64,000 nucleotides of DNA from Bacteroidota bacterium (lineage in GTDB: Bacteria > Bacteroidota > Bacteroidia > NS11-12g > UBA955), in assembly GCA_963169345.1 (NCBI GenBank), contig CAUJCT010000053.1:186001-250000 (forward strand), given 5' to 3'. The translations under genes and the position numbers were made by a program. Below the pieces are notes generated by a model. The model was not told the origin of the DNA. It did no database searches and worked only from the letters and a program-made list of their open reading frames with translations. Positions 1-64,000 of the stretch are shown in pieces. Positions within the stretch are counted from its first letter, which is position 1. Each line of letters opens with the position of its first letter.

Positions 1-183
1 CCGCCATTGGCCATCATCTGCAATTCTAGCTCCCAGTAAATCACCTTCTGAACTGAGCAATACTGTAGATAAGTGACTGGAAAATGGTTTGCTTGGCAAA
101 CAATTGACAAACCATACCAACCAAATTAATGTCAATAAAATTGCCAGTCTTTTCAAATTTGATTTGAGTCCCTTTGTTTTCAT
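1..183 (-). CDS. pbpC: Penicillin-binding protein 1C, N-terminal fragment cut by window edge
   Basis: The first 61 codons of a minus-strand gene start at the ATG at 183-181 and run off the left edge. They encode a short basic N-terminus, one hydrophobic membrane anchor (about residues 12-30), then a stretch ending GARIADDGQW. That ending is the characteristic opening of PBP1C, the bifunctional glycosyltransferase/transpeptidase of peptidoglycan. PbpC genes commonly pair with a periplasmic alpha-2-macroglobulin. Such a gene lies on the same strand at 4112-9718, with an opposite-strand two-component system in between. The identification rests only on this N-terminal signature and context. Confidence 0.8.
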   Translation of the reverse strand, partial: MKTKGLKSNLKRLAILLTLIWLVWFVNCLPSKPFSSHLSTVLLSSEGDLLGARIADDGQWR

Positions 184-266
184 TTATTTCATTCAAATCT
201 CTATTAAAAATAATTAATAATTTCCCGGTTTTATTATTCGTCGGGTGATAATTGAAATTTGTTGTA

Positions 267-274
267 TATCTTTG
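267..274 (+). promoter_or_regulatory. TAnnTTTG promoter box (TATCTTTG) for the two-component operon
   Basis: TATCTTTG matches the Bacteroidota -7 consensus exactly. No good TTG element was found at the expected upstream distance. The box places transcription start near 280, just before the TTG codon at 289. Confidence 0.45.
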
Positions 275-288
275 ATCAATCGATAAGT

Positions 289-3200
289 TTGAGAATTCGC
301 CAACAAATTATACTGTTCCTGCTTTGTCTTCAGTTAAATTCACTGGAAGCACAACAATTTAATTTCAGAAATTACTCTGTTAAAGATGGCATCGCACAAT
401 CTCAGGTTTATAGCGTTCTACAGGACTCCAGAGGCTATCTCTGGATGGGAACCAGAGGTGGTGGCATTACCTGTTTTGATGGATTTAAATTTACAACATA
501 TACAAAAAAGGAAGGGCTGAGCAGCAATTACATCTATTGTATTAAAGAAAACAAAGATGGTAAATTACTCATTGGAACCAATAATGGTCTTTGTGTCTTT
601 AATGGTATCTCATTTCAGAATTATGGCGTCAGAACAGGCGATACCATTCAATTTTCTGTTCTGGATATAGCAGTGGGCTCCAATGAAATCTGGCTGGCAA
701 GCAACCAGGGTGTCTATACTTTCAAAGAAGGAAAAATATTCAATATTTCCAATCAATTGGGTGAAAAATCCATGATGATCAATACCATCCATATAGATAA
801 AAACAATCAAATCTGGTATGGCACAGCTAATGGATTATATAAGATTAATTACAATGGAAAATCTTATAACGTTGACAGACTGTATAAGAAAATGCAGACA
901 GGTTCTGTAAATGCTATTAAAAGTGATAAAATCGGTCAGGTTTGGCTCGGAACATACAACAATGGTTTATTTATTGTTCGCAATGACTCTGCCCTAAGAA
1001 TTCAGGATACAAAACTCAATACTCAAAGTATATTCGATATCTATTTTGATGATGCCGGTAATATATGGATTGCTACTCTCAACAGTGGCGTTGCAGTATA
1101 CAACCAATTGGCAAAAACATTAAACTGGATTGGAGAAAATGAGGGCTTGAGCAATAACCATGTCAGAAGTATTGCAAAAGACAGAAATGGCAACTTTTGG
1201 TTTGGTACTTCCGGTGGTGGCATCTGTAATTATTTTGGCAATCAATTTACCACCTATGATAAAAATTCTGGACTGGCCGGAAATTTTATTTACAGTATTT
1301 TTAAAGACAGTAAAAACCGATTGTTTATTGGTAATTCAGATAAGGGTTTTAGTATTCTTGACAGTGGGAAGTTTGTTTCCTATGGTTATAAAGATGGTTT
1401 TGGAGATTATAAAGTAAAGGCTATAGCTGAGGACAATCAGGGAAGAATTCTGTTGGGAACTGAAGCCAATGGTTTATTTGTATTTCAATCGGATACTTTC
1501 TATTCGGTTAAAGCACTTGAAAAAAAATATATACGGGCCATTGTCAATGATTTCAATGGCAATATTTTTGTTGCAACTGCCGGAACAGGTATTTTCATTC
1601 TGAATAGCAAAAATCTTGATTCTGCAGTTATACAACTTCAAATTTCAAATGGTTTGTTAGGAAACAGAATTTCAGGTTTACATTTGGATAAAACCGGAAG
1701 AGTCTGGTACGGAACTGAAAACAATGGTATTTCATATATTGAAAAATATCAAGCTTCCAAAAACTCATATTCCATAAACGATGGATTACCTTCCAACTCT
1801 ATCAGGTGTATTACAGAAGACAACAATGGATATATATGGATTGGAACTGCAGGTAGCGGTATTGCTTGCATGCCAATCTATCAGGGGCAATCAGGTATCA
1901 TAACTTATGATTATAAAGATGGGTTAAATTCATCAAATATTTATCTTCTGGTCATTGATGAAAAGGACCGGATTTTTGCTGGAAGTGAAACCGGATTGGA
2001 TCTTATACAGCACGATAAAGCATATAGAATAATCCAGGTAAAACACTTTAGTAAAGGCGAAGGATTTACCGGTATTGAAACCTGTCAGAATTCAGTGTTT
2101 AGAGAACCAAATGGCACTATTTGGTTTGGTACAATCAACGGATTGATTCGATATTTGTCATCGGATAAGTATAAAAATCTAAGTGAGCCCATTTTAAATT
2201 TTATTAATGTCCGCCTGTTTTATGAACCTCTCTCCAAAACTGTATACAACAAATTAATTGGCGACTGGAACACAATAAGTTCAATAGAATTGCCACATAA
2301 TAAAAATCACTTAACCTTTGATTTTTTAGGTATTAATTTCAGTAATCCTGAGGCTGTTTCTTATAAATGGAAACTCGATGGATTTGATGAAAACTGGTCA
2401 CCACCTTCCAAACAAAACACAGTGACTTATTCAAATCTTCCTTATGGTGATTATGTTTTTAATGTCATTTCCTGTAACGAAGAAGGTATTTGGAACGCGC
2501 ATCCTAAGAAAATCTGGATCAGTATAAAACCTCCATTTTGGCGAAAACCATGGGTGATGATTTTAGGTTTCTTAATGATTTCAGGACTGATACTATGGCT
2601 GTTCAGATTAAGAATTAAAGCTATACGAAGAAAAGCATCTGAGATTGAAGAAAAACTTAAACTCGAAAAGGAATTAATTGAACTTGAACAAAAAGCATTG
2701 AGATTGCAAATGAATCCTCATTTTATTTTTAATGCCTTAAACTCTATTCAGTCACAGATAGGCACCAATCAGGAGCAATCAGCCAGATATTACCTGGCCA
2801 AATTTTCAAGACTAATGCGCCAGATTCTTGATAATTCAAGAAGTACTTTTATAACACTCGAAGAAGAAATCAATACTCTTGAAAATTATCTTCTAATTGA
2901 GAAATTTTGTAATGGTGATAAATTCGATTATACCATAGATGTTCAGGAAAATCTGGAAAGAGATTTCATTCAAATACCGCCGATGTTACTGCAACCTTTT
3001 ATCGAAAATGCAATTAAACATGGCCTTAAAAATGATTTAAATACCAAAGGACACATAAAAGTGAGTATGTTTGAAGAGAATGGTGTTTTAGTTTGTTCTG
3101 TTGAAGACAATGGCATTGGCAGAGAGGCATCCGAAAAAAACAAACAACACAGTAAAGAAACCTATCACAAATCAACCGCTATGCTTGTCACTCAAGAAAG

Positions 3201-3315
3201 ATTAGAAATATTCAGAGAAAAAATCAATCAAAAACCACTTGAAATATTTGACCTGAAAGACAAGAACGGCAAAGCAACAGGAACTAAAGTTGAAATTAGA
3301 ATACCCATAATATAA
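289..3315 (+). CDS. Reg_prop/Y_Y_Y sensor histidine kinase, LytS type
   Basis: Membrane sensor kinase of about 1,008 residues. A signal peptide is followed by a large periplasmic region of beta-propeller (Reg_prop) repeats with recurring WxGT/N-GL motifs, a Y_Y_Y domain, one transmembrane helix (WVMILGFLMISGLILWLF), a short coiled coil, a His_kinase box with NPHFIFNALNSIQ (His codon at 2719) and a C-terminal HATPase with DNGIG. No ATG precedes the propeller. TTG at 259 or 262 is possible, but a TATCTTTG promoter box at 267-274 lies downstream of both. TTG at 289 gives a clean signal peptide (basic start, hydrophobic core, cleavage near EAQ). It is 1 bp from the response regulator, so they form one operon. 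The ligand is unknown. Confidence 0.85.
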   Translation: MRIRQQIILFLLCLQLNSLEAQQFNFRNYSVKDGIAQSQVYSVLQDSRGYLWMGTRGGGITCFDGFKFTTYTKKEGLSSNYIYCIKENKDGKLLIGTNNGLCVFNGISFQNYGVRTGDTIQFSVLDIAVGSNEIWLASNQGVYTFKEGKIFNISNQLGEKSMMINTIHIDKNNQIWYGTANGLYKINYNGKSYNVDRLYKKMQTGSVNAIKSDKIGQVWLGTYNNGLFIVRNDSALRIQDTKLNTQSIFDIYFDDAGNIWIATLNSGVAVYNQLAKTLNWIGENEGLSNNHVRSIAKDRNGNFWFGTSGGGICNYFGNQFTTYDKNSGLAGNFIYSIFKDSKNRLFIGNSDKGFSILDSGKFVSYGYKDGFGDYKVKAIAEDNQGRILLGTEANGLFVFQSDTFYSVKALEKKYIRAIVNDFNGNIFVATAGTGIFILNSKNLDSAVIQLQISNGLLGNRISGLHLDKTGRVWYGTENNGISYIEKYQASKNSYSINDGLPSNSIRCITEDNNGYIWIGTAGSGIACMPIYQGQSGIITYDYKDGLNSSNIYLLVIDEKDRIFAGSETGLDLIQHDKAYRIIQVKHFSKGEGFTGIETCQNSVFREPNGTIWFGTINGLIRYLSSDKYKNLSEPILNFINVRLFYEPLSKTVYNKLIGDWNTISSIELPHNKNHLTFDFLGINFSNPEAVSYKWKLDGFDENWSPPSKQNTVTYSNLPYGDYVFNVISCNEEGIWNAHPKKIWISIKPPFWRKPWVMILGFLMISGLILWLFRLRIKAIRRKASEIEEKLKLEKELIELEQKALRLQMNPHFIFNALNSIQSQIGTNQEQSARYYLAKFSRLMRQILDNSRSTFITLEEEINTLENYLLIEKFCNGDKFDYTIDVQENLERDFIQIPPMLLQPFIENAIKHGLKNDLNTKGHIKVSMFEENGVLVCSVEDNGIGREASEKNKQHSKETYHKSTAMLVTQERLEIFREKINQKPLEIFDLKDKNGKATGTKVEIRIPII

Positions 3316-3316
3316 T

Positions 3317-4057
3317 ATGTTGAAAGCAGTAATCATTGATGATATAGAACAAGCCCGCATCACATTGAAAAAAGACCTTGAAGTTTATACACCGGATATT
3401 GAAATCATTGGTGAAGCAGGAGGTGTGGTAGAAGGGGTCAAACTACTAAGAAATCTCCATCCGGATGTCGTGTTTTTAGATATTCAAATGCAGGATGGCA
3501 GTGGCTTTGATTTACTGGATCTTATACAGGAAATTAATTTCAGGATTATTTTTATAACCGCTTCAGATGCGCATGCCATAAAGGCTTTCAGATATGCAGC
3601 TATCGATTATCTTTTAAAACCTGTCGACCCCGACGAATTAAAACTGGCGGTTCAAAAATTAAGAGAAAAATCAAGCAGTGAAAACGAAAAATACAAATTA
3701 CTAAACGAATCACTTAAAGCTGGCAACAAACAAACTCGCTTAGCTTTGCATACTCAGGAAAAAATCCATGTTGTAAATATTGCAGATATTATTCGTTGTG
3801 AAAGCAATGTCAACTATACTGAATTCCATTTTGTAGATGGTAAAAAATTAATGGTCACCAAAACTTTAAAGGAATTTGAAGATTTGTTAAATGACCATGG
3901 CTTTTTTAGAGTGCATCAATCTCATTTGATTAACACAGCCTTTTTATGTGAATTCATCAAAACAGATGGTGGCTCAATACGAATGGAAAACGGACATGTA
4001 ATTCCGGTATCCACCCGCAAAAAATCTCAAGTACTGGATATGATAGAAAAACTATGA
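3317..4057 (+). CDS. LytTR-family response regulator
   Basis: 246-residue DNA-binding response regulator. The receiver domain (about 1-120) has the acidic pair IIDD near the start, phospho-acceptor Asp55 in VVFLDIQMQDG, and the switch lysine in LLKPVDP. A LytTR domain follows (about 140-246) with the typical FFRVHQSHLIN segment and a closing PVSTRKK. It starts 1 bp after the kinase, so the pair is co-transcribed and very probably cognate. LytTR regulators bind short direct repeats. Targets cannot be read here, although the alpha-2-macroglobulin gene converging on it is a candidate neighbour. Confidence 0.92.
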   Translation: MLKAVIIDDIEQARITLKKDLEVYTPDIEIIGEAGGVVEGVKLLRNLHPDVVFLDIQMQDGSGFDLLDLIQEINFRIIFITASDAHAIKAFRYAAIDYLLKPVDPDELKLAVQKLREKSSSENEKYKLLNESLKAGNKQTRLALHTQEKIHVVNIADIIRCESNVNYTEFHFVDGKKLMVTKTLKEFEDLLNDHGFFRVHQSHLINTAFLCEFIKTDGGSIRMENGHVIPVSTRKKSQVLDMIEKL

Positions 4058-4089
4058 GTGATACAATAATCTCTTATAACACTCATAGT
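4051..4089. terminator. Inverted repeat between convergent genes, probable bidirectional terminator
   Basis: A perfect 10-bp inverted repeat (ACTATGAGTG at 4051-4060, CACTCATAGT at 4080-4089) with a 19-nt loop overlaps the stop codon of the response regulator and precedes the convergent stop of the alpha-2-macroglobulin gene. There is no strong T-run, so factor-independent termination is uncertain. Confidence 0.4.
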
Positions 4090-4111
4090 ATATTTCCATC
4101 TATCAATTCAT

Positions 4112-7100
4112 CTATCTTCTCGCAATATCAGAATTAAACGGAAGCACTTCAATCCATTTTCCTGCCAGTCCTGCGCTCACTGTTTTGTCATACATAGCTT
4201 CTGTATATATGGTTGGCAGATAAAATCTTCCTAAATAGGTCGCATTTAATCTGATTGTCACTGTGGTCTTTGAACCTTGTGGTAAATCATAATAACTATA
4301 AACTCTGTCATCGCGATAATCTTTGTATCTAACATTATCTGTCGAATTCTCACCTAAAAACCGGTCATTTCTGATCTCCCAACCACTTGGGAATATTTGA
4401 GTCAATGCCATTTCTCTTAAATGCCCTCTCTTTCCGGAATTAACAATAGTTACCTCTGCAACAAAGTCTTTGCCTTGTGCCAGTTTACTCACATCCAATA
4501 ACTGCCCGTTTAAATCCTTATACAAGACAGACATTGATATATGATTGTTGAAATTTCTGGTATCACTGGTCATTGGCACTCCCTCAGTCAAGACTTTTAC
4601 ATAAAGATTGGACTTTCCATTATTTATAAACTGCAAAGATTTAACACCTGACAATTGACTTTCAGGCATTTCAATCAAATAGATTTTCTTTTTACTTGTT
4701 CCACCTAATTCTTTTCCGTTCCATTTTACTTTAAAGTTCATATCACTAACCTGATTTCTCATATTGGCAAAAGAACACAACGCAATCAATCCATAGGCTG
4801 TTTCTTGTGTACTTAACCATTCATCTGCACCCATGGTATTTGACACTTTTGCAGCTAAATCGATAGCTTTGTCTTCCTGACCTAACAGGCTCATTGTTTC
4901 TAAAATCATGGCCTGATCCCTGAAATCCGATCCAAATGTATAAGAATACTCGCGGTATGGTGGTACTGTTGTCTTTAGGTTTTTAACAATTTGTAATGCC
5001 ACTTCATGCTGACCTATCAATTCATAACTTGCAGCCAATCTCCAGGCCATTACCCCACTAAGATTGCGCTCTTCTCTCAATTTATTCATAGAACCCAACT
5101 CCGGACTACCAGCCAAAGCCAGTGTATACAAGCGATAAGATTGAGTGTGTAAGTAAGATTCCGAGGCATAGCTATGATCGTATGGATTATTATTGTAGTT
5201 CCAGGATTTAGCCATATTAGTCTGATACTTTATCCATCTGTTTTTTAAACTTGAAGGTACTACATAACCTTGCTTTTCTGCTTCAATTATAAAGTGACCT
5301 GCATAATTGGTACCCCATTCACTTACGTAAGATTCTCCCGGCCAGTAAGAGAAACCACCTGTTGATGTTTGAAACATCTGCAATCTCTTTATACCTGCTT
5401 TAATATTACTGCTAATTGCCAATTGCTTTTTCTTGTCTAAATCCAAGAGTGACTGAACAAATAGCTGTGGAAATACCGAAGATGTGGTTTGTTCTATGCA
5501 TCCGTGCGGATACTGTATAATATAGTCAAGTCGGTTGCTCAAATTAATGGATGGAATTCTGGATACTTCAATAACAACCTTATTGGTTCCTTTCATTCCT
5601 TTAAAGGCTACCTGACTGTTAACAGATTTGTTTCCTGCAACTACCATTTCTTGGGATTCAACCACTTTTGGATTTGAAGCTCTTACATCAATTTCTATCT
5701 CCTGAACTGTTTTCTCATTACCACATTCGGCAATCACTCTTACACTTGCAATGCCTATTTCTTCACTGACTTTCAATTTAAAATTGACAATTTCATCCCC
5801 GGTTTTTACAAATTCAACTGTTTTCTCACTGGCCCCTTCAGATTTTAAAATCTGGTTTGTTTCTATCCTTACTTTAACTTTTTTTATCCGGTCTTCCATC
5901 GCAAACACATCAACAGGTAATTGTATGGTTTCTCCAGGACCCATTACTCTCGGTAATGTTGCTAATATCATTAGTGGTTTCTTAACTTTAATAGTTTTTT
6001 CAATATTGCCATAGGCTCCTTTATCGTTACCTGCTACTACCATAACTCTGACGGAACCAATATAGCTTGGAACCTGTATGTTATGACTGGCTTTCTTACC
6101 CGGTGCGAGGTAAAATGGACCTATATACCGAACCATTGGTTTAAATCTATTGGCTTTGGCACCTTCAGGATTCATTTCAGAACCATCACCACCAATGCTG
6201 ATTAATTTATCTAATTTGCCAGAATATGCACCAATCACCTGATCGTACATATCCCATGTTTTTACGCCCAATGCTTCTTTAGCATAAAATGTTTTCCAGG
6301 GTTGAGGTGTTTTAAATCTGGTCAGGTCAAGCAAACCATCATCAACGATGGCTAAAGTATATGTCATCCCCAATCCTCTCCTTTCACTCACAGTGACTTT
6401 TGAAACAGACTCCGGTGCCCATTCGTCTTTACAAACTATTAAAGGCTCAATATGTGTCTCCGGATCATCAACATTTAATGGTATTACCCCGTACATTCTT
6501 ATAGGTAAATCATTTTTAGTCTGTATATGGGGTTGAATCATTGTAACATGAGCGTAGGCATTTGGCGACATCTCCTTAGTTACCGGGATACTTATTCTGG
6601 TTTCCTTTGTAAGGCTGTTATACCAATTTTTAAACATTACTTTCTTCCCGTTTTCAATGGATACCAATATCTTTCCTCCTTCATTTGAGGGTACTGTTAT
6701 TTGCATTTTCTCTCCAGGCTGGTACTTCTCTTTATCCAACGAAAAACTCAGCATTTTTGCATTTTCATTGTTGCGTTTGTTGCCTCTTCCCCAATCGCCC
6801 CAATCAACATGAATAACCATACCTGTTTGATGTCCGCCCTTTCTGTCAGTAGCAACCAATAAATAACGACCGTATTCCTGGTTACCAAAATACAGATTAT
6901 AATGACTTCCCTTTGAATTAACCTGCATTAAAGTGTCAGCTAAAATGATTGCACTCGATCTTGAAACGAAATCAGATAAATTTTCCTCGTCAGACTCATA
7001 CCACCAGCGCCACTCCAGCTTGTATAATTTCAATTCAACTTCACGAACATCTACCGATTTTCCATGCTCATTTACTGCAATCAAATTTAATGGATAGCTC

Positions 7101-9718
7101 TTACCCGTGCTTAGCCACTCATCTTTGTCGTTTAACTGCATACCAATATAAGTTCTGAATGGCGAGTAGGTGATACTGTATCTGTCTGTACTAAAATCAC
7201 CACCAGCCTCAAAAACTCTGGTTATAAAATTAGCTTTTAACATACCGGCAGATTTATTAGACTCATCAAAAGACTTCTTTATGTATGCATTCCCTTTGCT
7301 GTCCAGCTTTGAGTCATAAATTAAAAAATTACTATAACCATACTCTCTCAAAGGTGAGTCAAATACATAATCTTTGTAAGATTTAAACACTGTTTTCATA
7401 CTGCTAAACCCAACTTCCACCTTTGCATTTAAATTAGGTGCATCTGCGCCATGAAGCCATTTTACTGACATTTTCCCTATGGTATCACCTATTCGGCTAC
7501 CAAACAATGATTCTGGTAAGTCCATATTTATTTTCAAGCGGTTTGGCTTAATGGTTTCTATCATAAGTGTTTTATAATAAGTCTGATTGCCGACAATTGC
7601 CAAGGCCTGGTAATTTCCGGTCACTGCATCAACATCTGTTGAAGTATAAAAACTATAAAATCCCTGAACTGGCTTTAAATCCGTATGTTGTGCAACTACT
7701 GCTCCATTGGGATCTCTCAATTCAAACTTAACAGGGTAGTTATTGGGTAATTGATGAAGTTTATCTTCTAAAATGAAATTCAGATAAAGTGAATCACCGG
7801 GTCTCCAAACGCCTCTTTCACCATAGAAAAATCCTTTTATCCCTTTTTGAATAATCTCTCCGTCTACATCAAATTTGCTCATTGAATTGGCATACGCATC
7901 CTGTAGTTTTAAATAACCTTTATGCTTGCCACTGCTTGCAATCATTAAAAAAGGTTTAGACTTCAATGGCATTTCCAACATACCGTTTTTATCTGTGACT
8001 CCCTTTGCAATTAAATGTTTTGAAAAATCATAATACTCTATTGTACAAGATTCTATTGGTTGGGCAGTCACCATATCGCTTACAAAAGCATGTGACAACT
8101 TACTTTCATCGAGTTTGTATATCATGCCAATATTTGAAGCCAGTATATTTCTACTGACACTTTTGCCATAATAATATTGATAACTGCAAGGTGATTCTTC
8201 TTCATAGTAATCATACCAATAGTCATATCCTTCGTCATATCCCCACGAATTCCAGCCTTCTTCATTCCATACAATTTCATTGGAGGCACTGGTCTGTTGA
8301 TTTAAAGTTTCTTCGCTCTGTTCTGTTTCTTCAGCATCACAATCACAAATTGCATAGGATTTATTAAACTTAATACTGACTCTGTAAATTGCTCCTGGTT
8401 CAGGACTCATGAGCCTGGATAAATCAACAACAAATGGGTTCCATTTTCCTAAATCGTTTTTTGTTTCTTTGGTTAAATCTATCGTCTTTTCGGCAATCTT
8501 CTTTGACACTCTTGTAAGCTCATTTCTGCCATCCAGATTGTTTACCTGCAAAAATTGATGCACACTGGTTTCCAGAATTTTAACCACTCTAATATCCACT
8601 TTCTTTAGGTTTATCGCCTCAAATGGGAATATCAATCCCTGTGAGTTGGGCAATATACTGCCGCTTCCAAATAACCTTACTCTTGGTTTTGCTTTGTGAA
8701 ATTCTAAATTAACACTGTATGGTTCATTCATTTTATATCCAGCATAATTCTTGATACCAGTGCTGATATTAATCTCCTTATTGCCTACAATCCGAGTGTC
8801 AAAATATATTTTAAGTACATTGCCTTCTATGCTATATGTAGGTTTTTCGACACCTTCAACATTAATAATTCCGTTTAAGTTTTGTCTCGGTTGCAATCGC
8901 TCACTAAAAAGCAACTCGACTCTCTGATCGTCTTCGTCAACTAAATTGACTTCATTAACATAAAAGTCGCCCATAGCAGGCACTTCATAGCTGCCACTCC
9001 CTTTCTCAAAAGCATTAATTGATTTGCCATCCCATTTTAATGTTACCAGTTGCTTCTGCTCCTGCTTTTGGATACTATCTATATAAAAATAAAACTCTCT
9101 GCCATTATTGGCAAACATCCATTTAATTTTAAGCTCCTTTCCCTGGTATTCTGCCTTTAAAACTTCCCGTATTTTGGAAGTGTCTTCAAAATCACCTGTT
9201 TTAACAACCCCGGTCAGTTTCATCCACTCTGACCCATAGGTGTTATATGATTTAAGACCTTCAACTTGTACATAGATAGATTGAGGATATGAACTGAATT
9301 GAAAATCGAAATTTTCAAATCCCTTCTTCACTTTGGTTACTTTTGCAAGATTGAAACTTACATCATAGAACTGATTGGGCTGCAGTGGCTCATCCGGAAC
9401 AAACTCTATCACCCGGCGATTCTTCCAAACAGCTTTACCTTTAATTTCCGGACTGAAACTAAAAATGCCATCTAATACCTTTGAATCAGGAATGTCATAA
9501 AAATCTTTAGAAGTATCAAGGCCTCCGGGATTGTCAAATTGTTCCGCCAGTTCAACTCTTATGACTTGTCTCCTGCTAATAGAACCAGAAGTAAAACCAG
9601 ATACATACTTTGCATACTCTGGATTGATCTTTCTGATCACATGTTTTTGCTTAAAGCATGAACAAAGTGATACCAGCATTAGTATCAATATTGACCCGAT
9701 AATGTTGTTCGTTTTCAT
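4112..9718 (-). CDS. Alpha-2-macroglobulin family lipoprotein with thioester
   Basis: About 1,868 residues. An N-terminal lipoprotein signal has a lipobox ending LCSC. Multiple MG-type beta domains follow, including an MG2-like segment near EKYQPGEKMQI, then a complement-like alpha/alpha toroid. The thioester motif GCIEQ is intact, with its Cys codon at 5498-5500 (about residue 1,407). It lies in YPHGCIEQTTSS, as in the YfhM class of bacterial A2Ms, which trap proteases in the periplasm and are usually paired with PBP1C. The first in-frame start would be 9730; ATG at 9718 gives a better signal peptide. An acidic, Tyr-rich insert (EGWNSWGYDEGYDYWYDYYE) lies near residue 500. Confidence 0.9.
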   Translation of the reverse strand: MKTNNIIGSILILMLVSLCSCFKQKHVIRKINPEYAKYVSGFTSGSISRRQVIRVELAEQFDNPGGLDTSKDFYDIPDSKVLDGIFSFSPEIKGKAVWKNRRVIEFVPDEPLQPNQFYDVSFNLAKVTKVKKGFENFDFQFSSYPQSIYVQVEGLKSYNTYGSEWMKLTGVVKTGDFEDTSKIREVLKAEYQGKELKIKWMFANNGREFYFYIDSIQKQEQKQLVTLKWDGKSINAFEKGSGSYEVPAMGDFYVNEVNLVDEDDQRVELLFSERLQPRQNLNGIINVEGVEKPTYSIEGNVLKIYFDTRIVGNKEINISTGIKNYAGYKMNEPYSVNLEFHKAKPRVRLFGSGSILPNSQGLIFPFEAINLKKVDIRVVKILETSVHQFLQVNNLDGRNELTRVSKKIAEKTIDLTKETKNDLGKWNPFVVDLSRLMSPEPGAIYRVSIKFNKSYAICDCDAEETEQSEETLNQQTSASNEIVWNEEGWNSWGYDEGYDYWYDYYEEESPCSYQYYYGKSVSRNILASNIGMIYKLDESKLSHAFVSDMVTAQPIESCTIEYYDFSKHLIAKGVTDKNGMLEMPLKSKPFLMIASSGKHKGYLKLQDAYANSMSKFDVDGEIIQKGIKGFFYGERGVWRPGDSLYLNFILEDKLHQLPNNYPVKFELRDPNGAVVAQHTDLKPVQGFYSFYTSTDVDAVTGNYQALAIVGNQTYYKTLMIETIKPNRLKINMDLPESLFGSRIGDTIGKMSVKWLHGADAPNLNAKVEVGFSSMKTVFKSYKDYVFDSPLREYGYSNFLIYDSKLDSKGNAYIKKSFDESNKSAGMLKANFITRVFEAGGDFSTDRYSITYSPFRTYIGMQLNDKDEWLSTGKSYPLNLIAVNEHGKSVDVREVELKLYKLEWRWWYESDEENLSDFVSRSSAIILADTLMQVNSKGSHYNLYFGNQEYGRYLLVATDRKGGHQTGMVIHVDWGDWGRGNKRNNENAKMLSFSLDKEKYQPGEKMQITVPSNEGGKILVSIENGKKVMFKNWYNSLTKETRISIPVTKEMSPNAYAHVTMIQPHIQTKNDLPIRMYGVIPLNVDDPETHIEPLIVCKDEWAPESVSKVTVSERRGLGMTYTLAIVDDGLLDLTRFKTPQPWKTFYAKEALGVKTWDMYDQVIGAYSGKLDKLISIGGDGSEMNPEGAKANRFKPMVRYIGPFYLAPGKKASHNIQVPSYIGSVRVMVVAGNDKGAYGNIEKTIKVKKPLMILATLPRVMGPGETIQLPVDVFAMEDRIKKVKVRIETNQILKSEGASEKTVEFVKTGDEIVNFKLKVSEEIGIASVRVIAECGNEKTVQEIEIDVRASNPKVVESQEMVVAGNKSVNSQVAFKGMKGTNKVVIEVSRIPSINLSNRLDYIIQYPHGCIEQTTSSVFPQLFVQSLLDLDKKKQLAISSNIKAGIKRLQMFQTSTGGFSYWPGESYVSEWGTNYAGHFIIEAEKQGYVVPSSLKNRWIKYQTNMAKSWNYNNNPYDHSYASESYLHTQSYRLYTLALAGSPELGSMNKLREERNLSGVMAWRLAASYELIGQHEVALQIVKNLKTTVPPYREYSYTFGSDFRDQAMILETMSLLGQEDKAIDLAAKVSNTMGADEWLSTQETAYGLIALCSFANMRNQVSDMNFKVKWNGKELGGTSKKKIYLIEMPESQLSGVKSLQFINNGKSNLYVKVLTEGVPMTSDTRNFNNHISMSVLYKDLNGQLLDVSKLAQGKDFVAEVTIVNSGKRGHLREMALTQIFPSGWEIRNDRFLGENSTDNVRYKDYRDDRVYSYYDLPQGSKTTVTIRLNATYLGRFYLPTIYTEAMYDKTVSAGLAGKWIEVLPFNSDIARR

Positions 9719-9918
9719 TTTATAAAGCATTTAATGAAACAAAATTGATGTTAATGAACGCTACATTTGAATGATATTTATAATACGACTGCTCATTTTG
9801 ATTATTCGTCAATTTCTGTCAATTATTTGATTTTACTCTTAAAAAGAAATGACTCTCTTTGTGTTAAGACAAATGAGAACCTTGCATTTTGTGGTTTATA
9901 ATTACTGTTAAATATTTA

Positions 9919-9926
9919 TATCTTTG
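9919..9926 (+). promoter_or_regulatory. TAnnTTTG promoter box (TATCTTTG) before the formate dehydrogenase cluster
   Basis: Exact TATCTTTG. Transcription would start about 9931-9934, at the TTG codon chosen as start of the next gene. No clear TTG element was seen at the usual distance upstream. It is the only promoter-like box upstream of the first four genes of the cluster. Confidence 0.45.
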
Positions 9927-9932
9927 AAGTGC

Positions 9933-10943
9933 TTGAATACTCAGTTTAAACGCGAGGAAACTTTTATCGCACTTACCGCTTTATGGGCCTTTGTTGAATC
10001 AGGACTAGGTGGATTAATGCATGCTTTTCATTTGCCTTTTACAGGTATATTTTTGGGAGGTTTTTCTGTTTTGTCCATTTATATGATTGCCCAATATAAT
10101 TCAAAACCATTTAAACAGGTAATGAAAGCTACTTTCATAGTAATTGCAGTGAAAGCATCTGTTAACCCGGCTACTTCCCCAATGGCCTACATTGCAGTAT
10201 TTTTTCAGGGGTTTTTAGGCGCTTTGCTGTTTAGTTTACCTTTCAAATCTGTTGTTTCTCCACTTTTGTTTGCTGTATTGGCTATGCTCGAATCCGCATT
10301 CCAGAAACTGCTTGTGCTTACCCTTATTTTTGGTGAAAGCTGGTATGTTGCCATCAACAAGTTTTTCCATAGTATTTTAAAATCCATTGGATTAAAAGAC
10401 GATATACCATTCGCAGTATTGATTGTTGCAATTTATCTTTCTATCTATTTCATCTGGGGTTTCATACTAGGCATCTGGATTTACAGGCTTCCAAAACAAA
10501 TTAAGTCAAGAATACACCTGTATAAAGATATAAAACCAGTGACAGTTGAATCGATTCAGAAAAAACGCGGTTCCAACAAAAGATTTCGATTCCTCATTGC
10601 CATATCAGTTATTATTTTTGTTTCTTGTTTTCTGGTGCCTACAAAAGACCCATGGATTGAAGCTATTACACTTGTATTAAGAACCGGTATTGTTGTTATA
10701 CTTTGGATTATAATTTTCATGCCTGTATGGCGAACGATTTTAAGAAAAATACAAATCAAAAAATTTGATGAAACACCTTTCGTTCTTGAAAGATTACCTT
10801 ACCTGAGGTCTATATCCAAACCACTTTATACAGAGGTATCCAAATCTTTTAAAGGGCTTAAAAAATGGAAAGAATTTGTACTTGGATTGTTGGTTGTAAG
10901 TTTAAGAGAATATGACAGAGAAACAGGTGCTAATATTATGTGA
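9933..10943 (+). CDS. Polytopic membrane protein heading the molybdoenzyme operon
   Basis: About 336 residues with roughly eight hydrophobic segments, spaced TALWAFVESGLGGLMHAFHLP, FTGIFLGGFSVLSIYMI, several more to about residue 190, a basic loop, then two further helices and a basic C-terminus. I cannot assign a named family. The compact six-helix first half resembles integral S-components or small metabolite transporters. It is the first gene of a run (NTPase, mobA, fdhD, molybdopterin oxidoreductase) and overlaps the next gene by 32 bp. A role in uptake of molybdate/tungstate or a cofactor precursor is inference from context. The start is uncertain: TTG at 9933, or TTG at 9924 inside the promoter box. 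Confidence 0.7.
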   Translation: MNTQFKREETFIALTALWAFVESGLGGLMHAFHLPFTGIFLGGFSVLSIYMIAQYNSKPFKQVMKATFIVIAVKASVNPATSPMAYIAVFFQGFLGALLFSLPFKSVVSPLLFAVLAMLESAFQKLLVLTLIFGESWYVAINKFFHSILKSIGLKDDIPFAVLIVAIYLSIYFIWGFILGIWIYRLPKQIKSRIHLYKDIKPVTVESIQKKRGSNKRFRFLIAISVIIFVSCFLVPTKDPWIEAITLVLRTGIVVILWIIIFMPVWRTILRKIQIKKFDETPFVLERLPYLRSISKPLYTEVSKSFKGLKKWKEFVLGLLVVSLREYDRETGANIM

Positions 10944-11427
10944 TCAGATTCAGACGGGTAAAACAAGTGCTATCAACGAAAGTTTGCCGTTTCTGAAACC
11001 TTGCATGGGTTTCATTTGCCCTGATATAGATGGCTCAAGAAAGATGGTTGATGTTCAAAGTATGAAAATTCATGACTTCCAAATAAAAAAACCAATCTAC
11101 TCAGGAGATGTGCAAATTGGAAAATTCACTTTTCTTGGAGCAGCTTTCAAAATGGCACAAAACATCCTCTCTTCTATTCCTTCCAACTTTACAGGCTATG
11201 TCATCATTGATGAAGTTGGAAAACTCGAACTTAAAGGCTCCGGATTAGAACCAGTATTGTCCAATTTTTTAAAAGTATCTGCTGACAAACCTTATAAAAT
11301 AGTGTTGGTTGTCAGAGATTATTTATTAGATGAAGTCATAGCGAAATACGAGCTTAAAAACATCAAGATTCTAAATCCTCTCAATTTTAAAAAGCACATC
11401 CAATCTAATTATATAACAAGCGAATGA
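10912..11427 (+). CDS. P-loop NTPase in molybdenum cofactor cluster
   Basis: 171-residue soluble protein with a Walker A-like loop CDQIQTGKTS (residues 10-19) and a Walker B strand YVIIDEVGKLEL (about 96-107). This layout is close to the THEP1-type/MobB-like nucleotide triphosphatases (IDEVGKLE is typical). It overlaps the upstream membrane protein gene by 32 bp and mobA by 4 bp (ATGA), so translation is coupled. MobB-like P-loop proteins assist molybdenum cofactor nucleotide attachment. A helper role for MobA is likely but inferred, and the substrate cannot be told from sequence. Confidence 0.75.
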   Translation: MTEKQVLILCDQIQTGKTSAINESLPFLKPCMGFICPDIDGSRKMVDVQSMKIHDFQIKKPIYSGDVQIGKFTFLGAAFKMAQNILSSIPSNFTGYVIIDEVGKLELKGSGLEPVLSNFLKVSADKPYKIVLVVRDYLLDEVIAKYELKNIKILNPLNFKKHIQSNYITSE

Positions 11428-11999
11428 GTCAAATAAACGGTGTTGTAATGGCAGGCGGAAATTCGAGTCGAATGGGCCTTGATAAGTCTTTCATTCAATA
11501 CAACGGTCAGGCTCAGTACTTGCACGTCCAGAAACTTTTATCAGCATTTTGTAACGAAGTTTATTACTCAACTAAAACAGATAAATTCAAAAGTGAGAAA
11601 ACAATTCTGGATAGTCCCGAGTTGGGTGATATCGGACCAATTTCCGGAATTGTTACCTGCCTTGAAAAACTTCAATCTCCTGTTTTTATTCTTGGTGTTG
11701 ATTATCCTTTGATCCAAGCTGAAGACATAGAACAAATTTATAACTTGCATTCCGAAAATTTCATGGCAAGTGTTTTTTACAATCCTCAATCGGGATTTCT
11801 CGAACCTCTAATAGGCATATATGAACCTGCTGTACTCCCTTTTTTAAAAGATGCTATAAAATCGGGAAATACCTCCATTCAAAATATTCTTTCAAATGCA
11901 TCTACACAAAAAATTATACCTTTGAATATTCAGAGAATAAAAAGCTTCGATTTGCCCGAAGATGCCCACAAATTAATGGAAGGAAACCATGAGTCATAA
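11424..11999 (+). CDS. mobA: Molybdenum cofactor guanylyltransferase
   Basis: 191 residues. The N-terminal nucleotidyltransferase signature VMAGGNSSRMGLDKS (residues 8-22) is the MobA GTP-binding loop with conserved RMG and DK. GDIGPISGI and LGVDYPLI (a variant of the CDxP metal/GTP site) follow. MobA links GMP to molybdopterin to form MGD, the cofactor of the bis-MGD oxidoreductase at 13215-15524. It overlaps fdhD by 11 bp and the NTPase gene by 4 bp. Length matches the family (about 190-200). Confidence 0.92.
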   Translation: MSQINGVVMAGGNSSRMGLDKSFIQYNGQAQYLHVQKLLSAFCNEVYYSTKTDKFKSEKTILDSPELGDIGPISGIVTCLEKLQSPVFILGVDYPLIQAEDIEQIYNLHSENFMASVFYNPQSGFLEPLIGIYEPAVLPFLKDAIKSGNTSIQNILSNASTQKIIPLNIQRIKSFDLPEDAHKLMEGNHES

Positions 12000-12825
12000 T
12001 ATCATTCGAAAGTCAATCCTGAAGTACTCTGATACTGCATTTATATCAGCGGAAGATAGTTTATCAACGGAAGAACCACTGGAAATTTTGTTATATGCTC
12101 AAAAAAATGGCGAACCTTTTTCAAAGCCTGTCTCAATAACTATGAGAACGCCTGGGCATGATACTTACTTGGCTGCTGGCTTCCTTTTAACTGAAGGTAT
12201 AATAGAATCGTTCACGGACATAGACTATATCAGACAAAGCAATGAGAATACAGTAAATGTTAAACTAAACGACAATTACAAAACCGATTTAAGTAAATTA
12301 GATCGTCACTTCTATACCAATAGCAGCTGTGGAGTCTGTGGAAAAGGAAGTATTGAAAATCTTAAATGTTTCCAGCCAGGTTTGAAAATAACAAACGATA
12401 CTAAAGTTTCAATACACTCTCTTTTGAGCTTAAACAATAAAGTTAAAGAAGCTCAATCTGCCTTTAATTTCACTGGTGGTATTCACGCATCTGCTTTGTT
12501 TAATTCGGAAGGTAATCTATTGGATGTATTTGAAGACGTAGGTAGGCACAACGCTTTAGATAAACTGATTGGAAAATATTTTCTTGCCAATAAATTACCC
12601 TTTAACAATCACCTATTATTTTTAAGTGGCAGGTCGTCTTTTGAGTTGATTCAAAAAGCTGCTATAGCCGGATTTCCAATAGTAGCAGCCTTAGGAGCTC
12701 CTTCATCTCTGGCAGTCGAAGTAGCTGAAGAATTAGGGATTACTTTGATAGGATTTCTTAAAGAAAAAACCTTTAACGTCTATACTCATCCCAATAGAAT
12801 TGAAAATGTTTCATTAAATCCCTAA
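11989..12825 (+). CDS. fdhD: Formate dehydrogenase sulfurtransferase accessory protein
   Basis: 278 residues. The conserved TPGHD segment, the catalytic SSCGVCGKG loop with Cys114 and Cys117, the FTGGIHASAL motif and FEDVGRHNALDKLIG are all present. These are diagnostic for FdhD, which passes sulfur from a cysteine desulfurase to the molybdenum of formate dehydrogenases. It overlaps mobA and lies just upstream of the oxidoreductase that would need it. Confidence 0.95.
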   Translation: MSHNIIRKSILKYSDTAFISAEDSLSTEEPLEILLYAQKNGEPFSKPVSITMRTPGHDTYLAAGFLLTEGIIESFTDIDYIRQSNENTVNVKLNDNYKTDLSKLDRHFYTNSSCGVCGKGSIENLKCFQPGLKITNDTKVSIHSLLSLNNKVKEAQSAFNFTGGIHASALFNSEGNLLDVFEDVGRHNALDKLIGKYFLANKLPFNNHLLFLSGRSSFELIQKAAIAGFPIVAALGAPSSLAVEVAEELGITLIGFLKEKTFNVYTHPNRIENVSLNP

Positions 12826-12830
12826 ATTTG
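12800..12830 (+). promoter_or_regulatory. Consensus Bacteroidota promoter TTG-N20-TAAATTTG
   Basis: TTG at 12800-12802, a 20-bp spacer and TAAATTTG at 12823-12830 fit the -33/-7 arrangement well. It lies at the end of fdhD, 13 bp before the next ATG. The small protein and the oxidoreductase can therefore be transcribed separately from the upstream operon. Confidence 0.6.
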
Positions 12831-12843
12831 AATTTGATTAATA

Positions 12844-13212
12844 ATGAAAATCCGTATTAAAGGCAATTCCGTTCGCTACAGATTGACTCGTCCTGAAGTT
12901 GAGAAATTCAGTCAGGAGGGCTATTTGGAAGAAAAAACTGAATTTCCGGGACAGATACTTAGTTATGCCTTACAAGCAAAGTCCGGTATAAATGATTTGG
13001 ATGTGGACATGCAGGACGGAAAAATTACATTGTATTTTCCGGATAGTGAAAAAGAAACGTGGTACAACTCTCAAAGAGTAGGATATAAATTTGATAAGCC
13101 TTTAGGTGAAGGAAAAAGTATTTTTATTTTACTCGAAAAAGATTTTGCCTGTTTAGATAATGTCGATGAAGATCAATCTGACAATTATCCTAACCCTAAT
13201 GCTGTTTGCTGA
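12844..13212 (+). CDS. Small conserved protein preceding molybdopterin oxidoreductase (DUF7009-like)
   Basis: 122-residue soluble protein opening MKIRIKGNSVRYRLTRPEV, rich in beta-type sequence, with a central ITLYFPDSE and a C-terminal FACLDNVDEDQSDNYPNPNA. I recognise this as the small conserved protein often adjacent to YdeP/FdhF-like genes in Bacteroidota; no activity is known to me. It has its own promoter at 12800-12830 and ends 2 bp before the oxidoreductase ATG, indicating co-expression. It could be a chaperone or subunit of the enzyme; that is inference. Confidence 0.8.
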   Translation: MKIRIKGNSVRYRLTRPEVEKFSQEGYLEEKTEFPGQILSYALQAKSGINDLDVDMQDGKITLYFPDSEKETWYNSQRVGYKFDKPLGEGKSIFILLEKDFACLDNVDEDQSDNYPNPNAVC

Positions 13213-13214
13213 GC

Positions 13215-15524
13215 ATGAATAAAAAACCCATTTTAGAAAATGCCGAAAATCCGGAAGCCTTTACAGGCATAAGAATTACTTTACCTAAAGAGACTGCTGC
13301 CGGTATTCCTGGTGTTGTGTCTGCAATGAGACATGTCTTTAGTGAAATGGGTGTTGGAAGAGGTCTGAAAGTACTGGCTAAACTGAACCAAAAAGGTGGT
13401 ACCGACTGCCCTTCATGCGCATGGCCTGACCCAGATGATGAACGTTCTTCAATTGCAGAGTATTGTGAAAACGGCGCTAAAGCTGTTGCCGATGAAGCAA
13501 CTGCTAAAAGTTTGACTCCTGAGTTTTTCAGGCAAAATTCTATATATGACCTATCTCAATTAAGTGATTTTGAAATAGGCAAAAAAGGACGTATTGCTCA
13601 ACCCATGATATTGAGACAAGGTGATACGCATTACACGGAATTGTCATGGGAGGATGCATTTAAAGTAATAGCAGATAATCTCAATCAACTCTCTAATCCT
13701 GATGAGGCTGTATTTTATACCTCCGGAAGGACCAGCAATGAAGCTGCTTTTCTATACCAGTTATTTATTCGCGAATATGGCACCAATAATCTCCCTGACT
13801 GCTCTAATATGTGCCATGAATCAAGTGGAGTTGCATTAAGTGAAACTTTGGGTATTGGAAAAGGTAGTGTTAAACTCGAAGATTTCTATCAAACGGATGT
13901 CATATTGATTCTCGGTCAAAACCCCGGAACCAATCACCCTCGAATGCTCTCTGCGCTTAAAAAGGCAAAGGAGAATGGCAGTATCATTATTTCTGTCAAT
14001 CCCTTATTGGAAACTGGTTTACTCGGTTTTGCCAATCCGCAGGAACTGAAAGGAATGTTGGGTATTCGCTCCAGTTTAACCGACCACTATTTGCAGGTGA
14101 AGGTCAATGGAGACATGGCACTTCTGAAAGCCATCATGCTGCTTTTACTCGAAAAAGAAGAGGCTTTACCGGGTTCAGTTTTTGATCTGGAATTTATAGA
14201 AAACAAAACCTTTGGTTACCGGGAATTTGTTAAAAACCTAAAGCAATACAATTACCCAGAATTACTGCAGGCTTGTGGGATATCTGACCAACAGGTTAGA
14301 GAAGTAGTCGAAATCCTTGCTACAAAGAAAAAAATAATTGCTTGCTGGGCAATGGGTTTAACCCAACATAAAAATTCTGTTGAAACCATTCAGGACTTAG
14401 TCAATTTATTGTTGCTCAAAGGTAGTATCGGTAAACCCGGCGCCGGCACCTGTCCTGTCAGAGGTCATAGCAATGTCCAGGGCGACCGCACAATGGGTAT
14501 TTACGAAAAACCTTCCAAAGCATTCCTAGATAGTATTGAAAGGATATTTAAGTTCAGTCCTCCTCAAAAACATGGCTACGATGTTGTAGAATGTATCAAA
14601 GCTATGCACGATGGTGATGCTAAAGTATTCATTGCCATGGGAGGTAATTTTCTCTCAGCAACACCTGACACTGCATACACAGCTGAAGCTCTTAGAAAAT
14701 GTCAGCTTACAGTTCATGTTTCAACCAAGCTCAACCGAAGCCATCTCATTCATGGTGACACAGCCTTGATTCTGCCTTGTTTGGGTCGTACTGATAAAGA
14801 TATCATCAATGGTAAAGAACAATTTGTTTCTACAGAAAACTCCATGGGTGTAATTCAATCCAGCAAAGGCAGTGTCCCACCTGTTTCTCAAAACTTGCTG
14901 AGTGAGCCTGTAATTGTTTGTAAAATGGCTAAAGCTGTACTGGGAGACAAATCCAAAGTTAACTGGAATTTATACCTTCAGGATTATGACAATATCAGAG
15001 ATGCCATAGAAGCTTGTATACCCGGATTTCACCATTACAATGAACGTGTGAGAATAAAAGGTGGCTTCTATCTGCCTAATGGAGCCAGAGATAATGATTA
15101 CAAAACAGATATTGGTAAAGCTAAATTTACAGTTTCTGAACTTGAAAACATAGCTTTAGCTGAAGATGAAATGCTGATGATGACCATTCGCAGTCACGAC
15201 CAGTTCAATACAACTGTTTATGGATTACACGACAGATACAGGGGTATTTTCAATGAAAGAAGGGTGATACTCTTGAATGCATTCGATATAAAAAGACTGG
15301 GTTTTAAAAATGGAGATGTGGTAGATCTCTATAACTATCACGATGGCATTGAAAGAGTAGCCAAAAAATTTCTTATTGTCGAATTTTCAATTCCTAATCA
15401 ATGCGCCGCTACTTACTTTCCGGAAGCTAATGTTCTGGTGCCTATTAATTCTACAGCTAAGAAAAGCAATACCCCTACATCAAAATCTGTAGTTATAAAA
15501 ATCAGAGCCCACATAGATCAATAA
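13215..15524 (+). CDS. FdhF/YdeP-family molybdopterin oxidoreductase (formate dehydrogenase-like)
   Basis: 769 residues, soluble, no signal peptide. It lacks the classical N-terminal 4Fe-4S CX2CX3C domain and instead has the YdeP-type DCPSCAWPDP (Cys65, Cys68). NMCHESSG (Cys200-His201) aligns by motif with the Sec-His active site of formate dehydrogenase H, so Cys200 is the likely Mo ligand. RGHSNVQGDRTMG and the C-terminal molybdopterin-binding domain (LNAFDIKRLGFKNGD) are present. FdhD and MobA just upstream supply sulfuration and MGD. ATG 13215 is preferred over TTG 13206, which would overlap the previous gene. The substrate is probably formate, but YdeP proteins of other bacteria act in acid resistance. 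Confidence 0.88.
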   Translation: MNKKPILENAENPEAFTGIRITLPKETAAGIPGVVSAMRHVFSEMGVGRGLKVLAKLNQKGGTDCPSCAWPDPDDERSSIAEYCENGAKAVADEATAKSLTPEFFRQNSIYDLSQLSDFEIGKKGRIAQPMILRQGDTHYTELSWEDAFKVIADNLNQLSNPDEAVFYTSGRTSNEAAFLYQLFIREYGTNNLPDCSNMCHESSGVALSETLGIGKGSVKLEDFYQTDVILILGQNPGTNHPRMLSALKKAKENGSIIISVNPLLETGLLGFANPQELKGMLGIRSSLTDHYLQVKVNGDMALLKAIMLLLLEKEEALPGSVFDLEFIENKTFGYREFVKNLKQYNYPELLQACGISDQQVREVVEILATKKKIIACWAMGLTQHKNSVETIQDLVNLLLLKGSIGKPGAGTCPVRGHSNVQGDRTMGIYEKPSKAFLDSIERIFKFSPPQKHGYDVVECIKAMHDGDAKVFIAMGGNFLSATPDTAYTAEALRKCQLTVHVSTKLNRSHLIHGDTALILPCLGRTDKDIINGKEQFVSTENSMGVIQSSKGSVPPVSQNLLSEPVIVCKMAKAVLGDKSKVNWNLYLQDYDNIRDAIEACIPGFHHYNERVRIKGGFYLPNGARDNDYKTDIGKAKFTVSELENIALAEDEMLMMTIRSHDQFNTTVYGLHDRYRGIFNERRVILLNAFDIKRLGFKNGDVVDLYNYHDGIERVAKKFLIVEFSIPNQCAATYFPEANVLVPINSTAKKSNTPTSKSVVIKIRAHIDQ

Positions 15525-15538
15525 ATTTGCAGTTTCTA

Positions 15539-15546
15539 TACCTTTG
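15539..15546 (+). promoter_or_regulatory. TAnnTTTG promoter box (TACCTTTG)
   Basis: TACCTTTG fits the -7 consensus and lies 9-20 bp before the candidate starts TTG 15555 and GTG 15567 of the next gene. No TTG element was found at the expected spacing. Confidence 0.4.
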
Positions 15547-15554
15547 ACTTAGTT

Positions 15555-16982
15555 TTGACATCAAAGGTGAAAGCAATTCGTAACATACAATTTCTTGGAT
15601 ACACTTTATTTGCTTTGCTTACAATAGCGGCTTTATGGCTGTATAAAGAACGTGTCTTGTATGTCGACTCAGCTTACTACGCTTTCAATATGCTCAATGA
15701 AGGTCATCCAGTAGCTGAGCACAACAGGTATGCTTTGTATATATACCAGTTACTACCCTGGGCAATGATGAAAGCCGGCTTTGCAGTATCAATCGTTCTG
15801 AGAACATACTCTGTCAGTCACATTCTATTGCATATAATTGCATTCATAATTTTATTGAGAATTCGACAACCTCTCCTTGCCCTTATTCTGCTTATCATGC
15901 AAATTATTGGTTACAGGGAGTGTTTTTTTCTTACAGTCAATGAAACAGCCTTAGCCATTTCTGCAACATTAACATTGGCCGGTTGTTTATCCTATTTCAA
16001 GACAAAACAGACTCCTGTTTATTTACAATTCATATCATACATTACTTGTATTGGAATAGGCTTTTTCAGTCATCCAATGGCAATGATTATCATTCCTTTT
16101 GTGATTGCATATCATTGGATCAATCAAGGCAATTTCAACAACGATTTAAAACAGATTTTGATTCTTTTCTTAAGTCTTATTGTTGTATTCATTTGCAAAA
16201 AATTAATCAGCAAAGAAAGTGGATATGAAAACGACTTGTTTGCTCAATTGGGAAACACTACCCAAATTTTGTCAAACCTAAAAGATGTCTACAGTTTCAA
16301 ATTTTTCACCGGTGAATTTAAGCTACAGGCTTATTTTTTCAGTATTTATATTATGCCAACAGCCCTTGCAGTCTATTGCATATTTAGATATATCCGTGAA
16401 AAACAATACCGACAACTGGCATTTTACCTTTTATCGATTATAAGTTTTTGGTTCATCATCATCATTTTCTTTAACAGAGGCGATGGCAATATTTTCATGG
16501 AGAAGAACTTTACTCCCTGGATTTTGGTAGCTATTTATCCGTTGAAAGACCTGCTTAAAATTGATGGTGAATATTTGAAAACTTCACAATTGATAGTGTT
16601 CGTGGCTATTATTGGGTACTCAATATTTGGAGTTTTAAAAGTGACTCCTATGTACCAAAAACGCATGTATCTGATGGATGATCTCATTACAGTTAAAAAT
16701 GAAGGTAAGTCTAAATTAATCTTGCAAGACAGTATGGTCAACCACGAGGAATGGCTTGGTATCTGGGCTCTGCCCTATGAATCCATTCTTTTAAGCAAAG
16801 TGAAAAAATTGCCTCCGGTTACCGCTAAAATCTATCACAACGAGAAACAAATCAATAAAGAATTATACAGAAAAGATATTTTTATTGGTGCTGATTTCAT
16901 TCCGGTTCTCCCAGATACATTCTTAATCCGAAACCCTGAACTTCGACCAAAACAAGACTTGTATCATCCAATCAAATTCTGA
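15555..16982 (+). CDS. Polytopic inner-membrane protein of unknown function
   Basis: About 475 residues with roughly eleven hydrophobic helices and a C-terminal soluble tail of about 120 residues. The first loop holds YVDSAYYAFNML, placed like the acidic loop of GT39/GT83-type dolichol-phosphate sugar transferases (DSxYY), so a glycosyltransferase-like role is possible. No further signature is decisive. It stands alone between the formate dehydrogenase cluster and a terminator. GTG at 15567 is an alternative start beginning MKAIRN and is equally plausible given the promoter box at 15539-15546. Confidence 0.7.
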   Translation: MTSKVKAIRNIQFLGYTLFALLTIAALWLYKERVLYVDSAYYAFNMLNEGHPVAEHNRYALYIYQLLPWAMMKAGFAVSIVLRTYSVSHILLHIIAFIILLRIRQPLLALILLIMQIIGYRECFFLTVNETALAISATLTLAGCLSYFKTKQTPVYLQFISYITCIGIGFFSHPMAMIIIPFVIAYHWINQGNFNNDLKQILILFLSLIVVFICKKLISKESGYENDLFAQLGNTTQILSNLKDVYSFKFFTGEFKLQAYFFSIYIMPTALAVYCIFRYIREKQYRQLAFYLLSIISFWFIIIIFFNRGDGNIFMEKNFTPWILVAIYPLKDLLKIDGEYLKTSQLIVFVAIIGYSIFGVLKVTPMYQKRMYLMDDLITVKNEGKSKLILQDSMVNHEEWLGIWALPYESILLSKVKKLPPVTAKIYHNEKQINKELYRKDIFIGADFIPVLPDTFLIRNPELRPKQDLYHPIKF

Positions 16983-17188
16983 ACTTTAAGCATTCAAAGT
17001 GTGTCTTTTGATGAGTTTTTAAATCTGAAAAAGTCAGAATACTGCAATTTATGTCTGCTTATCTCACATTTATGTCATGTTTTATACAAATCCTGTTCGA
17101 AAAACGTCTATCAGTTATAAATTTGAATAGAATAACGCTGAAACACAACATTCCCTTGATTCTGTTTTAGATTAATTGCTGCATATAG

Positions 17189-17218
17189 AAAACCCTGACC
17201 TTTATTGGCCAGGGTTTT
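17189..17218. terminator. Bidirectional intrinsic terminator
   Basis: Left arm AAAACCCTGACC and right arm GGCCAGGGTTTTT pair except for one A/C mismatch, with a 6-nt loop. T-runs follow on + and A-runs precede, so it can stop the + transcript from 15555 and the convergent RCC1 gene ending at 17240. A TAAATTTG box at 17118-17125 points at it from upstream (see findings). Confidence 0.75.
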
Positions 17219-17239
17219 TCTTTTAAGAGCTAATATGTT

Positions 17240-18670
17240 TTAACTCTTTATAATTTTTTGAAAATAGGAATGCTCACCAATTACTATTGAAACCATATAC
17301 ACACCACTTGAAAATTCATTCAAATTAAGCAATATGGTAGCTTGATTATCTATCTTGATTTGATTGACAAGAATAACTTCACCCATAGAGTTTAAAACTT
17401 GAATTTTACATATTTCGTTTTGATCGTCAAACTGTGAGGTTGTAATATAAAATTCTCCGGAAACAGATGGATTTGGATAAACATCAAATGGTCTGAATGC
17501 AATTTGTTCTATACCAACATTTTGAACTATTGGACATAAAGCGGTTGCTTGAACTATAGTATTTCTTTGTAGTACAGTTCCATCTCCCAGCTGACCACTG
17601 GCATTTCTGCCACATGCCCAAAATGTACCATCCGATTTGTACAACAAAGAAAAATTGGTTCCCGCTGCCATTCCTGCTATTGAACTCGCATTTTGCATTT
17701 TAACAGGCACTGAACTACTGGTTGTTGTGCCATCACCCAAGTTACCATAAGTATTTCTTCCCCAGGCCCACACGGTGTTATCATTTTTGACAGCAAGACA
17801 ATGAAATGCTCCGGTAGCAGTAATAGCATCTGTGATGCCGGTCAATCCGCTTACTTGCACAGGCGTAGTCTGATCGGTGGTATTGCCATTACCTAACTGT
17901 CCATAAAGATTTTCACCCCAGGTCCACACAGTTCCGTCGCTTTTAACCGCCAAAGAAAAAAATCTTCCGGCTGCAATTCTCACAACATCTGTAATTCCTG
18001 AAACTTGCACCGGTGTCAACTGATCAGTTTTAGTGCCGTTGCCAATCTGTCCACTCACATTATCACCCCAGGCCCACACAGTTCCATCACTTTTTAAAGC
18101 CAGCATGTGATAAGTGCCTGCAGCTATCTGCTTTATTCCACTTAATCCATTCACCTTGGCCGGTAAGCTTCTGTCATTGGTTGTACCATCTCCTAACTGA
18201 CCATCCATATTCCAGCCCCAGGTCCAAACTGTACTATCCTTCTTAAGCGCGGACGAATGCCAGCCTCCTGCAGATATAGCCATAACATCGCTTAATAAAA
18301 GTGTTTGAACCGGAACCAGTGTGCTGTTTGTTGTTCCGTTGCCCAAACCGCCATACAAATTACTACCCCAGGCCCACACCGTACCATCTGCTTTTAAGGC
18401 CATGGAATGCGCTTCTAACTGATCTCCACCTGCAGAAACAGCTACAATTCCTGTCAGATTGCTTACTTGGACTGGTGTGCTTTTATCTGTAGTGGTGTTA
18501 TCTCCTAACTGACCGGTTGCATTTTCACCAAATGCTTTTACTGTGCTGTCAGTGCATACTGCAAGCGAATGCCAGCCTCCGGCTGCAATGCGTTGAGCGC
18601 TTAAGCGTATATAAGTTCCGAATATAAAGAGGCTTAATATGATTATTGTCTTGTTAAATTTTTTGTTCAT
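17240..18670 (-). CDS. Secreted RCC1-repeat beta-propeller protein with T9SS sorting domain
   Basis: 476 residues. A signal peptide (MNKKFNKTIIILSLF...LSAQ) is followed by seven or so RCC1 repeats of about 50 residues, each with xAWGxNxxGQLGxGTT and AAGxxHSLAxKSDGTVW (residues about 27-370). A C-terminal T9SS type A sorting domain (VYPNPSVSGEFYITT to the end, about 395-476) closes it. The repeats make the DNA internally repetitive. It starts 20 bp downstream of the TonB-dependent receptor stop, so the two are probably co-transcribed. In Bacteroidota, such propellers are surface-exposed; the ligand is unknown. Confidence 0.9.
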   Translation of the reverse strand: MNKKFNKTIIILSLFIFGTYIRLSAQRIAAGGWHSLAVCTDSTVKAFGENATGQLGDNTTTDKSTPVQVSNLTGIVAVSAGGDQLEAHSMALKADGTVWAWGSNLYGGLGNGTTNSTLVPVQTLLLSDVMAISAGGWHSSALKKDSTVWTWGWNMDGQLGDGTTNDRSLPAKVNGLSGIKQIAAGTYHMLALKSDGTVWAWGDNVSGQIGNGTKTDQLTPVQVSGITDVVRIAAGRFFSLAVKSDGTVWTWGENLYGQLGNGNTTDQTTPVQVSGLTGITDAITATGAFHCLAVKNDNTVWAWGRNTYGNLGDGTTTSSSVPVKMQNASSIAGMAAGTNFSLLYKSDGTFWACGRNASGQLGDGTVLQRNTIVQATALCPIVQNVGIEQIAFRPFDVYPNPSVSGEFYITTSQFDDQNEICKIQVLNSMGEVILVNQIKIDNQATILLNLNEFSSGVYMVSIVIGEHSYFQKIIKS

Positions 18671-18690
18671 TTTTAATAATAATTTTTTGT

Positions 18691-21117
18691 TTAAAATCTT
18701 GCTCTCAGAGAAAATATAAAATTCCTCCCAGGTGCATTGATACCTGATGAATAAGGCCTGTAGAGTCGGTCTGTCAGGTTCTCAACACCGGCCATGATGT
18801 TGACGAACGAATTGACATTGACAGCCGCTTTTAAATTTAAAGTATACCAGGCTGCAGAATAATTCAAACCCCTGTCATCCTTTGCATAGGAGGCATTGAT
18901 GCGCTCTGTAAGAGCCAATTGTTCATAGTCCATTTTGGCATTATATACCGTGTAAAATTCTACTCTCAACAACTTGTTGCTGAAATAAACATGTGTACTT
19001 CCAAAAGTTGGAGCAGCATGTCGAAGTGGATAATAAACCAAACTGTCGGGACTCTGTTCTTTGCCCTGCTGATAAGACAAAGTACTCCTCAATCCAAACT
19101 TCTTATAACTAAATTCTGCACCAGCCTGTATACCATAAACCTGTATCTGAGTGACGTTCTGTACAGCCTGAATTTTACTTGGGTTACCAAGATATCTGAT
19201 TGTTGGTTGACCATTAAATGTGAAATCTTTTCTAACCATTGCATCATCCAAAAATGTTCTGTAAGCTGTCGCATCTACTCTTAAAAAATTGCCGAATGTT
19301 TTTACAAACCCTAAATCAATATTGTAAACCTTTTCAGGTTTTAAATTTGGATTCGGTACCACTAGATAACCAGGAGTCGATTCAAACACTTTACCCATAT
19401 CATCTATATTAGGTGCTCTGAATCCTGTTGCGGCATTAAAATACATCTGAAAGTTTTTATTGTAAGTATAAACAACACCCAAACTGCCATTTAATGCGCC
19501 ATTTTGCATTTCAGTATTGGCAAATGGAAAAGGAAATACCAATGTGTCAAAAACAGCTTTTATCTTGTAATAACTGTATCTGATACCACTATTAAACATC
19601 CATTTATCACTCAGTTTATGTTTCAGATCTGCATATACCCCAAAACATGCCCAGGTTGAACCATCAGGGTATCTGGTGACTGTACCAGATACTTCTTTGG
19701 TGATGACATGTCTCAACTCCGCTTCAGACCGGACCGTGTTATGAACAAGCTCCAATCCGTAATACAAACTTGTTTTGGAATTCACTGCCTTTTCTGCGTC
19801 TAAGTTGAATGAAAATGCCCTCACACGTTCCTTTTGCATGTGCAATTCCCTGAACATAAATTCACGTTCATAACGGCTTTCCTCAAAGTTTTGAATTGCC
19901 GCTGTAGCCTTAAGTAAGCTATAAAATTTATTAGATTTAGAATGTACAAGTCCGATACGATGCATATTCCATTTCTGGGGACCGTAGTACCATTCTGCCC
20001 ATCTCAACTTTCCTTTATATGGTCCTGAAGTTTGCATCACATACAATCTGTCATATCGGTTATAACTCGAGGTCTGTGACAAATGAAAACCATAATTAAA
20101 TTCAAGAAACTTATTAGGCTTAAAACTCACTTTCTGCATGAAGTTTATTTGGTCATATTTAGACCCCACCTGTAATGTCGAATCATTGTTCTTTACCATA
20201 TAATCTTTGTTGTCGATGGTTTGAACATAGTACTTCCTGTAAAAATAGTCATTGCCTTTCATCGAGCCCGAACGCAAATCTCCATAATCAGATCGGGTAA
20301 AACTGCTGGCAAAAGCCCATTTCCTAAATCCAATGTTCAGATCGAAATGTCCGGTAAACTCACTATTTGCAGTTGAAGTACGCATCAATGCATTACCGGT
20401 AATCTTTGGTTTAGATGCTCCTGAGTCACTGAATTTTGGTTCCAGCGTCTGAAAACTCATCACACCTCCAATTGCATCACTTCCATAAATGACAGACCCT
20501 GGTCCAAATACAATCTCAGCACTTTCCATAGCGTTGGCATCAAGTGAAATCACATTTTGTAAATTTCCTGCTCTAAAAATTGCAGTATTCATTCTAACAC
20601 CATCAATGACAAACAACAATCGATTTGTAGCATACCCTCTCAGCATTGGTGACCCGCCGCCTAACTGGCTCTTTTGAATAAAAGCATAACCACTGGCACC
20701 TAACATGTCAGCAGTTGTTTGAGGATTTTGAAAACCAACTTCTTTCATGTTAATTTTCTCTATCCTGTTTGGCGTTTCTAATTTTCCTGTGCTCCATCTG
20801 GTAACCGAAAACACCATGCGGTCGAAATCTGCCACATTAGAGCTTAATTCGAGAACAAAACCTAAAGCCTCCAAATGCTTATATGTCGAATGAACCGTTT
20901 TATATCCGAATTTGCTAATTGTAATTCTTTCAAAGCCCTTAAATCCAGATATATCAACCCTTCCATTGGAATCTGTGGATGCCAATAAAACAGGTTGTTT
21001 ACTGCTAATCTCAACATTGCCTATAGGCAACTTAGTTGTCTTATCTTGAATGATTAGTATTTGAGTGTGCAAACTATGCATCAAAAACACCAAACCAATG
21101 GTAAAAATTTTCTTCAT
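18691..21117 (-). CDS. TonB-dependent outer-membrane receptor, heme/hemoglobin (HmuR)-like
   Basis: About 808 residues from the ATG at 21117-21115, which gives a signal peptide (MKKIFTIGLVFLMHSLHTQ). An N-terminal carboxypeptidase-regulatory-like domain is followed by a plug with LGGGSPMLRGYATNRLLFV, IDGVRMN and FGPGSVIYGSDAIGGVM. The 22-strand barrel ends in an aromatic residue (FSLRARF). The segment RMNTAIFRAGNLQNVISLD is typical of heme/hemoglobin receptors, but ligand specificity is inferred. The RCC1-T9SS gene follows after 20 bp and a small membrane-anchored protein lies upstream on the same strand. Confidence 0.88.
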   Translation of the reverse strand: MKKIFTIGLVFLMHSLHTQILIIQDKTTKLPIGNVEISSKQPVLLASTDSNGRVDISGFKGFERITISKFGYKTVHSTYKHLEALGFVLELSSNVADFDRMVFSVTRWSTGKLETPNRIEKINMKEVGFQNPQTTADMLGASGYAFIQKSQLGGGSPMLRGYATNRLLFVIDGVRMNTAIFRAGNLQNVISLDANAMESAEIVFGPGSVIYGSDAIGGVMSFQTLEPKFSDSGASKPKITGNALMRTSTANSEFTGHFDLNIGFRKWAFASSFTRSDYGDLRSGSMKGNDYFYRKYYVQTIDNKDYMVKNNDSTLQVGSKYDQINFMQKVSFKPNKFLEFNYGFHLSQTSSYNRYDRLYVMQTSGPYKGKLRWAEWYYGPQKWNMHRIGLVHSKSNKFYSLLKATAAIQNFEESRYEREFMFRELHMQKERVRAFSFNLDAEKAVNSKTSLYYGLELVHNTVRSEAELRHVITKEVSGTVTRYPDGSTWACFGVYADLKHKLSDKWMFNSGIRYSYYKIKAVFDTLVFPFPFANTEMQNGALNGSLGVVYTYNKNFQMYFNAATGFRAPNIDDMGKVFESTPGYLVVPNPNLKPEKVYNIDLGFVKTFGNFLRVDATAYRTFLDDAMVRKDFTFNGQPTIRYLGNPSKIQAVQNVTQIQVYGIQAGAEFSYKKFGLRSTLSYQQGKEQSPDSLVYYPLRHAAPTFGSTHVYFSNKLLRVEFYTVYNAKMDYEQLALTERINASYAKDDRGLNYSAAWYTLNLKAAVNVNSFVNIMAGVENLTDRLYRPYSSGINAPGRNFIFSLRARF

Positions 21118-21288
21118 GTTTATGGTTACAATACGTGATAGTCCGCCCAGAATAACAAAGGCAGACTTCAACTCCAAAAGAGTCGATTGCATACCGAATA
21201 AATTTATATTCGATACAGCTATTAATGTCTCTTGATCCTATCTCAGAATTGATTTGTTGGTCAATTATAAGATGGGTTCTAAAGTTTG

Positions 21289-21825
21289 TTAAACCAATTC
21301 AGGTGGAGGACTTGGAGGACTATGCTCCCAATTGTTATAGAAATTCTGATAAACCGTATTGTTTACTTTTTGATCAATAATCCAAATTAAATGAGGTTTT
21401 GAATTATTAGTAGCAACATAGAAAGTCTCCAGAAATTGATTCAATCTCTTTTGATTGTCTTGTTTTATTGGATTCGAACTGAAGTTAATATCCAGCAATG
21501 AACTGAGTCGTTGGCTGAGTTTTGTATCTTCATTGTCCCACCAACACCAAAATAACTGAGAATCTCCAACTATTTTCTCTTCCACTACATCATAGAATTC
21601 GTCCTTATAGCTAAACTCATCGTCTTTTTCCCAGTGGACTTTGTTTTTAGTTTCTGTAGTTTTAAATTTTAGTAAAACCAGCTCTTGTTTATCTATACCA
21701 AGCAATAATCTGGATTTCAGCTCTCTTCTCACTTGTATCTTCTGATACTCAATCATTAAGAAAGTAGTTCCAAACGGAACAACTGTACTTAAAAACAACA
21801 ATATGGCGAAAAACTTAAGCTTCAC
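21289..21825 (-). CDS. Conserved small membrane-anchored protein upstream of TonB receptor
   Basis: 178 residues. The N-terminal hydrophobic segment MKLKFFAILLFLSTVVPFG acts as anchor or signal, followed by VRRELKSRLLLGI and then a soluble part with EFSYKDEFYDVVEEKIVGD. The pattern ExxYxxxxYDVV recurs in small Bacteroidota proteins encoded beside TonB-dependent receptors. I know no function for it. The gene precedes the receptor by 171 bp in the same orientation and could share its regulation. A proline-rich tail (SPPSPPPE) ends the protein. Confidence 0.75.
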   Translation of the reverse strand: MKLKFFAILLFLSTVVPFGTTFLMIEYQKIQVRRELKSRLLLGIDKQELVLLKFKTTETKNKVHWEKDDEFSYKDEFYDVVEEKIVGDSQLFWCWWDNEDTKLSQRLSSLLDINFSSNPIKQDNQKRLNQFLETFYVATNNSKPHLIWIIDQKVNNTVYQNFYNNWEHSPPSPPPELV

Positions 21826-22057
21826 AGAGAAAAAGCGGCCGCTAATTTACTAAAAATACAGGATAAATGGTAAGTTCTATCAAATTAAGATATGGAACAT
21901 TGGTTACAATAATTTCAAATTAAGAAATAAAAAATAGGACTTAACTTTGACAAACTATCTTCGTTGACATTATCCAGACCCATACCTTTAGCTCGGAAAA
22001 TGAATTTAGAAATCACATATTAGGCAACATTAATTAACAATTTTATGTCTTTGAAAT

Positions 22058-23005
22058 ATGAAACAAAAACACGCTACATTAGGTCACAATTTATTCTACT
22101 TTATTACTCCACAGCTTCTAAATAAAAATAAAAACAATTTACTAGGTATTCAGTTGTTTTTTAAAATCGGATTTGCCTTTTTGGGTTTATTAGTAGCTCA
22201 AAAAACGCACTCACAAACATATAAATACCAACCTTTTTTAAGCACTAGTGATTGGAAAGTCAAGTCAGCATTTTACACAGACAGCACAGTATACTGGTAC
22301 ACCAAAATTTTTGAAACCACTATAGATTTCAAAGTATATACGGCAATTTCATTTTGCGACAGCTTGGATCCTTTAATTTATATTAGGGAGAACACCACAT
22401 CCAGAAAGGTGTATTTTATGAATCCAAATGATATGACTGAGCATTTATTATACGACTTCAATTTAAATGTCGGAGATAAATTTTATGTGCCACTTCTAAT
22501 GAATTATAATAGCGCACGTGAATTTCAGGTCACACAAATTGATACTGTAATAATAAATGGCAGTAAGAGAAAGAAATTCTACTACAAGTCTACATCAGGA
22601 TCTAACGGATTTGAAGCCATTGAAGGTCTTGGGTGCCTGAATGATCCATTTAAAATTATCAGTCCGGTATTTGACCCTGTGTACTATCTTCTTTGTGCTT
22701 ACTCAGGTAAGACATTACAATATTCTTTTAATCAATCTTGTTCAATTAGTCCATGTTATAATGCAAGTACAATTAAAGGTATCAATGCTGAAATCAGTCA
22801 TATTTATCCTAACCCTTGCTCAGATAAATTGATAATAAATAGCCCCGTTGAAACACTTTATGAAATTTATGATTTCTCAGGCCAGCTGGTTCTTGAGGGA
22901 ATCGAAAAAGAATCAATTGATGCATCCAGTTTGATAAATGGAATTTATATATTGATTTTGAAGCGCGAAGGTTATGAAGAGAGGTTTAAAATAGTGAAAG
23001 AGTAA
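22058..23005 (+). CDS. Secreted protein with T9SS sorting domain, unknown function
   Basis: 315 residues. A long N-terminal region precedes a hydrophobic signal core (FFKIGFAFLGLLVAQ) ending near THSQ. ATG 22058 is used, though a downstream start is possible. The middle domain (about 50-225) has no recognised fold, is rich in Tyr and beta-type sequence and holds four cysteines (CSISPC among them). The C-terminus has the T9SS motif HIYPNPCSDKLII and ends KIVKE. The gene stands alone, upstream of the decayed 23-24.9 kb stretch. Confidence 0.8.
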   Translation: MKQKHATLGHNLFYFITPQLLNKNKNNLLGIQLFFKIGFAFLGLLVAQKTHSQTYKYQPFLSTSDWKVKSAFYTDSTVYWYTKIFETTIDFKVYTAISFCDSLDPLIYIRENTTSRKVYFMNPNDMTEHLLYDFNLNVGDKFYVPLLMNYNSAREFQVTQIDTVIINGSKRKKFYYKSTSGSNGFEAIEGLGCLNDPFKIISPVFDPVYYLLCAYSGKTLQYSFNQSCSISPCYNASTIKGINAEISHIYPNPCSDKLIINSPVETLYEIYDFSGQLVLEGIEKESIDASSLINGIYILILKREGYEERFKIVKE

Positions 23006-23267
23006 TAGTCAATATTCCCAAACTAGCTATCATTTTATTGACTAATCCAATTATCCAAGTCGAGCATCGTAAGACAACCAAGTATTAAATGGACAGAGAA
23101 AAAAATACCTTCCATTGTTGTAGCTTAAGATGGAAATGTAGATTATAAAGACAAATTGATTAAACCGATGGATATTTTATTTAAATCAATTGTAAAATTA
23201 TCTCTACTAAAATAACTCCAATTTAACTGAGATTGTTCCGCTCTTACACTCAAACACCTTTTCGCAG

Positions 23268-23690
23268 CCCGGATAAGCATAGTGTCGAACTTTTTAGAAG
23301 ATATTATTAGTTGTGAGTAGTCCAGTTAGCAGAGAACTTCGCTGCGTTCACGCTACGGGACAACAGTGAATGCGTGAAAGCTCGACAGAAAGCATAAAAA
23401 AAGCCCGGAATTTCGTTTCGAGCTTTCTCTTCTTCACTGTAGACCGGATAAGCGAAGTGTCGAACTTAATAGATCATACTATTAACGATTGATAGTCCCG
23501 GTAGCAGAGAACTTCACTTCGCTGCATTCACGCTACGGGACAACCGTGTATGCGTAAAACCCTGAATAGAATTAATGAAAAAACCCCGAAATCTGATTTC
23601 AGGGTTTTTCTGCTACACGGTAGACCGAATAGGAGAAATGTCGAACTTTTTGGAGATGTCTCATTAACGGACGCTCGCTTTAAGAAAACA
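23268..23690. repeat. Tandem repeat (about 2.4 units of 175-181 bp) with covarying hairpins
   Basis: Units start at about 23269, 23444 and 23625 (the third is partial), each opening CCGGATAAGC or a close variant followed by GTGTCGAAC. Each full unit has three pairings. Stem A is GTCC...TAGC with GCTACGGGAC (23320-23330/23352-23361; 23495-23505/23532-23541). The outer stem B is ACAGTGAA/TTCACTGT in unit 1 (23363-23370/23433-23440) and ACCGTGTA/TACACGGT in unit 2 (23543-23550/23614-23621). The inner stem C is GAAAGCTCGA/TCGAGCTTTC in unit 1 (23376-23385/23418-23427) and AAAACCCTGAA/TTCAGGGTTTT in unit 2 (23556-23566/23598-23608). B and C differ in sequence but keep pairing. From 23006 to 23267 I see no gene or repeat. 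Confidence 0.8.
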
Positions 23691-23793
23691 GGTTTCATGT
23701 AACAACTGAACCCAAGCAGAGGTATTTTAAGCCCCATGACCAATTTTTACTAAATTTGAAAAACCTAATTTGATTTAGTAGCTATTCTCAATC

Positions 23794-24297
23794 TTACATC
23801 AGGACAAATGGTTTACAATTTCTGAAGATTTATTCAAGTGCTTTCGAAATTTCAGTTCAATCCAAAATTTTTCCTCTAAAAACCAAGGTAGTATTAAATG
23901 AATTATTACCACGATGATCACTTATAGGAAAACTTCTTCGAAGAGATGAATTCATTCTAAAGTCAGAATAAACAACACTGGAGGGATTTTCAAACCATTA
24001 TTCAATTCGTTCATCTTAGTGCTCGAAATGGTTGCGAAACTTACAATTTGCGAGAGAATTTCCTTTTTCTATTTTAAGCATTTGACGTAATTTCTCCCCA
24101 CGAATTTCATATTTCTTATTAGCCCAAAGAATCTTTGAAACATTTGCAGCCGCAACAAGTATAGATTGAATCGAGCACTATACCTCGACTCTATCAGAAT
24201 TGTCGCATGCAAGCTCCAAACGTTCAAAGGCTCTTCAGGCAACTTTCGCTTGTAGTGCAATTTCACTTAGGAAAATTGATTATTGAAGCATTTTCAT
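23794..24297 (-). pseudogene. Decayed conserved hypothetical gene with seven in-frame stops
   Basis: Reading minus from the ATG at 24297, one frame stays homologous-looking for 167 codons to the TAA at 23796-23794, interrupted by seven stops but no frameshift. Readable pieces include AFERLELACDNSDRVEV, CSIQSILVAAANVSKILW, RGEKLRQML and KFRNHFEH-DERIE-WFENPS (dashes are stops). This resembles a conserved Bacteroidota hypothetical family with an FRNHFEHxDERIExW motif. Its function is unknown to me. It is dead by point mutations, consistent with the decayed flank of an inserted element. Confidence 0.75.
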
Positions 24298-24400
24298 ATC
24301 CTTAAAGTACAATTATTAATGATCTTGGCAAGATAATGTATGAATCTCAAAAATACCGAAAATATATAGTAAATGATTCATTGCGACGAAAACCAGCCAG

Positions 24401-24577
24401 CGCACACATCTCTCTTTTTCTTTTTAATTTCTTCTTTAAAAAGATTTGAAAAAGTGTGCTGACTGTGCATCCTTTGATTTTATTAGCCTTAAACCCGCAC
24501 ACTTTCCGCACACTCCGCTACACTTTTCAAAATGAGGTTATAGAACCCGCGTCAACATTAGACCTTTTCCGCACACT
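24401..24577. repeat. Left cluster of CCGCACACT repeats
   Basis: CCGCACACT occurs at 24495-24503, 24506-24514 and 24569-24577, with variants CCGCTACACTTTT (24515-24527), GCGCACACA (24400-24408) and the reverse form GTGTGC (24454-24459). The spacing is iteron-like. The same word recurs at 52551-52640 beyond the metal island. The rest of 24298-24870 is AT-rich and shows no gene. Confidence 0.7.
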
Positions 24578-24870
24578 GTTTCTTTCGCTATAAACTTCCA
24601 TATTTAATGATTGTGTGAATGTTTATTAATAGAATTAATAAAAAAATTACGAAATTTCCGCCATTTAAAATTCGGTCTTTTTGTGCAAAAATTAAGAAAA
24701 TGTCGAATTACTGAAATAACCTCTCCATATAAATCAAATGTCAATTTAAAATTTATATTGCACTAATTCGATAATCTGAAATGCATTGATTTATAAATAA
24801 ATAAAAGCGTAAATATAATATTTAGAAGAAAATAGAACTTCTTTAAATTAATTTTCCCTTGGTTAATTCA

Positions 24871-25290
24871 ATGATTTTGTTTAATTTTCCCGCTTTGAAA
24901 AAGTTAAGTTCGATTATATTGATTTTCATTTATCTGATAACCATATCAGGTGCGAGCTTATCTATTCACCATTGCATGGGAAGAACTTCATTTACCTTGT
25001 TGGGTATTACAATTAATAAGACATGTAAGTGCACCCATCAATCTGAAAAACATTCGTCTAAGTGCTGTGATAACAAGAAAGTAGTCATCAAGAATACTGG
25101 AGATAATTTTTCTCCTAAGGAGAGTATTGAGATAAAGCCCACTTCCTTTAAATCCATAAGTGTTAAATACCAGCTTTTTGCCATTTCTTTCCTTTGTGAG
25201 GAATTTTTTAAACCCTATTATAATATAAAGGCTCCGCCTGATATTTCTTCTCATCATCTCTATATCAAAAATAGAGTCATTTTAATTTGA
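24871..25290 (+). CDS. HYC_CC_PP-like small membrane/secreted protein
   Basis: 139 residues from ATG 24871 (TTG 24859 would add four). A hydrophobic N-terminal helix (SSIILIFIYLITISGASL) is followed by SIHHCMGR, a CKC pair, KCCDNKK, a second hydrophobic segment and a C-terminal APPDISS. These three landmarks (H-x-C, CC, PP) define the HYC_CC_PP family of Bacteroidota. Such proteins occur beside metal-transport genes; metal binding by the Cys/His residues is inference. It is the first intact gene of the metal island, 415 bp before the next confident one. Confidence 0.75.
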   Translation: MILFNFPALKKLSSIILIFIYLITISGASLSIHHCMGRTSFTLLGITINKTCKCTHQSEKHSSKCCDNKKVVIKNTGDNFSPKESIEIKPTSFKSISVKYQLFAISFLCEEFFKPYYNIKAPPDISSHHLYIKNRVILI

Positions 25291-25386
25291 TCCCCTTTTC
25301 TCATTACGCGAAACAGCGTTTTGTGCTTGCTGATTTATTCAAAAAATGAATAGCACAATTTTTATTTATTCAATCTGAAATGGAAA

Positions 25387-25647
25387 ATGAAATCAAATAT
25401 CATAAGAACTAATGCCCGTTCGACAATGCCTATTCTTGTTTCTCGCAATGGAAAACCGGAAAAAGTCGCACTTGTTAATGCCGCGGCTTCAGTTTACGTC
25501 ACTGTTAATTTCAAGAATGAAATACTTGTGAATTCCAATGTGAAAAAGCCTTGCAGAACGCCCTTTAATTTGAATTTTTATGGTATCGGTTCCCATGTCT
25601 TTCAGTCAGTAGCTCTTGTTAGATACTGTTCAACGACTCCAATATAA
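25387..25647 (+). CDS. Small hypothetical protein
   Basis: 86-residue frame starting MKSNIIRTNARSTMPILVS, basic, with VNAAASVYVTVNFKNEIL and cysteines near the end. No family is recognised and no clear signal peptide is seen. It has an ATG start and lies in the same direction between the HYC_CC_PP gene and the secreted redox operon. It may be spurious. Confidence 0.35.
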   Translation: MKSNIIRTNARSTMPILVSRNGKPEKVALVNAAASVYVTVNFKNEILVNSNVKKPCRTPFNLNFYGIGSHVFQSVALVRYCSTTPI

Positions 25648-25704
25648 ATAAATATCACTTCAAAAGATTAGTTAATTAATAATGGTTTAAAATTACTTAC
25701 AAAT

Positions 25705-26499
25705 ATGAATACTTTACGTTATGTTTTTTGTATTTGCCTGTTGATATCCTTGACAAACAAGGGCTACAGTCAAACCACCGCAATGGATTTCAACCGAAAG
25801 GATTGCATGGGCAACACACACCATTTATTTGGTGACTTAGATTCGGGAAAGATTGTGATACTTGAGTTTTTTATGCAAAGCTGCAGTCCATGCATTGCCG
25901 CCGGTAAAAAGCTTGAGGATATGAAATCTAAACTGCTAGCCCAATATCCAGGAAGAATAAAGGCTTATGCCATAGGCTATAGCAATACATACAGCTGTGC
26001 TAGTAACGCAAATTGGGTAAGCTCGAACGGACTGACTTCCATACCGATGGATAGCGGTGCGGCTCAGGTTGCCTATTATGGAGGAATGGGAATGCCTACC
26101 ATAGTAATTTTAGGAGGAGGAAAGGAACACAGAGTCTTGGGGAGTCCTTATGTCGGATTTTCTACCAGTGATACGACCCAAATGCTGGCCGATATCAGGC
26201 AATCGTTTAAGACACTTTCCGTGGAGCCGGTTAAAGCAGATATTACTTCCATAAGAGTATACCCTAATCCGGTTAGTTCAGAACTGACCTTGGACATTAA
26301 TCTTAAGGAAGATGGAATGCTTACTATAGAAATACTTGATGTTACAGGCAAAATCATTAATACTGTCTGTAATATTGATGTCACTTCTGGTGAGTCCTCA
26401 TACACTTTTAATACGAGTGAACTTGCTCCTGGGCTTTATTATATTCAAATCTCAGCGAATGGTTCAATGCAGCAGGTTAAGTTCAATGTCTTACACTAA
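25705..26499 (+). CDS. Secreted thioredoxin-fold protein with CSPC motif and T9SS sorting domain
   Basis: 264 residues. The signal peptide ends near KGYSQ. A TlpA/redoxin-type domain follows (about 25-175) with the active site FFMQSCSPCIAAGKKL (CXXC) and the cis-proline region GMGMPTIVIL. The C-terminal T9SS domain starts at RVYPNPVSSELTLD (about 188) and ends KFNVLH. It is the first gene of a tightly packed operon; the multicopper oxidase starts 2 bp after its stop. A surface disulfide reductase or copper-delivering redox partner of the oxidase is the natural inference. AhpC-like peroxidase is less likely because of the CXXC. Confidence 0.88.
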   Translation: MNTLRYVFCICLLISLTNKGYSQTTAMDFNRKDCMGNTHHLFGDLDSGKIVILEFFMQSCSPCIAAGKKLEDMKSKLLAQYPGRIKAYAIGYSNTYSCASNANWVSSNGLTSIPMDSGAAQVAYYGGMGMPTIVILGGGKEHRVLGSPYVGFSTSDTTQMLADIRQSFKTLSVEPVKADITSIRVYPNPVSSELTLDINLKEDGMLTIEILDVTGKIINTVCNIDVTSGESSYTFNTSELAPGLYYIQISANGSMQQVKFNVLH

Positions 26500-26500
26500 A

Positions 26501-28237
26501 ATGGTAAAAGGAATAATACACAGCTTATCAGTGGTTTGCATATTTATGGGAACTACTAGTACGGCATTCTCCCAAAACCCGCTATATATTCCAGATACTT
26601 TATCAGGCAATGTATTCAATTTGACTGTACAGAAAGGCACCAAAACCTTCGTTACTGGGTTTAATACACCTACTTTTGGGTATAATGGAAATATATTGGG
26701 TCCCACCTTATTGATCAACAAGAATGACAGTATAACTCTGAACGTAACCAATACAATTGGAACCTCAACTACCGTTCATTGGCATGGATTCCATGTTGCA
26801 CCGCAATACGATGGCGGACCGCATCAGATCATACCTAATAACTCAACCTGGAGCCCATCTTTCAGAATGCTTAATAATGCCGGCACCTATTGGTACCATC
26901 CACACGGGGAAAATAAAACCGAAATTCAAGTCTCAAAAGGGTTGGCTGGAATGATCATCGTAAGAGATAAAACTGAACCTTTCGTTTTGCCAAGGACATA
27001 TGGAGTGGACGATTTTCCTTTAATCTTACAGACCAAGGCTTTTGATATCCTCTATCAGGTAGCCACGGCCAATCATGAAGATACTCTGGTGATGGTCAAT
27101 GCTACCGTTGATCCATTCCTAAAGGTTCCCCAGCAGATAGTAAGACTGCGCTTGCTAAACGGAAGCACAGACAGGTCCTTTATGGTGGGTCTTAGCGACA
27201 ATAGGGCATTTCACATTATAGCCACGGATGGAGGCTTGCTTTCTGCGCCATACCAGACAAATAGGATCAGATTGTCTACAGGAGAAAGGGTAGAAATACT
27301 CGTGGACTTTAAGAATGATACGATTGGAAAACAACTCTATCTGAAAAGCTACGGCTCAGAATTGTCCAGGGGGATTATTGGTGCAGATTCTGTAGGCACC
27401 TCTTTGATCGTGATTGGTGAAGGCTATCATGCCAATCCGCTGAATGGAGCTGATTTTAACCTGTTGAGGCTAGATGTTGGTTCTCCCTCAAGTAATCCTG
27501 TCAATTCGGTTCCTGTTAAATTCAATGATCTTGAACTTTTTGACACAAGCAATGTTGATGCGTACAGGCATATTCATTTCTCGAGCGATACATCGGGTTT
27601 TGGTAGTCAGGCGAATGTCGACGGGCCATTTAAGATAAACGGTAAGTCATTCCATATGGATTCTGTTAACATCATCACCTACCTTGGTAGTAAGGAGATA
27701 TGGACCTTAACCAATTCAACAATGGTTGCTCACCCGTTTCATATCCATGATATCCAGTTTAATGTTTTGGATATCAATGGTCAAAAGCCAACGCCAGAAT
27801 ACAGCGGTTGGAAGGATGTTATGTTGGTCATGCCAGGTGATACGATTCGATTCATTACCCAATTTACAAATTTTTCCAATAAGATTGTTCCGTATATGTT
27901 CCATTGCCATTTGTTGCATCATGAAGATGAAGGCATGATGGGATCTTTTCTGGTTCTGGACACAAATATGACGAGAATAAAAGACCTGACGTTTGCTGAG
28001 AATATACACATATATCCAAATCCTTCTACCCAAATATGGACGATCAGCACCACAGTAACATCCAATGAATGTAAAGTAGAAGTTTTTGATGCGTTTGGCA
28101 AATTGCTTGATACAAATCCACTTATTAGAGATGTTGGAACTATCGAGATAAACAACTCTTCATTCCAGCCAGGAGTTTACATACTTAGGCTACAATATGG
28201 ACACACTTTTAAAACCATTAAACTTATTAAGAATTAA
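26501..28237 (+). CDS. Secreted multicopper oxidase with T9SS sorting domain
   Basis: 578 residues from ATG 26501 (an upstream ATG at 26486 is less likely). The signal peptide ends near TAFSQ. Three cupredoxin domains carry all four copper-ligand motifs: TVHWHGFHVAP (His93-x-His95), GTYWYHPHGE (133-135), AHPFHIHDIQF, and the type 1/trinuclear HCHLLHHEDEGMM with a Met axial ligand. A T9SS domain (IYPNPSTQIWTIST onward) closes the protein. The family oxidises Cu(I), phenols or metals. Context with HMA, DUF3347 and Cus genes favours cuprous oxidase. It follows the thioredoxin-fold gene by 1 bp, and the next ATG is 1 bp after its stop. Confidence 0.95.
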   Translation: MVKGIIHSLSVVCIFMGTTSTAFSQNPLYIPDTLSGNVFNLTVQKGTKTFVTGFNTPTFGYNGNILGPTLLINKNDSITLNVTNTIGTSTTVHWHGFHVAPQYDGGPHQIIPNNSTWSPSFRMLNNAGTYWYHPHGENKTEIQVSKGLAGMIIVRDKTEPFVLPRTYGVDDFPLILQTKAFDILYQVATANHEDTLVMVNATVDPFLKVPQQIVRLRLLNGSTDRSFMVGLSDNRAFHIIATDGGLLSAPYQTNRIRLSTGERVEILVDFKNDTIGKQLYLKSYGSELSRGIIGADSVGTSLIVIGEGYHANPLNGADFNLLRLDVGSPSSNPVNSVPVKFNDLELFDTSNVDAYRHIHFSSDTSGFGSQANVDGPFKINGKSFHMDSVNIITYLGSKEIWTLTNSTMVAHPFHIHDIQFNVLDINGQKPTPEYSGWKDVMLVMPGDTIRFITQFTNFSNKIVPYMFHCHLLHHEDEGMMGSFLVLDTNMTRIKDLTFAENIHIYPNPSTQIWTISTTVTSNECKVEVFDAFGKLLDTNPLIRDVGTIEINNSSFQPGVYILRLQYGHTFKTIKLIKN

Positions 28238-28238
28238 A

Positions 28239-29354
28239 ATGAAAAAAATTATTGTTTCTTTTATCGTTATTGTAACTCTTAATGCTTGTAGAAAAAAAGA
28301 AGTTGCACCACAACTTGAGTTGAAGAACTCAATTCCCGAATTTTATAAGCCGGCCGTTGAATCTGAATATGGCAAACTATTGCCTGAATTCCTTATAAAG
28401 GCGACAAGTGTCCAAATGATCTCCAATCCACAGGATCTTGACTTCAATCCCCTTCGTCCAAACGAACTATGGATAATCAATAAAGGCACTGAGAATTCAG
28501 GCGGCTCAACCGTGATGTTTAGCAATGTCGGGCTTCCAAACCAAGATTTTGATTACAGGAAAGATGGCAATGCCTGGCATTTTATGTCACTGCCTTCTGC
28601 ATTGTCATTTGGTAATGACGGCACCTGGGCGACTTCTCCGAATGTCTTGGATGCCAACCATAATGGAGGCACCTATACGGGCCCCACCCTTTGGTCAGCA
28701 AATCTGAATATTTATGCTCAGCCTTCAGGAGGCAATGGCAGCCATCTGGATATGCTTCACGGCAGTCCTTACGCCATGGGAATCGAATCTGAAAAAAGCA
28801 ATGCATATTGGGTTTTTGATGGCTATAACCGCCATATTGTCCGTTATGATTTTGGGAATGACCATGGCCCTGGAAATGACGACCACTCAGATGGAAAGGT
28901 TCGCAGGTATAAGCAAATAAGTGTCAAAAGGAATCCAAATGTGCCTTCACACATGGTGCTGGACAAGGAAAAAAAATGGCTTTATATCGTTGATGGTGGG
29001 AATAAACGTGTTTTGCGTATGGATATCACTTCAGGTTCCAAGCTGAGGGATTTGCCATTGACCAATGAAATGCTGGCAGAACACTGGGAAATGTCTGGGG
29101 TGGTGTGGGAGGAGTTTATTCCTGCGTCATTTGGACTTAAACAGCCATGTGGTATTGATATACGGGATAATCGCCTGTTTGTGTCCGACTATGAAACAGG
29201 AGAAATCTTGTGCTTTGATACCAATGATAAACGGATTCTTGATAAGATCAATACAGGCAAAACAGGTATTATGGGAATTAAGATAGATTCCAATAACAGA
29301 ATTTGGTTTGTCAACTCTGTGTCGAATGAACTAATTAAATTGGAACCTAAATGA
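28239..29354 (+). CDS. Beta-propeller (NHL-like) lipoprotein
   Basis: 371 residues from ATG 28239. Lipoprotein signal MKKIIVSFIVIVTLNAC has its lipobox Cys at 17. The mature part has propeller strands such as PQDLDFNPLRPNELWIIN, MVLDKEKKWLYIVDGGN, LFVSDYETGEILCF and IKIDSNNRIWFVNS, typical of NHL/SMP-30-type propellers. A His-rich stretch (GNDHGPGNDDHSDG) is a possible metal site. The stop overlaps the next ATG (ATGA), so it sits firmly inside the secreted copper operon. Its role is unknown; a surface scaffold for the oxidase is conceivable. Confidence 0.85.
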   Translation: MKKIIVSFIVIVTLNACRKKEVAPQLELKNSIPEFYKPAVESEYGKLLPEFLIKATSVQMISNPQDLDFNPLRPNELWIINKGTENSGGSTVMFSNVGLPNQDFDYRKDGNAWHFMSLPSALSFGNDGTWATSPNVLDANHNGGTYTGPTLWSANLNIYAQPSGGNGSHLDMLHGSPYAMGIESEKSNAYWVFDGYNRHIVRYDFGNDHGPGNDDHSDGKVRRYKQISVKRNPNVPSHMVLDKEKKWLYIVDGGNKRVLRMDITSGSKLRDLPLTNEMLAEHWEMSGVVWEEFIPASFGLKQPCGIDIRDNRLFVSDYETGEILCFDTNDKRILDKINTGKTGIMGIKIDSNNRIWFVNSVSNELIKLEPK

Positions 29355-30055
29355 TAAAGAAAATGTTAATTGTTAGAATGCTGATACTGATAACTATCCT
29401 TATTCAGTATAGCAAGAGCCAAGCTCAGTTGAGATTTCCCAATGGAAATGTCCTTGACCTAAGGACAAGTAATAATTTTTTGTATTTGGAAACACGCATA
29501 CTGTTCAATACAGGTGAGTATAAATCTTCAGACTATAATTGGGTGAAGCTGTCAGATTCGCTTGATCCAAATTGGTTTGTAACCGCATGCTTCAATGGGG
29601 AATGCAGGACAGAATTGTCTCCAAACGGCAGTTTCCTTAGCGATTATGGCATTGATGATACGACCTGTTTTATTGCCTTTCATGTTGAAACTTATGATTT
29701 TGATGGCAAGAGTGTGATCAAGTATCGGGTTTACAATAAAAACAACATTTCCGACCAGTCTGATTTGATATTCAATATAACATTTGAAGATAAGTCGAAT
29801 ATAGATATGAATGAAGCCTCTACTTTTAGGGTGATGAACCCAGTTCGAAATGAGATAATAATTGAAAGCAAGGATTCGCTTCAGGAGGTTCTGTTGTATG
29901 ATAACTTGGGTAGGCTTGTTTCCAGTTGGGATAATGCAGTTTTTGAAAATGGTAGGACAAGAATTTCCTTGCCGCCGTTAAATGGGGGGCTGTTTGTATT
30001 AAGGGTAAGGATGAACGGTCTGTGGCTATCGAGGAAAATTCAAATGAGCAATTAA
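29351..30055 (+). CDS. Small secreted CX4C protein with T9SS sorting domain (copy 1)
   Basis: 234 residues. Signal peptide ends near SQAQ. A beta-sandwich-like domain (about 30-150) contains NWFVTACFNGEC (CX4C) and DDTTCFIAFHVET. The T9SS domain begins near FRVMNPVRNEIII and ends SRKIQMSN. The layout of Trp, CX4C, then a long beta strand with HVxT is shared with the next gene, so they are tandem paralogues. The start ATG overlaps the preceding stop (ATGA). No named family is recognised; the cysteines may form a disulfide or bind copper. Confidence 0.8.
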   Translation: MIKKMLIVRMLILITILIQYSKSQAQLRFPNGNVLDLRTSNNFLYLETRILFNTGEYKSSDYNWVKLSDSLDPNWFVTACFNGECRTELSPNGSFLSDYGIDDTTCFIAFHVETYDFDGKSVIKYRVYNKNNISDQSDLIFNITFEDKSNIDMNEASTFRVMNPVRNEIIIESKDSLQEVLLYDNLGRLVSSWDNAVFENGRTRISLPPLNGGLFVLRVRMNGLWLSRKIQMSN

Positions 30056-30266
30056 TATGTATGAAGCAAATTGGCGTAATTTTATTCGGTGTTCTGGCAG
30101 CAGTTCCAGCAATAGGAAAATGAAACATGGAAATGAATACAAAATGCTTGACATTGACTGCCCAGCCGCTTACGTCGTTGGCTTCAAACCTAACGGCATC
30201 GTGTCAGGAATTATAAGAAAAAGAATGGAGGCAGGAAGTGCCTTAGGCAATGAATTAATAGAAGCT

Positions 30267-30950
30267 ATGAGATTGATAAATTTTAGGTTATTTGCAATCC
30301 TTCCGGTTGTCCTTAGTATTCATTTGTCAGCCCAAAGCTACAGCATAACGCCTAATGATACGTTTCTTCTTGATGGTACAATGGAAGATCAACAAACATT
30401 GACCATCTCATTGCTTAACACATCTAATGAGCAGCTTGTGCTTGCCTGGCGTGAAATCAGTGTAAATATGCCTGATTATTGGGAAGCGGCGGTCTGCGAC
30501 AATAAAATATGTTATGCTGGATTGGAAGATAGCGGCACTATGAATGGTATTGGACCAAGTGAATCTTCCTTCTTGTTATTGCATATCACCCCTCATGTTA
30601 ATGATGGTCAGGCTGTTGTGCGTTATTCTGTATGGGACATGGATGCGCCTCTTAAACAGGATACGCTGACCTTTATCTTAAATGTTAAGAAGTTAAGCGT
30701 TGTGAGCAAGGTTAGCTCAAATGAGGCAGTAATACTTTTTCCAAACCCGGTACGCGATGAGTTACATATTATGACAGACTCCACAGTTCATTTTAAATAC
30801 TCGGTATTTGATATGAATGGAAGGTCTTTGATAGATGGCTCATCAGAATATGGGAGAGTGTTTTCGACACAATCCTTGGCTAAGGGCATTTATTATATAA
30901 CGATTGTAACAGATAATTTTACTATAACCAAAAGATTGATTAAAGCATGA
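30267..30950 (+). CDS. Small secreted CX4C protein with T9SS sorting domain (copy 2)
   Basis: 227 residues from ATG 30267, chosen because it opens a good signal peptide (MRLINFRLFAILPVVLSI, cleavage near LSAQ). Upstream in-frame sequence to 30057 has no signal character. The domain has DYWEAAVCDNKICYAG (CX4C), GPSESSFLLLHITPH and VVRYSVWDMD, parallel to the previous gene. The T9SS domain starts at ILFPNPVRDELHI and ends KRLIKA. The stop overlaps the next start (ATGA). The 211-bp gap before it holds a 20-codon frame (30061-30123, MKQIGVILFGVLAAVPAIGK) of doubtful meaning. Confidence 0.8.
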   Translation: MRLINFRLFAILPVVLSIHLSAQSYSITPNDTFLLDGTMEDQQTLTISLLNTSNEQLVLAWREISVNMPDYWEAAVCDNKICYAGLEDSGTMNGIGPSESSFLLLHITPHVNDGQAVVRYSVWDMDAPLKQDTLTFILNVKKLSVVSKVSSNEAVILFPNPVRDELHIMTDSTVHFKYSVFDMNGRSLIDGSSEYGRVFSTQSLAKGIYYITIVTDNFTITKRLIKA

Positions 30951-32398
30951 AAATAATAGTTTCAATTTGTATCGTTTTGATATGTCTATCAGGTTTCGGT
31001 CAAAACTCCATTTCGTGGAAAATGACTGAAAATATCGCCAGTAATAGCTTTGGTAATTCGCATCCTCGAATGGCTTTAGATGGCAAAGGGAATCCAATGG
31101 TGATATGGGGAAGGATGTCAGACGGATCGGTTATGTTTGTAGGGTGGAACGGCTCTGCTTTTACGACTCCTGTGAAGCTGAATCCGACATGGCTAAAGGT
31201 CGCTACAGCTTCTTGGATGGGGCCCGATATTGCATCAAAGGGCGACACTGTTTATGTGGTGGTAAAAAGAACACCCGAATCATCCGACACCAATCATATT
31301 TTCTTGTTAAGGTCCTTGAATGGAGGCGTGTCGTTTGATGCCCCGGTAAGAGTAGATGATATAGCGGACAGTATTTCGCGCTTTCCAACAGTGACGGTTG
31401 ATGCATTAGGAAATCCCATTGTTGCCTTTATGAAGTTCAACTCGTCATTTCTTGAGTCGAGATGGGTGGTGGCCAGATCTACGGATTTTGGCAAGACCTT
31501 CTCTAAGGATGTAAAAGCCAGTGGCTATAGCGGCGTGAATGCAGAGGTATGCGATTGTTGCCCGGGTGCAATCGTGTCTTCAGGCAATGTGACTGCTATG
31601 CTATACCGCGATAATCTCAACAATATCAGGGATATTTGGACGGGCATATCCACCAACAATAATCAATCGTTCAGTTCGGGTTACAAATCTGATAATACCA
31701 ATTGGATGATCATGTCATGCCCTTCAAGCGGACCTGATGGGGTCATAGTGGGCGATTCATTGTATAGCGTATTTCTGAGCGGAGGAAATGGAAGCTATAG
31801 GACATATCTTAGTACATCCTCCGTTAGTGGCAAAAGCCTGGGATCAGTCAAAAGGCTGACCGGGAATATGGCAGGACTTGGCCAGCAGAATTATCCGAGG
31901 ATAGCTTCGTATGGCAGTGCAATGGCCATAGTATGGAGGCAGACCGTAAATGGAAGCGTGCAGTTACCATTGTTGTTTACAAGAGATATTCAGAACGGTT
32001 TTAACACTAATACTGATACTGTCGACCTCGGGGACATTACCAATATGGATGTAGCCCTTGGCGATAGGAAAATATATGTGGTATGGCAGGATGACAATTC
32101 GGCTACGGTGAAATTCCGCTCGGGCTCATACTCACCCATAACAGCCATTAAGGATATCGATATACGTAAGCCGATCGAAATTTCACCTAATCCTGTTAAT
32201 TATTATGTTCATCTGAGTTCAGACAACGGCTACTCGGGTATCAGGATAGTGAACATCTTAGGAGAAACCGTTTATTTACAGAATGAATGGGTGTACGAGA
32301 GCCAAACCTTAGATATATCATTTTTAGAAAAAGGACTATATTTTATTCAGGTTCAGATTGGGGAAGAAACATTCACTTATAAACTTATTAAAGAATGA
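30947..32398 (+). CDS. Secreted BNR/sialidase-like propeller with CDCCP motif and T9SS sorting domain
   Basis: 483 residues. Signal peptide ends near SGFGQ. A six-bladed-propeller-like region (about 25-400) holds BNR-type Asp boxes (RSLNGGVSFDAPV, ARSTDFGKTFSKD, STNNNQSFSSG). Midway it has EVCDCCPGAIV, a CDCC cluster unusual for sialidases and a possible metal site. The T9SS domain (ISPNPVNYYVHLS) ends YKLIKE. It overlaps its neighbours by 4 bp on both sides (ATGA). Sialidase activity is doubtful because the catalytic Arg triad cannot be confirmed; a copper-related surface role is inferred from the operon. Confidence 0.82.
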   Translation: MKIIVSICIVLICLSGFGQNSISWKMTENIASNSFGNSHPRMALDGKGNPMVIWGRMSDGSVMFVGWNGSAFTTPVKLNPTWLKVATASWMGPDIASKGDTVYVVVKRTPESSDTNHIFLLRSLNGGVSFDAPVRVDDIADSISRFPTVTVDALGNPIVAFMKFNSSFLESRWVVARSTDFGKTFSKDVKASGYSGVNAEVCDCCPGAIVSSGNVTAMLYRDNLNNIRDIWTGISTNNNQSFSSGYKSDNTNWMIMSCPSSGPDGVIVGDSLYSVFLSGGNGSYRTYLSTSSVSGKSLGSVKRLTGNMAGLGQQNYPRIASYGSAMAIVWRQTVNGSVQLPLLFTRDIQNGFNTNTDTVDLGDITNMDVALGDRKIYVVWQDDNSATVKFRSGSYSPITAIKDIDIRKPIEISPNPVNYYVHLSSDNGYSGIRIVNILGETVYLQNEWVYESQTLDISFLEKGLYFIQVQIGEETFTYKLIKE

Positions 32399-32724
32399 AG
32401 AAAATAATAGTATTGGCAATGGTTTTTATAAGTGCCGGATTAAAGGCCCAGGAAACCACAAAAAGAGACACTTTTAAGGTTTGGGGCAATTGCGAAATGT
32501 GTGAAGAGCGCATTGAAGGAGCCGCGTTGAAGGTCAAAGGGGCTAAGAGCGCGGATTGGGATGCGGAGAAAGGGGTTGTGATCCTTGTGTATAACCCTTC
32601 TTTAACCAATCCAGAAGCAGTTCAAAGAGCTATTGCAGGAGCTGGCTATGATACAGAAAAGATAAAGGCAGATGACAACACATACGCAAAGCTTCCCAAA
32701 TGTTGTCAATACAAGCGTCAATAG
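32395..32724 (+). CDS. Exported heavy-metal-associated (HMA) copper-binding protein
   Basis: 109 residues. Signal peptide (MKKIIVLAMVFISAGLKAQ) then a ferredoxin-like HMA domain with the metal loop GNCEMCEERIE (CXXC) replacing the common GMTCxxC. VKGAKSADWDAEKGVV, AIAGAGYDTEKIKA and a C-terminal KCCQY complete it. Such proteins bind Cu(I) and are usually chaperones. The signal peptide puts this one outside the cytoplasm, unlike CopZ. It is the last gene of the secreted operon, joined by ATGA overlap. Confidence 0.9.
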   Translation: MKKIIVLAMVFISAGLKAQETTKRDTFKVWGNCEMCEERIEGAALKVKGAKSADWDAEKGVVILVYNPSLTNPEAVQRAIAGAGYDTEKIKADDNTYAKLPKCCQYKRQ

Positions 32725-32832
32725 AATGTCAAGGACACGATCAGATAGATAGATCTTTGGCGTTGCTATTTGAGAACTTTTAAGATATAAATCTCAATAT
32801 TGAAGTATAAATAAAAACATAATTTACATATA

Positions 32833-33393
32833 ATGAAAATCATCAAAATCGGCTACATAGCCCTAATCACGGTGCTATTCGCCTGTGGAAACAGTCAATC
32901 CAAAGGAAATGATCAAGAACATGGAGATCACAAACCGAGTAAATCCGAGTTATCTGGATTTGCAGCCCCGATAAGCCCAATCATACAAAACTATATCCTT
33001 TTGAAAAATGCCCTGGTTGCTTCAAATCCAGAAGAAACGAAGGCCTGTGCAGAAAGTATGCTCAAAGAAATCAATAAAACGGATACTTCAAAATTCAGTT
33101 CCACTCAGAGAGAAATATGGGATACAAAAATTGAGATAATTAAAGGGAATGCAGCGCATATCTCGGAAACTTCAGAAATTTCGCATCAAAGAGACCATTT
33201 AAATCCTCTGTCGGAAGCCATGTTTGAATTAATTAAGTCCTTTAAGGGAGAAAAAACGCTTTATTATGACTTTTGCCCAATGGCGAATGACAATAAAGGA
33301 GGCTACTGGCTGAGTGAAACTGAAGAAATTGAAAATCCTTATTATGGGAATGATATGTTAAACTGCGGGGAGGTAATTGAATCGGTGAAGTAG
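32833..33393 (+). CDS. DUF3347 lipoprotein (copper-associated)
   Basis: 186 residues. Lipoprotein signal ends VLFACG. A His-rich linker (HGDHKP) precedes a helical DUF3347 domain with SPIIQNYILLKNALV, a central RDHLNPLSEAMFELIKSF, and the closing YDFCPMAN and YYGNDMLNCGEV. This domain also occurs at the C-terminus of CusB-like adaptors and is common in copper islands of Bacteroidota. The CPM and MLNCG motifs are candidate copper ligands. It stands 108 bp after the HMA gene, perhaps as a separate unit. Confidence 0.88.
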   Translation: MKIIKIGYIALITVLFACGNSQSKGNDQEHGDHKPSKSELSGFAAPISPIIQNYILLKNALVASNPEETKACAESMLKEINKTDTSKFSSTQREIWDTKIEIIKGNAAHISETSEISHQRDHLNPLSEAMFELIKSFKGEKTLYYDFCPMANDNKGGYWLSETEEIENPYYGNDMLNCGEVIESVK

Positions 33394-33564
33394 TTGAGCA
33401 AATGCCAATAGCGGAATATGGTATGCTAGTGATCATTGACAACAATCATGTCTTTGACTGCGGTTAATCATATATTCATTTACATAAGTGATGAACTTGC
33501 GTCTGAAATAGGTAATTTGTAAAGCAAGTGTAGCTAATTGTCAATAACTAGATTGCCCCTTGAT

Positions 33565-34428
33565 ATGGAAAAGAACATGACGTTAATAACTAAAGCTTCT
33601 GGTGAAATCGAAACTTTTAAAGAAGACAAACTCCGATTGTCCTTAGAAAGATCTGGTGTTGACGCCGGTGAAATTGAAAAGATAGTTCGGGAAATAAGCA
33701 ATAGGTTGAATGAGGACATTTCCACCAATGAAATTTATAGAATTGCTTTTAATATGTTAAAAAAGGATTCTTGGCCTTTCGCAGCCAAGTATCACTTGAA
33801 AAGGGCAATCATGGAGTTGGGGCCTTCTGGTTATCCGTTTGAGAGGTTTATTGGAGAAATTCTAAGACATCAGGGATATTCGGTCAGGGTAGGTGAAATT
33901 GTGAGAGGCCTCTGTGTTAATCATGAGATCGATGTGATAGCAGAAAAGGAACATTACCATTTCATGGTTGAATGCAAATACCATAACCAACCTGGGAATC
34001 TTTGCAGCGTTAAAATTCCTCTATATATCCAGGCCCGTTTTAAAGACGTAGAATCCGCCTGGCAGAAGCTTCCTGGTCATGCTACGAAATTTCATCAGGG
34101 TTGGGTAATTACCAACACCAAATTTTCATCAGATTCGATACAATACGGAAATTGTGCAGGCCTGAAGATGCTTGGATGGAATTATCCATCAAAAGGCAGC
34201 CTGAGGGAGCTCATTGACTCACTAGGACTTTATCCCATTACATGCCTTACAACCCTTACCAAATTGGAAAAACAGAATTTGCTAGACCGGAAAATCGTGC
34301 TGTGCAAAGACATTTGCACCAACGAGCGATATTTGATCCAGGCAGGTGTTGGAAAGTCAAGGATAAATGCTGTTCTTGAAGAAGGCCATAAACTCTGTCA
34401 TAAACTAATAAGCGATGGGAAGCATTAG
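33565..34428 (+). CDS. ATP-cone domain fused to a restriction-endonuclease-like nuclease
   Basis: 287 residues from ATG 33565 (33577 also possible). The N-terminal ATP-cone (about 5-90; ITKASGEIETFKEDKLRLSL, then KKDSWPFAAKYHLKRAI) is the nucleotide-sensing module of ribonucleotide reductases and NrdR. An Mrr/RecB-like PD-(D/E)XK nuclease domain (about 95-200) has core NHEIDVIAEKE...FMVECKYHN, i.e. D and ExK. A C-terminal helix-hairpin-like region of about 80 residues follows. It overlaps the ATPase gene by 14 bp. I infer a nuclease whose activity is tuned by ATP/dATP, in a metal-stress island; the target is unknown. Confidence 0.8.
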   Translation: MEKNMTLITKASGEIETFKEDKLRLSLERSGVDAGEIEKIVREISNRLNEDISTNEIYRIAFNMLKKDSWPFAAKYHLKRAIMELGPSGYPFERFIGEILRHQGYSVRVGEIVRGLCVNHEIDVIAEKEHYHFMVECKYHNQPGNLCSVKIPLYIQARFKDVESAWQKLPGHATKFHQGWVITNTKFSSDSIQYGNCAGLKMLGWNYPSKGSLRELIDSLGLYPITCLTTLTKLEKQNLLDRKIVLCKDICTNERYLIQAGVGKSRINAVLEEGHKLCHKLISDGKH

Positions 34429-37045
34429 ACCTCATATAAATCCGTATTCCGCTGAATCGAATGAGGTGATTTCCGCTCTGCGATCAGACAAAGCAAATGG
34501 ACTATCTGCATCAGAAGTACAGAAGCGCATAGAGGAGTACGGCCACAATAAGATTGACGAGAAAAAAGGCAAAAGTGCATGGCTCATCTTCTTTAGCCAG
34601 TTTAAAAGTTCTATTGTATGGCTGCTGGTCTTGGCCGCTGGACTATCTTTCTATTTCGGAGAGTGGGTTGATGGCGTTGCTATCCTTGTGGTAGTGCTTA
34701 TTAATGCGTTTATTGGCTTTTTTATGGAATACCAGGCGGAGCGTTCCATGAGTGCCCTTAGGAAACTATTCGCTATTCCGGCTAAAGTTCTTCGTGATAA
34801 AGCGATAGAAGAAATTAATGCTGAAGATGTTGTACCTGGTGATGTGGTTTATATTGAAGCCGGTGACATGATTCCGGCGGATGGCAGGATGTTCGACGCT
34901 TCGCAGGTTCAAATTGATGAATCTGCGTTGACAGGTGAATCCGTGCCAGTGGAAAAGCAAACCGGAAAACTACAGGCTAATACAACCCTTGCCGAACGAA
35001 ACAATATGTTGTATAAAGGCACGTATTCCACTAAAGGCAACGGCTATATGGTAGTAACGGATACTGGTATGGATACCGAGCTTGGGAAAATCGCAAGAAT
35101 GGTTCAATCGGCTGACCAGGCTGCCACGCCTTTGGAAAAGAAACTCGACGATTTCAGCAAAAAGCTAATTTGGGTAACAGTAGCCTTGGTAGTTGTCATA
35201 TTTATTGCCGGAATCCTGAATGGACAAAAGTTGCTCGAAATGCTCGAAACTTCCATTGCTCTTGCTGTAGCGGCTGTTCCAGAAGGTCTTCCTATTGTCG
35301 CGACAATGGCTCTCGCCCAAGGAATGATGAAAATGGCAAGGCATAATGTAATTGTTAAGAAGCTTTCAGCTGTTGAAACGCTGGGCGGAACCAATGTTAT
35401 TTGTACGGATAAAACAGGAACGCTTACACAAAATAAAATAGAAGTCAATAAAATAGTTACTCCTGCTGATAATTCTGAAGCATTAGAAACTATTCATTGT
35501 ATCGCTGTTTTATGCAATACCGCAGAATTGCATAACAATAATGGTACTGTTAAAGAAATTGGAGATCCTCTTGAAACAGGCTTGCTCAAATTCGCGGTAA
35601 AGAGCAACATCAATTTTCAGGATTATCGCAGCAGGTTTCCAAAGATCAAAGAGGAGCCTTTTTCTTCCGAAACTAAACTAATGGCTACGCTTCACCGAGT
35701 AGAAAATGAATTGGTTGTTTATGCAAAGGGAGCGTCTGAGGAATTGTTAAAGCGCTGTGATCGAATCGCTGAAAAAGGAGGTATAGCAGAATTAAATGCC
35801 GAAAAGACAGAACATTGGATTGGGCAGGCGGAAGAACTTGCCAATTCAGGATTTAGAGTAATTGCAGGGGCATATAAACCTAAGGTATCAGAGGATGGAG
35901 AGATGACATCTAATCTGGTATTTGCCGGCTTGTTCGGAATGATTGATCCACCAAGAGAAGACGTATATGCTGCAATAAAGGAATGCAAAAGCGCAGGCAT
36001 TAATGTAATAATGATAACCGGGGATCATCCCGCCACAGCCAAAAACATTGCTCTCAAATTAGAAATTTGTGATGGCGTTGATTGCAAGGCAATGGCAGGA
36101 AAGGAAATGAACGATTATGAACGGTTGACCGAACAGGAAAAATCAGTTTGGTTGAATACTAAGGTATTTGCGAGGGTAAGCCCGAAACAAAAACTCGACC
36201 TTGTATCCGTTTTACAGGAAAGAAAAAATATCGTAGGTATGACGGGAGATGGTGTAAATGATGCTCCCGCATTAAAGAAAGCCGATATAGGTATCGCTAT
36301 GGGAATACGAGGTACTCAGGTGTCACAGGAAATGGCTGATATGGTATTGAAGGATGATTCCTTTTCATCCATTGTCATTGCAATTAAACAAGGGCGCATC
36401 ATTTTCGAGAACATTAGGAAGTTTGTCATTTTCCTGTTGTCCTGTAATCTGAGTGAATTACTTGTCATTGCCACTGCCTCTATTTTCAATTTGCATTTTC
36501 AGTTATTTCCCCTTCAGATTCTTTTCATCAATCTTATTACCGATGTTCTTCCTGCGCTTGCCCTGGGCATGACGGAGGGCGGCTCTGACATTATGCAGAA
36601 GCCACCGAGAAATATAAATGAATCCATTATTGACCGAAGAAGATGGACAAGTATTTTCTTTTATTCGATTGTTATTGGTGCCGTGAGCGTTGGGGCGGTA
36701 TTTGTCAGCCATTTTACAGTACACAAAACAGAATTGTGGAACCCGGAGCTTTGTAATAACATTCTGTTCTTCACACTTATCTTTTCCCAGCTTCTTCATG
36801 TACTAAATATGGGCGGTAACCATTCTTCTTTTTTCAAATCAGAAGTTTTCAGAAGCAAATATGTATGGGGTGCAATTGCTCTTTCAATAACCATTCTGCT
36901 CGGCATATATGCCATAGAGCCAGTTAGAAAGGTAGTGTCTCTTTTCGAAATGTCAGGATACGATTGGCTCATATCAATTGGTGCTAGTGTCGTTTCTCTG
37001 ATAATTGTTCAGTTTGGGAAGAAATTAAATATTGCACAACAATGA
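34415..37045 (+). CDS. P2-type cation-transporting ATPase (Ca2+/Mn2+-like)
   Basis: 876 residues. An N-terminal cation-ATPase domain is followed by two helices, an actuator with ALTGESVPVEKQ, helix 4 with PEGLP (the P2A/P2B signature, not the CPC of copper pumps), phosphorylated Asp332 in CDKTGTLTQNK, hinge MTGDGVNDAPALKKADIG and six C-terminal helices. Ion choice is likely Ca2+ or Mn2+, although such pumps recur in stress islands with a debated substrate. It overlaps the ATP-cone nuclease upstream and its stop overlaps the next ATG (ATGA). Confidence 0.92.
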   Translation: MGSIRPHINPYSAESNEVISALRSDKANGLSASEVQKRIEEYGHNKIDEKKGKSAWLIFFSQFKSSIVWLLVLAAGLSFYFGEWVDGVAILVVVLINAFIGFFMEYQAERSMSALRKLFAIPAKVLRDKAIEEINAEDVVPGDVVYIEAGDMIPADGRMFDASQVQIDESALTGESVPVEKQTGKLQANTTLAERNNMLYKGTYSTKGNGYMVVTDTGMDTELGKIARMVQSADQAATPLEKKLDDFSKKLIWVTVALVVVIFIAGILNGQKLLEMLETSIALAVAAVPEGLPIVATMALAQGMMKMARHNVIVKKLSAVETLGGTNVICTDKTGTLTQNKIEVNKIVTPADNSEALETIHCIAVLCNTAELHNNNGTVKEIGDPLETGLLKFAVKSNINFQDYRSRFPKIKEEPFSSETKLMATLHRVENELVVYAKGASEELLKRCDRIAEKGGIAELNAEKTEHWIGQAEELANSGFRVIAGAYKPKVSEDGEMTSNLVFAGLFGMIDPPREDVYAAIKECKSAGINVIMITGDHPATAKNIALKLEICDGVDCKAMAGKEMNDYERLTEQEKSVWLNTKVFARVSPKQKLDLVSVLQERKNIVGMTGDGVNDAPALKKADIGIAMGIRGTQVSQEMADMVLKDDSFSSIVIAIKQGRIIFENIRKFVIFLLSCNLSELLVIATASIFNLHFQLFPLQILFINLITDVLPALALGMTEGGSDIMQKPPRNINESIIDRRRWTSIFFYSIVIGAVSVGAVFVSHFTVHKTELWNPELCNNILFFTLIFSQLLHVLNMGGNHSSFFKSEVFRSKYVWGAIALSITILLGIYAIEPVRKVVSLFEMSGYDWLISIGASVVSLIIVQFGKKLNIAQQ

Positions 37046-37539
37046 ATTATTTTTTGAAAGAATATCTGATGTCGATAACTGCGATGGCACTGGCAGCTTT
37101 CAGAGCTATTGGACAAAGCAAACCTATGAGGAAAGATTCATTAAAAAGTCGAAAAATTATAAACTATGAGAAAACATTTATCATTCATGGCTCACTGGTG
37201 GAAGTATTCGCATTTATTGATGATATGAAAAATTCCAGAAAATACACGAAAGAGAGCAGTGTGGCAAAGGTAGGGAGTATATGGAATATCGTGAGCTCAT
37301 CTTCTAAAAAGACCAGCTTGCGAACTGAATATAGGCGGACTGGAAGTGTAGAAAGTTTATCGGCTCACGCTGACCAAAATGGATTGATTGATTGGATGAG
37401 CCGATTAAAAAAGAAACCGGAAAAAATTTTTATTGTGCATGGCGAATCTGAATCTGAGGCTGCCCTACGAGTAAAAATAAAAGATGTATTTGGATGGGAT
37501 TGTGAAATCCCCACTTTAAACGAAACAAATAAAATATAA
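37042..37539 (+). pseudogene. Chimeric remnant: SRPBCC N-terminus joined to beta-CASP/RMMBL C-terminus
   Basis: 165 codons. Residues about 38-100 (YEKTFIIHGSLVEVFAFIDD, then GSIWNI and TEYRRTG) look like the first half of an SRPBCC/polyketide-cyclase-like protein. From SVESLSAHADQNGLIDWM on, the sequence is the C-terminal RNA-specificity (RMMBL) domain of an MBL-fold hydrolase (SAHAD, then IFIVHGESESEAAL). The metallo-beta-lactamase and beta-CASP domains are missing, so an in-frame deletion probably fused two neighbouring genes. The reading frame is intact; expression is possible but catalysis is not. The start overlaps the ATPase stop. Confidence 0.65.
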
Positions 37540-37540
37540 A

Positions 37541-39046
37541 ATGAATAATCATTACTCTCATATATTAAGGGTAAAAAACATTGGTATTGATACGTATCGT
37601 GAGAACATTATTTATATGAGGGCTGATTGCCATATCTGCCAGTCGGAAGGCTTTACGGCATTGACAAGAATTGTTGTTCACTTTAAGGAGAAGAGCGTTA
37701 TCGCGACACTGAATGTAGTTCATTCCGAGCTTTTATCACACGATCAGGCAGGGTTATCAATGGAAGCCATGAAAAGGCTTGGAGTTGAAGAAGGCGATTA
37801 TTTGAGCTTTTCACATTTAAAACACCTCCATTCGCTCGGTTATGTGAGAGCAAAAATGTTTCATAAGGAATTAAGTGAGCAGGATTTTAATGAAATTATT
37901 GCAGATATAGTTGCAGGTAGATACTCTAACATTGAGCTGGCGGCATTCATATCAGCATGCTCAGGCAGCAGCCTTTCCCTGAAAGAAATAACAGGTTTAA
38001 CAAAAGCCATGATTGCCACCGGGCAAAAAATAGAGTGGAACCATGAAATGATTTTGGACAAACACTGTGTGGGTGGACTACCGGGTAACCGTACAACGCC
38101 TATTGTTGTCAGCATTGTTGCAGCAGCCGGGTTAATCATTCCCAAAACATCGTCAAGGGCTATTACTTCGCCTGCCGGAACAGCCGATACAATGGAAACA
38201 ATGGCTCCCGTAAATCTTGGATTGGATGAAATAAAACAAGTGGTGGAAAAGGAGAATGGTTGCATTGTTTGGGGTGGAGCAGTAAAACTAAGCCCGGCAG
38301 ATGATATACTTATTTCAGTAGAAAAATCATTAGACGTGGATAGTGAGGGACAAATGGTGGCATCAGTTCTTTCCAAAAAAATTGCTGCCGGATCAACTCA
38401 CGTTATTATTGATATTCCTGTGGGAGAAACCGCCAAAGTTCGCTCACAGGAGGAAGCGCTTAAACTCCAGTATTATTTTAAGGCGGTTGGAGAAGCAATT
38501 GGTTTGCATGTGGAGATTATTATAACAGATGGCAAGCAGCCTGTTGGAAAAGGTATAGGTCCCTCATTGGAAGCAATGGATGTATTAGCTGTTCTGCAAA
38601 ATGTGCCAGGCTGCCCAAAAGATTTAAAGGAAAGAGCTGTTCAGCTTGCCGGAGCCTTACTTGAGCTTTCAGGAAAATACCCCAAAGGAAGTGGAAATAA
38701 AGAAGCATTAAGCATCCTGGAAACAGGAAAGGCATGGGAAAAATTTCAGGCTATATGCCAGAAACAGGGAGGATTCAAGAAGCCTCAGTATGCAAACTAC
38801 AAACATGATGTACTGAGTGAAAAGGAAGGAATAGTAAGAGCTATTGATAATCGCAAACTGGCTCGTGTGGCAAAACTGGCCGGTGCGCCCAAATCACCCT
38901 CAGCAGGTATCTTGTTTCTTGCTCCGCTTGGCAAGAAGGTTACAAAAGGACAAGTGCTGTATGTCATATATGCCGAAGCTGAAGGAGAGTTGGAATATGC
39001 CATTGACTTTATGAAAAGTAATAATAACATCATAAGCATTGAATAA
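37541..39046 (+). CDS. AMP phosphorylase/thymidine phosphorylase family protein
   Basis: 501 residues with an N-terminal extension of about 85 residues (swapped-hairpin-like), then the phosphorylase core: DKHCVGGLPGNRTTPI (phosphate loop), SSRAITSPAGTADTMET, and a C-terminal domain with KSPSAGILFL and GKKVTKGQVLY. The extension and the GGLPGNRTT form favour the AMP phosphorylase branch (AMP + Pi to adenine + ribose-1,5-bisphosphate) over DeoA. It starts 1 bp after the remnant upstream and ends directly before a PRPP synthetase gene, a grouping seen in stress islands. Substrate assignment is inference. Confidence 0.85.
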   Translation: MNNHYSHILRVKNIGIDTYRENIIYMRADCHICQSEGFTALTRIVVHFKEKSVIATLNVVHSELLSHDQAGLSMEAMKRLGVEEGDYLSFSHLKHLHSLGYVRAKMFHKELSEQDFNEIIADIVAGRYSNIELAAFISACSGSSLSLKEITGLTKAMIATGQKIEWNHEMILDKHCVGGLPGNRTTPIVVSIVAAAGLIIPKTSSRAITSPAGTADTMETMAPVNLGLDEIKQVVEKENGCIVWGGAVKLSPADDILISVEKSLDVDSEGQMVASVLSKKIAAGSTHVIIDIPVGETAKVRSQEEALKLQYYFKAVGEAIGLHVEIIITDGKQPVGKGIGPSLEAMDVLAVLQNVPGCPKDLKERAVQLAGALLELSGKYPKGSGNKEALSILETGKAWEKFQAICQKQGGFKKPQYANYKHDVLSEKEGIVRAIDNRKLARVAKLAGAPKSPSAGILFLAPLGKKVTKGQVLYVIYAEAEGELEYAIDFMKSNNNIISIE

Positions 39047-39922
39047 ATGAAGTCGCTCGTATTTGCATTACCCGGAAATGAGGCATTGGCAAAAAACATT
39101 GCCACTACTATTCAGGCTGATTTAGGAGAAGCCGTTATCCGCCAGTTTCCTGATGGAGAAACTTACGTGCGTGTCTTAAGCGAAGTAAAGAACAGGAAAA
39201 CTATTATGGTTTGCACACTTGCCAATCCTGATGAGAAATTATTGCCTTTATATTTTCTTTCAAAGACATTAAAATCACTGGGAGCAGATTGTACCTGCCT
39301 TGTTGCTCCTTACCTGGCTTATATGCGCCAGGATAAAGTATTTAATCCCGGAGAAGGAATAAGCTCTGAATATTTTGCCTCATTGATTTCAGGTTTTGCT
39401 GATGCATTGATAACCATTGATCCTCACCTGCACCGCAGACACTCCATGTCTGAAATTTATTCTATTCCTTGCCAGGTGATTCATGCCTCGCATCTTATAT
39501 CAGCATATATAAGTGAACACATCAGTAATCCCTTGCTGATTGGCCCTGATTCAGAGAGTGAACAATGGGTTTCGGAAGTAGCCAAAAAAGCTGATGCTCC
39601 TTTTATCGTACTTCAAAAAAAAAGGCTGGGTGATAAGGACGTTAAGGTTACAGTTCCACAGGTTGAAAAATTTAAGAACCATACTCCTGTATTGGTGGAT
39701 GATATCATATCAACGGCAAGAACAATGATAGAAACAGTGAATCATTTGAAGGAAGCGGGAATGAAAGCTCCAGTATGCATTGGAGTTCATGGAGTGTTTG
39801 CCGGGGATGCTTATCAGGATTTAAAGAACTGTGGGATTGCAAAAGTTGTTACATGCAATAGTATTCCACATTTCACAAACGAAATCGACATAACAAAACT
39901 AATAATAAAGTACATAGGATGA
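39047..39922 (+). CDS. Ribose-phosphate diphosphokinase (second, island-encoded PRPP synthetase)
   Basis: 291 residues, shorter and divergent from the housekeeping enzyme at 59239-60204. It has FPDGETYVRV near the start, the flexible loop YMRQDKVFNPGE, IDPHLHRRHSM and the PRPP loop VLVDDIISTARTMIE. The form resembles class III/archaeal-like PRPP synthases that lack strict phosphate regulation. It starts immediately after the phosphorylase stop and overlaps the dehydrogenase start (ATGA). Together with AMP phosphorylase it may rebuild PRPP from a nucleotide-derived ribose phosphate. Confidence 0.88.
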   Translation: MKSLVFALPGNEALAKNIATTIQADLGEAVIRQFPDGETYVRVLSEVKNRKTIMVCTLANPDEKLLPLYFLSKTLKSLGADCTCLVAPYLAYMRQDKVFNPGEGISSEYFASLISGFADALITIDPHLHRRHSMSEIYSIPCQVIHASHLISAYISEHISNPLLIGPDSESEQWVSEVAKKADAPFIVLQKKRLGDKDVKVTVPQVEKFKNHTPVLVDDIISTARTMIETVNHLKEAGMKAPVCIGVHGVFAGDAYQDLKNCGIAKVVTCNSIPHFTNEIDITKLIIKYIG

Positions 39923-40911
39923 ATAGTATGAAAACAGCCGTATTCAGTACTCATAAATTCGAAAGAGAATATTTGGAAACAGCTTTTAAAGCAAGGCAGG
40001 TGAATTATATCGCAAGCTCACTTTCTGTTGAAACTGCTTCGCTTGCCCAAGGACATGAAGTCGTTTCCATTTTCGTAAGCGATAATGCTTCCGCTCCGGT
40101 ACTCCAAATATTTAGCAAAGTAGGAGTTAAGTTTCTTGCACTTCGTTCAGCCGGTTATAATCATGTAGATCTCGCAGAAGCCAAAAGGTTGAATATAAAG
40201 GTAGCCCGTGTTCCTGAATATTCCCCTTATGCAGTAGCCGAACATGCTGTTGCTCTTATGCTGGCACTAAACCGTAAGCTCATACGTGCCCATAATAGGG
40301 TAATGGAACAAAACTTCTCACTTGATGGATTAGTCGGTTTTGACATGTACGGAAAAACCGTGGGCATTATCGGCACAGGAAAAATCGGAAGTGTCGTTGC
40401 CAGGATAATGCATGGATTCGGTTGCCGTATTCTTGCTAACGATCAAATTGAGAATAACGAATTAAAAAGCAAGTATGATGTGGTTTATACAGATTGTGAA
40501 ACCCTTTGTAAAGAATCAGATATTATAACCCTCCACGTTCCTCTCACTCCGGAAACAAAATATCTGATTGACAAAAATTGTATTTCAAAAATGAAAAGAG
40601 GGGTAATGCTTGTTAATACAAGCAGAGGAGCATTGGTTAATACAAAGGAAGTAATAGAAGCGCTTAAAAGCGAGCAAATTGGATATTTAGGAATAGATGT
40701 TTATGAAGAAGAAGGTGGTTTGTTTTTCGAGGACCGTTCCGAAGAAATATTGCAGGATGATATGATTGCACGTTTAATGACATTTAAAAATGTTCTTATA
40801 ACAAGCCATCAGGCATTTCTAACAGATACAGCATTGCGAAATATTGCTGAGACAACGGTAGAGAATCTTGATTGCTTTGAAAGGAATATTCCATGTAAAA
40901 ATGAATTGTAA
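39919..40911 (+). CDS. D-2-hydroxyacid dehydrogenase (D-lactate dehydrogenase LdhA-like)
   Basis: 330 residues. The N-terminal catalytic half has LRSAGYNHVDLAEA, and the Rossmann domain has GIIGTGKIGSVVARI. The LHVPLTPETKYLID and MLVNTSRGALVN signatures, the catalytic Glu in GIDVYEEEGG and His in TSHQAFLT all fit fermentative D-LDH, which reduces pyruvate to D-lactate using NADH. ATG 39919 overlaps the PRPP synthetase stop; ATG 39928 is an alternative. It closes the nucleotide/stress module of the island. Confidence 0.92.
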   Translation: MNSMKTAVFSTHKFEREYLETAFKARQVNYIASSLSVETASLAQGHEVVSIFVSDNASAPVLQIFSKVGVKFLALRSAGYNHVDLAEAKRLNIKVARVPEYSPYAVAEHAVALMLALNRKLIRAHNRVMEQNFSLDGLVGFDMYGKTVGIIGTGKIGSVVARIMHGFGCRILANDQIENNELKSKYDVVYTDCETLCKESDIITLHVPLTPETKYLIDKNCISKMKRGVMLVNTSRGALVNTKEVIEALKSEQIGYLGIDVYEEEGGLFFEDRSEEILQDDMIARLMTFKNVLITSHQAFLTDTALRNIAETTVENLDCFERNIPCKNEL

Positions 40912-40917
40912 ATTATA

Positions 40918-41223
40918 ATGAATCAGAATACATTGGAAATGATGCCAGTTCAAGAAAAATTATCGATGAAATATGCGGAGATAGGTATCCCGCAGGATTC
41001 ACACAATGATATATTTTCTGATTTGGATACAAGCCCTTATGCCGAACAAACATTATCGGATGATTTCATTATTCCAGCTAATAAATTGTCAAAAGATAAA
41101 GACGGGCGCAAAATATCATTAAAACTTCTGTTACTGGCTATTCCCTGTAATGGGCTTAATGAGAATGGGATAATAAAAGGGTCCATAAGCATTTTAGGAG
41201 GCTCAGCAGCAAGCAGAAATTGA
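40918..41223 (+). CDS. Hypothetical protein
   Basis: 101 residues, starting MNQNTLEMMPVQEKLSMKYA, acidic in the first half, with no signal peptide, helix or recognised motif. It starts 6 bp after the dehydrogenase stop and precedes cusA by 45 bp, in the same direction. It could be a short island protein or a remnant. Confidence 0.4.
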   Translation: MNQNTLEMMPVQEKLSMKYAEIGIPQDSHNDIFSDLDTSPYAEQTLSDDFIIPANKLSKDKDGRKISLKLLLLAIPCNGLNENGIIKGSISILGGSAASRN

Positions 41224-41268
41224 AGTGAAAAATCAAAACAATACATTGAAATATACAAATAAAAAGAA

Positions 41269-42531
41269 ATGATAAATACTTTCATCTCGTGGGCATTAAA
41301 AAACCGAATCATCGTCCTTCTAATTGCAGCGGGAGTCACTGTATATGGTATCTATGCCGTAAAAAATACCCCTGTTGATGCAATACCTGATTTATCTGAA
41401 AACCAGGTTATCATTTTTACTGAATGGATGGGGCGAAATCCGCAAATCATAGAAGATCAGATCACTTATCCCCTCGTGAGCAATCTGCAGGGGGTTCCGA
41501 AGATCAAGAACATACGTGCAAACAGTATGTTTGGGATGAGCTTTGTATTCGTGATTTTCAATGATGATGTGGATATTTATTGGGCAAGGACAAGGGTGTT
41601 GGAGAGATTAAACTATGCACAACGTTTGCTTCCACAGGGCATTACACCCACACTTGGGCCTGATGGAACGGGCTTAGGACATGTCTATTGGTACACCCTC
41701 GATGCGCCTGGTTATGATTTGGGAGAACTTCGTGCCTTGCAGGATTGGTACGTTCGATTTGCCTTGCAAACCGTTGAAGGAGTGAGCGAAGTGGCCTCTT
41801 ATGGAGGGTTTCAACGCCAGTACCAAGTGGTGGTTGATCCCTACAAACTTCGTTATTATGATATTCCCTTGATGGAAGTGGCTGAAAGCATTAAGTCTAA
41901 CAATAACGATGTGGGCGGGAGAAAATTTGAACAGTCGGATATTGGCTATATCATAAAAGGTATGGGCTACATTAAAGACATAAGGGAAATAGAAAACATT
42001 CCGCTCAAAACAATAAACTCTGTTCCGGTAAGAGTGAAGGATGTTGCAACGGTGCAAATGGGGGGTGAACTCCGGCTTGGTATTATTGATGAAAATGGAG
42101 GTGGAGAAAAGGTAGGTGGAATAGTTGTAATGCGGTATGGGGAAAATGCCAAAGACGTAATTGAACGAATTAAAGAAAAGCTGCCTGATATTGAAAAGGG
42201 ATTACCACCGGGAGTAAAGTTCAAAGTCGCTTATGACCGTTCTGATCTGATTGATGCCACCATTGCCACATTGAAAGATGCGGTTCTGGAAGAAATTATC
42301 GTTGTGGCGATTGTTCTTTTCATATTCCTCCTTCATGTAAGAAGCGCCTTAGTTGTAATTATTACCATCCCCATGTCTGTTCTCATTTCCTTTATCATGA
42401 TGAGCTGGTTCGGAATTACATCCAACATCATGTCATTAGCAGGAGTAGCATTGGCAGTGGGCGATTTAGTGGATGCGGGAATTGTGATGGTGGAGAATGC
42501 AATGAAGTCAATAAGCGGGGAGGACAATTAA
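41269..42531 (+). CDS. cusA: CusA-like heavy-metal RND pump, N-terminal part (frameshifted)
   Basis: 420 codons of a CusA/CzcA family pump. The first helix is followed by TPVDAIPDLSENQVI (the heavy-metal RND signature), porter subdomains with LGPDGTGLGHVYWYTL, and helices 2-4 ending GDLVDAGIVMVENAM. The frame then meets TAA at 42529-42531, while the rest of the pump continues in another frame from about 42520 on. The family length is about 1,040 residues and the two parts sum to about that. The GGGG run at 42517-42520 is the likely site of a lost base (see findings). Confidence 0.9.
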   Translation: MINTFISWALKNRIIVLLIAAGVTVYGIYAVKNTPVDAIPDLSENQVIIFTEWMGRNPQIIEDQITYPLVSNLQGVPKIKNIRANSMFGMSFVFVIFNDDVDIYWARTRVLERLNYAQRLLPQGITPTLGPDGTGLGHVYWYTLDAPGYDLGELRALQDWYVRFALQTVEGVSEVASYGGFQRQYQVVVDPYKLRYYDIPLMEVAESIKSNNNDVGGRKFEQSDIGYIIKGMGYIKDIREIENIPLKTINSVPVRVKDVATVQMGGELRLGIIDENGGGEKVGGIVVMRYGENAKDVIERIKEKLPDIEKGLPPGVKFKVAYDRSDLIDATIATLKDAVLEEIIVVAIVLFIFLLHVRSALVVIITIPMSVLISFIMMSWFGITSNIMSLAGVALAVGDLVDAGIVMVENAMKSISGEDN

Positions 42532-42554
42532 TTTTTAACGAACAAAAAAATAAC

Positions 42555-44450
42555 ATGTTAACAAACGAAGAAAGAGAAAAGAGAATAGAAGACTCCTCCA
42601 AACTGATTGGGAAAGCTGTATTTAATTCAATTCTTGTTACACTGGTGTCTTTCAGCCCCATACTTTTCCTTACAGGACAGGAACATAAACTCTTTTCCCC
42701 TTTAGTATGGACAAAAACTTTTGCCATGATAGGTTCCGCCTTCGTGGCTATATTCCTTGTTCCGGTATTAATGGTGATTTTACTAAAAGGAAATGTACGT
42801 CCCGAAAGTAAACATCCTGTTTCAAGATTTTTTCTATGGATGTATAACCCGGTGATTCGCTGGTGTCTGAAATGGAAGAAAACGACCATCGCCCTCAGCC
42901 TTGCTTTGGTGTTGGGAAGTGTTCCTTTGGTTCTCAATCTCGGTACTGAGTTTATGCCCCCATTGGATGAGGGTTCCCTGCTTTTTATGCCGGTTACCTT
43001 GCCCGATGTTTCCAATTCTGAGATCAAACGCATCATGCAGGTACAGGATAAATTAATGATGACAGTTCCCGAAGTACAAAACGTGCTTGGTAAAGCGGGG
43101 CGTGCCAATACCGCTACCGATAATGCACCCATCAATATGATTGAGAGTATTATTCTACTAAAGCCACAATCCGAATGGAGAGAAGGTTTAACAAAGAATG
43201 ACATTATCAATGAACTGAACTCTAAAATGCAAATACCGGGTGTTATTAATGGCTGGACACAACCTATTATTAACCGGATTAATATGCTTTCTACTGGTAT
43301 CAGAACAGATGTTGGAATTAAGGTGTATGGGCAAAACCTCGATACCATTAATAAGCTGGCACAACAGTTCAAAAAAGAGTTGGAGGGCCTGGATGGCGTG
43401 AAAGACCTTTATGTAGAGCCTATTGTAGGGGGAAAATACATTGAAATAAAAGTGAGAAAAGATGAAATAGGCAGATATGGGCTTTCGGTTGATGATGTGA
43501 ATATGTTTATTGAAACAGCAATCGGTGGTATGAATGTAACTACTACCATTGAAGGCCGGCAGCGGTTTTCTGTCAATGTACGTTTTGCCCAGGATTTCCG
43601 TGATAAGATTGATAAGCTTAAACGAATGCAACTGCAAACAATGGATTATGGACCTATACCACTTTCTGCTGTTGCAGACATCAATATTACTGAAGGTCCT
43701 CCCATGATTAGCTCTGAAAATGCGATGCTTCGAGGAACATTATTGTTCAATGTCCGAGAGAGGGATTTGGGAAGCACTGTAAACGATGCAAAAAAGAAAC
43801 TGGAAGCAGCAGTGAAAAAATTGCCAAAAGGATATTTCTTATCCTGGAGCGGGCAATATGAAAATCAGGTTCGTGCAAATGAACGGTTAAGGATGATTAT
43901 TCCCATTGTCTTGGTGATAATAATGGTTATCCTCTATTTCACATTTCATACGTTCAGAGAGGTGCTTATTGTTCTTTCCGCTGTTCCAGTTGCTTTGGTT
44001 GGCGGAGCTTACTCCTTGCACTTCTTTGATGTTAATTTTTCTGTTGCGGTTGCAGTTGGTTTTATTGCCCTGTTTGGCGTTGCAGTCGAAACAGGCGTAT
44101 TGATGCTGGTGTATATGAATAACTCCGTTTACAAAAAGGTGAATAAGAACAAAACAGAAAATAAGTCAGTAACAAAACAGGATATTGAAGATGCGATTTA
44201 CGATGGAGCTGCTTTACGGTTACGACCAAAGCTGATGACAGTGTTAGTGGATATTATTGGCTTAATGCCTGTTTTACTGGCAACCGGAACAGGAAGTGAT
44301 GTAATGAAGCCCATAACCATTCCTTTTGTTTTTGGATTAATTACATCCACTTTGTTCGTGCTTATTGTTTTGCCGGTATTATACGCTTTGGTAAGAGAAT
44401 ATGAGCTAAGAAAGCATGGAAAATTAATAGTAGAGGAATTTGAAGACTAA
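42555..44450 (+). CDS. cusA: CusA-like heavy-metal RND pump, C-terminal part (frameshifted)
   Basis: 631 codons after the frameshift, starting formally at ATG 42555. It begins in the linker before helix 5 (LTNEEREKRIEDSSKLIGKA), then FLTGQEHKLFSPLVWTKTF, the second porter half with LGTEFMPPLDEGSL and a Met-containing cleft, and helices 7-12 with ALFGVAVETGVLML and LRLRPKLMTVLVDIIG. All core parts of the pump are present, so a single base change would restore one 1,060-residue protein. TolC-like and adaptor genes follow. If translated alone it would lack the first four helices. Confidence 0.9.
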   Translation: MLTNEEREKRIEDSSKLIGKAVFNSILVTLVSFSPILFLTGQEHKLFSPLVWTKTFAMIGSAFVAIFLVPVLMVILLKGNVRPESKHPVSRFFLWMYNPVIRWCLKWKKTTIALSLALVLGSVPLVLNLGTEFMPPLDEGSLLFMPVTLPDVSNSEIKRIMQVQDKLMMTVPEVQNVLGKAGRANTATDNAPINMIESIILLKPQSEWREGLTKNDIINELNSKMQIPGVINGWTQPIINRINMLSTGIRTDVGIKVYGQNLDTINKLAQQFKKELEGLDGVKDLYVEPIVGGKYIEIKVRKDEIGRYGLSVDDVNMFIETAIGGMNVTTTIEGRQRFSVNVRFAQDFRDKIDKLKRMQLQTMDYGPIPLSAVADINITEGPPMISSENAMLRGTLLFNVRERDLGSTVNDAKKKLEAAVKKLPKGYFLSWSGQYENQVRANERLRMIIPIVLVIIMVILYFTFHTFREVLIVLSAVPVALVGGAYSLHFFDVNFSVAVAVGFIALFGVAVETGVLMLVYMNNSVYKKVNKNKTENKSVTKQDIEDAIYDGAALRLRPKLMTVLVDIIGLMPVLLATGTGSDVMKPITIPFVFGLITSTLFVLIVLPVLYALVREYELRKHGKLIVEEFED

Positions 44451-44462
44451 TATTTAAAGAAA

Positions 44463-45797
44463 ATGTTAAAAACAATAAGCAATATGCAATTCACAATATG
44501 CAATTCACAATCGACAATCGGCAATACGCAATACGCAAAAAATAGTTTGCTTATTGCCAGTTGCTTATACCTTATCGCCGGTTGTTTATTTAATAGACTA
44601 AACGCCCAGGTTTTAACTATTGATAGTGTATTAAATGCAATCGAGAAAAATCATCCTGAGCTGAAAATGTACGATGCCCAGATTAATGCATATAACACTT
44701 ATGCGAAAGGAGCGAAGGCTCTTGAACCACCACAGGTAGGAGCCGGTTTTTTTATGACACCTTACAATACTTCTATGTGGAAGCCGGATGCAATGAGTAA
44801 TGGCATGGGTTCATTTATGATCTCAGCCCAGCAAATGATTATCAATCCCCAGAAACTGGAAGCTAATGCCTCCTATATGCAAAGCATGTCTAGAGTGGTA
44901 ATGGAAATGAAGGGCACAACAAAAAATGAACTGTTCAGCATGGCAAAAATGAGCTTTTATGAATGGCAGGTAATGAAGAGGAAACTTAAGATTCTATCTG
45001 AGAACGAAGAATTAATGATTTATATAATCAAGTCAACGGAAATACGATATACTTATGGAATGGACAAGCTTAACGCATATTACAAGGCAAAGGCAATGCT
45101 GGGAGACATTCAGCAAATGAAAATCATGACAGAGACAGAAATCAAGCTAAGGATGATAGAACTAAATACATTGATGGCCCGAGACAAAGAACTGGTATTT
45201 GACATTGACACCTTGTTTATTTTGCATAATTATGAAACTGAAATAGTTGATTCAACTATCATCTCTACCAATAGAAGTGATTATAAGGCATTGTCGCAGA
45301 ATGTTAATCTACTCCAATCCAAACAGTTTTACGAGCAATCCAAGCGCCTACCTGATTTCGGAATGAAATATGATCACATGTTTACGTTTGGTACGCAACC
45401 CCAGCAGTTCAGCTTAATGGCCATGATGACAATCCCCATCGCTCCCTGGTCTTCCAAAATGTATAAATCCTCAGTGGCCGGACTTAATTATGAAATTGAG
45501 GCGCTAAGAAATCAGCAATCGACATTGCTAAATAATACAATTGGTTTTATTGAAAATATAAAATCACAAATCAAAAACAAGAAGCAACAAATTGACCTCT
45601 ATGAAAAGACAATCATTCCTTCCATGCGAAAAAATTACCAGGCCACTTTATTGGCTTATGAGCAAAATACAGAAGAATTATTCATGGCTTTGGATGCATG
45701 GCAAAACCTGAAAGTATCGCAGCTGGGTTACCTTGATCTTCTGAATGACCTGCTCCAACTCCAGATACAATATGAAAAACAACTTGAAATCAAATAA
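44463..45797 (+). CDS. TolC-family outer-membrane efflux protein (CusC-like)
   Basis: 444 residues. The signal core (SLLIASCLYLIAGCLF, cleavage near LNAQ) is preceded by about 27 residues encoded by short direct repeats at 44481-44537. The mature part has the outer-membrane-factor pattern: two helical hairpins of about 200 residues each (QVLTIDSVLNAIEKNHPEL at the start, LLAYEQNTEELFMALDAWQ near the end). It is Met-rich (MQSMSR, MEMKG, MSFYEW), in line with copper export. It starts 13 bp after cusA. Confidence 0.85.
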   Translation: MLKTISNMQFTICNSQSTIGNTQYAKNSLLIASCLYLIAGCLFNRLNAQVLTIDSVLNAIEKNHPELKMYDAQINAYNTYAKGAKALEPPQVGAGFFMTPYNTSMWKPDAMSNGMGSFMISAQQMIINPQKLEANASYMQSMSRVVMEMKGTTKNELFSMAKMSFYEWQVMKRKLKILSENEELMIYIIKSTEIRYTYGMDKLNAYYKAKAMLGDIQQMKIMTETEIKLRMIELNTLMARDKELVFDIDTLFILHNYETEIVDSTIISTNRSDYKALSQNVNLLQSKQFYEQSKRLPDFGMKYDHMFTFGTQPQQFSLMAMMTIPIAPWSSKMYKSSVAGLNYEIEALRNQQSTLLNNTIGFIENIKSQIKNKKQQIDLYEKTIIPSMRKNYQATLLAYEQNTEELFMALDAWQNLKVSQLGYLDLLNDLLQLQIQYEKQLEIK

Positions 45798-45824
45798 AGT
45801 ATAACTATAAAAATCAAAAACAAG

Positions 45825-46142
45825 ATGAAACCAAAAAACAAAATCGTTTCAATATTAGCCATTGTAGGATTACTTAGCTTAGGCTCCTGTCAGAAAAAAC
45901 CAATGGCCTGCTTCGATGCAAGCCCGACAACAATCAGTGCTGGACAATCGGTAAGTTTCACAAGCACCTGTTCTATGGATGCACATCATTATGAATGGGA
46001 GTTTGGTGATGGGGGAACATCAATGGATGCAAATCCTTCACATACTTACAATACTGCCGGATCATATACTGTTAAGCTGAAAACAATGAGCAAGAATAGT
46101 AAAAAAATGGATGAAACTTCAAAAACAATAACCGTAAACTAA
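45825..46142 (+). CDS. PKD-domain lipoprotein
   Basis: 105 residues. Lipoprotein signal ends LLSLGSC. One PKD domain follows, with ACFDASPTTISAGQSVSF, YEWEFGDGG and the SHTYNTAGSYTVKL end signature. PKD domains are Ig-like surface modules. It stands between the TolC-like gene and the Tat multicopper oxidase, both in the same direction, and may be a small surface partner of the oxidase (inference). Confidence 0.88.
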   Translation: MKPKNKIVSILAIVGLLSLGSCQKKPMACFDASPTTISAGQSVSFTSTCSMDAHHYEWEFGDGGTSMDANPSHTYNTAGSYTVKLKTMSKNSKKMDETSKTITVN

Positions 46143-46148
46143 TCACTC

Positions 46149-47651
46149 ATGGAAAGAAGGGATTTTATTCGCTTTTCGGGAATGAGCGCTGCTTATGCTT
46201 TACTGGCTGGCAGCGCCCCGTTTCTCATTTCCTCTTGCAGGAAAGAAAGCATGATGATGGATATGGGCGGTGGCCCCGTAAATGTAATAGAGGGAACGTT
46301 TGATGTTTCTTTGCCGATTCCATCCGCTATAAACGGACAGGGAAGCTTTACAGCTCAAAACACAACACATTCAATTTTTAAAGGAAAAAATTCTAAGGTT
46401 CTCGGCTACCAGTCAGGCTCCATACTTGGCCCTACCATTCAATTAAATTCAGGGGGCGCAGTAAACCTCAATTTGCAAAATAATCTATCGGAGCCAACCA
46501 ATATCCATTGGCATGGTTTGGTAATTCCTGCTAATATGGATGGCCATCCTGAAGACATTGCACAACCCGGCTCGTCTTTCAATTACAATTTTTCAGTAAA
46601 CCAAAGAGCTGGAATGTACTGGTATCACCCGCACCCGCATGGGTTCACGGCAAAACAGGCATTTAAAGGATTGGCTGGTGTTTTTGTCGTAAATGATTCC
46701 GAAGAACAAGCGCTAAACCTGCCATCTGGAGCTTTTGAAATACCGCTTGTCATACAGGATAAACGCATTTTTCCCGATTATGCCTTAGATTATTCCCCGC
46801 AGATGGGTGAAATAATGACAGGTTATATGGGACAGTATATCACTGTCAATGGGGTTTACTCACCATATCTGAATGTAAACAAACGGAATTACAGGCTAAG
46901 GGTTTTAAATGGATCGAATGGACGTATCTACAATATTGCTTTAAGCAATAATGCTTCATTTGCCATTATAGGTTCGGATGGTGGATTGTTAGCATCACCA
47001 CAAACAGTAAGCTCCTTAATTCTTGGCCCTGGAGAACGAGCAGATTTAATTGTGGATTTTTCATCTTACTCATTGGGTACAGATTTATATCTCGTAAGTA
47101 AAACATTCAGTGCCGGTGAAGCACAGGGAACGCAGGAATTCAAGATGATGAAATTTACCGTTTCACAGAACGATACTGATACTTTTTCTTTACCCGGAAC
47201 GCTGTCTGTTCTTAATCTTATTCCTGAAAGCAGTGCTACAAAAACAAGAACGTTCAATATTTCCAATGCAGGAATGGGACATGGAGGAGGACACAGTGGA
47301 ATGAATATGAAAGGAATGCACAAAATAAATGATAAGACGTATGATGCTGACAGGATAGATGAAACAGTGCAGGCCGGAGCCACTGAGATATGGGTATTTG
47401 ATAATTCAACCGGGGCTGAGCCTCACCCCATGCACATTCACGGTATCCAGTTCCAGGTGCTTGACAGAACAGGAGGAAGAAGCTCGCTCATCCCAATTGA
47501 AAACGGATGGAAAGACACTGTGATGTTAATGCCCGGAGAGAAGGTTCGTACCATTATGACCTTTCATCAGAATAAAGGAAAATACGTTGTTCATTGTCAT
47601 AACCTCGAACACGAGGAAGACGGGATGATGTTGCAATTTGAAGTTGTTTAA
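46149..47651 (+). CDS. Tat-exported multicopper oxidase (CueO/CopA-like)
   Basis: 500 residues. The Tat signal starts MERRDFIRFSGMSAA and a lipobox-like LISSC puts a Cys at 30. Copper ligand motifs are NIHWHGLVIP, GMYWYHPHPHG, EPHPMHIHGIQF and HCHNLEHEEDGMM. A Met/His-rich insert before the last domain (MGHGGGHSGMNMKGMH) resembles the CueO methionine-rich Cu(I) site. Cuprous oxidase activity is therefore likely. It lies 6 bp after the PKD gene. It is distinct from the T9SS-exported oxidase at 26501, which has neither Tat motif nor Met-rich insert. Confidence 0.94.
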   Translation: MERRDFIRFSGMSAAYALLAGSAPFLISSCRKESMMMDMGGGPVNVIEGTFDVSLPIPSAINGQGSFTAQNTTHSIFKGKNSKVLGYQSGSILGPTIQLNSGGAVNLNLQNNLSEPTNIHWHGLVIPANMDGHPEDIAQPGSSFNYNFSVNQRAGMYWYHPHPHGFTAKQAFKGLAGVFVVNDSEEQALNLPSGAFEIPLVIQDKRIFPDYALDYSPQMGEIMTGYMGQYITVNGVYSPYLNVNKRNYRLRVLNGSNGRIYNIALSNNASFAIIGSDGGLLASPQTVSSLILGPGERADLIVDFSSYSLGTDLYLVSKTFSAGEAQGTQEFKMMKFTVSQNDTDTFSLPGTLSVLNLIPESSATKTRTFNISNAGMGHGGGHSGMNMKGMHKINDKTYDADRIDETVQAGATEIWVFDNSTGAEPHPMHIHGIQFQVLDRTGGRSSLIPIENGWKDTVMLMPGEKVRTIMTFHQNKGKYVVHCHNLEHEEDGMMLQFEVV

Positions 47652-47668
47652 TTAAAAAAATAAGAAAG

Positions 47669-48355
47669 ATGAAAAAAATAATTTTCGTAATGGCAGCTAT
47701 TGTGTTATTCAACAGCGCCATTGCACAGTCTAAATTTCGCCTCGGAGTAGCCTATAACTTGAGTGCATCCACCATTATGTCTTCCGGGAGTAATATGTCC
47801 GGCATGGGTAGTTCAGGTATGATGAATAATTCCCAAATGAATGCTGATCTCGGATGGAAACTTAATCCCGGAGCCGGTGTCAGGGCCGAATACTTTTTTA
47901 CTGATAAATGGGGTATATACCTCCAGACAGGATATCAGCAAAGAGGTGGTATTTATAAAGATTACATGGACGATTACAAACCCCGTTACAGGCTTAACTA
48001 TTGGGATGTGAATTTGGGCGCTCAGTTCAGGACAAAGGGCATTATGAAAGGCCATCAGTTCATAACAAATCTTGGAATAACCCAACATACTTTATTATCC
48101 GCCAACCGTGTATATGATACCGGAAGCGATAATATAGCAGATGAGTTTAATGTTAATGATATTGGTGTTTTCCTTGGAATAGGTGGGAATATTCCCATGT
48201 TTGAAAAAGATATTTTCCAAGTCTTATTATTCGGAAATTATAGCGTAACACAAATGTATTCAGGCAACTTTGAAATGAATGGAATGATGGGCAAAAACCT
48301 GTTGTTTGGTATTCAATTGAGTTATCTCATCGGTAAACCTGCAACCAAAGAATAA
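47669..48355 (+). CDS. Outer-membrane beta-barrel protein with Met-rich loop
   Basis: 228 residues. Signal peptide ends NSAIAQ. A PorT/OmpW-like eight-stranded barrel follows, with alternating beta strands (GVRAEYFFTDKWGIYLQTGY, LNYWDVNLGAQFRTKG). The first loop (about residues 30-60) is Met/Ser/Gly-rich (MSGMGSSGMMNNSQMN), and FEMNGMMGKN occurs later. Methionine clusters of this kind bind Cu(I). It sits between the oxidase and the adaptor genes, with the adaptor ATG 2 bp after its stop. Confidence 0.8.
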   Translation: MKKIIFVMAAIVLFNSAIAQSKFRLGVAYNLSASTIMSSGSNMSGMGSSGMMNNSQMNADLGWKLNPGAGVRAEYFFTDKWGIYLQTGYQQRGGIYKDYMDDYKPRYRLNYWDVNLGAQFRTKGIMKGHQFITNLGITQHTLLSANRVYDTGSDNIADEFNVNDIGVFLGIGGNIPMFEKDIFQVLLFGNYSVTQMYSGNFEMNGMMGKNLLFGIQLSYLIGKPATKE

Positions 48356-48356
48356 A

Positions 48357-49610
48357 ATGAAGATAAAAAGTAAAATAGTGTTGTTCTCTTTTTGTGCATT
48401 GTTTCTTGCCTGTAATGATGGTAAAGAATCAGGCAAAGGGCATGAAAATCATTCCACCCAGCATGAACAGAAAGTATATACCTGTCCCATGCACCCGGAG
48501 ATAATCAGAAATGAACCCGGCCAATGTCCCATTTGCGGGATGGATTTGGTTGAAAAGACAACCGATGGGCAAGCAGCAAGTGACAAAGGTCTGGAGCTTT
48601 TGCTGAAACCCACCAATCAATTTGTGATTAGCCAGGTGAACACAGTAAGTCCGGTCGAGAAAGAATTGCGTGGGAATATATTTGCTATTGGAACTATTAG
48701 CTACGATACAAGGCAAGTCAACACGGTGTCGGCAAGGGTTCCCGGCAGGATTGAAAAGCTCTATGTAAAATACAGGTATCAGCCCGTTAGCAAGGGACAA
48801 AAACTAATGGATATTTATAGCAAAGACCTAGAAACAGAACAACAAAATTTACTTTTTCTTTTAAAAAATGATTTAGAAAATGTTTCCCTGATTAAGGCTT
48901 CAGAGCAGAAACTTTTACTGCTTGGATTAACAACGGAACAAATCAATCAGATAAAATTATCAGATAAAATATTTTACACCATAACTATTTATAGTCCATA
49001 CACCGGGCATTTGCATGATTTAATACAGGCAGAAACCAATGTTGAAATGGGAAATATGGTTTCTTCCAATTTAACACAAGAGTTACAGATAAAAGAGGGA
49101 ATGTATGTATCCAAAGGACAAACTATTTTCAATATTTATGATACACAGAAAATATGGGCTTTATTGAACATTTACCCCGATGCCCAAAGCTCTGTAAAAA
49201 CAGGTCAGAAAGTAACGCTTGAAATAGATGGATTAAAAGATCATGAAATAGAAGCTACAATAGATTTTATAGAGCCTGTTATCAGGGAGAATCAAAAAAA
49301 TATAACAGCAAGAGTATATCTGAATAATCCATCCAACGAAATAAAAATAGGTGCAATAGTGAAAGCAAAATCAAAGGGCGATAAACGAAAGGGATTGTTT
49401 GTTCCGTCCACTTCAGTTGTAAGTTTAGGTTTAAATACTATTGTCTTTATAAAGAAAGATGGCTTGTTCAAAACAAAAAAAATACAAAAGGGCAGCCTTT
49501 CAGGTGAATGGATCGAAATTATTTCCGGCCTAAATAAGAAAGATACGATTGCACAAAACGGGCAATTACTGATGGACAGTGAAAGTTTTATTAAAACAGA
49601 AAACAAATAA
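48357..49610 (+). CDS. CusB-like RND periplasmic adaptor with heavy-metal-binding domain
   Basis: 417 residues. Lipoprotein signal ends LFLACN. A heavy-metal-binding domain (residues 41-66) has CPMHPE and GQCPICGMDL; the adaptor core has RVPGRIEKLYVKYRYQPVSKG, a helical hairpin, beta-barrel and membrane-proximal domains. It would link the CusA-like pump with the TolC-like protein in Cu(I)/Ag(I) efflux. It starts 2 bp after the barrel gene and ends 1 bp before a second adaptor gene. Confidence 0.92.
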   Translation: MKIKSKIVLFSFCALFLACNDGKESGKGHENHSTQHEQKVYTCPMHPEIIRNEPGQCPICGMDLVEKTTDGQAASDKGLELLLKPTNQFVISQVNTVSPVEKELRGNIFAIGTISYDTRQVNTVSARVPGRIEKLYVKYRYQPVSKGQKLMDIYSKDLETEQQNLLFLLKNDLENVSLIKASEQKLLLLGLTTEQINQIKLSDKIFYTITIYSPYTGHLHDLIQAETNVEMGNMVSSNLTQELQIKEGMYVSKGQTIFNIYDTQKIWALLNIYPDAQSSVKTGQKVTLEIDGLKDHEIEATIDFIEPVIRENQKNITARVYLNNPSNEIKIGAIVKAKSKGDKRKGLFVPSTSVVSLGLNTIVFIKKDGLFKTKKIQKGSLSGEWIEIISGLNKKDTIAQNGQLLMDSESFIKTENK

Positions 49611-49611
49611 A

Positions 49612-50811
49612 ATGCTTAAAAGAACTCTGAATATTCTATTGCTTGTCTTGGTAATTTCCTGTGGAAGGAAAGAAGAAAAAGTAGCCAACGATGTGTATTA
49701 TACCTGTTCAATGGACCCGCAGGTAGTGGAGTCAAAACCGGGCAAGTGCCCTATTTGCAAGATGCCGTTAACGGAGGTAAAAAAAGCTCAACAGCAAAAC
49801 AAGGATGAGCTTCAGCTCAGCGACCAGCAAATTCAATTGGGGAATATTACAACGGATTCATTTCGAGAACATTTACTTGGAGAGGATATTTTATTGACCG
49901 GAACCATTCGTCCCAATCAGAACACACTTGCAAGTATCAGTTCAAGAGTAATGGGCAGGATAGAGAAATTATATTTTAAATCTACCGGAGATGTTATTTC
50001 CAAAGGTCAGCCATTGTACGAAATATATAGCGAAGACCTGAATACGATAATTCGAGAAATGCTTCTCGCTACTGAAAAAAAGAAATCGCTAAAAGGCGTT
50101 GAAATTGATTATGATAATATGCTTCGAAGCGCAAAAAACAAACTTATGCTTTACGGGCTTACAGAAGAGCAGATAACGCAGATGGAAAATGAGAAAATTC
50201 AGCCTTACACAGTGAAAATATTGAGTAAAATTAACGGGGTTATTTATTCTGTTGACACTAAGGAGGGGAACTATGTCATGGAAGGCGGGGATGTATTTCA
50301 CTTGGCTGATTTTTCTACTGTTTGGGTGGAGGCTCAGGTATATTCAGATTATATGAATGAGATAAGGGAAGGCATGGATGCGAAAGTTTTATTTCCCGAT
50401 TTTTCAGGGAAGGAATTTTCGGGAAAAATTTCTTTTGTGAATCCTGAACTTAGTTATTCATCAAAAATCAATATAATCAGGGTTGAGATCCCGAACCCTA
50501 CCTTCGACATCAAGCCGGGTATGCAGGCTTACTTGAGTTTATTACTTAAACGGAAGAACACCCATTCATTGCCTACTGATGCAGTAATCAAAGATGGTAA
50601 GGGATCCACAGTTTGGCTGCAAACCGGACATAATAGATTTAAAAGTGTTATGGTTCATACTGGTCTTGAAGCAAATGGTTACACCGAAATTCTACATGGT
50701 CTTAATAAGGGTGACATGGTTATTGTTTCGGGAGCATATTTATTAAACAGCGAATATATCTTTAAGAAAGGAATTAACCCGATGGAGGGTCATAACATGG
50801 ATGACATGTAA
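49612..50811 (+). CDS. Second CusB-like RND adaptor with variant metal-binding domain
   Basis: 399 residues from ATG 49612. Lipoprotein signal ends LVISCG. The metal-binding domain reads CSMDPQ and GKCPICKMPL, replacing the CPMHP His of the first adaptor. The core has RVMGRIEKLYFKSTGDVISKG and a typical barrel-and-hairpin layout. It starts 1 bp after the first adaptor. Two tandem adaptors may form a heteromeric ring on one pump, or one may be specialised. It ends the Cus cluster. Confidence 0.9.
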   Translation: MLKRTLNILLLVLVISCGRKEEKVANDVYYTCSMDPQVVESKPGKCPICKMPLTEVKKAQQQNKDELQLSDQQIQLGNITTDSFREHLLGEDILLTGTIRPNQNTLASISSRVMGRIEKLYFKSTGDVISKGQPLYEIYSEDLNTIIREMLLATEKKKSLKGVEIDYDNMLRSAKNKLMLYGLTEEQITQMENEKIQPYTVKILSKINGVIYSVDTKEGNYVMEGGDVFHLADFSTVWVEAQVYSDYMNEIREGMDAKVLFPDFSGKEFSGKISFVNPELSYSSKINIIRVEIPNPTFDIKPGMQAYLSLLLKRKNTHSLPTDAVIKDGKGSTVWLQTGHNRFKSVMVHTGLEANGYTEILHGLNKGDMVIVSGAYLLNSEYIFKKGINPMEGHNMDDM

Positions 50812-51127
50812 GTGTCTGGCTCTGATGAATATGTTTATCAATTACCCGCTATTTTAGAATGCCTTGCATCGCAGAAAATGGGGGCTTGTGATTCGGAAAA
50901 GAATGATTATCCCAGGTGCATTGGAGAGATTGGTTTCTCTTTACTCTACATGGTTGGTTGTACACCCAGTTTATTACAGATGCGGTGAACAGGCCTTAAA
51001 GAGGCATCTTGATGATCAGGCCTAAAGACTCAAACAATAAAAATAACGCATATAAAATGATATTAAATCCCTATTATATCCTATATTTGAACTACGAAAC
51101 CTTTGTTTAATTAACCTTATATATAAT
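50812..51127. other. Intergenic stretch without confident gene
   Basis: A frame continues after the adaptor stop for about 58 codons (VSGSDEYVYQLP, then IGFSLLYMVGC), but it has no start and no recognised family. The rest is AT-rich leader of the next gene. It could be a worn remnant. Confidence 0.4.
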
Positions 51128-51943
51128 ATGAAAAAATCATTTGTTATTTCGTTGGTTTTCATCCTGTTATTGGCTACATCATTGATGATGAAAAAAGATG
51201 GAGCGGCTCCGGGATATACAGGCTCCCCAGGCGATAGTCTTAAGAACTGCACAGCCTGCCATGGTGGGAATGCGTATAATGTCGATAATTGGATTGTATC
51301 AAATATCCCAAGCAGCGGTTATGTGCCAGGAGCAACCTATACAATAACGGCAACCAATAGAGAATTCGGTGCAACCAGGTTTGGTTTCGAAATTTCACCT
51401 CAGGATTCTTCAGGGAATTTGATGGGAAGCATGGTAATTACCGACTTGGTTAGAACCAAGTTTGTGGGGAATGATAAATATATTACTTATACTGAAAATG
51501 GCGTTGAAGGTACCGACTCTGCGGTTTGGTCATTTAATTGGGTTGCACCTAAGTCAGAAAAGGATGTCGTGTTTTATGGCGGATTTAATTCAAATGTGGA
51601 TGGCCATAAGGGAGGCGATAAAACCTATTTGTCCACCCTTACCGTAAAACGAAACAAAGCCTTGGGAGTCAATAATGTAATTATCAATGAAGCTGCGAGG
51701 ATATATCCAAATCCAAGTTTTGAATTCATTACAATTGAATTTGAAACCTTAGAATCCGGACGTGCAATAGCTCAAGTTTACGACATGTCTGGAAAAGTTG
51801 TTTCAGATTTACTTGATGAAGATGTTGAAGTGGGCGAATTCAAAAGAAGATTTACCATAGAGAATATCGCATCGGGGGAGTATTTAATAGTCGTTAAGAT
51901 CAATGGTGAAACTTACAGCAAGCGTGTCACTATTGCTAGGTGA
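51128..51943 (+). CDS. Secreted CXXCH (choice-of-anchor V/Reelin-like) protein with T9SS sorting domain
   Basis: 271 residues. The hydrophobic signal MKKSFVISLVFILLLATSL is followed by GAAPGYTGSPGDSLKNC and TACHGGNAYN, a c-type heme-like CXXCH. A beta-rich Reelin-type domain (about 60-180; RFGFEISPQDSSGNLMG, VFYGGFNSNVDG) and a T9SS domain (IYPNPSFEFITIE) ending VTIAR follow. Such 'choice-of-anchor V' proteins are common in Bacteroidota. Heme attachment is plausible but unproven, and the motif may instead mark a disulfide. It is the last intact gene before the decayed right flank. Confidence 0.85.
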   Translation: MKKSFVISLVFILLLATSLMMKKDGAAPGYTGSPGDSLKNCTACHGGNAYNVDNWIVSNIPSSGYVPGATYTITATNREFGATRFGFEISPQDSSGNLMGSMVITDLVRTKFVGNDKYITYTENGVEGTDSAVWSFNWVAPKSEKDVVFYGGFNSNVDGHKGGDKTYLSTLTVKRNKALGVNNVIINEAARIYPNPSFEFITIEFETLESGRAIAQVYDMSGKVVSDLLDEDVEVGEFKRRFTIENIASGEYLIVVKINGETYSKRVTIAR

Positions 51944-52099
51944 TTGATGAATTTTGTTTTTATCTTGGGCATTTAGAGGCTTAGAAAACTTTGGAAGGTA
52001 TATCTCTGACGAAATTCAAGGAAAACTTTCAAAATTACAGAATGAATTAGATCCTACAATTATACCTCCAGTTTCATGACCTACTAAAGCGAGATTGTG

Positions 52100-52268
52100 T
52101 GAATACACTATTCCTAAACTAATCGATCAAAATTTATATTGACCCTTCCGGATTAAATATAAGAGTATGCTCTACTTGAAATTTCAAGTTCAGATGTCAT
52201 TTCCTTTACAGTCTTATTTCGTAATTCACGAATTTTTTAATGTTGTAAGCCATGTTTTCATTTTTCAT
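52100..52268 (-). pseudogene. Decayed XRE-family HTH regulator
   Basis: Reading minus from the ATG at 52268 gives MKNENMAYNIKK. After a one-base loss in an A-run the frame reads KIRELRNKTVKEMTSELEIS, SRAYSYI, stop, SGRVNINFDRLV, stop. This is a recognisable XRE helix-turn-helix (normally IRELRNxTQExMAxxLxIS...YSxIExG). A frameshift and at least two stops show that it is dead. The stretches 51944-52099 and 52269-52550 around it contain no gene I can support. Confidence 0.65.
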
Positions 52269-52550
52269 AATGTTTTGTTTAATTAAATAGAGCTAAATAG
52301 CATTTATTCCTGAATGCCAAATGAAGGTCTTCAAACTAATATGAAAAAAACCTTTGTGAGTGTTTTCCATTATCTAAAAGTAAATAAAATTTATCGCAAG
52401 CTGATTGATTCTGTTTTATGATTTTTAAGTATTCGTTTATATATAAAGACAAACATTTAACTAATTCTCAAATAAGTTTCATTCAATGAAAATTTCAATT
52501 GGATATTTGGTTATTATGTGGGAAATTCAAAAATTGTGCTTGAATTACTT

Positions 52551-52640
52551 CCGCACACTTTTTTTCGCTTTCCGCACAACCCGAGTGTGCGCCCTCAAGG
52601 CCTGTGTTGACAAGGGATTCCGTGCCACCGCACACTTTTT
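52551..52640. repeat. Right cluster of CCGCACAC repeats
   Basis: CCGCACACTT at 52551-52560, CCGCACAAC at 52572-52580, GTGTGC (reverse form) at 52585-52590 and CCGCACACTTTTT at 52628-52640. The word and the T-rich tail match those at 24401-24577, on the other side of the metal island. Confidence 0.7.
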
Positions 52641-52699
52641 CGCAAATTTCTCGCCTTTTATTTTAAAACCTTCACTTCCAATGAATAACTTGTGAAGGA

Positions 52700-53312
52700 T
52701 AGACTCGAATAAATTGACATGTGATAGGAAACGAAAGTTGAAAGTATCACTTTATAAAACCATTATAATGCAACAAATTCTAAAAGAAATTCCTGCCTTG
52801 AATTCAGGGTTTACTTTTTTAGGATAGGACTATCGCTAAAAATTTATCCTGAATTAAATTGGCCAAGGGAACTTTTTTTCAATTGAAATAATTCCTAAAA
52901 TTCTAGAAGTAATTCCTGAAATTGATTCTTTCCTGACAGAATTCCGTTAGAAAATCATCAGGATTTATTTTTAGGTCGTCAAGACTGGTAATTTTTATCT
53001 GGAATGAAGCAGTAAATCCTGAAAAAACTGGAAAGTTCATTTCAAAAAAAGTGAAATCATTTCCAATTTTAACACGCTCTTTTCCAAATTTAGGAACAAT
53101 TACTCCAATTTTGGTAATATGCTGTATTTCATCTATATATATTTGTTACTTAAAGTTTTTATTTCATAGTTTTGCCTCCCTTATGACGGCAAATTCTTAC
53201 ATAAATACCTCTAATAATAAAATTCAACTGTTACATGTTTCATATACTTTTCATACATGTCAGTATCCAGTTTATAATATGCTGGTTCTTACTGGAAAAA
53301 TATTTACTGATG
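52700..53312. other. AT-rich non-coding stretch with recurrent TCCTGAA words
   Basis: No gene supported. TCCTGAA, TCCTGAC or the reverse TTCAGG recur at least six times between about 52795 and 53025 (for example TCCTGAATT, TTCCTGAAATT, ATCCTGAAAA). They could be recombinase or regulator sites for the element, or chance in AT-rich DNA. Confidence 0.35.
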
Positions 53313-53340
53313 TTGTCACGAAAATCTCCGAATAGGTTTG
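53313..53340 (+). promoter_or_regulatory. Promoter-like TTG-N17-TAGGTTTG before the recombinase module
   Basis: TTG at 53313-53315 and TAGGTTTG at 53333-53340 match the two boxes with a 17-bp spacer, at the short end of the range. This places the transcription start just after 53340. The TTG codon at 53338 is therefore part of the promoter, not a start. Confidence 0.45.
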
Positions 53341-53400
53341 GATAGTTCGTGTCCGTTCATAAAAAATTCCACCAGTAGTTCCGATGATGAGACTGAACTG

Positions 53401-53550
53401 ATGGCTTTGCTCGCCTGTCCTGAATTCTCCCATCTTGACCAAGATTCAGCTCGCCAGGTCATGGAATCCATCCGCGAATTCTGCTCCATCTTAGCTGGGA
53501 GTTACAAGTCCTTCCAAGGTTCTATCAGCTTGGAAACCAGCGATGAATAA
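53401..53550 (+). CDS. Small protein upstream of the serine recombinase
   Basis: 49 residues from ATG 53401 (MALLACPEFSHLDQDSARQV). The frame is open from 53338, but a TTG start there would lie in a promoter box. The sequence has normal GC-rich codon use like the recombinase and unlike the AT-rich DNA before it. The recombinase ATG follows 26 bp downstream. Small genes in this position may act as directionality or regulatory factors; that is inference. Confidence 0.5.
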   Translation: MALLACPEFSHLDQDSARQVMESIREFCSILAGSYKSFQGSISLETSDE

Positions 53551-53576
53551 CCTAATTTTGAACGGCTGATTTTTAC

Positions 53577-54902
53577 ATGAATATGAAAGACACCCCCACG
53601 ACCATTGATGACCTGAACGATTTCTTAAGCTTTGCCAAGGGAGGCAAGCATGTCTTCAAGTTCAGCAACAATTGCGTCATATATACCCGCGTCTCGACAA
53701 AGGAACAGGCGGATAATAACATGAGCCTGGCGACCCAGCTGAAGTCATGTGAACTGTATGCGCATAAGCACGGCTACCATATCTCAGGCTTCTATGGAGG
53801 CACCTATGAAAGCGCCAAGACCGACGAGCGTAAGGAATTCAACAGGATGCTTTCCTTCGTGAGGAAAAGCAGGGAAAGGATCTCCTACATCATCGTTTAC
53901 AGCGTTGACCGTTTCAGCCGCAGCGGGGCGAACGCCATCTATATCACCGACGAGCTTAAGAAGCAGGGAATACTTGTCATTTTCGTCACCCAGCCCACGG
54001 ACGCCTCCACCTCGAGCGGAAGCCTTCAGCAGAACATACAGTATATATTCTCGGCATACGATAACCAGCAGCGTCGGGAGAAGTGCATGGCCGGAACCAA
54101 GGAAGCCCTGCTACGGGGAGAATGGTGCACCGTTCCTCCTACGGGGTACGACATAATCCGGAAAGAGGGCAGGAAAATGATCGTCGTGAACGAGAAGGGA
54201 AAATTGCTCAGGAAGGCTTTCCTGTGGAAGGCTCATGACAACCTCAGCATGGAGGAAATACGTATCAGGCTCAAGGATCTGTGTCTCAGCATCCCTCACC
54301 AGCGCCTTTCCGTCATTTTCAGGAATCCCTTCTATTGCGGACTGATTACCCATAATGCGCTCGACGGACAGATCGTCGAGGGAAAGCATGAGGCGATGGT
54401 CTCCAAGGAAATATTTCTTAAGGTCAACGATATTCTCAGCGCACGTGTGCAAGGGTTCAAGGTGATAAGGGATAACGAACACGTTCCTCTCAAGAATTTC
54501 ATCAAGTGCGGACATTGCGGCGACAGCATGCCGGGTTATCTGGTCAGGAAGAAAGGACTCTGGTATTACAAGTGCAGGAAAAAGGGTTGTTGTAACAACA
54601 AGAGCGCAAAGGTGCTGCACCAGCAATTCCTTTCCCTGTTGGAACCCTATACCCTCAGACTGAGCGCACAGGCAAGGAATTTCTTCAAGAGGCGGCTTCA
54701 CGGGGTCCTGTCAAGTGAGATCGAGACAAAGCGCGAGGAGGAAATCCTTATCAAAAAACAAATGTTGGAGGTCAATTCAAAGATCGACAGGCTGGAGGAA
54801 AAGTTCATCCTGGATGTGATCACCAAGGAGCAGTATGTGAAGTTCAGCGACAAGTTCAAGAAGGAAAGGGAGGAAATGAATGCGAGGCTCGAAAACTGCT
54901 AG
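53577..54902 (+). CDS. Large serine recombinase, main part, ended by in-frame amber codon
   Basis: 441 codons. The resolvase catalytic domain (about 30-175) has nucleophile Ser40 in YTRVSTKEQ and DRFSRSGAN. A recombinase domain (about 195-300; PPTGYDII, NPFYCGLI) is followed by a zinc ribbon (CGHCGDSM, then YYKCRKKGC) and a coiled coil to the end. The DNA is clearly richer in G+C than its neighbours, a sign of transfer. TAG at 54900-54902 stops it, but the same frame continues for 102 codons with family-like sequence into the tRNA-Arg. It is probably the integrase of the island. Confidence 0.88.
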   Translation: MNMKDTPTTIDDLNDFLSFAKGGKHVFKFSNNCVIYTRVSTKEQADNNMSLATQLKSCELYAHKHGYHISGFYGGTYESAKTDERKEFNRMLSFVRKSRERISYIIVYSVDRFSRSGANAIYITDELKKQGILVIFVTQPTDASTSSGSLQQNIQYIFSAYDNQQRREKCMAGTKEALLRGEWCTVPPTGYDIIRKEGRKMIVVNEKGKLLRKAFLWKAHDNLSMEEIRIRLKDLCLSIPHQRLSVIFRNPFYCGLITHNALDGQIVEGKHEAMVSKEIFLKVNDILSARVQGFKVIRDNEHVPLKNFIKCGHCGDSMPGYLVRKKGLWYYKCRKKGCCNNKSAKVLHQQFLSLLEPYTLRLSAQARNFFKRRLHGVLSSEIETKREEEILIKKQMLEVNSKIDRLEEKFILDVITKEQYVKFSDKFKKEREEMNARLENC

Positions 54903-55208
54903 GTAAAAGTGTCGAACCTCGACAAGGCCGTGGATGACTTCGTCAGCTTCGCCTCGAACCTCCCGTCATTGTGGAGTTCCAGCGACTATCACACCAAGCA
55001 GAAACTGCAAAGATTCATATTTCCCGAAGGAATTACTTATAGCAAGAAAAAGGACGAGTGTCGAACCATAAAGACAAATCCTGTTTTCTCTTATATCGCC
55101 CGTATGACAAGGGCTTCAGCCATAAATGAAAAAGGTGCCATAGAAAATTTTTCTGATGATGCCTGTCTGGTAGCCCCGCCAGGAATCGAACCTGGATCAA
55201 ATGTTTAG
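54903..55208 (+). pseudogene. C-terminal remainder of the serine recombinase, in frame after the amber codon
   Basis: Continues the recombinase frame without shift: VKVSNLDKAVDDFVSFASNL, then FIFPEGITYSKK, typical of the C-terminus of Bacteroidota serine recombinases. The last residues LVAPPGIEPGSNV are the antisense translation of the tRNA-Arg 3' half, ending at TAG 55206-55208 inside the tRNA. So the full gene would be about 543 residues with its end supplied by the attachment site. GTG 54909 might start it separately, but that is unlikely to be functional. Confidence 0.75.
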
Positions 55209-55242
55209 GAAACATCTATTCTATCCGTTGAACTACAGGGCC
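55171..55242 (-). tRNA. tRNA-Arg (anticodon CCT)
   Basis: Minus-strand cloverleaf: acceptor GGCCCTG with CGGGGCT (one G-T pair), anticodon arm GATGT-TTCCTAA-ACATT giving CCT, T-arm CCAGG-TTCGATT-CCTGG, discriminator A, no encoded CCA. The 3' end faces the serine recombinase, whose frame runs antisense through it. It is the likely integration site of the island. Confidence 0.93.
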
Positions 55243-55253
55243 TCTTGCTGCTG

Positions 55254-55261
55254 CGAAATTA
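55254..55261 (-). promoter_or_regulatory. Probable promoter box of tRNA-Arg (TAATTTCG, one mismatch)
   Basis: On the minus strand TAATTTCG differs from TAnnTTTG at one position and lies 12 nt upstream of the tRNA 5' end, the expected distance. Confidence 0.35.
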
Positions 55262-55375
55262 ATAAATATCACATAATTATATCGAAAAACCATCTTTAAT
55301 TATATAATTAACTTGCATTCGCTGTCCTTCTGCCTCAATTTTGATTTCACATTTTATATCAATAAATTGCCGCTT

Positions 55376-56884
55376 ATGAATTGTCGCTTTGTTTACCTGA
55401 TTCTACTGGTTTTCAGTTACTCCATTTCTAATGCTCAATATAAAGTAACAGCTCAGGATAGTGCAGTATTTAAACAGCTATTTAACCTTTCTCTTACAAA
55501 TGGTCATGCTTATGCCCGACTTGGTGAACTTTGTAAAACCATTGGGCCACGCATTAGTGGTAGCGATGAAGCCGAAAAAGGAGTGAACTGGGCCTTCAGA
55601 ATGCTTAAATCCTATAATTTTGATCAGGTAGATACTCAAGGTGTAATGGTACCAAGATGGGTAAGAGGTCAAAAAGAAATTGTAAAAATTAAATCTGTCT
55701 ACCTCTCTAAAATACTTGCAAATTCGAAAAATAGAACCCAACTTATTTCTGATATTGCAAAATCTTCTTATAGCCACTCTCCTGCCGCTACATTCGAATG
55801 CGAATCTTATCTGACTGCTCAAACAAAAAGTACTACCTGGTTTCAATTACCGGCTAAAACTTTAGGAGGTTCTGTTGCCGGAAAATTAGAAGCCGCAGTT
55901 GTTTCAATTACTAATAAAAATCAGTTGGACAGCTTGGGTAAACTAGGCAAGCTTAAAAATAAAATTGTGCTTTTAAACCGGCCTATGGATGAAGCAGAAC
56001 TCAATACCTTTAAGGCTTATGGTGCCTGTGCCACTCAACGTGTGCTTGGATCGAACTGGTGCTCACCGTATGGCGCCATTGCTGTTCTGGTAAGAAGTGT
56101 CAGTAATAAATGCGACCTAAATCCACATACCGGAAGTATATATTATGCCAAAGATATTAATCCCATCCCTATGGCTGCTATTGCTACAGCAGCTGCCGAT
56201 GTTTTACACTATCTAAGTCAGCAAGACCCTCAACTGGTAGTGTCAATTGAACTCGATTGCAAATTTCTGCCTGACAGATTAAGTGCTAATATCATGGCAC
56301 AAACCAATGGAACTCTATATCCAAATAAAATAATTGCTTTCGGAGGTCATTTTGATAGCTGGGATGTTGGTGAAGGTGCTCACGATGATGGCGCAGGTTG
56401 CATGCATGCATTTGAAGCATTGCGTTTGCTTAAAGCTATTGGTTACAAACCCAGACATACATTGAGATGCGTGTTCTGGATTAACGAAGAAAATGGTGTT
56501 AGAGGGGCAAATGAATATGCCAGACGTTCTGCCGCTCTTGGCGAAAATCACATTGTTGCAATTGAAAGTGATAGGGGTGGTTTCACTCCGAGGGGATTTG
56601 GTGTTGATTCAGTTCTAATACAATTGGTTAAAGCCTATACACCCCTGCTCAATCATTATGGTATAGGTCAGCTGGAAAATGGTGGAGGAGGCGTAGATAT
56701 TGCCCCTTTAAAAACAGTTTTTCCAAATATTCAGTTGGTCAGCTTTATTCCTGATTCCCAGCGCTACTTCGATGTGCACCACGCTGAAACAGATGTCTTT
56801 GAAAGTGTCAATAAAAGAGAGCTTGAACTAGGCGCTGCAGCAATGGCAGTGATGATCTATCTCATCGACCAAAGTATGGATTAA
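55376..56884 (+). CDS. Secreted M28-family zinc peptidase
   Basis: 502 residues from ATG 55376, which opens a signal peptide (MNCRFVYLILLVFSYSISNAQ); an upstream in-frame start at 55313 lacks this. The zinc/catalytic motifs are in order: GGHFDSWDVGEGAHDDGAG (His, Asp, bridging Asp), FWINEENGVRGANEYA (catalytic Glu pair), AIESDRGGF and FDVHHAETDVF (last His). A PA-like insert lies before the catalytic domain. It resembles carboxypeptidase Q-like aminopeptidases that finish extracellular peptide breakdown. It lies just outside the island and converges with metG. Confidence 0.92.
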   Translation: MNCRFVYLILLVFSYSISNAQYKVTAQDSAVFKQLFNLSLTNGHAYARLGELCKTIGPRISGSDEAEKGVNWAFRMLKSYNFDQVDTQGVMVPRWVRGQKEIVKIKSVYLSKILANSKNRTQLISDIAKSSYSHSPAATFECESYLTAQTKSTTWFQLPAKTLGGSVAGKLEAAVVSITNKNQLDSLGKLGKLKNKIVLLNRPMDEAELNTFKAYGACATQRVLGSNWCSPYGAIAVLVRSVSNKCDLNPHTGSIYYAKDINPIPMAAIATAAADVLHYLSQQDPQLVVSIELDCKFLPDRLSANIMAQTNGTLYPNKIIAFGGHFDSWDVGEGAHDDGAGCMHAFEALRLLKAIGYKPRHTLRCVFWINEENGVRGANEYARRSAALGENHIVAIESDRGGFTPRGFGVDSVLIQLVKAYTPLLNHYGIGQLENGGGGVDIAPLKTVFPNIQLVSFIPDSQRYFDVHHAETDVFESVNKRELELGAAAMAVMIYLIDQSMD

Positions 56885-56888
56885 AATC

Positions 56889-59012
56889 CTATTTTACAGA
56901 AGCACCAACAGCTGTTAATTCCGCAGGAGAAATCATTCTCAAACTGCCATCAGAGTGATCGGCCATTAGAATCATGCCTTTCGATTCGATTCCTTTTATC
57001 ATTCTGGGTTCAAGATTCGCTAAAACACAAACCTGCTTGCCTGGTAAATCTTCCGGTTTAAAATGCAGAGCTATACCCGACACAACTGTCCTTACCTCAA
57101 AACCAAGATCAACTTCCAGTTTTAGTAGTTTGTCAGCTTTTTTTACCTTTTCAGCACTCAGAATAGTTCCCACTCTTATGTCCATCTTGCTGAACTCATC
57201 AAAACTAACGGATGGCTTTTGCTCCTCAGCTTTCCATTCATCAGGCTTTTCTTCAACTTTGTTAGCTTGAATAGCTATTTTAGTTTCATTGAGTTTATTG
57301 ATTTGCTCTTCAATTATCGCATCTTCAATATTGCTGAAAAGATGAACTGGTTCACCCAATACATGTCCATGACTCAGCTGTTCGAATGAAGTTCTTTCAA
57401 ATTTTTCGGCACTGAAATTCAACAATTGATAAAGCTTAGCAGATGTAAACGGCATAAATGGTTCCATCCACCATGCCAGTTGCGCACATACCTGAATTGC
57501 ATAATGCATCACGGTGGCAGTTCTCTCTTCATCTGTTTTTATAGTTTTCCAGGGCTCATTGTCTGCCAGGTACTTATTTCCGGCTCTGGCAATGTTCATA
57601 AGCTCAAACAAAGCTTCCCTGAATTTAAATGAGCGGATATTTTCATCTATGGACAAGGTACATCTTTGTACTTCATTCATGAGTTCATTGTCTGCGTCCG
57701 TTGTATGCACTGCTGCCGGTACTGAACCGTTGTAATATTTCTGTGTTAATACGGCAACTCGGTTGACGAAATTTCCAAGTATTGCCACCAATTCACTGTT
57801 ATTTCTTGTCTGAAAATCTTTCCAACTGAAGTCTGAGTCTTTTGTTTCAGGTGCTATTGCAGTCAATACATAACGCATGACATCCTCTTTTCCTTCAAAA
57901 CTTTTGAAGTAATCTTCCATTTCCACACTCCACTTTCTGCTGGTGCTCATTTTATCTCCTTCCAGATTGAGAAACTCATTGGCAGGAACATTGTCGGGCA
58001 ACACAAAATCACCTGCAGCATGTAACATGGCCGGGAATATGATACAATGAAAAACGATATTATCTTTTCCAATAAAATGAATCAAACGGGTTTCTTTGTC
58101 TTGCCACCACTTGGTCCAGTCGGCTCTGCTGCCTGATTTTATAACCGAGTGTTGCGGATAGGCATAATGAAAATCTCCACTTTCCAGTTCTCTGAAAAAT
58201 GCTTTCGTAGCAGAAATATAACCAATAGGCGCATCAAACCAGACATAAAGCACTTTGCCGTCTGCACCATTGATTGGAACTTTCACACCCCAGTCTAAAT
58301 CTCTTGTCATGGCTCTTGGAGACAATCCACCTTCTATCCAGCTTTTACTCTGACCATAGGTATTTGGTTTCCAGTCTTCTTTATGGCCTTCCAGCAACCA
58401 TTCTTTAAGCCAGGGTTCGTAATTCTGCAATGGCAAATACCAGTGTTTCGTTGTTCGCAATACCGGTGTTTTTAAAGATAGTGTTGAAATAGGGTTTATT
58501 AACTCATTTGGACTTAATGATTTACCGCACTTCTCACATTGATCACCATACGCCCCGTCAAAACCACAATTCGGACATGTGCCCTTGATGTACCTGTCTG
58601 CTAAAAACGTCTGTTTTTCTTCGTCAAAATATTGCTCACTTTCTTCTTCAGTAAACAAGCCCTGATGATACAGTTTAAGGAAAAATTCCTGAGCCGTTTC
58701 GTGATGAATAGAATCACTTGTGCGGTGATAAATATCGAAAGCAATCCCTAATTTCTCAAAATTGGATTTGAGTAAATTATGGTATCTGTCAATTATATCT
58801 TTAGCACATGTATTTTCTTTTTGAGCCTGAATCGGGATAGCGGTTCCATGTTCATCACTACCGCAAACGTACATGACTTCCTCTCCGCAGCTTCTGAGAT
58901 AACGGGTATAAATATCGGCCGGAATGTAAGCACCTGCAAGGTGACCAATGTGTTTAGGGCCATTGGCATACGGTAAAGCTGCGGTTACTAAAGTACGTTT
59001 AAACTGCGTCAT
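56889..59012 (-). CDS. metG: Methionyl-tRNA synthetase
   Basis: 707 residues. Class I signature HIGH (residues 21-24 in GPKHIGHLAGAY), zinc knuckle CPNCGFDGAYGDQCEKCGKS, KMSTS loop in GDKMSTSRKW, an anticodon-binding helical domain, and a C-terminal tRNA-binding OB-fold (FSKMDIRVGTILSAEKVKKA). The full-length form with fused C-terminal domain is usual in Bacteroidota. A TATCTTTG box lies 23 bp upstream of its ATG. Stops of this gene and the M28 gene are 4 bp apart. Confidence 0.97.
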   Translation of the reverse strand: MTQFKRTLVTAALPYANGPKHIGHLAGAYIPADIYTRYLRSCGEEVMYVCGSDEHGTAIPIQAQKENTCAKDIIDRYHNLLKSNFEKLGIAFDIYHRTSDSIHHETAQEFFLKLYHQGLFTEEESEQYFDEEKQTFLADRYIKGTCPNCGFDGAYGDQCEKCGKSLSPNELINPISTLSLKTPVLRTTKHWYLPLQNYEPWLKEWLLEGHKEDWKPNTYGQSKSWIEGGLSPRAMTRDLDWGVKVPINGADGKVLYVWFDAPIGYISATKAFFRELESGDFHYAYPQHSVIKSGSRADWTKWWQDKETRLIHFIGKDNIVFHCIIFPAMLHAAGDFVLPDNVPANEFLNLEGDKMSTSRKWSVEMEDYFKSFEGKEDVMRYVLTAIAPETKDSDFSWKDFQTRNNSELVAILGNFVNRVAVLTQKYYNGSVPAAVHTTDADNELMNEVQRCTLSIDENIRSFKFREALFELMNIARAGNKYLADNEPWKTIKTDEERTATVMHYAIQVCAQLAWWMEPFMPFTSAKLYQLLNFSAEKFERTSFEQLSHGHVLGEPVHLFSNIEDAIIEEQINKLNETKIAIQANKVEEKPDEWKAEEQKPSVSFDEFSKMDIRVGTILSAEKVKKADKLLKLEVDLGFEVRTVVSGIALHFKPEDLPGKQVCVLANLEPRMIKGIESKGMILMADHSDGSLRMISPAELTAVGASVK

Positions 59013-59034
59013 ATTACTAATAGAAAATCGTCGG

Positions 59035-59042
59035 CAAAGATA
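59035..59042 (-). promoter_or_regulatory. TAnnTTTG promoter box (TATCTTTG) for metG
   Basis: Minus-strand TATCTTTG, 23 bp upstream of the metG ATG. No TTG at standard spacing was found. Confidence 0.45.
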
Positions 59043-59092
59043 CTATTTGCAAGAACTTAACATCATTTTTTTCAATAATCTTTGCCATTTTC

Positions 59093-59123
59093 TTGGTAAA
59101 AAGAAAATCAGACTTTACTTTTG
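59093..59123 (+). promoter_or_regulatory. Consensus promoter TTG-N20-TACTTTTG of tRNA-Gln
   Basis: TTG at 59093-59095, a 20-bp spacer and TACTTTTG at 59116-59123. It ends 17 nt before the tRNA 5' end. With no terminator after the tRNA, it probably also drives prs and rplY. Confidence 0.65.
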
Positions 59124-59140
59124 CAGTCCTTTTTTAAGAT

Positions 59141-59211
59141 TGCCCGATCGTCTAATGGCAGGACTACTGATTTTGGTTCAGTGTATGTTGGTTCGAATCC
59201 AGCTCGGGCAA
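59141..59211 (+). tRNA. tRNA-Gln (anticodon TTG)
   Basis: Acceptor TGCCCGA pairs TCGGGCA, anticodon arm ACTGA-TTTTGGT-TCAGT gives TTG, T-arm GTTGG-TTCGAAT-CCAGC, discriminator A, no CCA encoded. prs starts 27 bp downstream on the same strand. Confidence 0.95.
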
Positions 59212-59238
59212 CCTTCCTAAAGTAAAACCCTCATCGCA

Positions 59239-60204
59239 GTGTCTATTCTTAACAAAGTCAAGATTTTCAGTGGCTCAGCGTCGAATTCCCTGGCGATGAA
59301 AGTTGCCGAATACTACGGAACTTCGCTCGGCGACATGACCCTCAGCAAGTTTAGTGATGGTGAAATGCAACCTCACTACAATGAATCTGTCAGAGGTTGC
59401 GACCTTTTCCTTGTTCAGTCTACTACTCCTCCAGGCGACAATCTTCTGGAATTATTATTGATGATTGATGCGGCTAAGAGAGCTTCTGCCAATTCTATTA
59501 CAGTTGTAATTCCTTACTACGGTTACGCCAGACAAGACAGAAAAGACAAACCCAGAGTGTCTATCGGAAGTAAAATGATTGCAGATGTGTTGAGTGCTGC
59601 CGGTGCCAATCGTGTTATCACCATGGACTTGCACGCTCCTCAGATTCAGGGTTTCTTTAATATGCCTGTTGACCACCTCGACTCTTCAGTTATTTTCATT
59701 CCTTATATCAAATCTTTGAATCTCGAAAATCTGGTAATTGCTGCTCCGGACGTTGGTGCCAGTAACAGAAACAGAGAATATGCAAAATCACTTGGTGTGC
59801 CAATGGTTATTTGCGACAAAGAAAGAAGAAAAGCCAATGAAATTGCGAGTATGACTATCATTGGTGATGTCAAAGATGCTGATGTTGTATTGGTAGATGA
59901 CCTTTGCGATACTGCAGGTACATTATCCAAAGCTGCTAAACTGATTAAAGACAACGGCGCTCGTTCAGTCAGAGCTGTTTGTACACACCCGGTTCTCAGC
60001 GGAAAAGCATACGAAAACATTGAAAACAGTGTATTGGAAGAATTGATCGTTTGCGATACAATTCCTATGAGACAAACCAGCGAAAAAATTAAAGTGCTCT
60101 CTGTAGCCCCTTTAATTAGTAAAGCCATAAGAAATATCCACGAGCACGGATCTATAAGTTCCCTGTTCAAGCTTGATAATAGTTTCCAACCCAAATTAAT
60201 TTAA
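59239..60204 (+). CDS. prs: Ribose-phosphate pyrophosphokinase (housekeeping)
   Basis: 321 residues from GTG 59239. Class I PRPP synthetase: KIFSGSASNSLA at the N-terminus, FSDGEMQPHYNESVRGCD, PYYGYARQDRKDKPR flexible loop, MDLHAPQIQGFFNMPVDHL and the PRPP loop VLVDDLCDTAGTLSKA. It makes PRPP from ribose-5-phosphate and ATP for nucleotide, His and Trp synthesis. It follows tRNA-Gln without a terminator, and rplY starts 11 bp downstream. A second, divergent copy is in the island at 39047-39922. Confidence 0.97.
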   Translation: MSILNKVKIFSGSASNSLAMKVAEYYGTSLGDMTLSKFSDGEMQPHYNESVRGCDLFLVQSTTPPGDNLLELLLMIDAAKRASANSITVVIPYYGYARQDRKDKPRVSIGSKMIADVLSAAGANRVITMDLHAPQIQGFFNMPVDHLDSSVIFIPYIKSLNLENLVIAAPDVGASNRNREYAKSLGVPMVICDKERRKANEIASMTIIGDVKDADVVLVDDLCDTAGTLSKAAKLIKDNGARSVRAVCTHPVLSGKAYENIENSVLEELIVCDTIPMRQTSEKIKVLSVAPLISKAIRNIHEHGSISSLFKLDNSFQPKLI

Positions 60205-60215
60205 TTTAAAGAAAA

Positions 60216-60788
60216 ATGAAGACCATTGCATTAACTGGTGAAATCAGAACCGAACTAGGTTCTAAGACTTCAAGGTTGTTGAGAAACGAAGGTAAAGTGC
60301 CATGTGTGCTGTACGGTGGAAGTGAATTAGTTCACTTTTTCATCTACTCACCTGACTTCAAAAACCTCGTTTACACGCCGAACACTTACAAAGTACAGCT
60401 CACTATCGAGGGCAAAAAGTACATGGCAATTCTGCAAGACATGCAGTTCCACCCTGTTAACGAAGCTATCATGCACGCAGACTTCCTGCTTGTTGATGAC
60501 GTTAAAAAAGTAACCGTTACTATCCCTGTGAAAGTAACCGGTAACTCTCCTGGTGTTAGATCAGGTGGTAAATTGATTCAGAAAGTTCAAAGACTTCGCG
60601 TTAAAGGTTTAATTAAAAATATTCCTGATTTCGTTTCTGTGAATATCGATAATCTCGACCTTGGACAATCTATCAAAATTAAAAACCTCGAGCTTCCTAA
60701 TATCGAAGTTCTGGATTCTAAAGATAACGCTATCGTTACTGTTAAGATGACCAGAAACGTTGTGAAAGAAGAAGCCGCAGCTAAGTAA
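60216..60788 (+). CDS. rplY: 50S ribosomal protein L25/general stress protein Ctc
   Basis: 190 residues. The L25 N-terminal 5S rRNA-binding domain (IALTGEIRTELGSKTSRLLR, then VPCVLYGG and HADFLLVDD) is followed by the TL5/Ctc C-terminal domain (IPVKVTGNSPGVRSGGKL). It lacks the long acidic tail of some Ctc proteins, ending KEEAAAK. Synteny prs-rplY is common in Bacteroidota and other bacteria. A strong terminator follows. Confidence 0.96.
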   Translation: MKTIALTGEIRTELGSKTSRLLRNEGKVPCVLYGGSELVHFFIYSPDFKNLVYTPNTYKVQLTIEGKKYMAILQDMQFHPVNEAIMHADFLLVDDVKKVTVTIPVKVTGNSPGVRSGGKLIQKVQRLRVKGLIKNIPDFVSVNIDNLDLGQSIKIKNLELPNIEVLDSKDNAIVTVKMTRNVVKEEAAAK

Positions 60789-60808
60789 TTATTTATTTAT
60801 TGTATAGA

Positions 60809-60836
60809 AAAAGCCAATCTGTCTAGATTGGCTTTT
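60809..60836. terminator. Bidirectional intrinsic terminator after rplY
   Basis: Perfect 12-bp stem AAAAGCCAATCT/AGATTGGCTTTT with loop GTCT, followed by a T-run (+) and preceded by an A-run (-). It serves both rplY and the convergent hutI, whose stop is 2 bp away. Confidence 0.92.
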
Positions 60837-60837
60837 T

Positions 60838-62070
60838 TTATTTACTCATCAATACTTTATTAGAATGGTTCTTTGTAAACCAATAGGGTATCTCATTTAT
60901 GTGTTCAAATGGCCCAGCAAAAACTAAACAAGCCTTCTTGCCTTTTGAAATACTGCCATGCGTCTTTTCTAAATCCATCGCCTTTGCAGCGTTTATTGTT
61001 AAAGCATTGAACCCTTCTTCAGGTGTCATTCCATTATATAAACATGCCAGGCTCCATATAAACCACAAATTATTACAAGGGCTGCTACCGGGATTAAAAT
61101 CGGAAGCAACTGCAATAGGCAAACCATTGTCAATTATTTTCCTCGCTGGTGTATATGGAATCTTTAAGAAAAATGAACTTCCGGGTAAAGCAACCGGCAT
61201 AGTATTGCTGTCTTTTAAACACGCAATCTCAGCATCCCCAATGTGCTCCAAATGGTCGACAGACAATGATTGATTGGCCACAGCTACCTGCACACCGCCT
61301 GTTATTCCCAGTTCATTGCCATGTATCTTTGGCTTTAAACCATGAGAAATTGCGGCTTTCAATATTCTGTCTGTCTCTTCGGGATTGTAAAATCCTTCAT
61401 CACAGAATACATCTATAAAATCAGCCAGACCTTCTTCTGATATTACTGGTAACATCTCATCAATTATTTGACTGATGTATCCTTCATGATCGTTTTTAAA
61501 CTCCGGTGGAAAAGCATGAGCACCTAGGAATGTTGCCTTTACCACTATAGGCAAATCAGCCTTCATTCGTTTAATAACCCTTAACATTTTTAACTCTGCA
61601 TCTACACTCAATCCATATCCGCTTTTAATTTCCAAAGCACCGGTACCGCTTGCAATAGCATCATAGGCATGCTTCATTGACAACTCATACAATGTGTCTT
61701 CATCCATTGATTGTAAAAGTTTTGCAGAGTTAATGATACCACCGCCTTCAGCAGCAATTTCAGCATAAGTTTTGCCCTTTAAACGCATGACATACTCGTT
61801 GTGTCTGGGACCTGCAAATACCATATGTGTATGTGAATCTACAAATGCAGGCAATACCCATTGTCCTTTTAAATCTTTGGTTTCGATATTGAATTTCGGA
61901 CAAGTATCCATAGATCCATAATCCACTATTTCACCTTCCTCAACTAAAAGCCAGGCGTTTTTTATTGAATTCACCCGCGACATTTCATCCCCTTTTAAAT
62001 GTGTTATTCCAGGTTCGAGAATGCCAATCAATTCCCCTATGTTTGTAAGTAAATAATCGTTAGAATGCAT
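60838..62070 (-). CDS. hutI: Imidazolonepropionase
   Basis: 410 residues. Amidohydrolase fold: metal ligands in VDSHTHMVFAGPRHNEY, EGGGIINSAK, TGALEIKSGYGL, FLGAHAFPPEF, KIHGNELG and the late Asp in VASDFNPGS. It opens the imidazolone ring to N-formimino-glutamate in histidine breakdown. No other hut gene is in the window. Its start codon overlaps that of the divergent carbonic anhydrase-like gene within one CATG. Confidence 0.95.
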   Translation of the reverse strand: MHSNDYLLTNIGELIGILEPGITHLKGDEMSRVNSIKNAWLLVEEGEIVDYGSMDTCPKFNIETKDLKGQWVLPAFVDSHTHMVFAGPRHNEYVMRLKGKTYAEIAAEGGGIINSAKLLQSMDEDTLYELSMKHAYDAIASGTGALEIKSGYGLSVDAELKMLRVIKRMKADLPIVVKATFLGAHAFPPEFKNDHEGYISQIIDEMLPVISEEGLADFIDVFCDEGFYNPEETDRILKAAISHGLKPKIHGNELGITGGVQVAVANQSLSVDHLEHIGDAEIACLKDSNTMPVALPGSSFFLKIPYTPARKIIDNGLPIAVASDFNPGSSPCNNLWFIWSLACLYNGMTPEEGFNALTINAAKAMDLEKTHGSISKGKKACLVFAGPFEHINEIPYWFTKNHSNKVLMSK

Positions 62071-62578
62071 GTTAAGCGTTGAAATTATCCGTCAAAAGCC
62101 AGACAAAGGTAAAGAAGTTTTTATTGCTGACACAGCCCGAGTTTTTGGAAGAGTAAAATTAGGCGATGAAGTGAGTATCTGGTTCGGGGCTGTTCTCAGA
62201 GGGGATGGTGATGATATTATTATCGGAAATAAAAGTAATATACAGGACCAGGCTGTAGTTCATGTCGACCCTGGATTTCCAAGTATTATTGGAGAAGAAT
62301 GCATTGTGGGTCATGGTGCTATAATTCACGGTGCAACTCTGTCAAATAATGTTTTGGTAGGTATGCATGCAACAGTCCTGAATGGTGCTCAAATTGGTGA
62401 GTTCTCCATTATTGCAGCCGGAGCTCTTGTTCCTGAAGGTATGCAAGTTCCTCCCTATAGTCTTGTAATGGGCGTGCCAGCAAAAGTTATTAAAACCATT
62501 TCAGAAGAACAAAAACTAAAAATCATTAAAAATGCAGAATCTTATGTCAATCTGAGTAAGGTCTATTTACAACTTTAA
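62069..62578 (+). CDS. Gamma-class carbonic anhydrase-like hexapeptide-repeat protein
   Basis: 169 residues. Left-handed beta-helix with hexapeptide repeats (GRVKLGDEVSIWFGAVLRGD, IGNKSNIQDQAVVHV, IVGHGAIIHGATL) and a C-terminal helix. The three zinc-ligand histidines of gamma carbonic anhydrases are present in VVHVD, VGHG and IIHG. Relatives (YrdA, PaaY) vary in activity. The stop codon overlaps that of the convergent LUD-protein gene (TTTAAA at 62574-62579). Confidence 0.92.
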   Translation: MLSVEIIRQKPDKGKEVFIADTARVFGRVKLGDEVSIWFGAVLRGDGDDIIIGNKSNIQDQAVVHVDPGFPSIIGEECIVGHGAIIHGATLSNNVLVGMHATVLNGAQIGEFSIIAAGALVPEGMQVPPYSLVMGVPAKVIKTISEEQKLKIIKNAESYVNLSKVYLQL

Positions 62579-63597
62579 AACCTTCCGAAGAAATTATGCT
62601 CTGCGTACTTTTTAAATTTCTCTGAGTCTTTGTAACGCTTTGGATTCAGTGCAACAGAAGATTTGTCTGCATCCAGAAAATTCAACAAACCCGGTTTTTT
62701 ATCATCTGAATGCAACAATGCCCTGGCTTCCATTACCTGATCATACATATCCAAATCATAAGGAATGTATCGACTAATAAGATTTAAGCCATAATTACCA
62801 TTTATTTTGGAAGCTTGTGATTTAACCCCTTCCGTAAAAGCCTTTAAAAATACAGATAATGTATCATCATCCTGCCAGTCTGACTCCAGATTACTAAATT
62901 GCTTCATTGGACAAACCGGAGGTAATTCAAAGTTTAACAAGCTGAATAATGGTCTGTGAGTTGGTATATCCAATAATCTGCTTTTATTGATATCAACCAA
63001 TAAAATGGATACTTCCATGTTCATACCTCTAACCCTTCCTGGTCTTGAAAGTACTTCAAACGGATAGTGCAGATTGCCTGTTTCGAAAATGGCATACAAT
63101 TGACGAGCAGTATATAACTCAGATTGAAGACTCAAAACTGAATCTACCCCTGCGATGACGACTACCTTTCTTGCCTTCAGCATTTTTTCATACTCCTCTT
63201 CCGAGTTCAAAACAGAATAGAAGTTTCCTGTATTTGCAATAATAAATTTCGCCCCTATAACAACAACCTCAGGGTCACTGCAGGTTTCAGGCAATTTTAT
63301 ATCGACCGCATTTACAAAATGTTTAACCGACTTGTGTTTATAAAAATCAACTTTAGAATAACTTTTAATTTGCTTGTTTAACTGTTCTAAAGCTGTTTTT
63401 GCATCAGGACACCAATGGACCTGTGAATCATTCTTCTTGACATTGGTTTCAAACTCAAAAAGCAATTTGTCCAGATTCTCAGAAACCTTCCATCTTGCAT
63501 AAGTCAGTCTCTTTTTAGCAAGTTCCAAATCATTTACTTTAGACAGACTCGTGTCTAACTTTGAATGATAGTCTTCGTATGCCTCTTTGAATGTCAT
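62575..63597 (-). CDS. LUD (lactate-utilisation)-like domain protein
   Basis: 340 residues. The central segments KHKSVKHFVNAVDIKLPE, VVVIGAKFIIANTGNF and VVIAGVDSVLSLQSEL, and later FEVLSRPGRVRGMNMEVSIL, resemble the LUD domain of LutB/LutC-type proteins of L-lactate oxidation. The ferredoxin-like Cys clusters of LutB are absent, so this is a reduced relative of unknown activity. Its ATG overlaps the panC stop (TAATG), indicating translational coupling. Such LUD genes are often found beside panC in Bacteroidota (recollection). Confidence 0.75.
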   Translation of the reverse strand: MTFKEAYEDYHSKLDTSLSKVNDLELAKKRLTYARWKVSENLDKLLFEFETNVKKNDSQVHWCPDAKTALEQLNKQIKSYSKVDFYKHKSVKHFVNAVDIKLPETCSDPEVVVIGAKFIIANTGNFYSVLNSEEEYEKMLKARKVVVIAGVDSVLSLQSELYTARQLYAIFETGNLHYPFEVLSRPGRVRGMNMEVSILLVDINKSRLLDIPTHRPLFSLLNFELPPVCPMKQFSNLESDWQDDDTLSVFLKAFTEGVKSQASKINGNYGLNLISRYIPYDLDMYDQVMEARALLHSDDKKPGLLNFLDADKSSVALNPKRYKDSEKFKKYAEHNFFGRF

Positions 63598-64000
63598 TAG
63601 AAAATAATATTATCAATAAGTCTTACCCCTTCAACCCAGGCTGCCACTAAAACAACGTTTTTATCCTTTCTCAGCCATTTTTTGGATTCTATTAATGTAT
63701 CTGCATTTGCTAATGCCAAATACTCCACCTCGATACCATTCTGGGTTAAAATATGCCTGGCGTATTTCAACGCATCAAAAGGTTCTATATGCTTTTTCAA
63801 TTCCCTCACCATTTTCAATGCTTTATAAATATGAGTTGCTTTCTCCAGTCCAACAGCCGATAACCTCATGTTTCTTGAACTCATAGCCAGGCCATCCTTC
63901 TGTCTGATAGTCTCAGAAAATCTTAATTCTAATTTAGGGAAAAATGTATTCCGTAAAACTTTCACAACCATACATTGCTGAAAGTCCTTAAAACCAAAAT
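63597..64000 (-). CDS. panC: Pantoate--beta-alanine ligase, C-terminal part cut by window edge
   Basis: The minus frame is open from the window edge: FGFKDFQQCMVVKVL matches the PanC segment FGxKDxQQ, followed by RQKDGLAMSSRNMRLS, the ATP-binding KMSKS-like loop of PanC. EYLALANADTL and VLVAAWVEGVRLIDN are the C-terminal domain ends. PanC makes pantothenate from pantoate and beta-alanine. The ATG at 63971 is internal, not a start. Confidence 0.95.
   Translation of the reverse strand, partial: FGFKDFQQCMVVKVLRNTFFPKLELRFSETIRQKDGLAMSSRNMRLSAVGLEKATHIYKALKMVRELKKHIEPFDALKYARHILTQNGIEVEYLALANADTLIESKKWLRKDKNVVLVAAWVEGVRLIDNIIF

Follow-up and report, generated by a model that had tools for sequence, protein, structure and literature searches.

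In Gram-negative bacteria, the copper defences that have been studied in depth, Cus and Cue, operate in the cytoplasm, the inner membrane and the periplasm, and their last step is efflux across the outer membrane. In the multicopper oxidase CueO, a methionine-rich region confers efficient cuprous oxidase activity, and its removal lowers that activity and raises phenol oxidase activity (PMC6155172). On the outer surface, MopE and CorA are reported as copper proteins (PMC3423442, PMC3912023). A thioredoxin-like route for maintaining a copper-linked protein is provided by TlpA, which reduces ScoI (PMC6696091).

The locus that we describe here, from a Bacteroidota genome, resembles each of these systems in part. 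Its oxidase (protein B) is a CueO-like three-domain enzyme, and Cus genes as in Escherichia coli occur both in related loci and in the window, by which we mean the whole 64,000-nucleotide stretch of DNA that was analysed; unlike CueO, B carries a T9SS tail that predicts a location outside the cell, lacks the methionine-rich lid, and is accompanied by proteins A, D, E and F, partners that CueO does not have. With MopE/CorA (MbnP-like) and the MbnH-like di-haem enzymes of methanotrophs it shares copper-binding proteins on the outer surface, here predicted, and T9SS-tailed MbnP occurs with MbnH in some relatives of the locus; both are absent from the operon in the window. The export route and the proteins differ from those of methanotrophs, and the direction of copper handling, acquisition versus defence, is probably opposite. 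The pairing of TlpA with ScoI in Bradyrhizobium is paralleled by a thioredoxin-fold protein (A) beside a cysteine-bearing, copper-linked one (F), but F is a predicted propeller rather than a Sco protein, the A-F pair is T9SS-tailed, and reduction of F by A is a proposal of ours. F shares its propeller fold with sialidase/BNR-like propellers, PLL lectins and CylK, to which it is about 14% identical or less, and differs from them in an invariant CxCC...C motif that is apparently specific to the F family, with no conserved sialidase site seen.

Our best explanation of the locus as a whole is a conserved, T9SS-exported module for extracellular copper handling, to which we assign a probability of roughly 0.6. 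That the genes constitute a conserved, copper-linked surface module appears very probable from their sequences and neighbourhoods. Such a cell-surface copper-handling system is probably undescribed; in the open-licence literature, searched mostly at title and abstract level, no paper was found on a T9SS multicopper oxidase system or, more broadly, on T9SS together with copper, and the BopA paper (PMC5158116) is unrelated. If the exported set indeed lies beyond the outer membrane, copper handling would continue one step past efflux, T9SS would take part in metal homeostasis, and a testable function could be given to a large propeller family that has no name.

Gene layout and predicted products

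Seven co-directional genes, A to G, occupy positions 25705-32724 on the (+) strand. Coordinates and open reading frame (ORF) starts agree with the arrangement of overlaps and tiny gaps, with one 211-bp gap, that the sequence-only reading had described: A-B and B-C are spaced by 1 bp, C-D, E-F and F-G by -4 bp, and D-E by 211 bp. B starts at 26501, the 26336 of the ORF listing being too early. For E the most likely start is 30267, which yields a signal peptide; the ORF start at 30057 yields none. From this spacing, the sole basis, we infer that A to G are co-transcribed; promoter and terminator scans of the locus returned sites no more numerous than in shuffles. The run ends with G and a DUF3347 lipoprotein gene, H (32833-33393, (+) strand; PF11827, 85 bits), directly downstream of it, and a gene for an HYC_CC_PP family protein, probably a flanking member of the set, lies upstream (24859-25290, (+) strand; NF047658, 32.7 bits against a cut-off of 28). 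Within the D-E gap (30056-30266), a 20-codon ORF resembling a signal peptide (MKQIGVILFGVLAAVPAIGK) was noted by eye, and may be a remnant or a small gene.

The motifs reported earlier for A, D, E, F and G were all found. A (25705-26499) is a thioredoxin-fold protein with a CSPC motif, weak thioredoxin matches and a T9SS sorting domain (PF18962, 50 bits); its CXXC is invariant in 18 aligned sequences. A was rejected as a Sco protein, since it carries CXXC where Sco has CxxxC and its conserved His sits in a turn that, in a thioredoxin fold, is probably remote from the active site. B (26501-28237) combines the Pfam Cu-oxidase domains with a sorting domain. C (28239-29354) was called a propeller lipoprotein; the lipoprotein half of that call stands on a lipobox (LNAC), and the propeller half rests on weak NHL matches only (E 0.005), so that C is best termed NHL/propeller-like. 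Homologues of C in three other loci (L005, L023, L028) have a T9SS tail where that of the window has its lipobox. D (29351-30055) and E (30267-30950) are CX4C proteins that align as relatives. The structural model of E, an Ig-like sandwich of low confidence (pLDDT 71) with generic Ig-like matches, was too weak to assign a specific fold, and the attempt was dropped. F (30947-32398) is the CDCCP beta-propeller discussed below. G (32395-32724) is a predicted exported HMA-domain protein (PF00403, 36 bits over a cut-off of 24.8) with its CxxC present as NCEMC, probably periplasmic.

Signal peptides were judged by eye to be present on all seven products. The Pfam model PF18962 for the sorting domain is passed by A, B, E and F, and D, with a weaker domain, passes TIGR04183 only (26.3 bits, cut-off 23), which bears out the five sorting signals counted previously. 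With a signal peptide and a type A sorting domain each, A, B, D, E and F are predicted T9SS surface cargo, and the genome encodes the T9SS translocon SprA (2431 bits). There are 150 T9SS sorting domains in this 3.63-Mb genome and T9SS cargo genes also cluster elsewhere in it; with so many, the tails alone are unremarkable at this locus. What goes beyond chance is the conservation of the set and its copper linkage.

Conservation of the set across Bacteroidota

A profile built from three F sequences located 43 other F loci, almost all of them from Bacteroidota broadly defined (with Ignavibacteria), which were examined by gene calling and profile searches; most are from metagenome-assembled genomes (MAGs) and some are related, so the counts given here are not fully independent. 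Conservation had been named beforehand as the point on which the proposed set could fail, and A, E, B and F do recur together across Bacteroidota. The order A-E-B-F is found in five loci, being contiguous with gaps from -4 to 12 bp in three of them (L010, L011, L021) and carrying one additional T9SS gene in the other two, between A and E in L005 and 5' of F in L006. In the assemblies, A of L010 and F of L021 are each split into two ORFs. A-B-F occurs in L036 and L039, and in L013 and L014 E-F and A-B form two units on opposite strands, so the set has remained together despite rearrangement. E lies directly 5' of B in 8 other loci. The order in the window, A-B-C-D-E-F-G, is thus a variant, with E following B, C and D rather than standing between A and B as in five relatives; the expectation of a conserved gene order holds for the recurrence of the set and fails for the exact position of E.

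Parts of the set also occur separately. A accompanies F in about 20 loci, and about ten have A near F without B: A is followed by F in five (L028, L029, L030, L037, L043), with one gene between them in two (L008, L009), and adjoins F on the opposite strand in three (L019, L020, L022). A search for E alone in 40 genomes, which recovered loci without F, yielded three further A-E-B loci of this kind (L127, L129, L130). One of these, L130, reads on a single strand HYC, HMA, CusA, CusC, CusB, HMA, HYC, X294, A, E, B, C. Two Fluviicola-type genomes (L125, L126) have a single run that comprises HYC, HMA, E, half oxidases, MbnH and two MbnP.

Linkage to copper genes

For 34 genomes, all HYC_CC_PP and HMA genes were counted and compared with random placement. 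HYC_CC_PP is present in 12 of the 34 F loci against 0.32 expected and HMA in 11 of the 34 against 0.73; the highest values reached in two million simulations did not exceed 5 and 8, respectively. Since most of the genomes are MAGs and some are related to one another, these figures overstate independence. The loci counted are spread over separate branches of the F tree. CusA/B/C, DUF3347, MbnP and MbnH (the last two identified by Pfam and NCBIfam) recur near F as well, including H-type DUF3347 genes in L013, L014, L016 and L028. In over half of the F loci, some of which lie on short contigs, no screened copper family is present within 10 kb. A literature search found no paper on HYC_CC_PP, and the copper role that we give it is one inferred from its gene neighbours. 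The association of the set with copper, first read from the window, is thus borne out by enrichment of HYC and HMA near F in other genomes. The same neighbourhoods revise the view of the set as distinct from the classic Cus/Cue systems: in other genomes its relatives lie in the midst of Cus, HMA and DUF3347 genes, which gives it the look of an additional, outer layer of those systems.

The propeller F

The predicted structure of F is confident (pLDDT 89), and its model aligns with CylK at Z 35.5 over 342 residues and 2.9 A (VIA-align) and with PLL lectins at Z about 29. Since these top matches are templates that we take to be seven-bladed, F is read as a seven-bladed propeller with the sorting domain attached. 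A working sialidase was considered and set aside as unlikely, as sialidases rank below CylK and PLL lectins as structural matches and 12 of 37 relatives have another residue in place of the arginine of the RFP motif (R145). Among 37 sequences of the T9SS clade, C202, C204, C205, C258, R221, R228 and M162 are invariant. The four cysteines are kept in 26 of 27 distant relatives, 25 of these 27 lacking a sorting domain, and both arginines (R221, R228), W253 and a CP..GP motif persist in 25 or 26 of the 27, whereas M162 does not.

Across the phylum, 76 of the 395 genomes sampled, about one in five, contain a match to the F profile; in the order F is rare, with 4 of 108 genomes. Twenty neighbourhoods were taken around members from the phylum search. 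Copper genes accompany some of them: a P-type ATPase and a cupredoxin in L092, a cluster of an HMA regulator, an HMA-DoxX-like gene and CusB in L094, and an HMA protein about 2 kb off in L103. Untailed relatives lie directly beside a TonB receptor in L091, L093 and L096, another relative is beside a TlpA-like redoxin (L098), and other neighbourhoods held nothing recognisable.

The multicopper oxidase B

B has three cupredoxin domains with complete type 1, 2 and 3 copper ligand motifs (HWHG, HPHG, HPFHIH, HCHLLHHEDEGM), and its nearest solved relative is CueO (6evg). It misses the NCBIfam CueO equivalog (360.6 bits, cut-off 525), and residues 229-385, the stretch that matches the cuprous oxidase lid of CueO, contain no methionine; the methionine content of T9SS-tailed relatives is 2.1-4.6%. 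Without such a lid, cuprous oxidation by B is possible, not indicated. The copper oxidation relay originally put forward is accordingly not borne out in its stated form, B having all the copper ligands but not the lid, and we treat it as a hypothesis.

Of 12 sampled genomes that match B strongly, ten have no strong T9SS-type F. Around most of these F-free T9SS oxidases the short flanking stretches contain none of the copper families screened, and one oxidase adjoins an HMA gene (L081). B was therefore rejected as an obligate partner of F, T9SS oxidases existing without F and the corresponding label showing four or more changes along the F tree.

The window encodes a second multicopper oxidase (46149-47651), without a T9SS tail and with methionine-rich runs (MMMDM, MNMKGM), which adjoins CusB genes. 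Elsewhere, paired half multicopper-oxidase-like proteins, two genes each, adjoin E (L125:4998-7054, L126:3923-5997, L128:7350-9406, L131:4266-6292). By eye, both halves have a signal sequence; the C-part is T9SS-tailed, and the genes overlap by 1-4 bp; HxHG and HxxHxH are kept and the HCH motif is absent.

A proposed function and its alternatives

We propose that Cus-type pumps would push Cu(I) out across the outer membrane, where the surface proteins would handle it. F, through CxCC and the fourth cysteine, and D/E, through CX4C, may bind copper via thiols that A would keep reduced, or whose disulfides it would resolve, much as TlpA does for ScoI; B may oxidise Cu(I), or another reductant, using O2, and G may hold copper on the periplasmic side. 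This chemistry (thiol copper binding, A as thiol keeper, oxidation by B) is tentative, and we rate it at somewhat under even odds. More speculative still is the fullest version, in which T9SS would build an outer layer of the copper defence: F would found a family, so far undescribed, of CxCC propellers that bind Cu(I), a secreted thioredoxin would serve F, F would feed a surface multicopper oxidase, and Cus-expelled copper would be caught and oxidised outside. Against the proposed mechanism stand the lack of an obvious electron donor for secreted A, the missing lid that CueO needs for efficient cuprous oxidation, the B-related T9SS oxidases found without F, and the more than half of F loci in which the screened copper families are missing within 10 kb.

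B could instead work outside the cell as a phenol oxidase (laccase) on organic substrates, with A, E and F as copper-loading or folding helpers and the nearby copper genes supplying or guarding the metal. The effect of lid loss on CueO (PMC6155172) fits this reading, as do T9SS oxidases without F and the fact that A-E-B is the tightest unit. A-F pairs, however, are common without B, and there are loci in which E accompanies HYC, HMA, MbnP and MbnH and the sole oxidases nearby are atypical halves. Proteins that merely help B would not be expected to outlast it, so the persistence of A-F and E in its absence counts against a helper role, and we regard the laccase reading as unlikely. Quite unlikely, in our estimate, is copper acquisition, with surface proteins capturing scarce copper, as MopE/CorA do in methanotrophs, and handing it to a TonB receptor. 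In its favour, T9SS-tailed MbnP and MbnH are found together at several loci of F or E, and untailed F relatives lie directly beside TonB receptors, but the window and most A-E-B loci (L006 excepted) have Cus, HMA or DUF3347 instead of MbnP, which suggests excess copper. Finally, these proteins may be ordinary T9SS cargo for general extracellular thiol and redox upkeep, lying near copper genes by accident. Clustering of cargo genes elsewhere in the genome, the generic redox-like character of A and the CX4C proteins, and the many F loci with no screened copper gene would all accord with this, yet copper genes are enriched far above chance in dispersed lineages, and both E and the untailed F relatives have copper neighbours of their own; an accidental association appears very unlikely. 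An exported module that handles copper outside the cell is accordingly the reading that we prefer.

Other features of the copper neighbourhoods

Several further features were seen in the window and its relatives. The RND copper pump CusA is split in the window, with an N-part at 41269-42531 (Pfam 2-414) and a C-part at 42555-44450 (417-1021), and is split near the same place in L009, L011 and L021 and, by profile matches, L130; in L011 and L021 the parts are reversed and kilobases apart, making a sequencing error unlikely. MbnP proteins with a T9SS sorting domain adjoin MbnH di-haem enzymes in L027, L029, L043, L125 and L126, and both MbnP of the Fluviicola-type run (L125, L126) are T9SS-tailed. 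Choice-of-anchor V proteins are encoded beside the operon (L005:6753-7589, L021:11375-13228, L036:5995-7460, L039:5995-7457), that of the window (51128-51943) being about 19 kb downstream; most are T9SS-tailed, and those read show haem-like CX4CH or CXXCH motifs. A T9SS-tailed protein at L005:11458-13047, in which the tail is the sole Pfam domain, has a haem-like CAGCH motif and, by eye, stretches resembling a copper type II monooxygenase. Two proteins (L005:15179-15742, L094:7713-8282) join an HMA-type N-terminus to an AraC-like helix-turn-helix, again judged by eye, and may be copper-sensing regulators.
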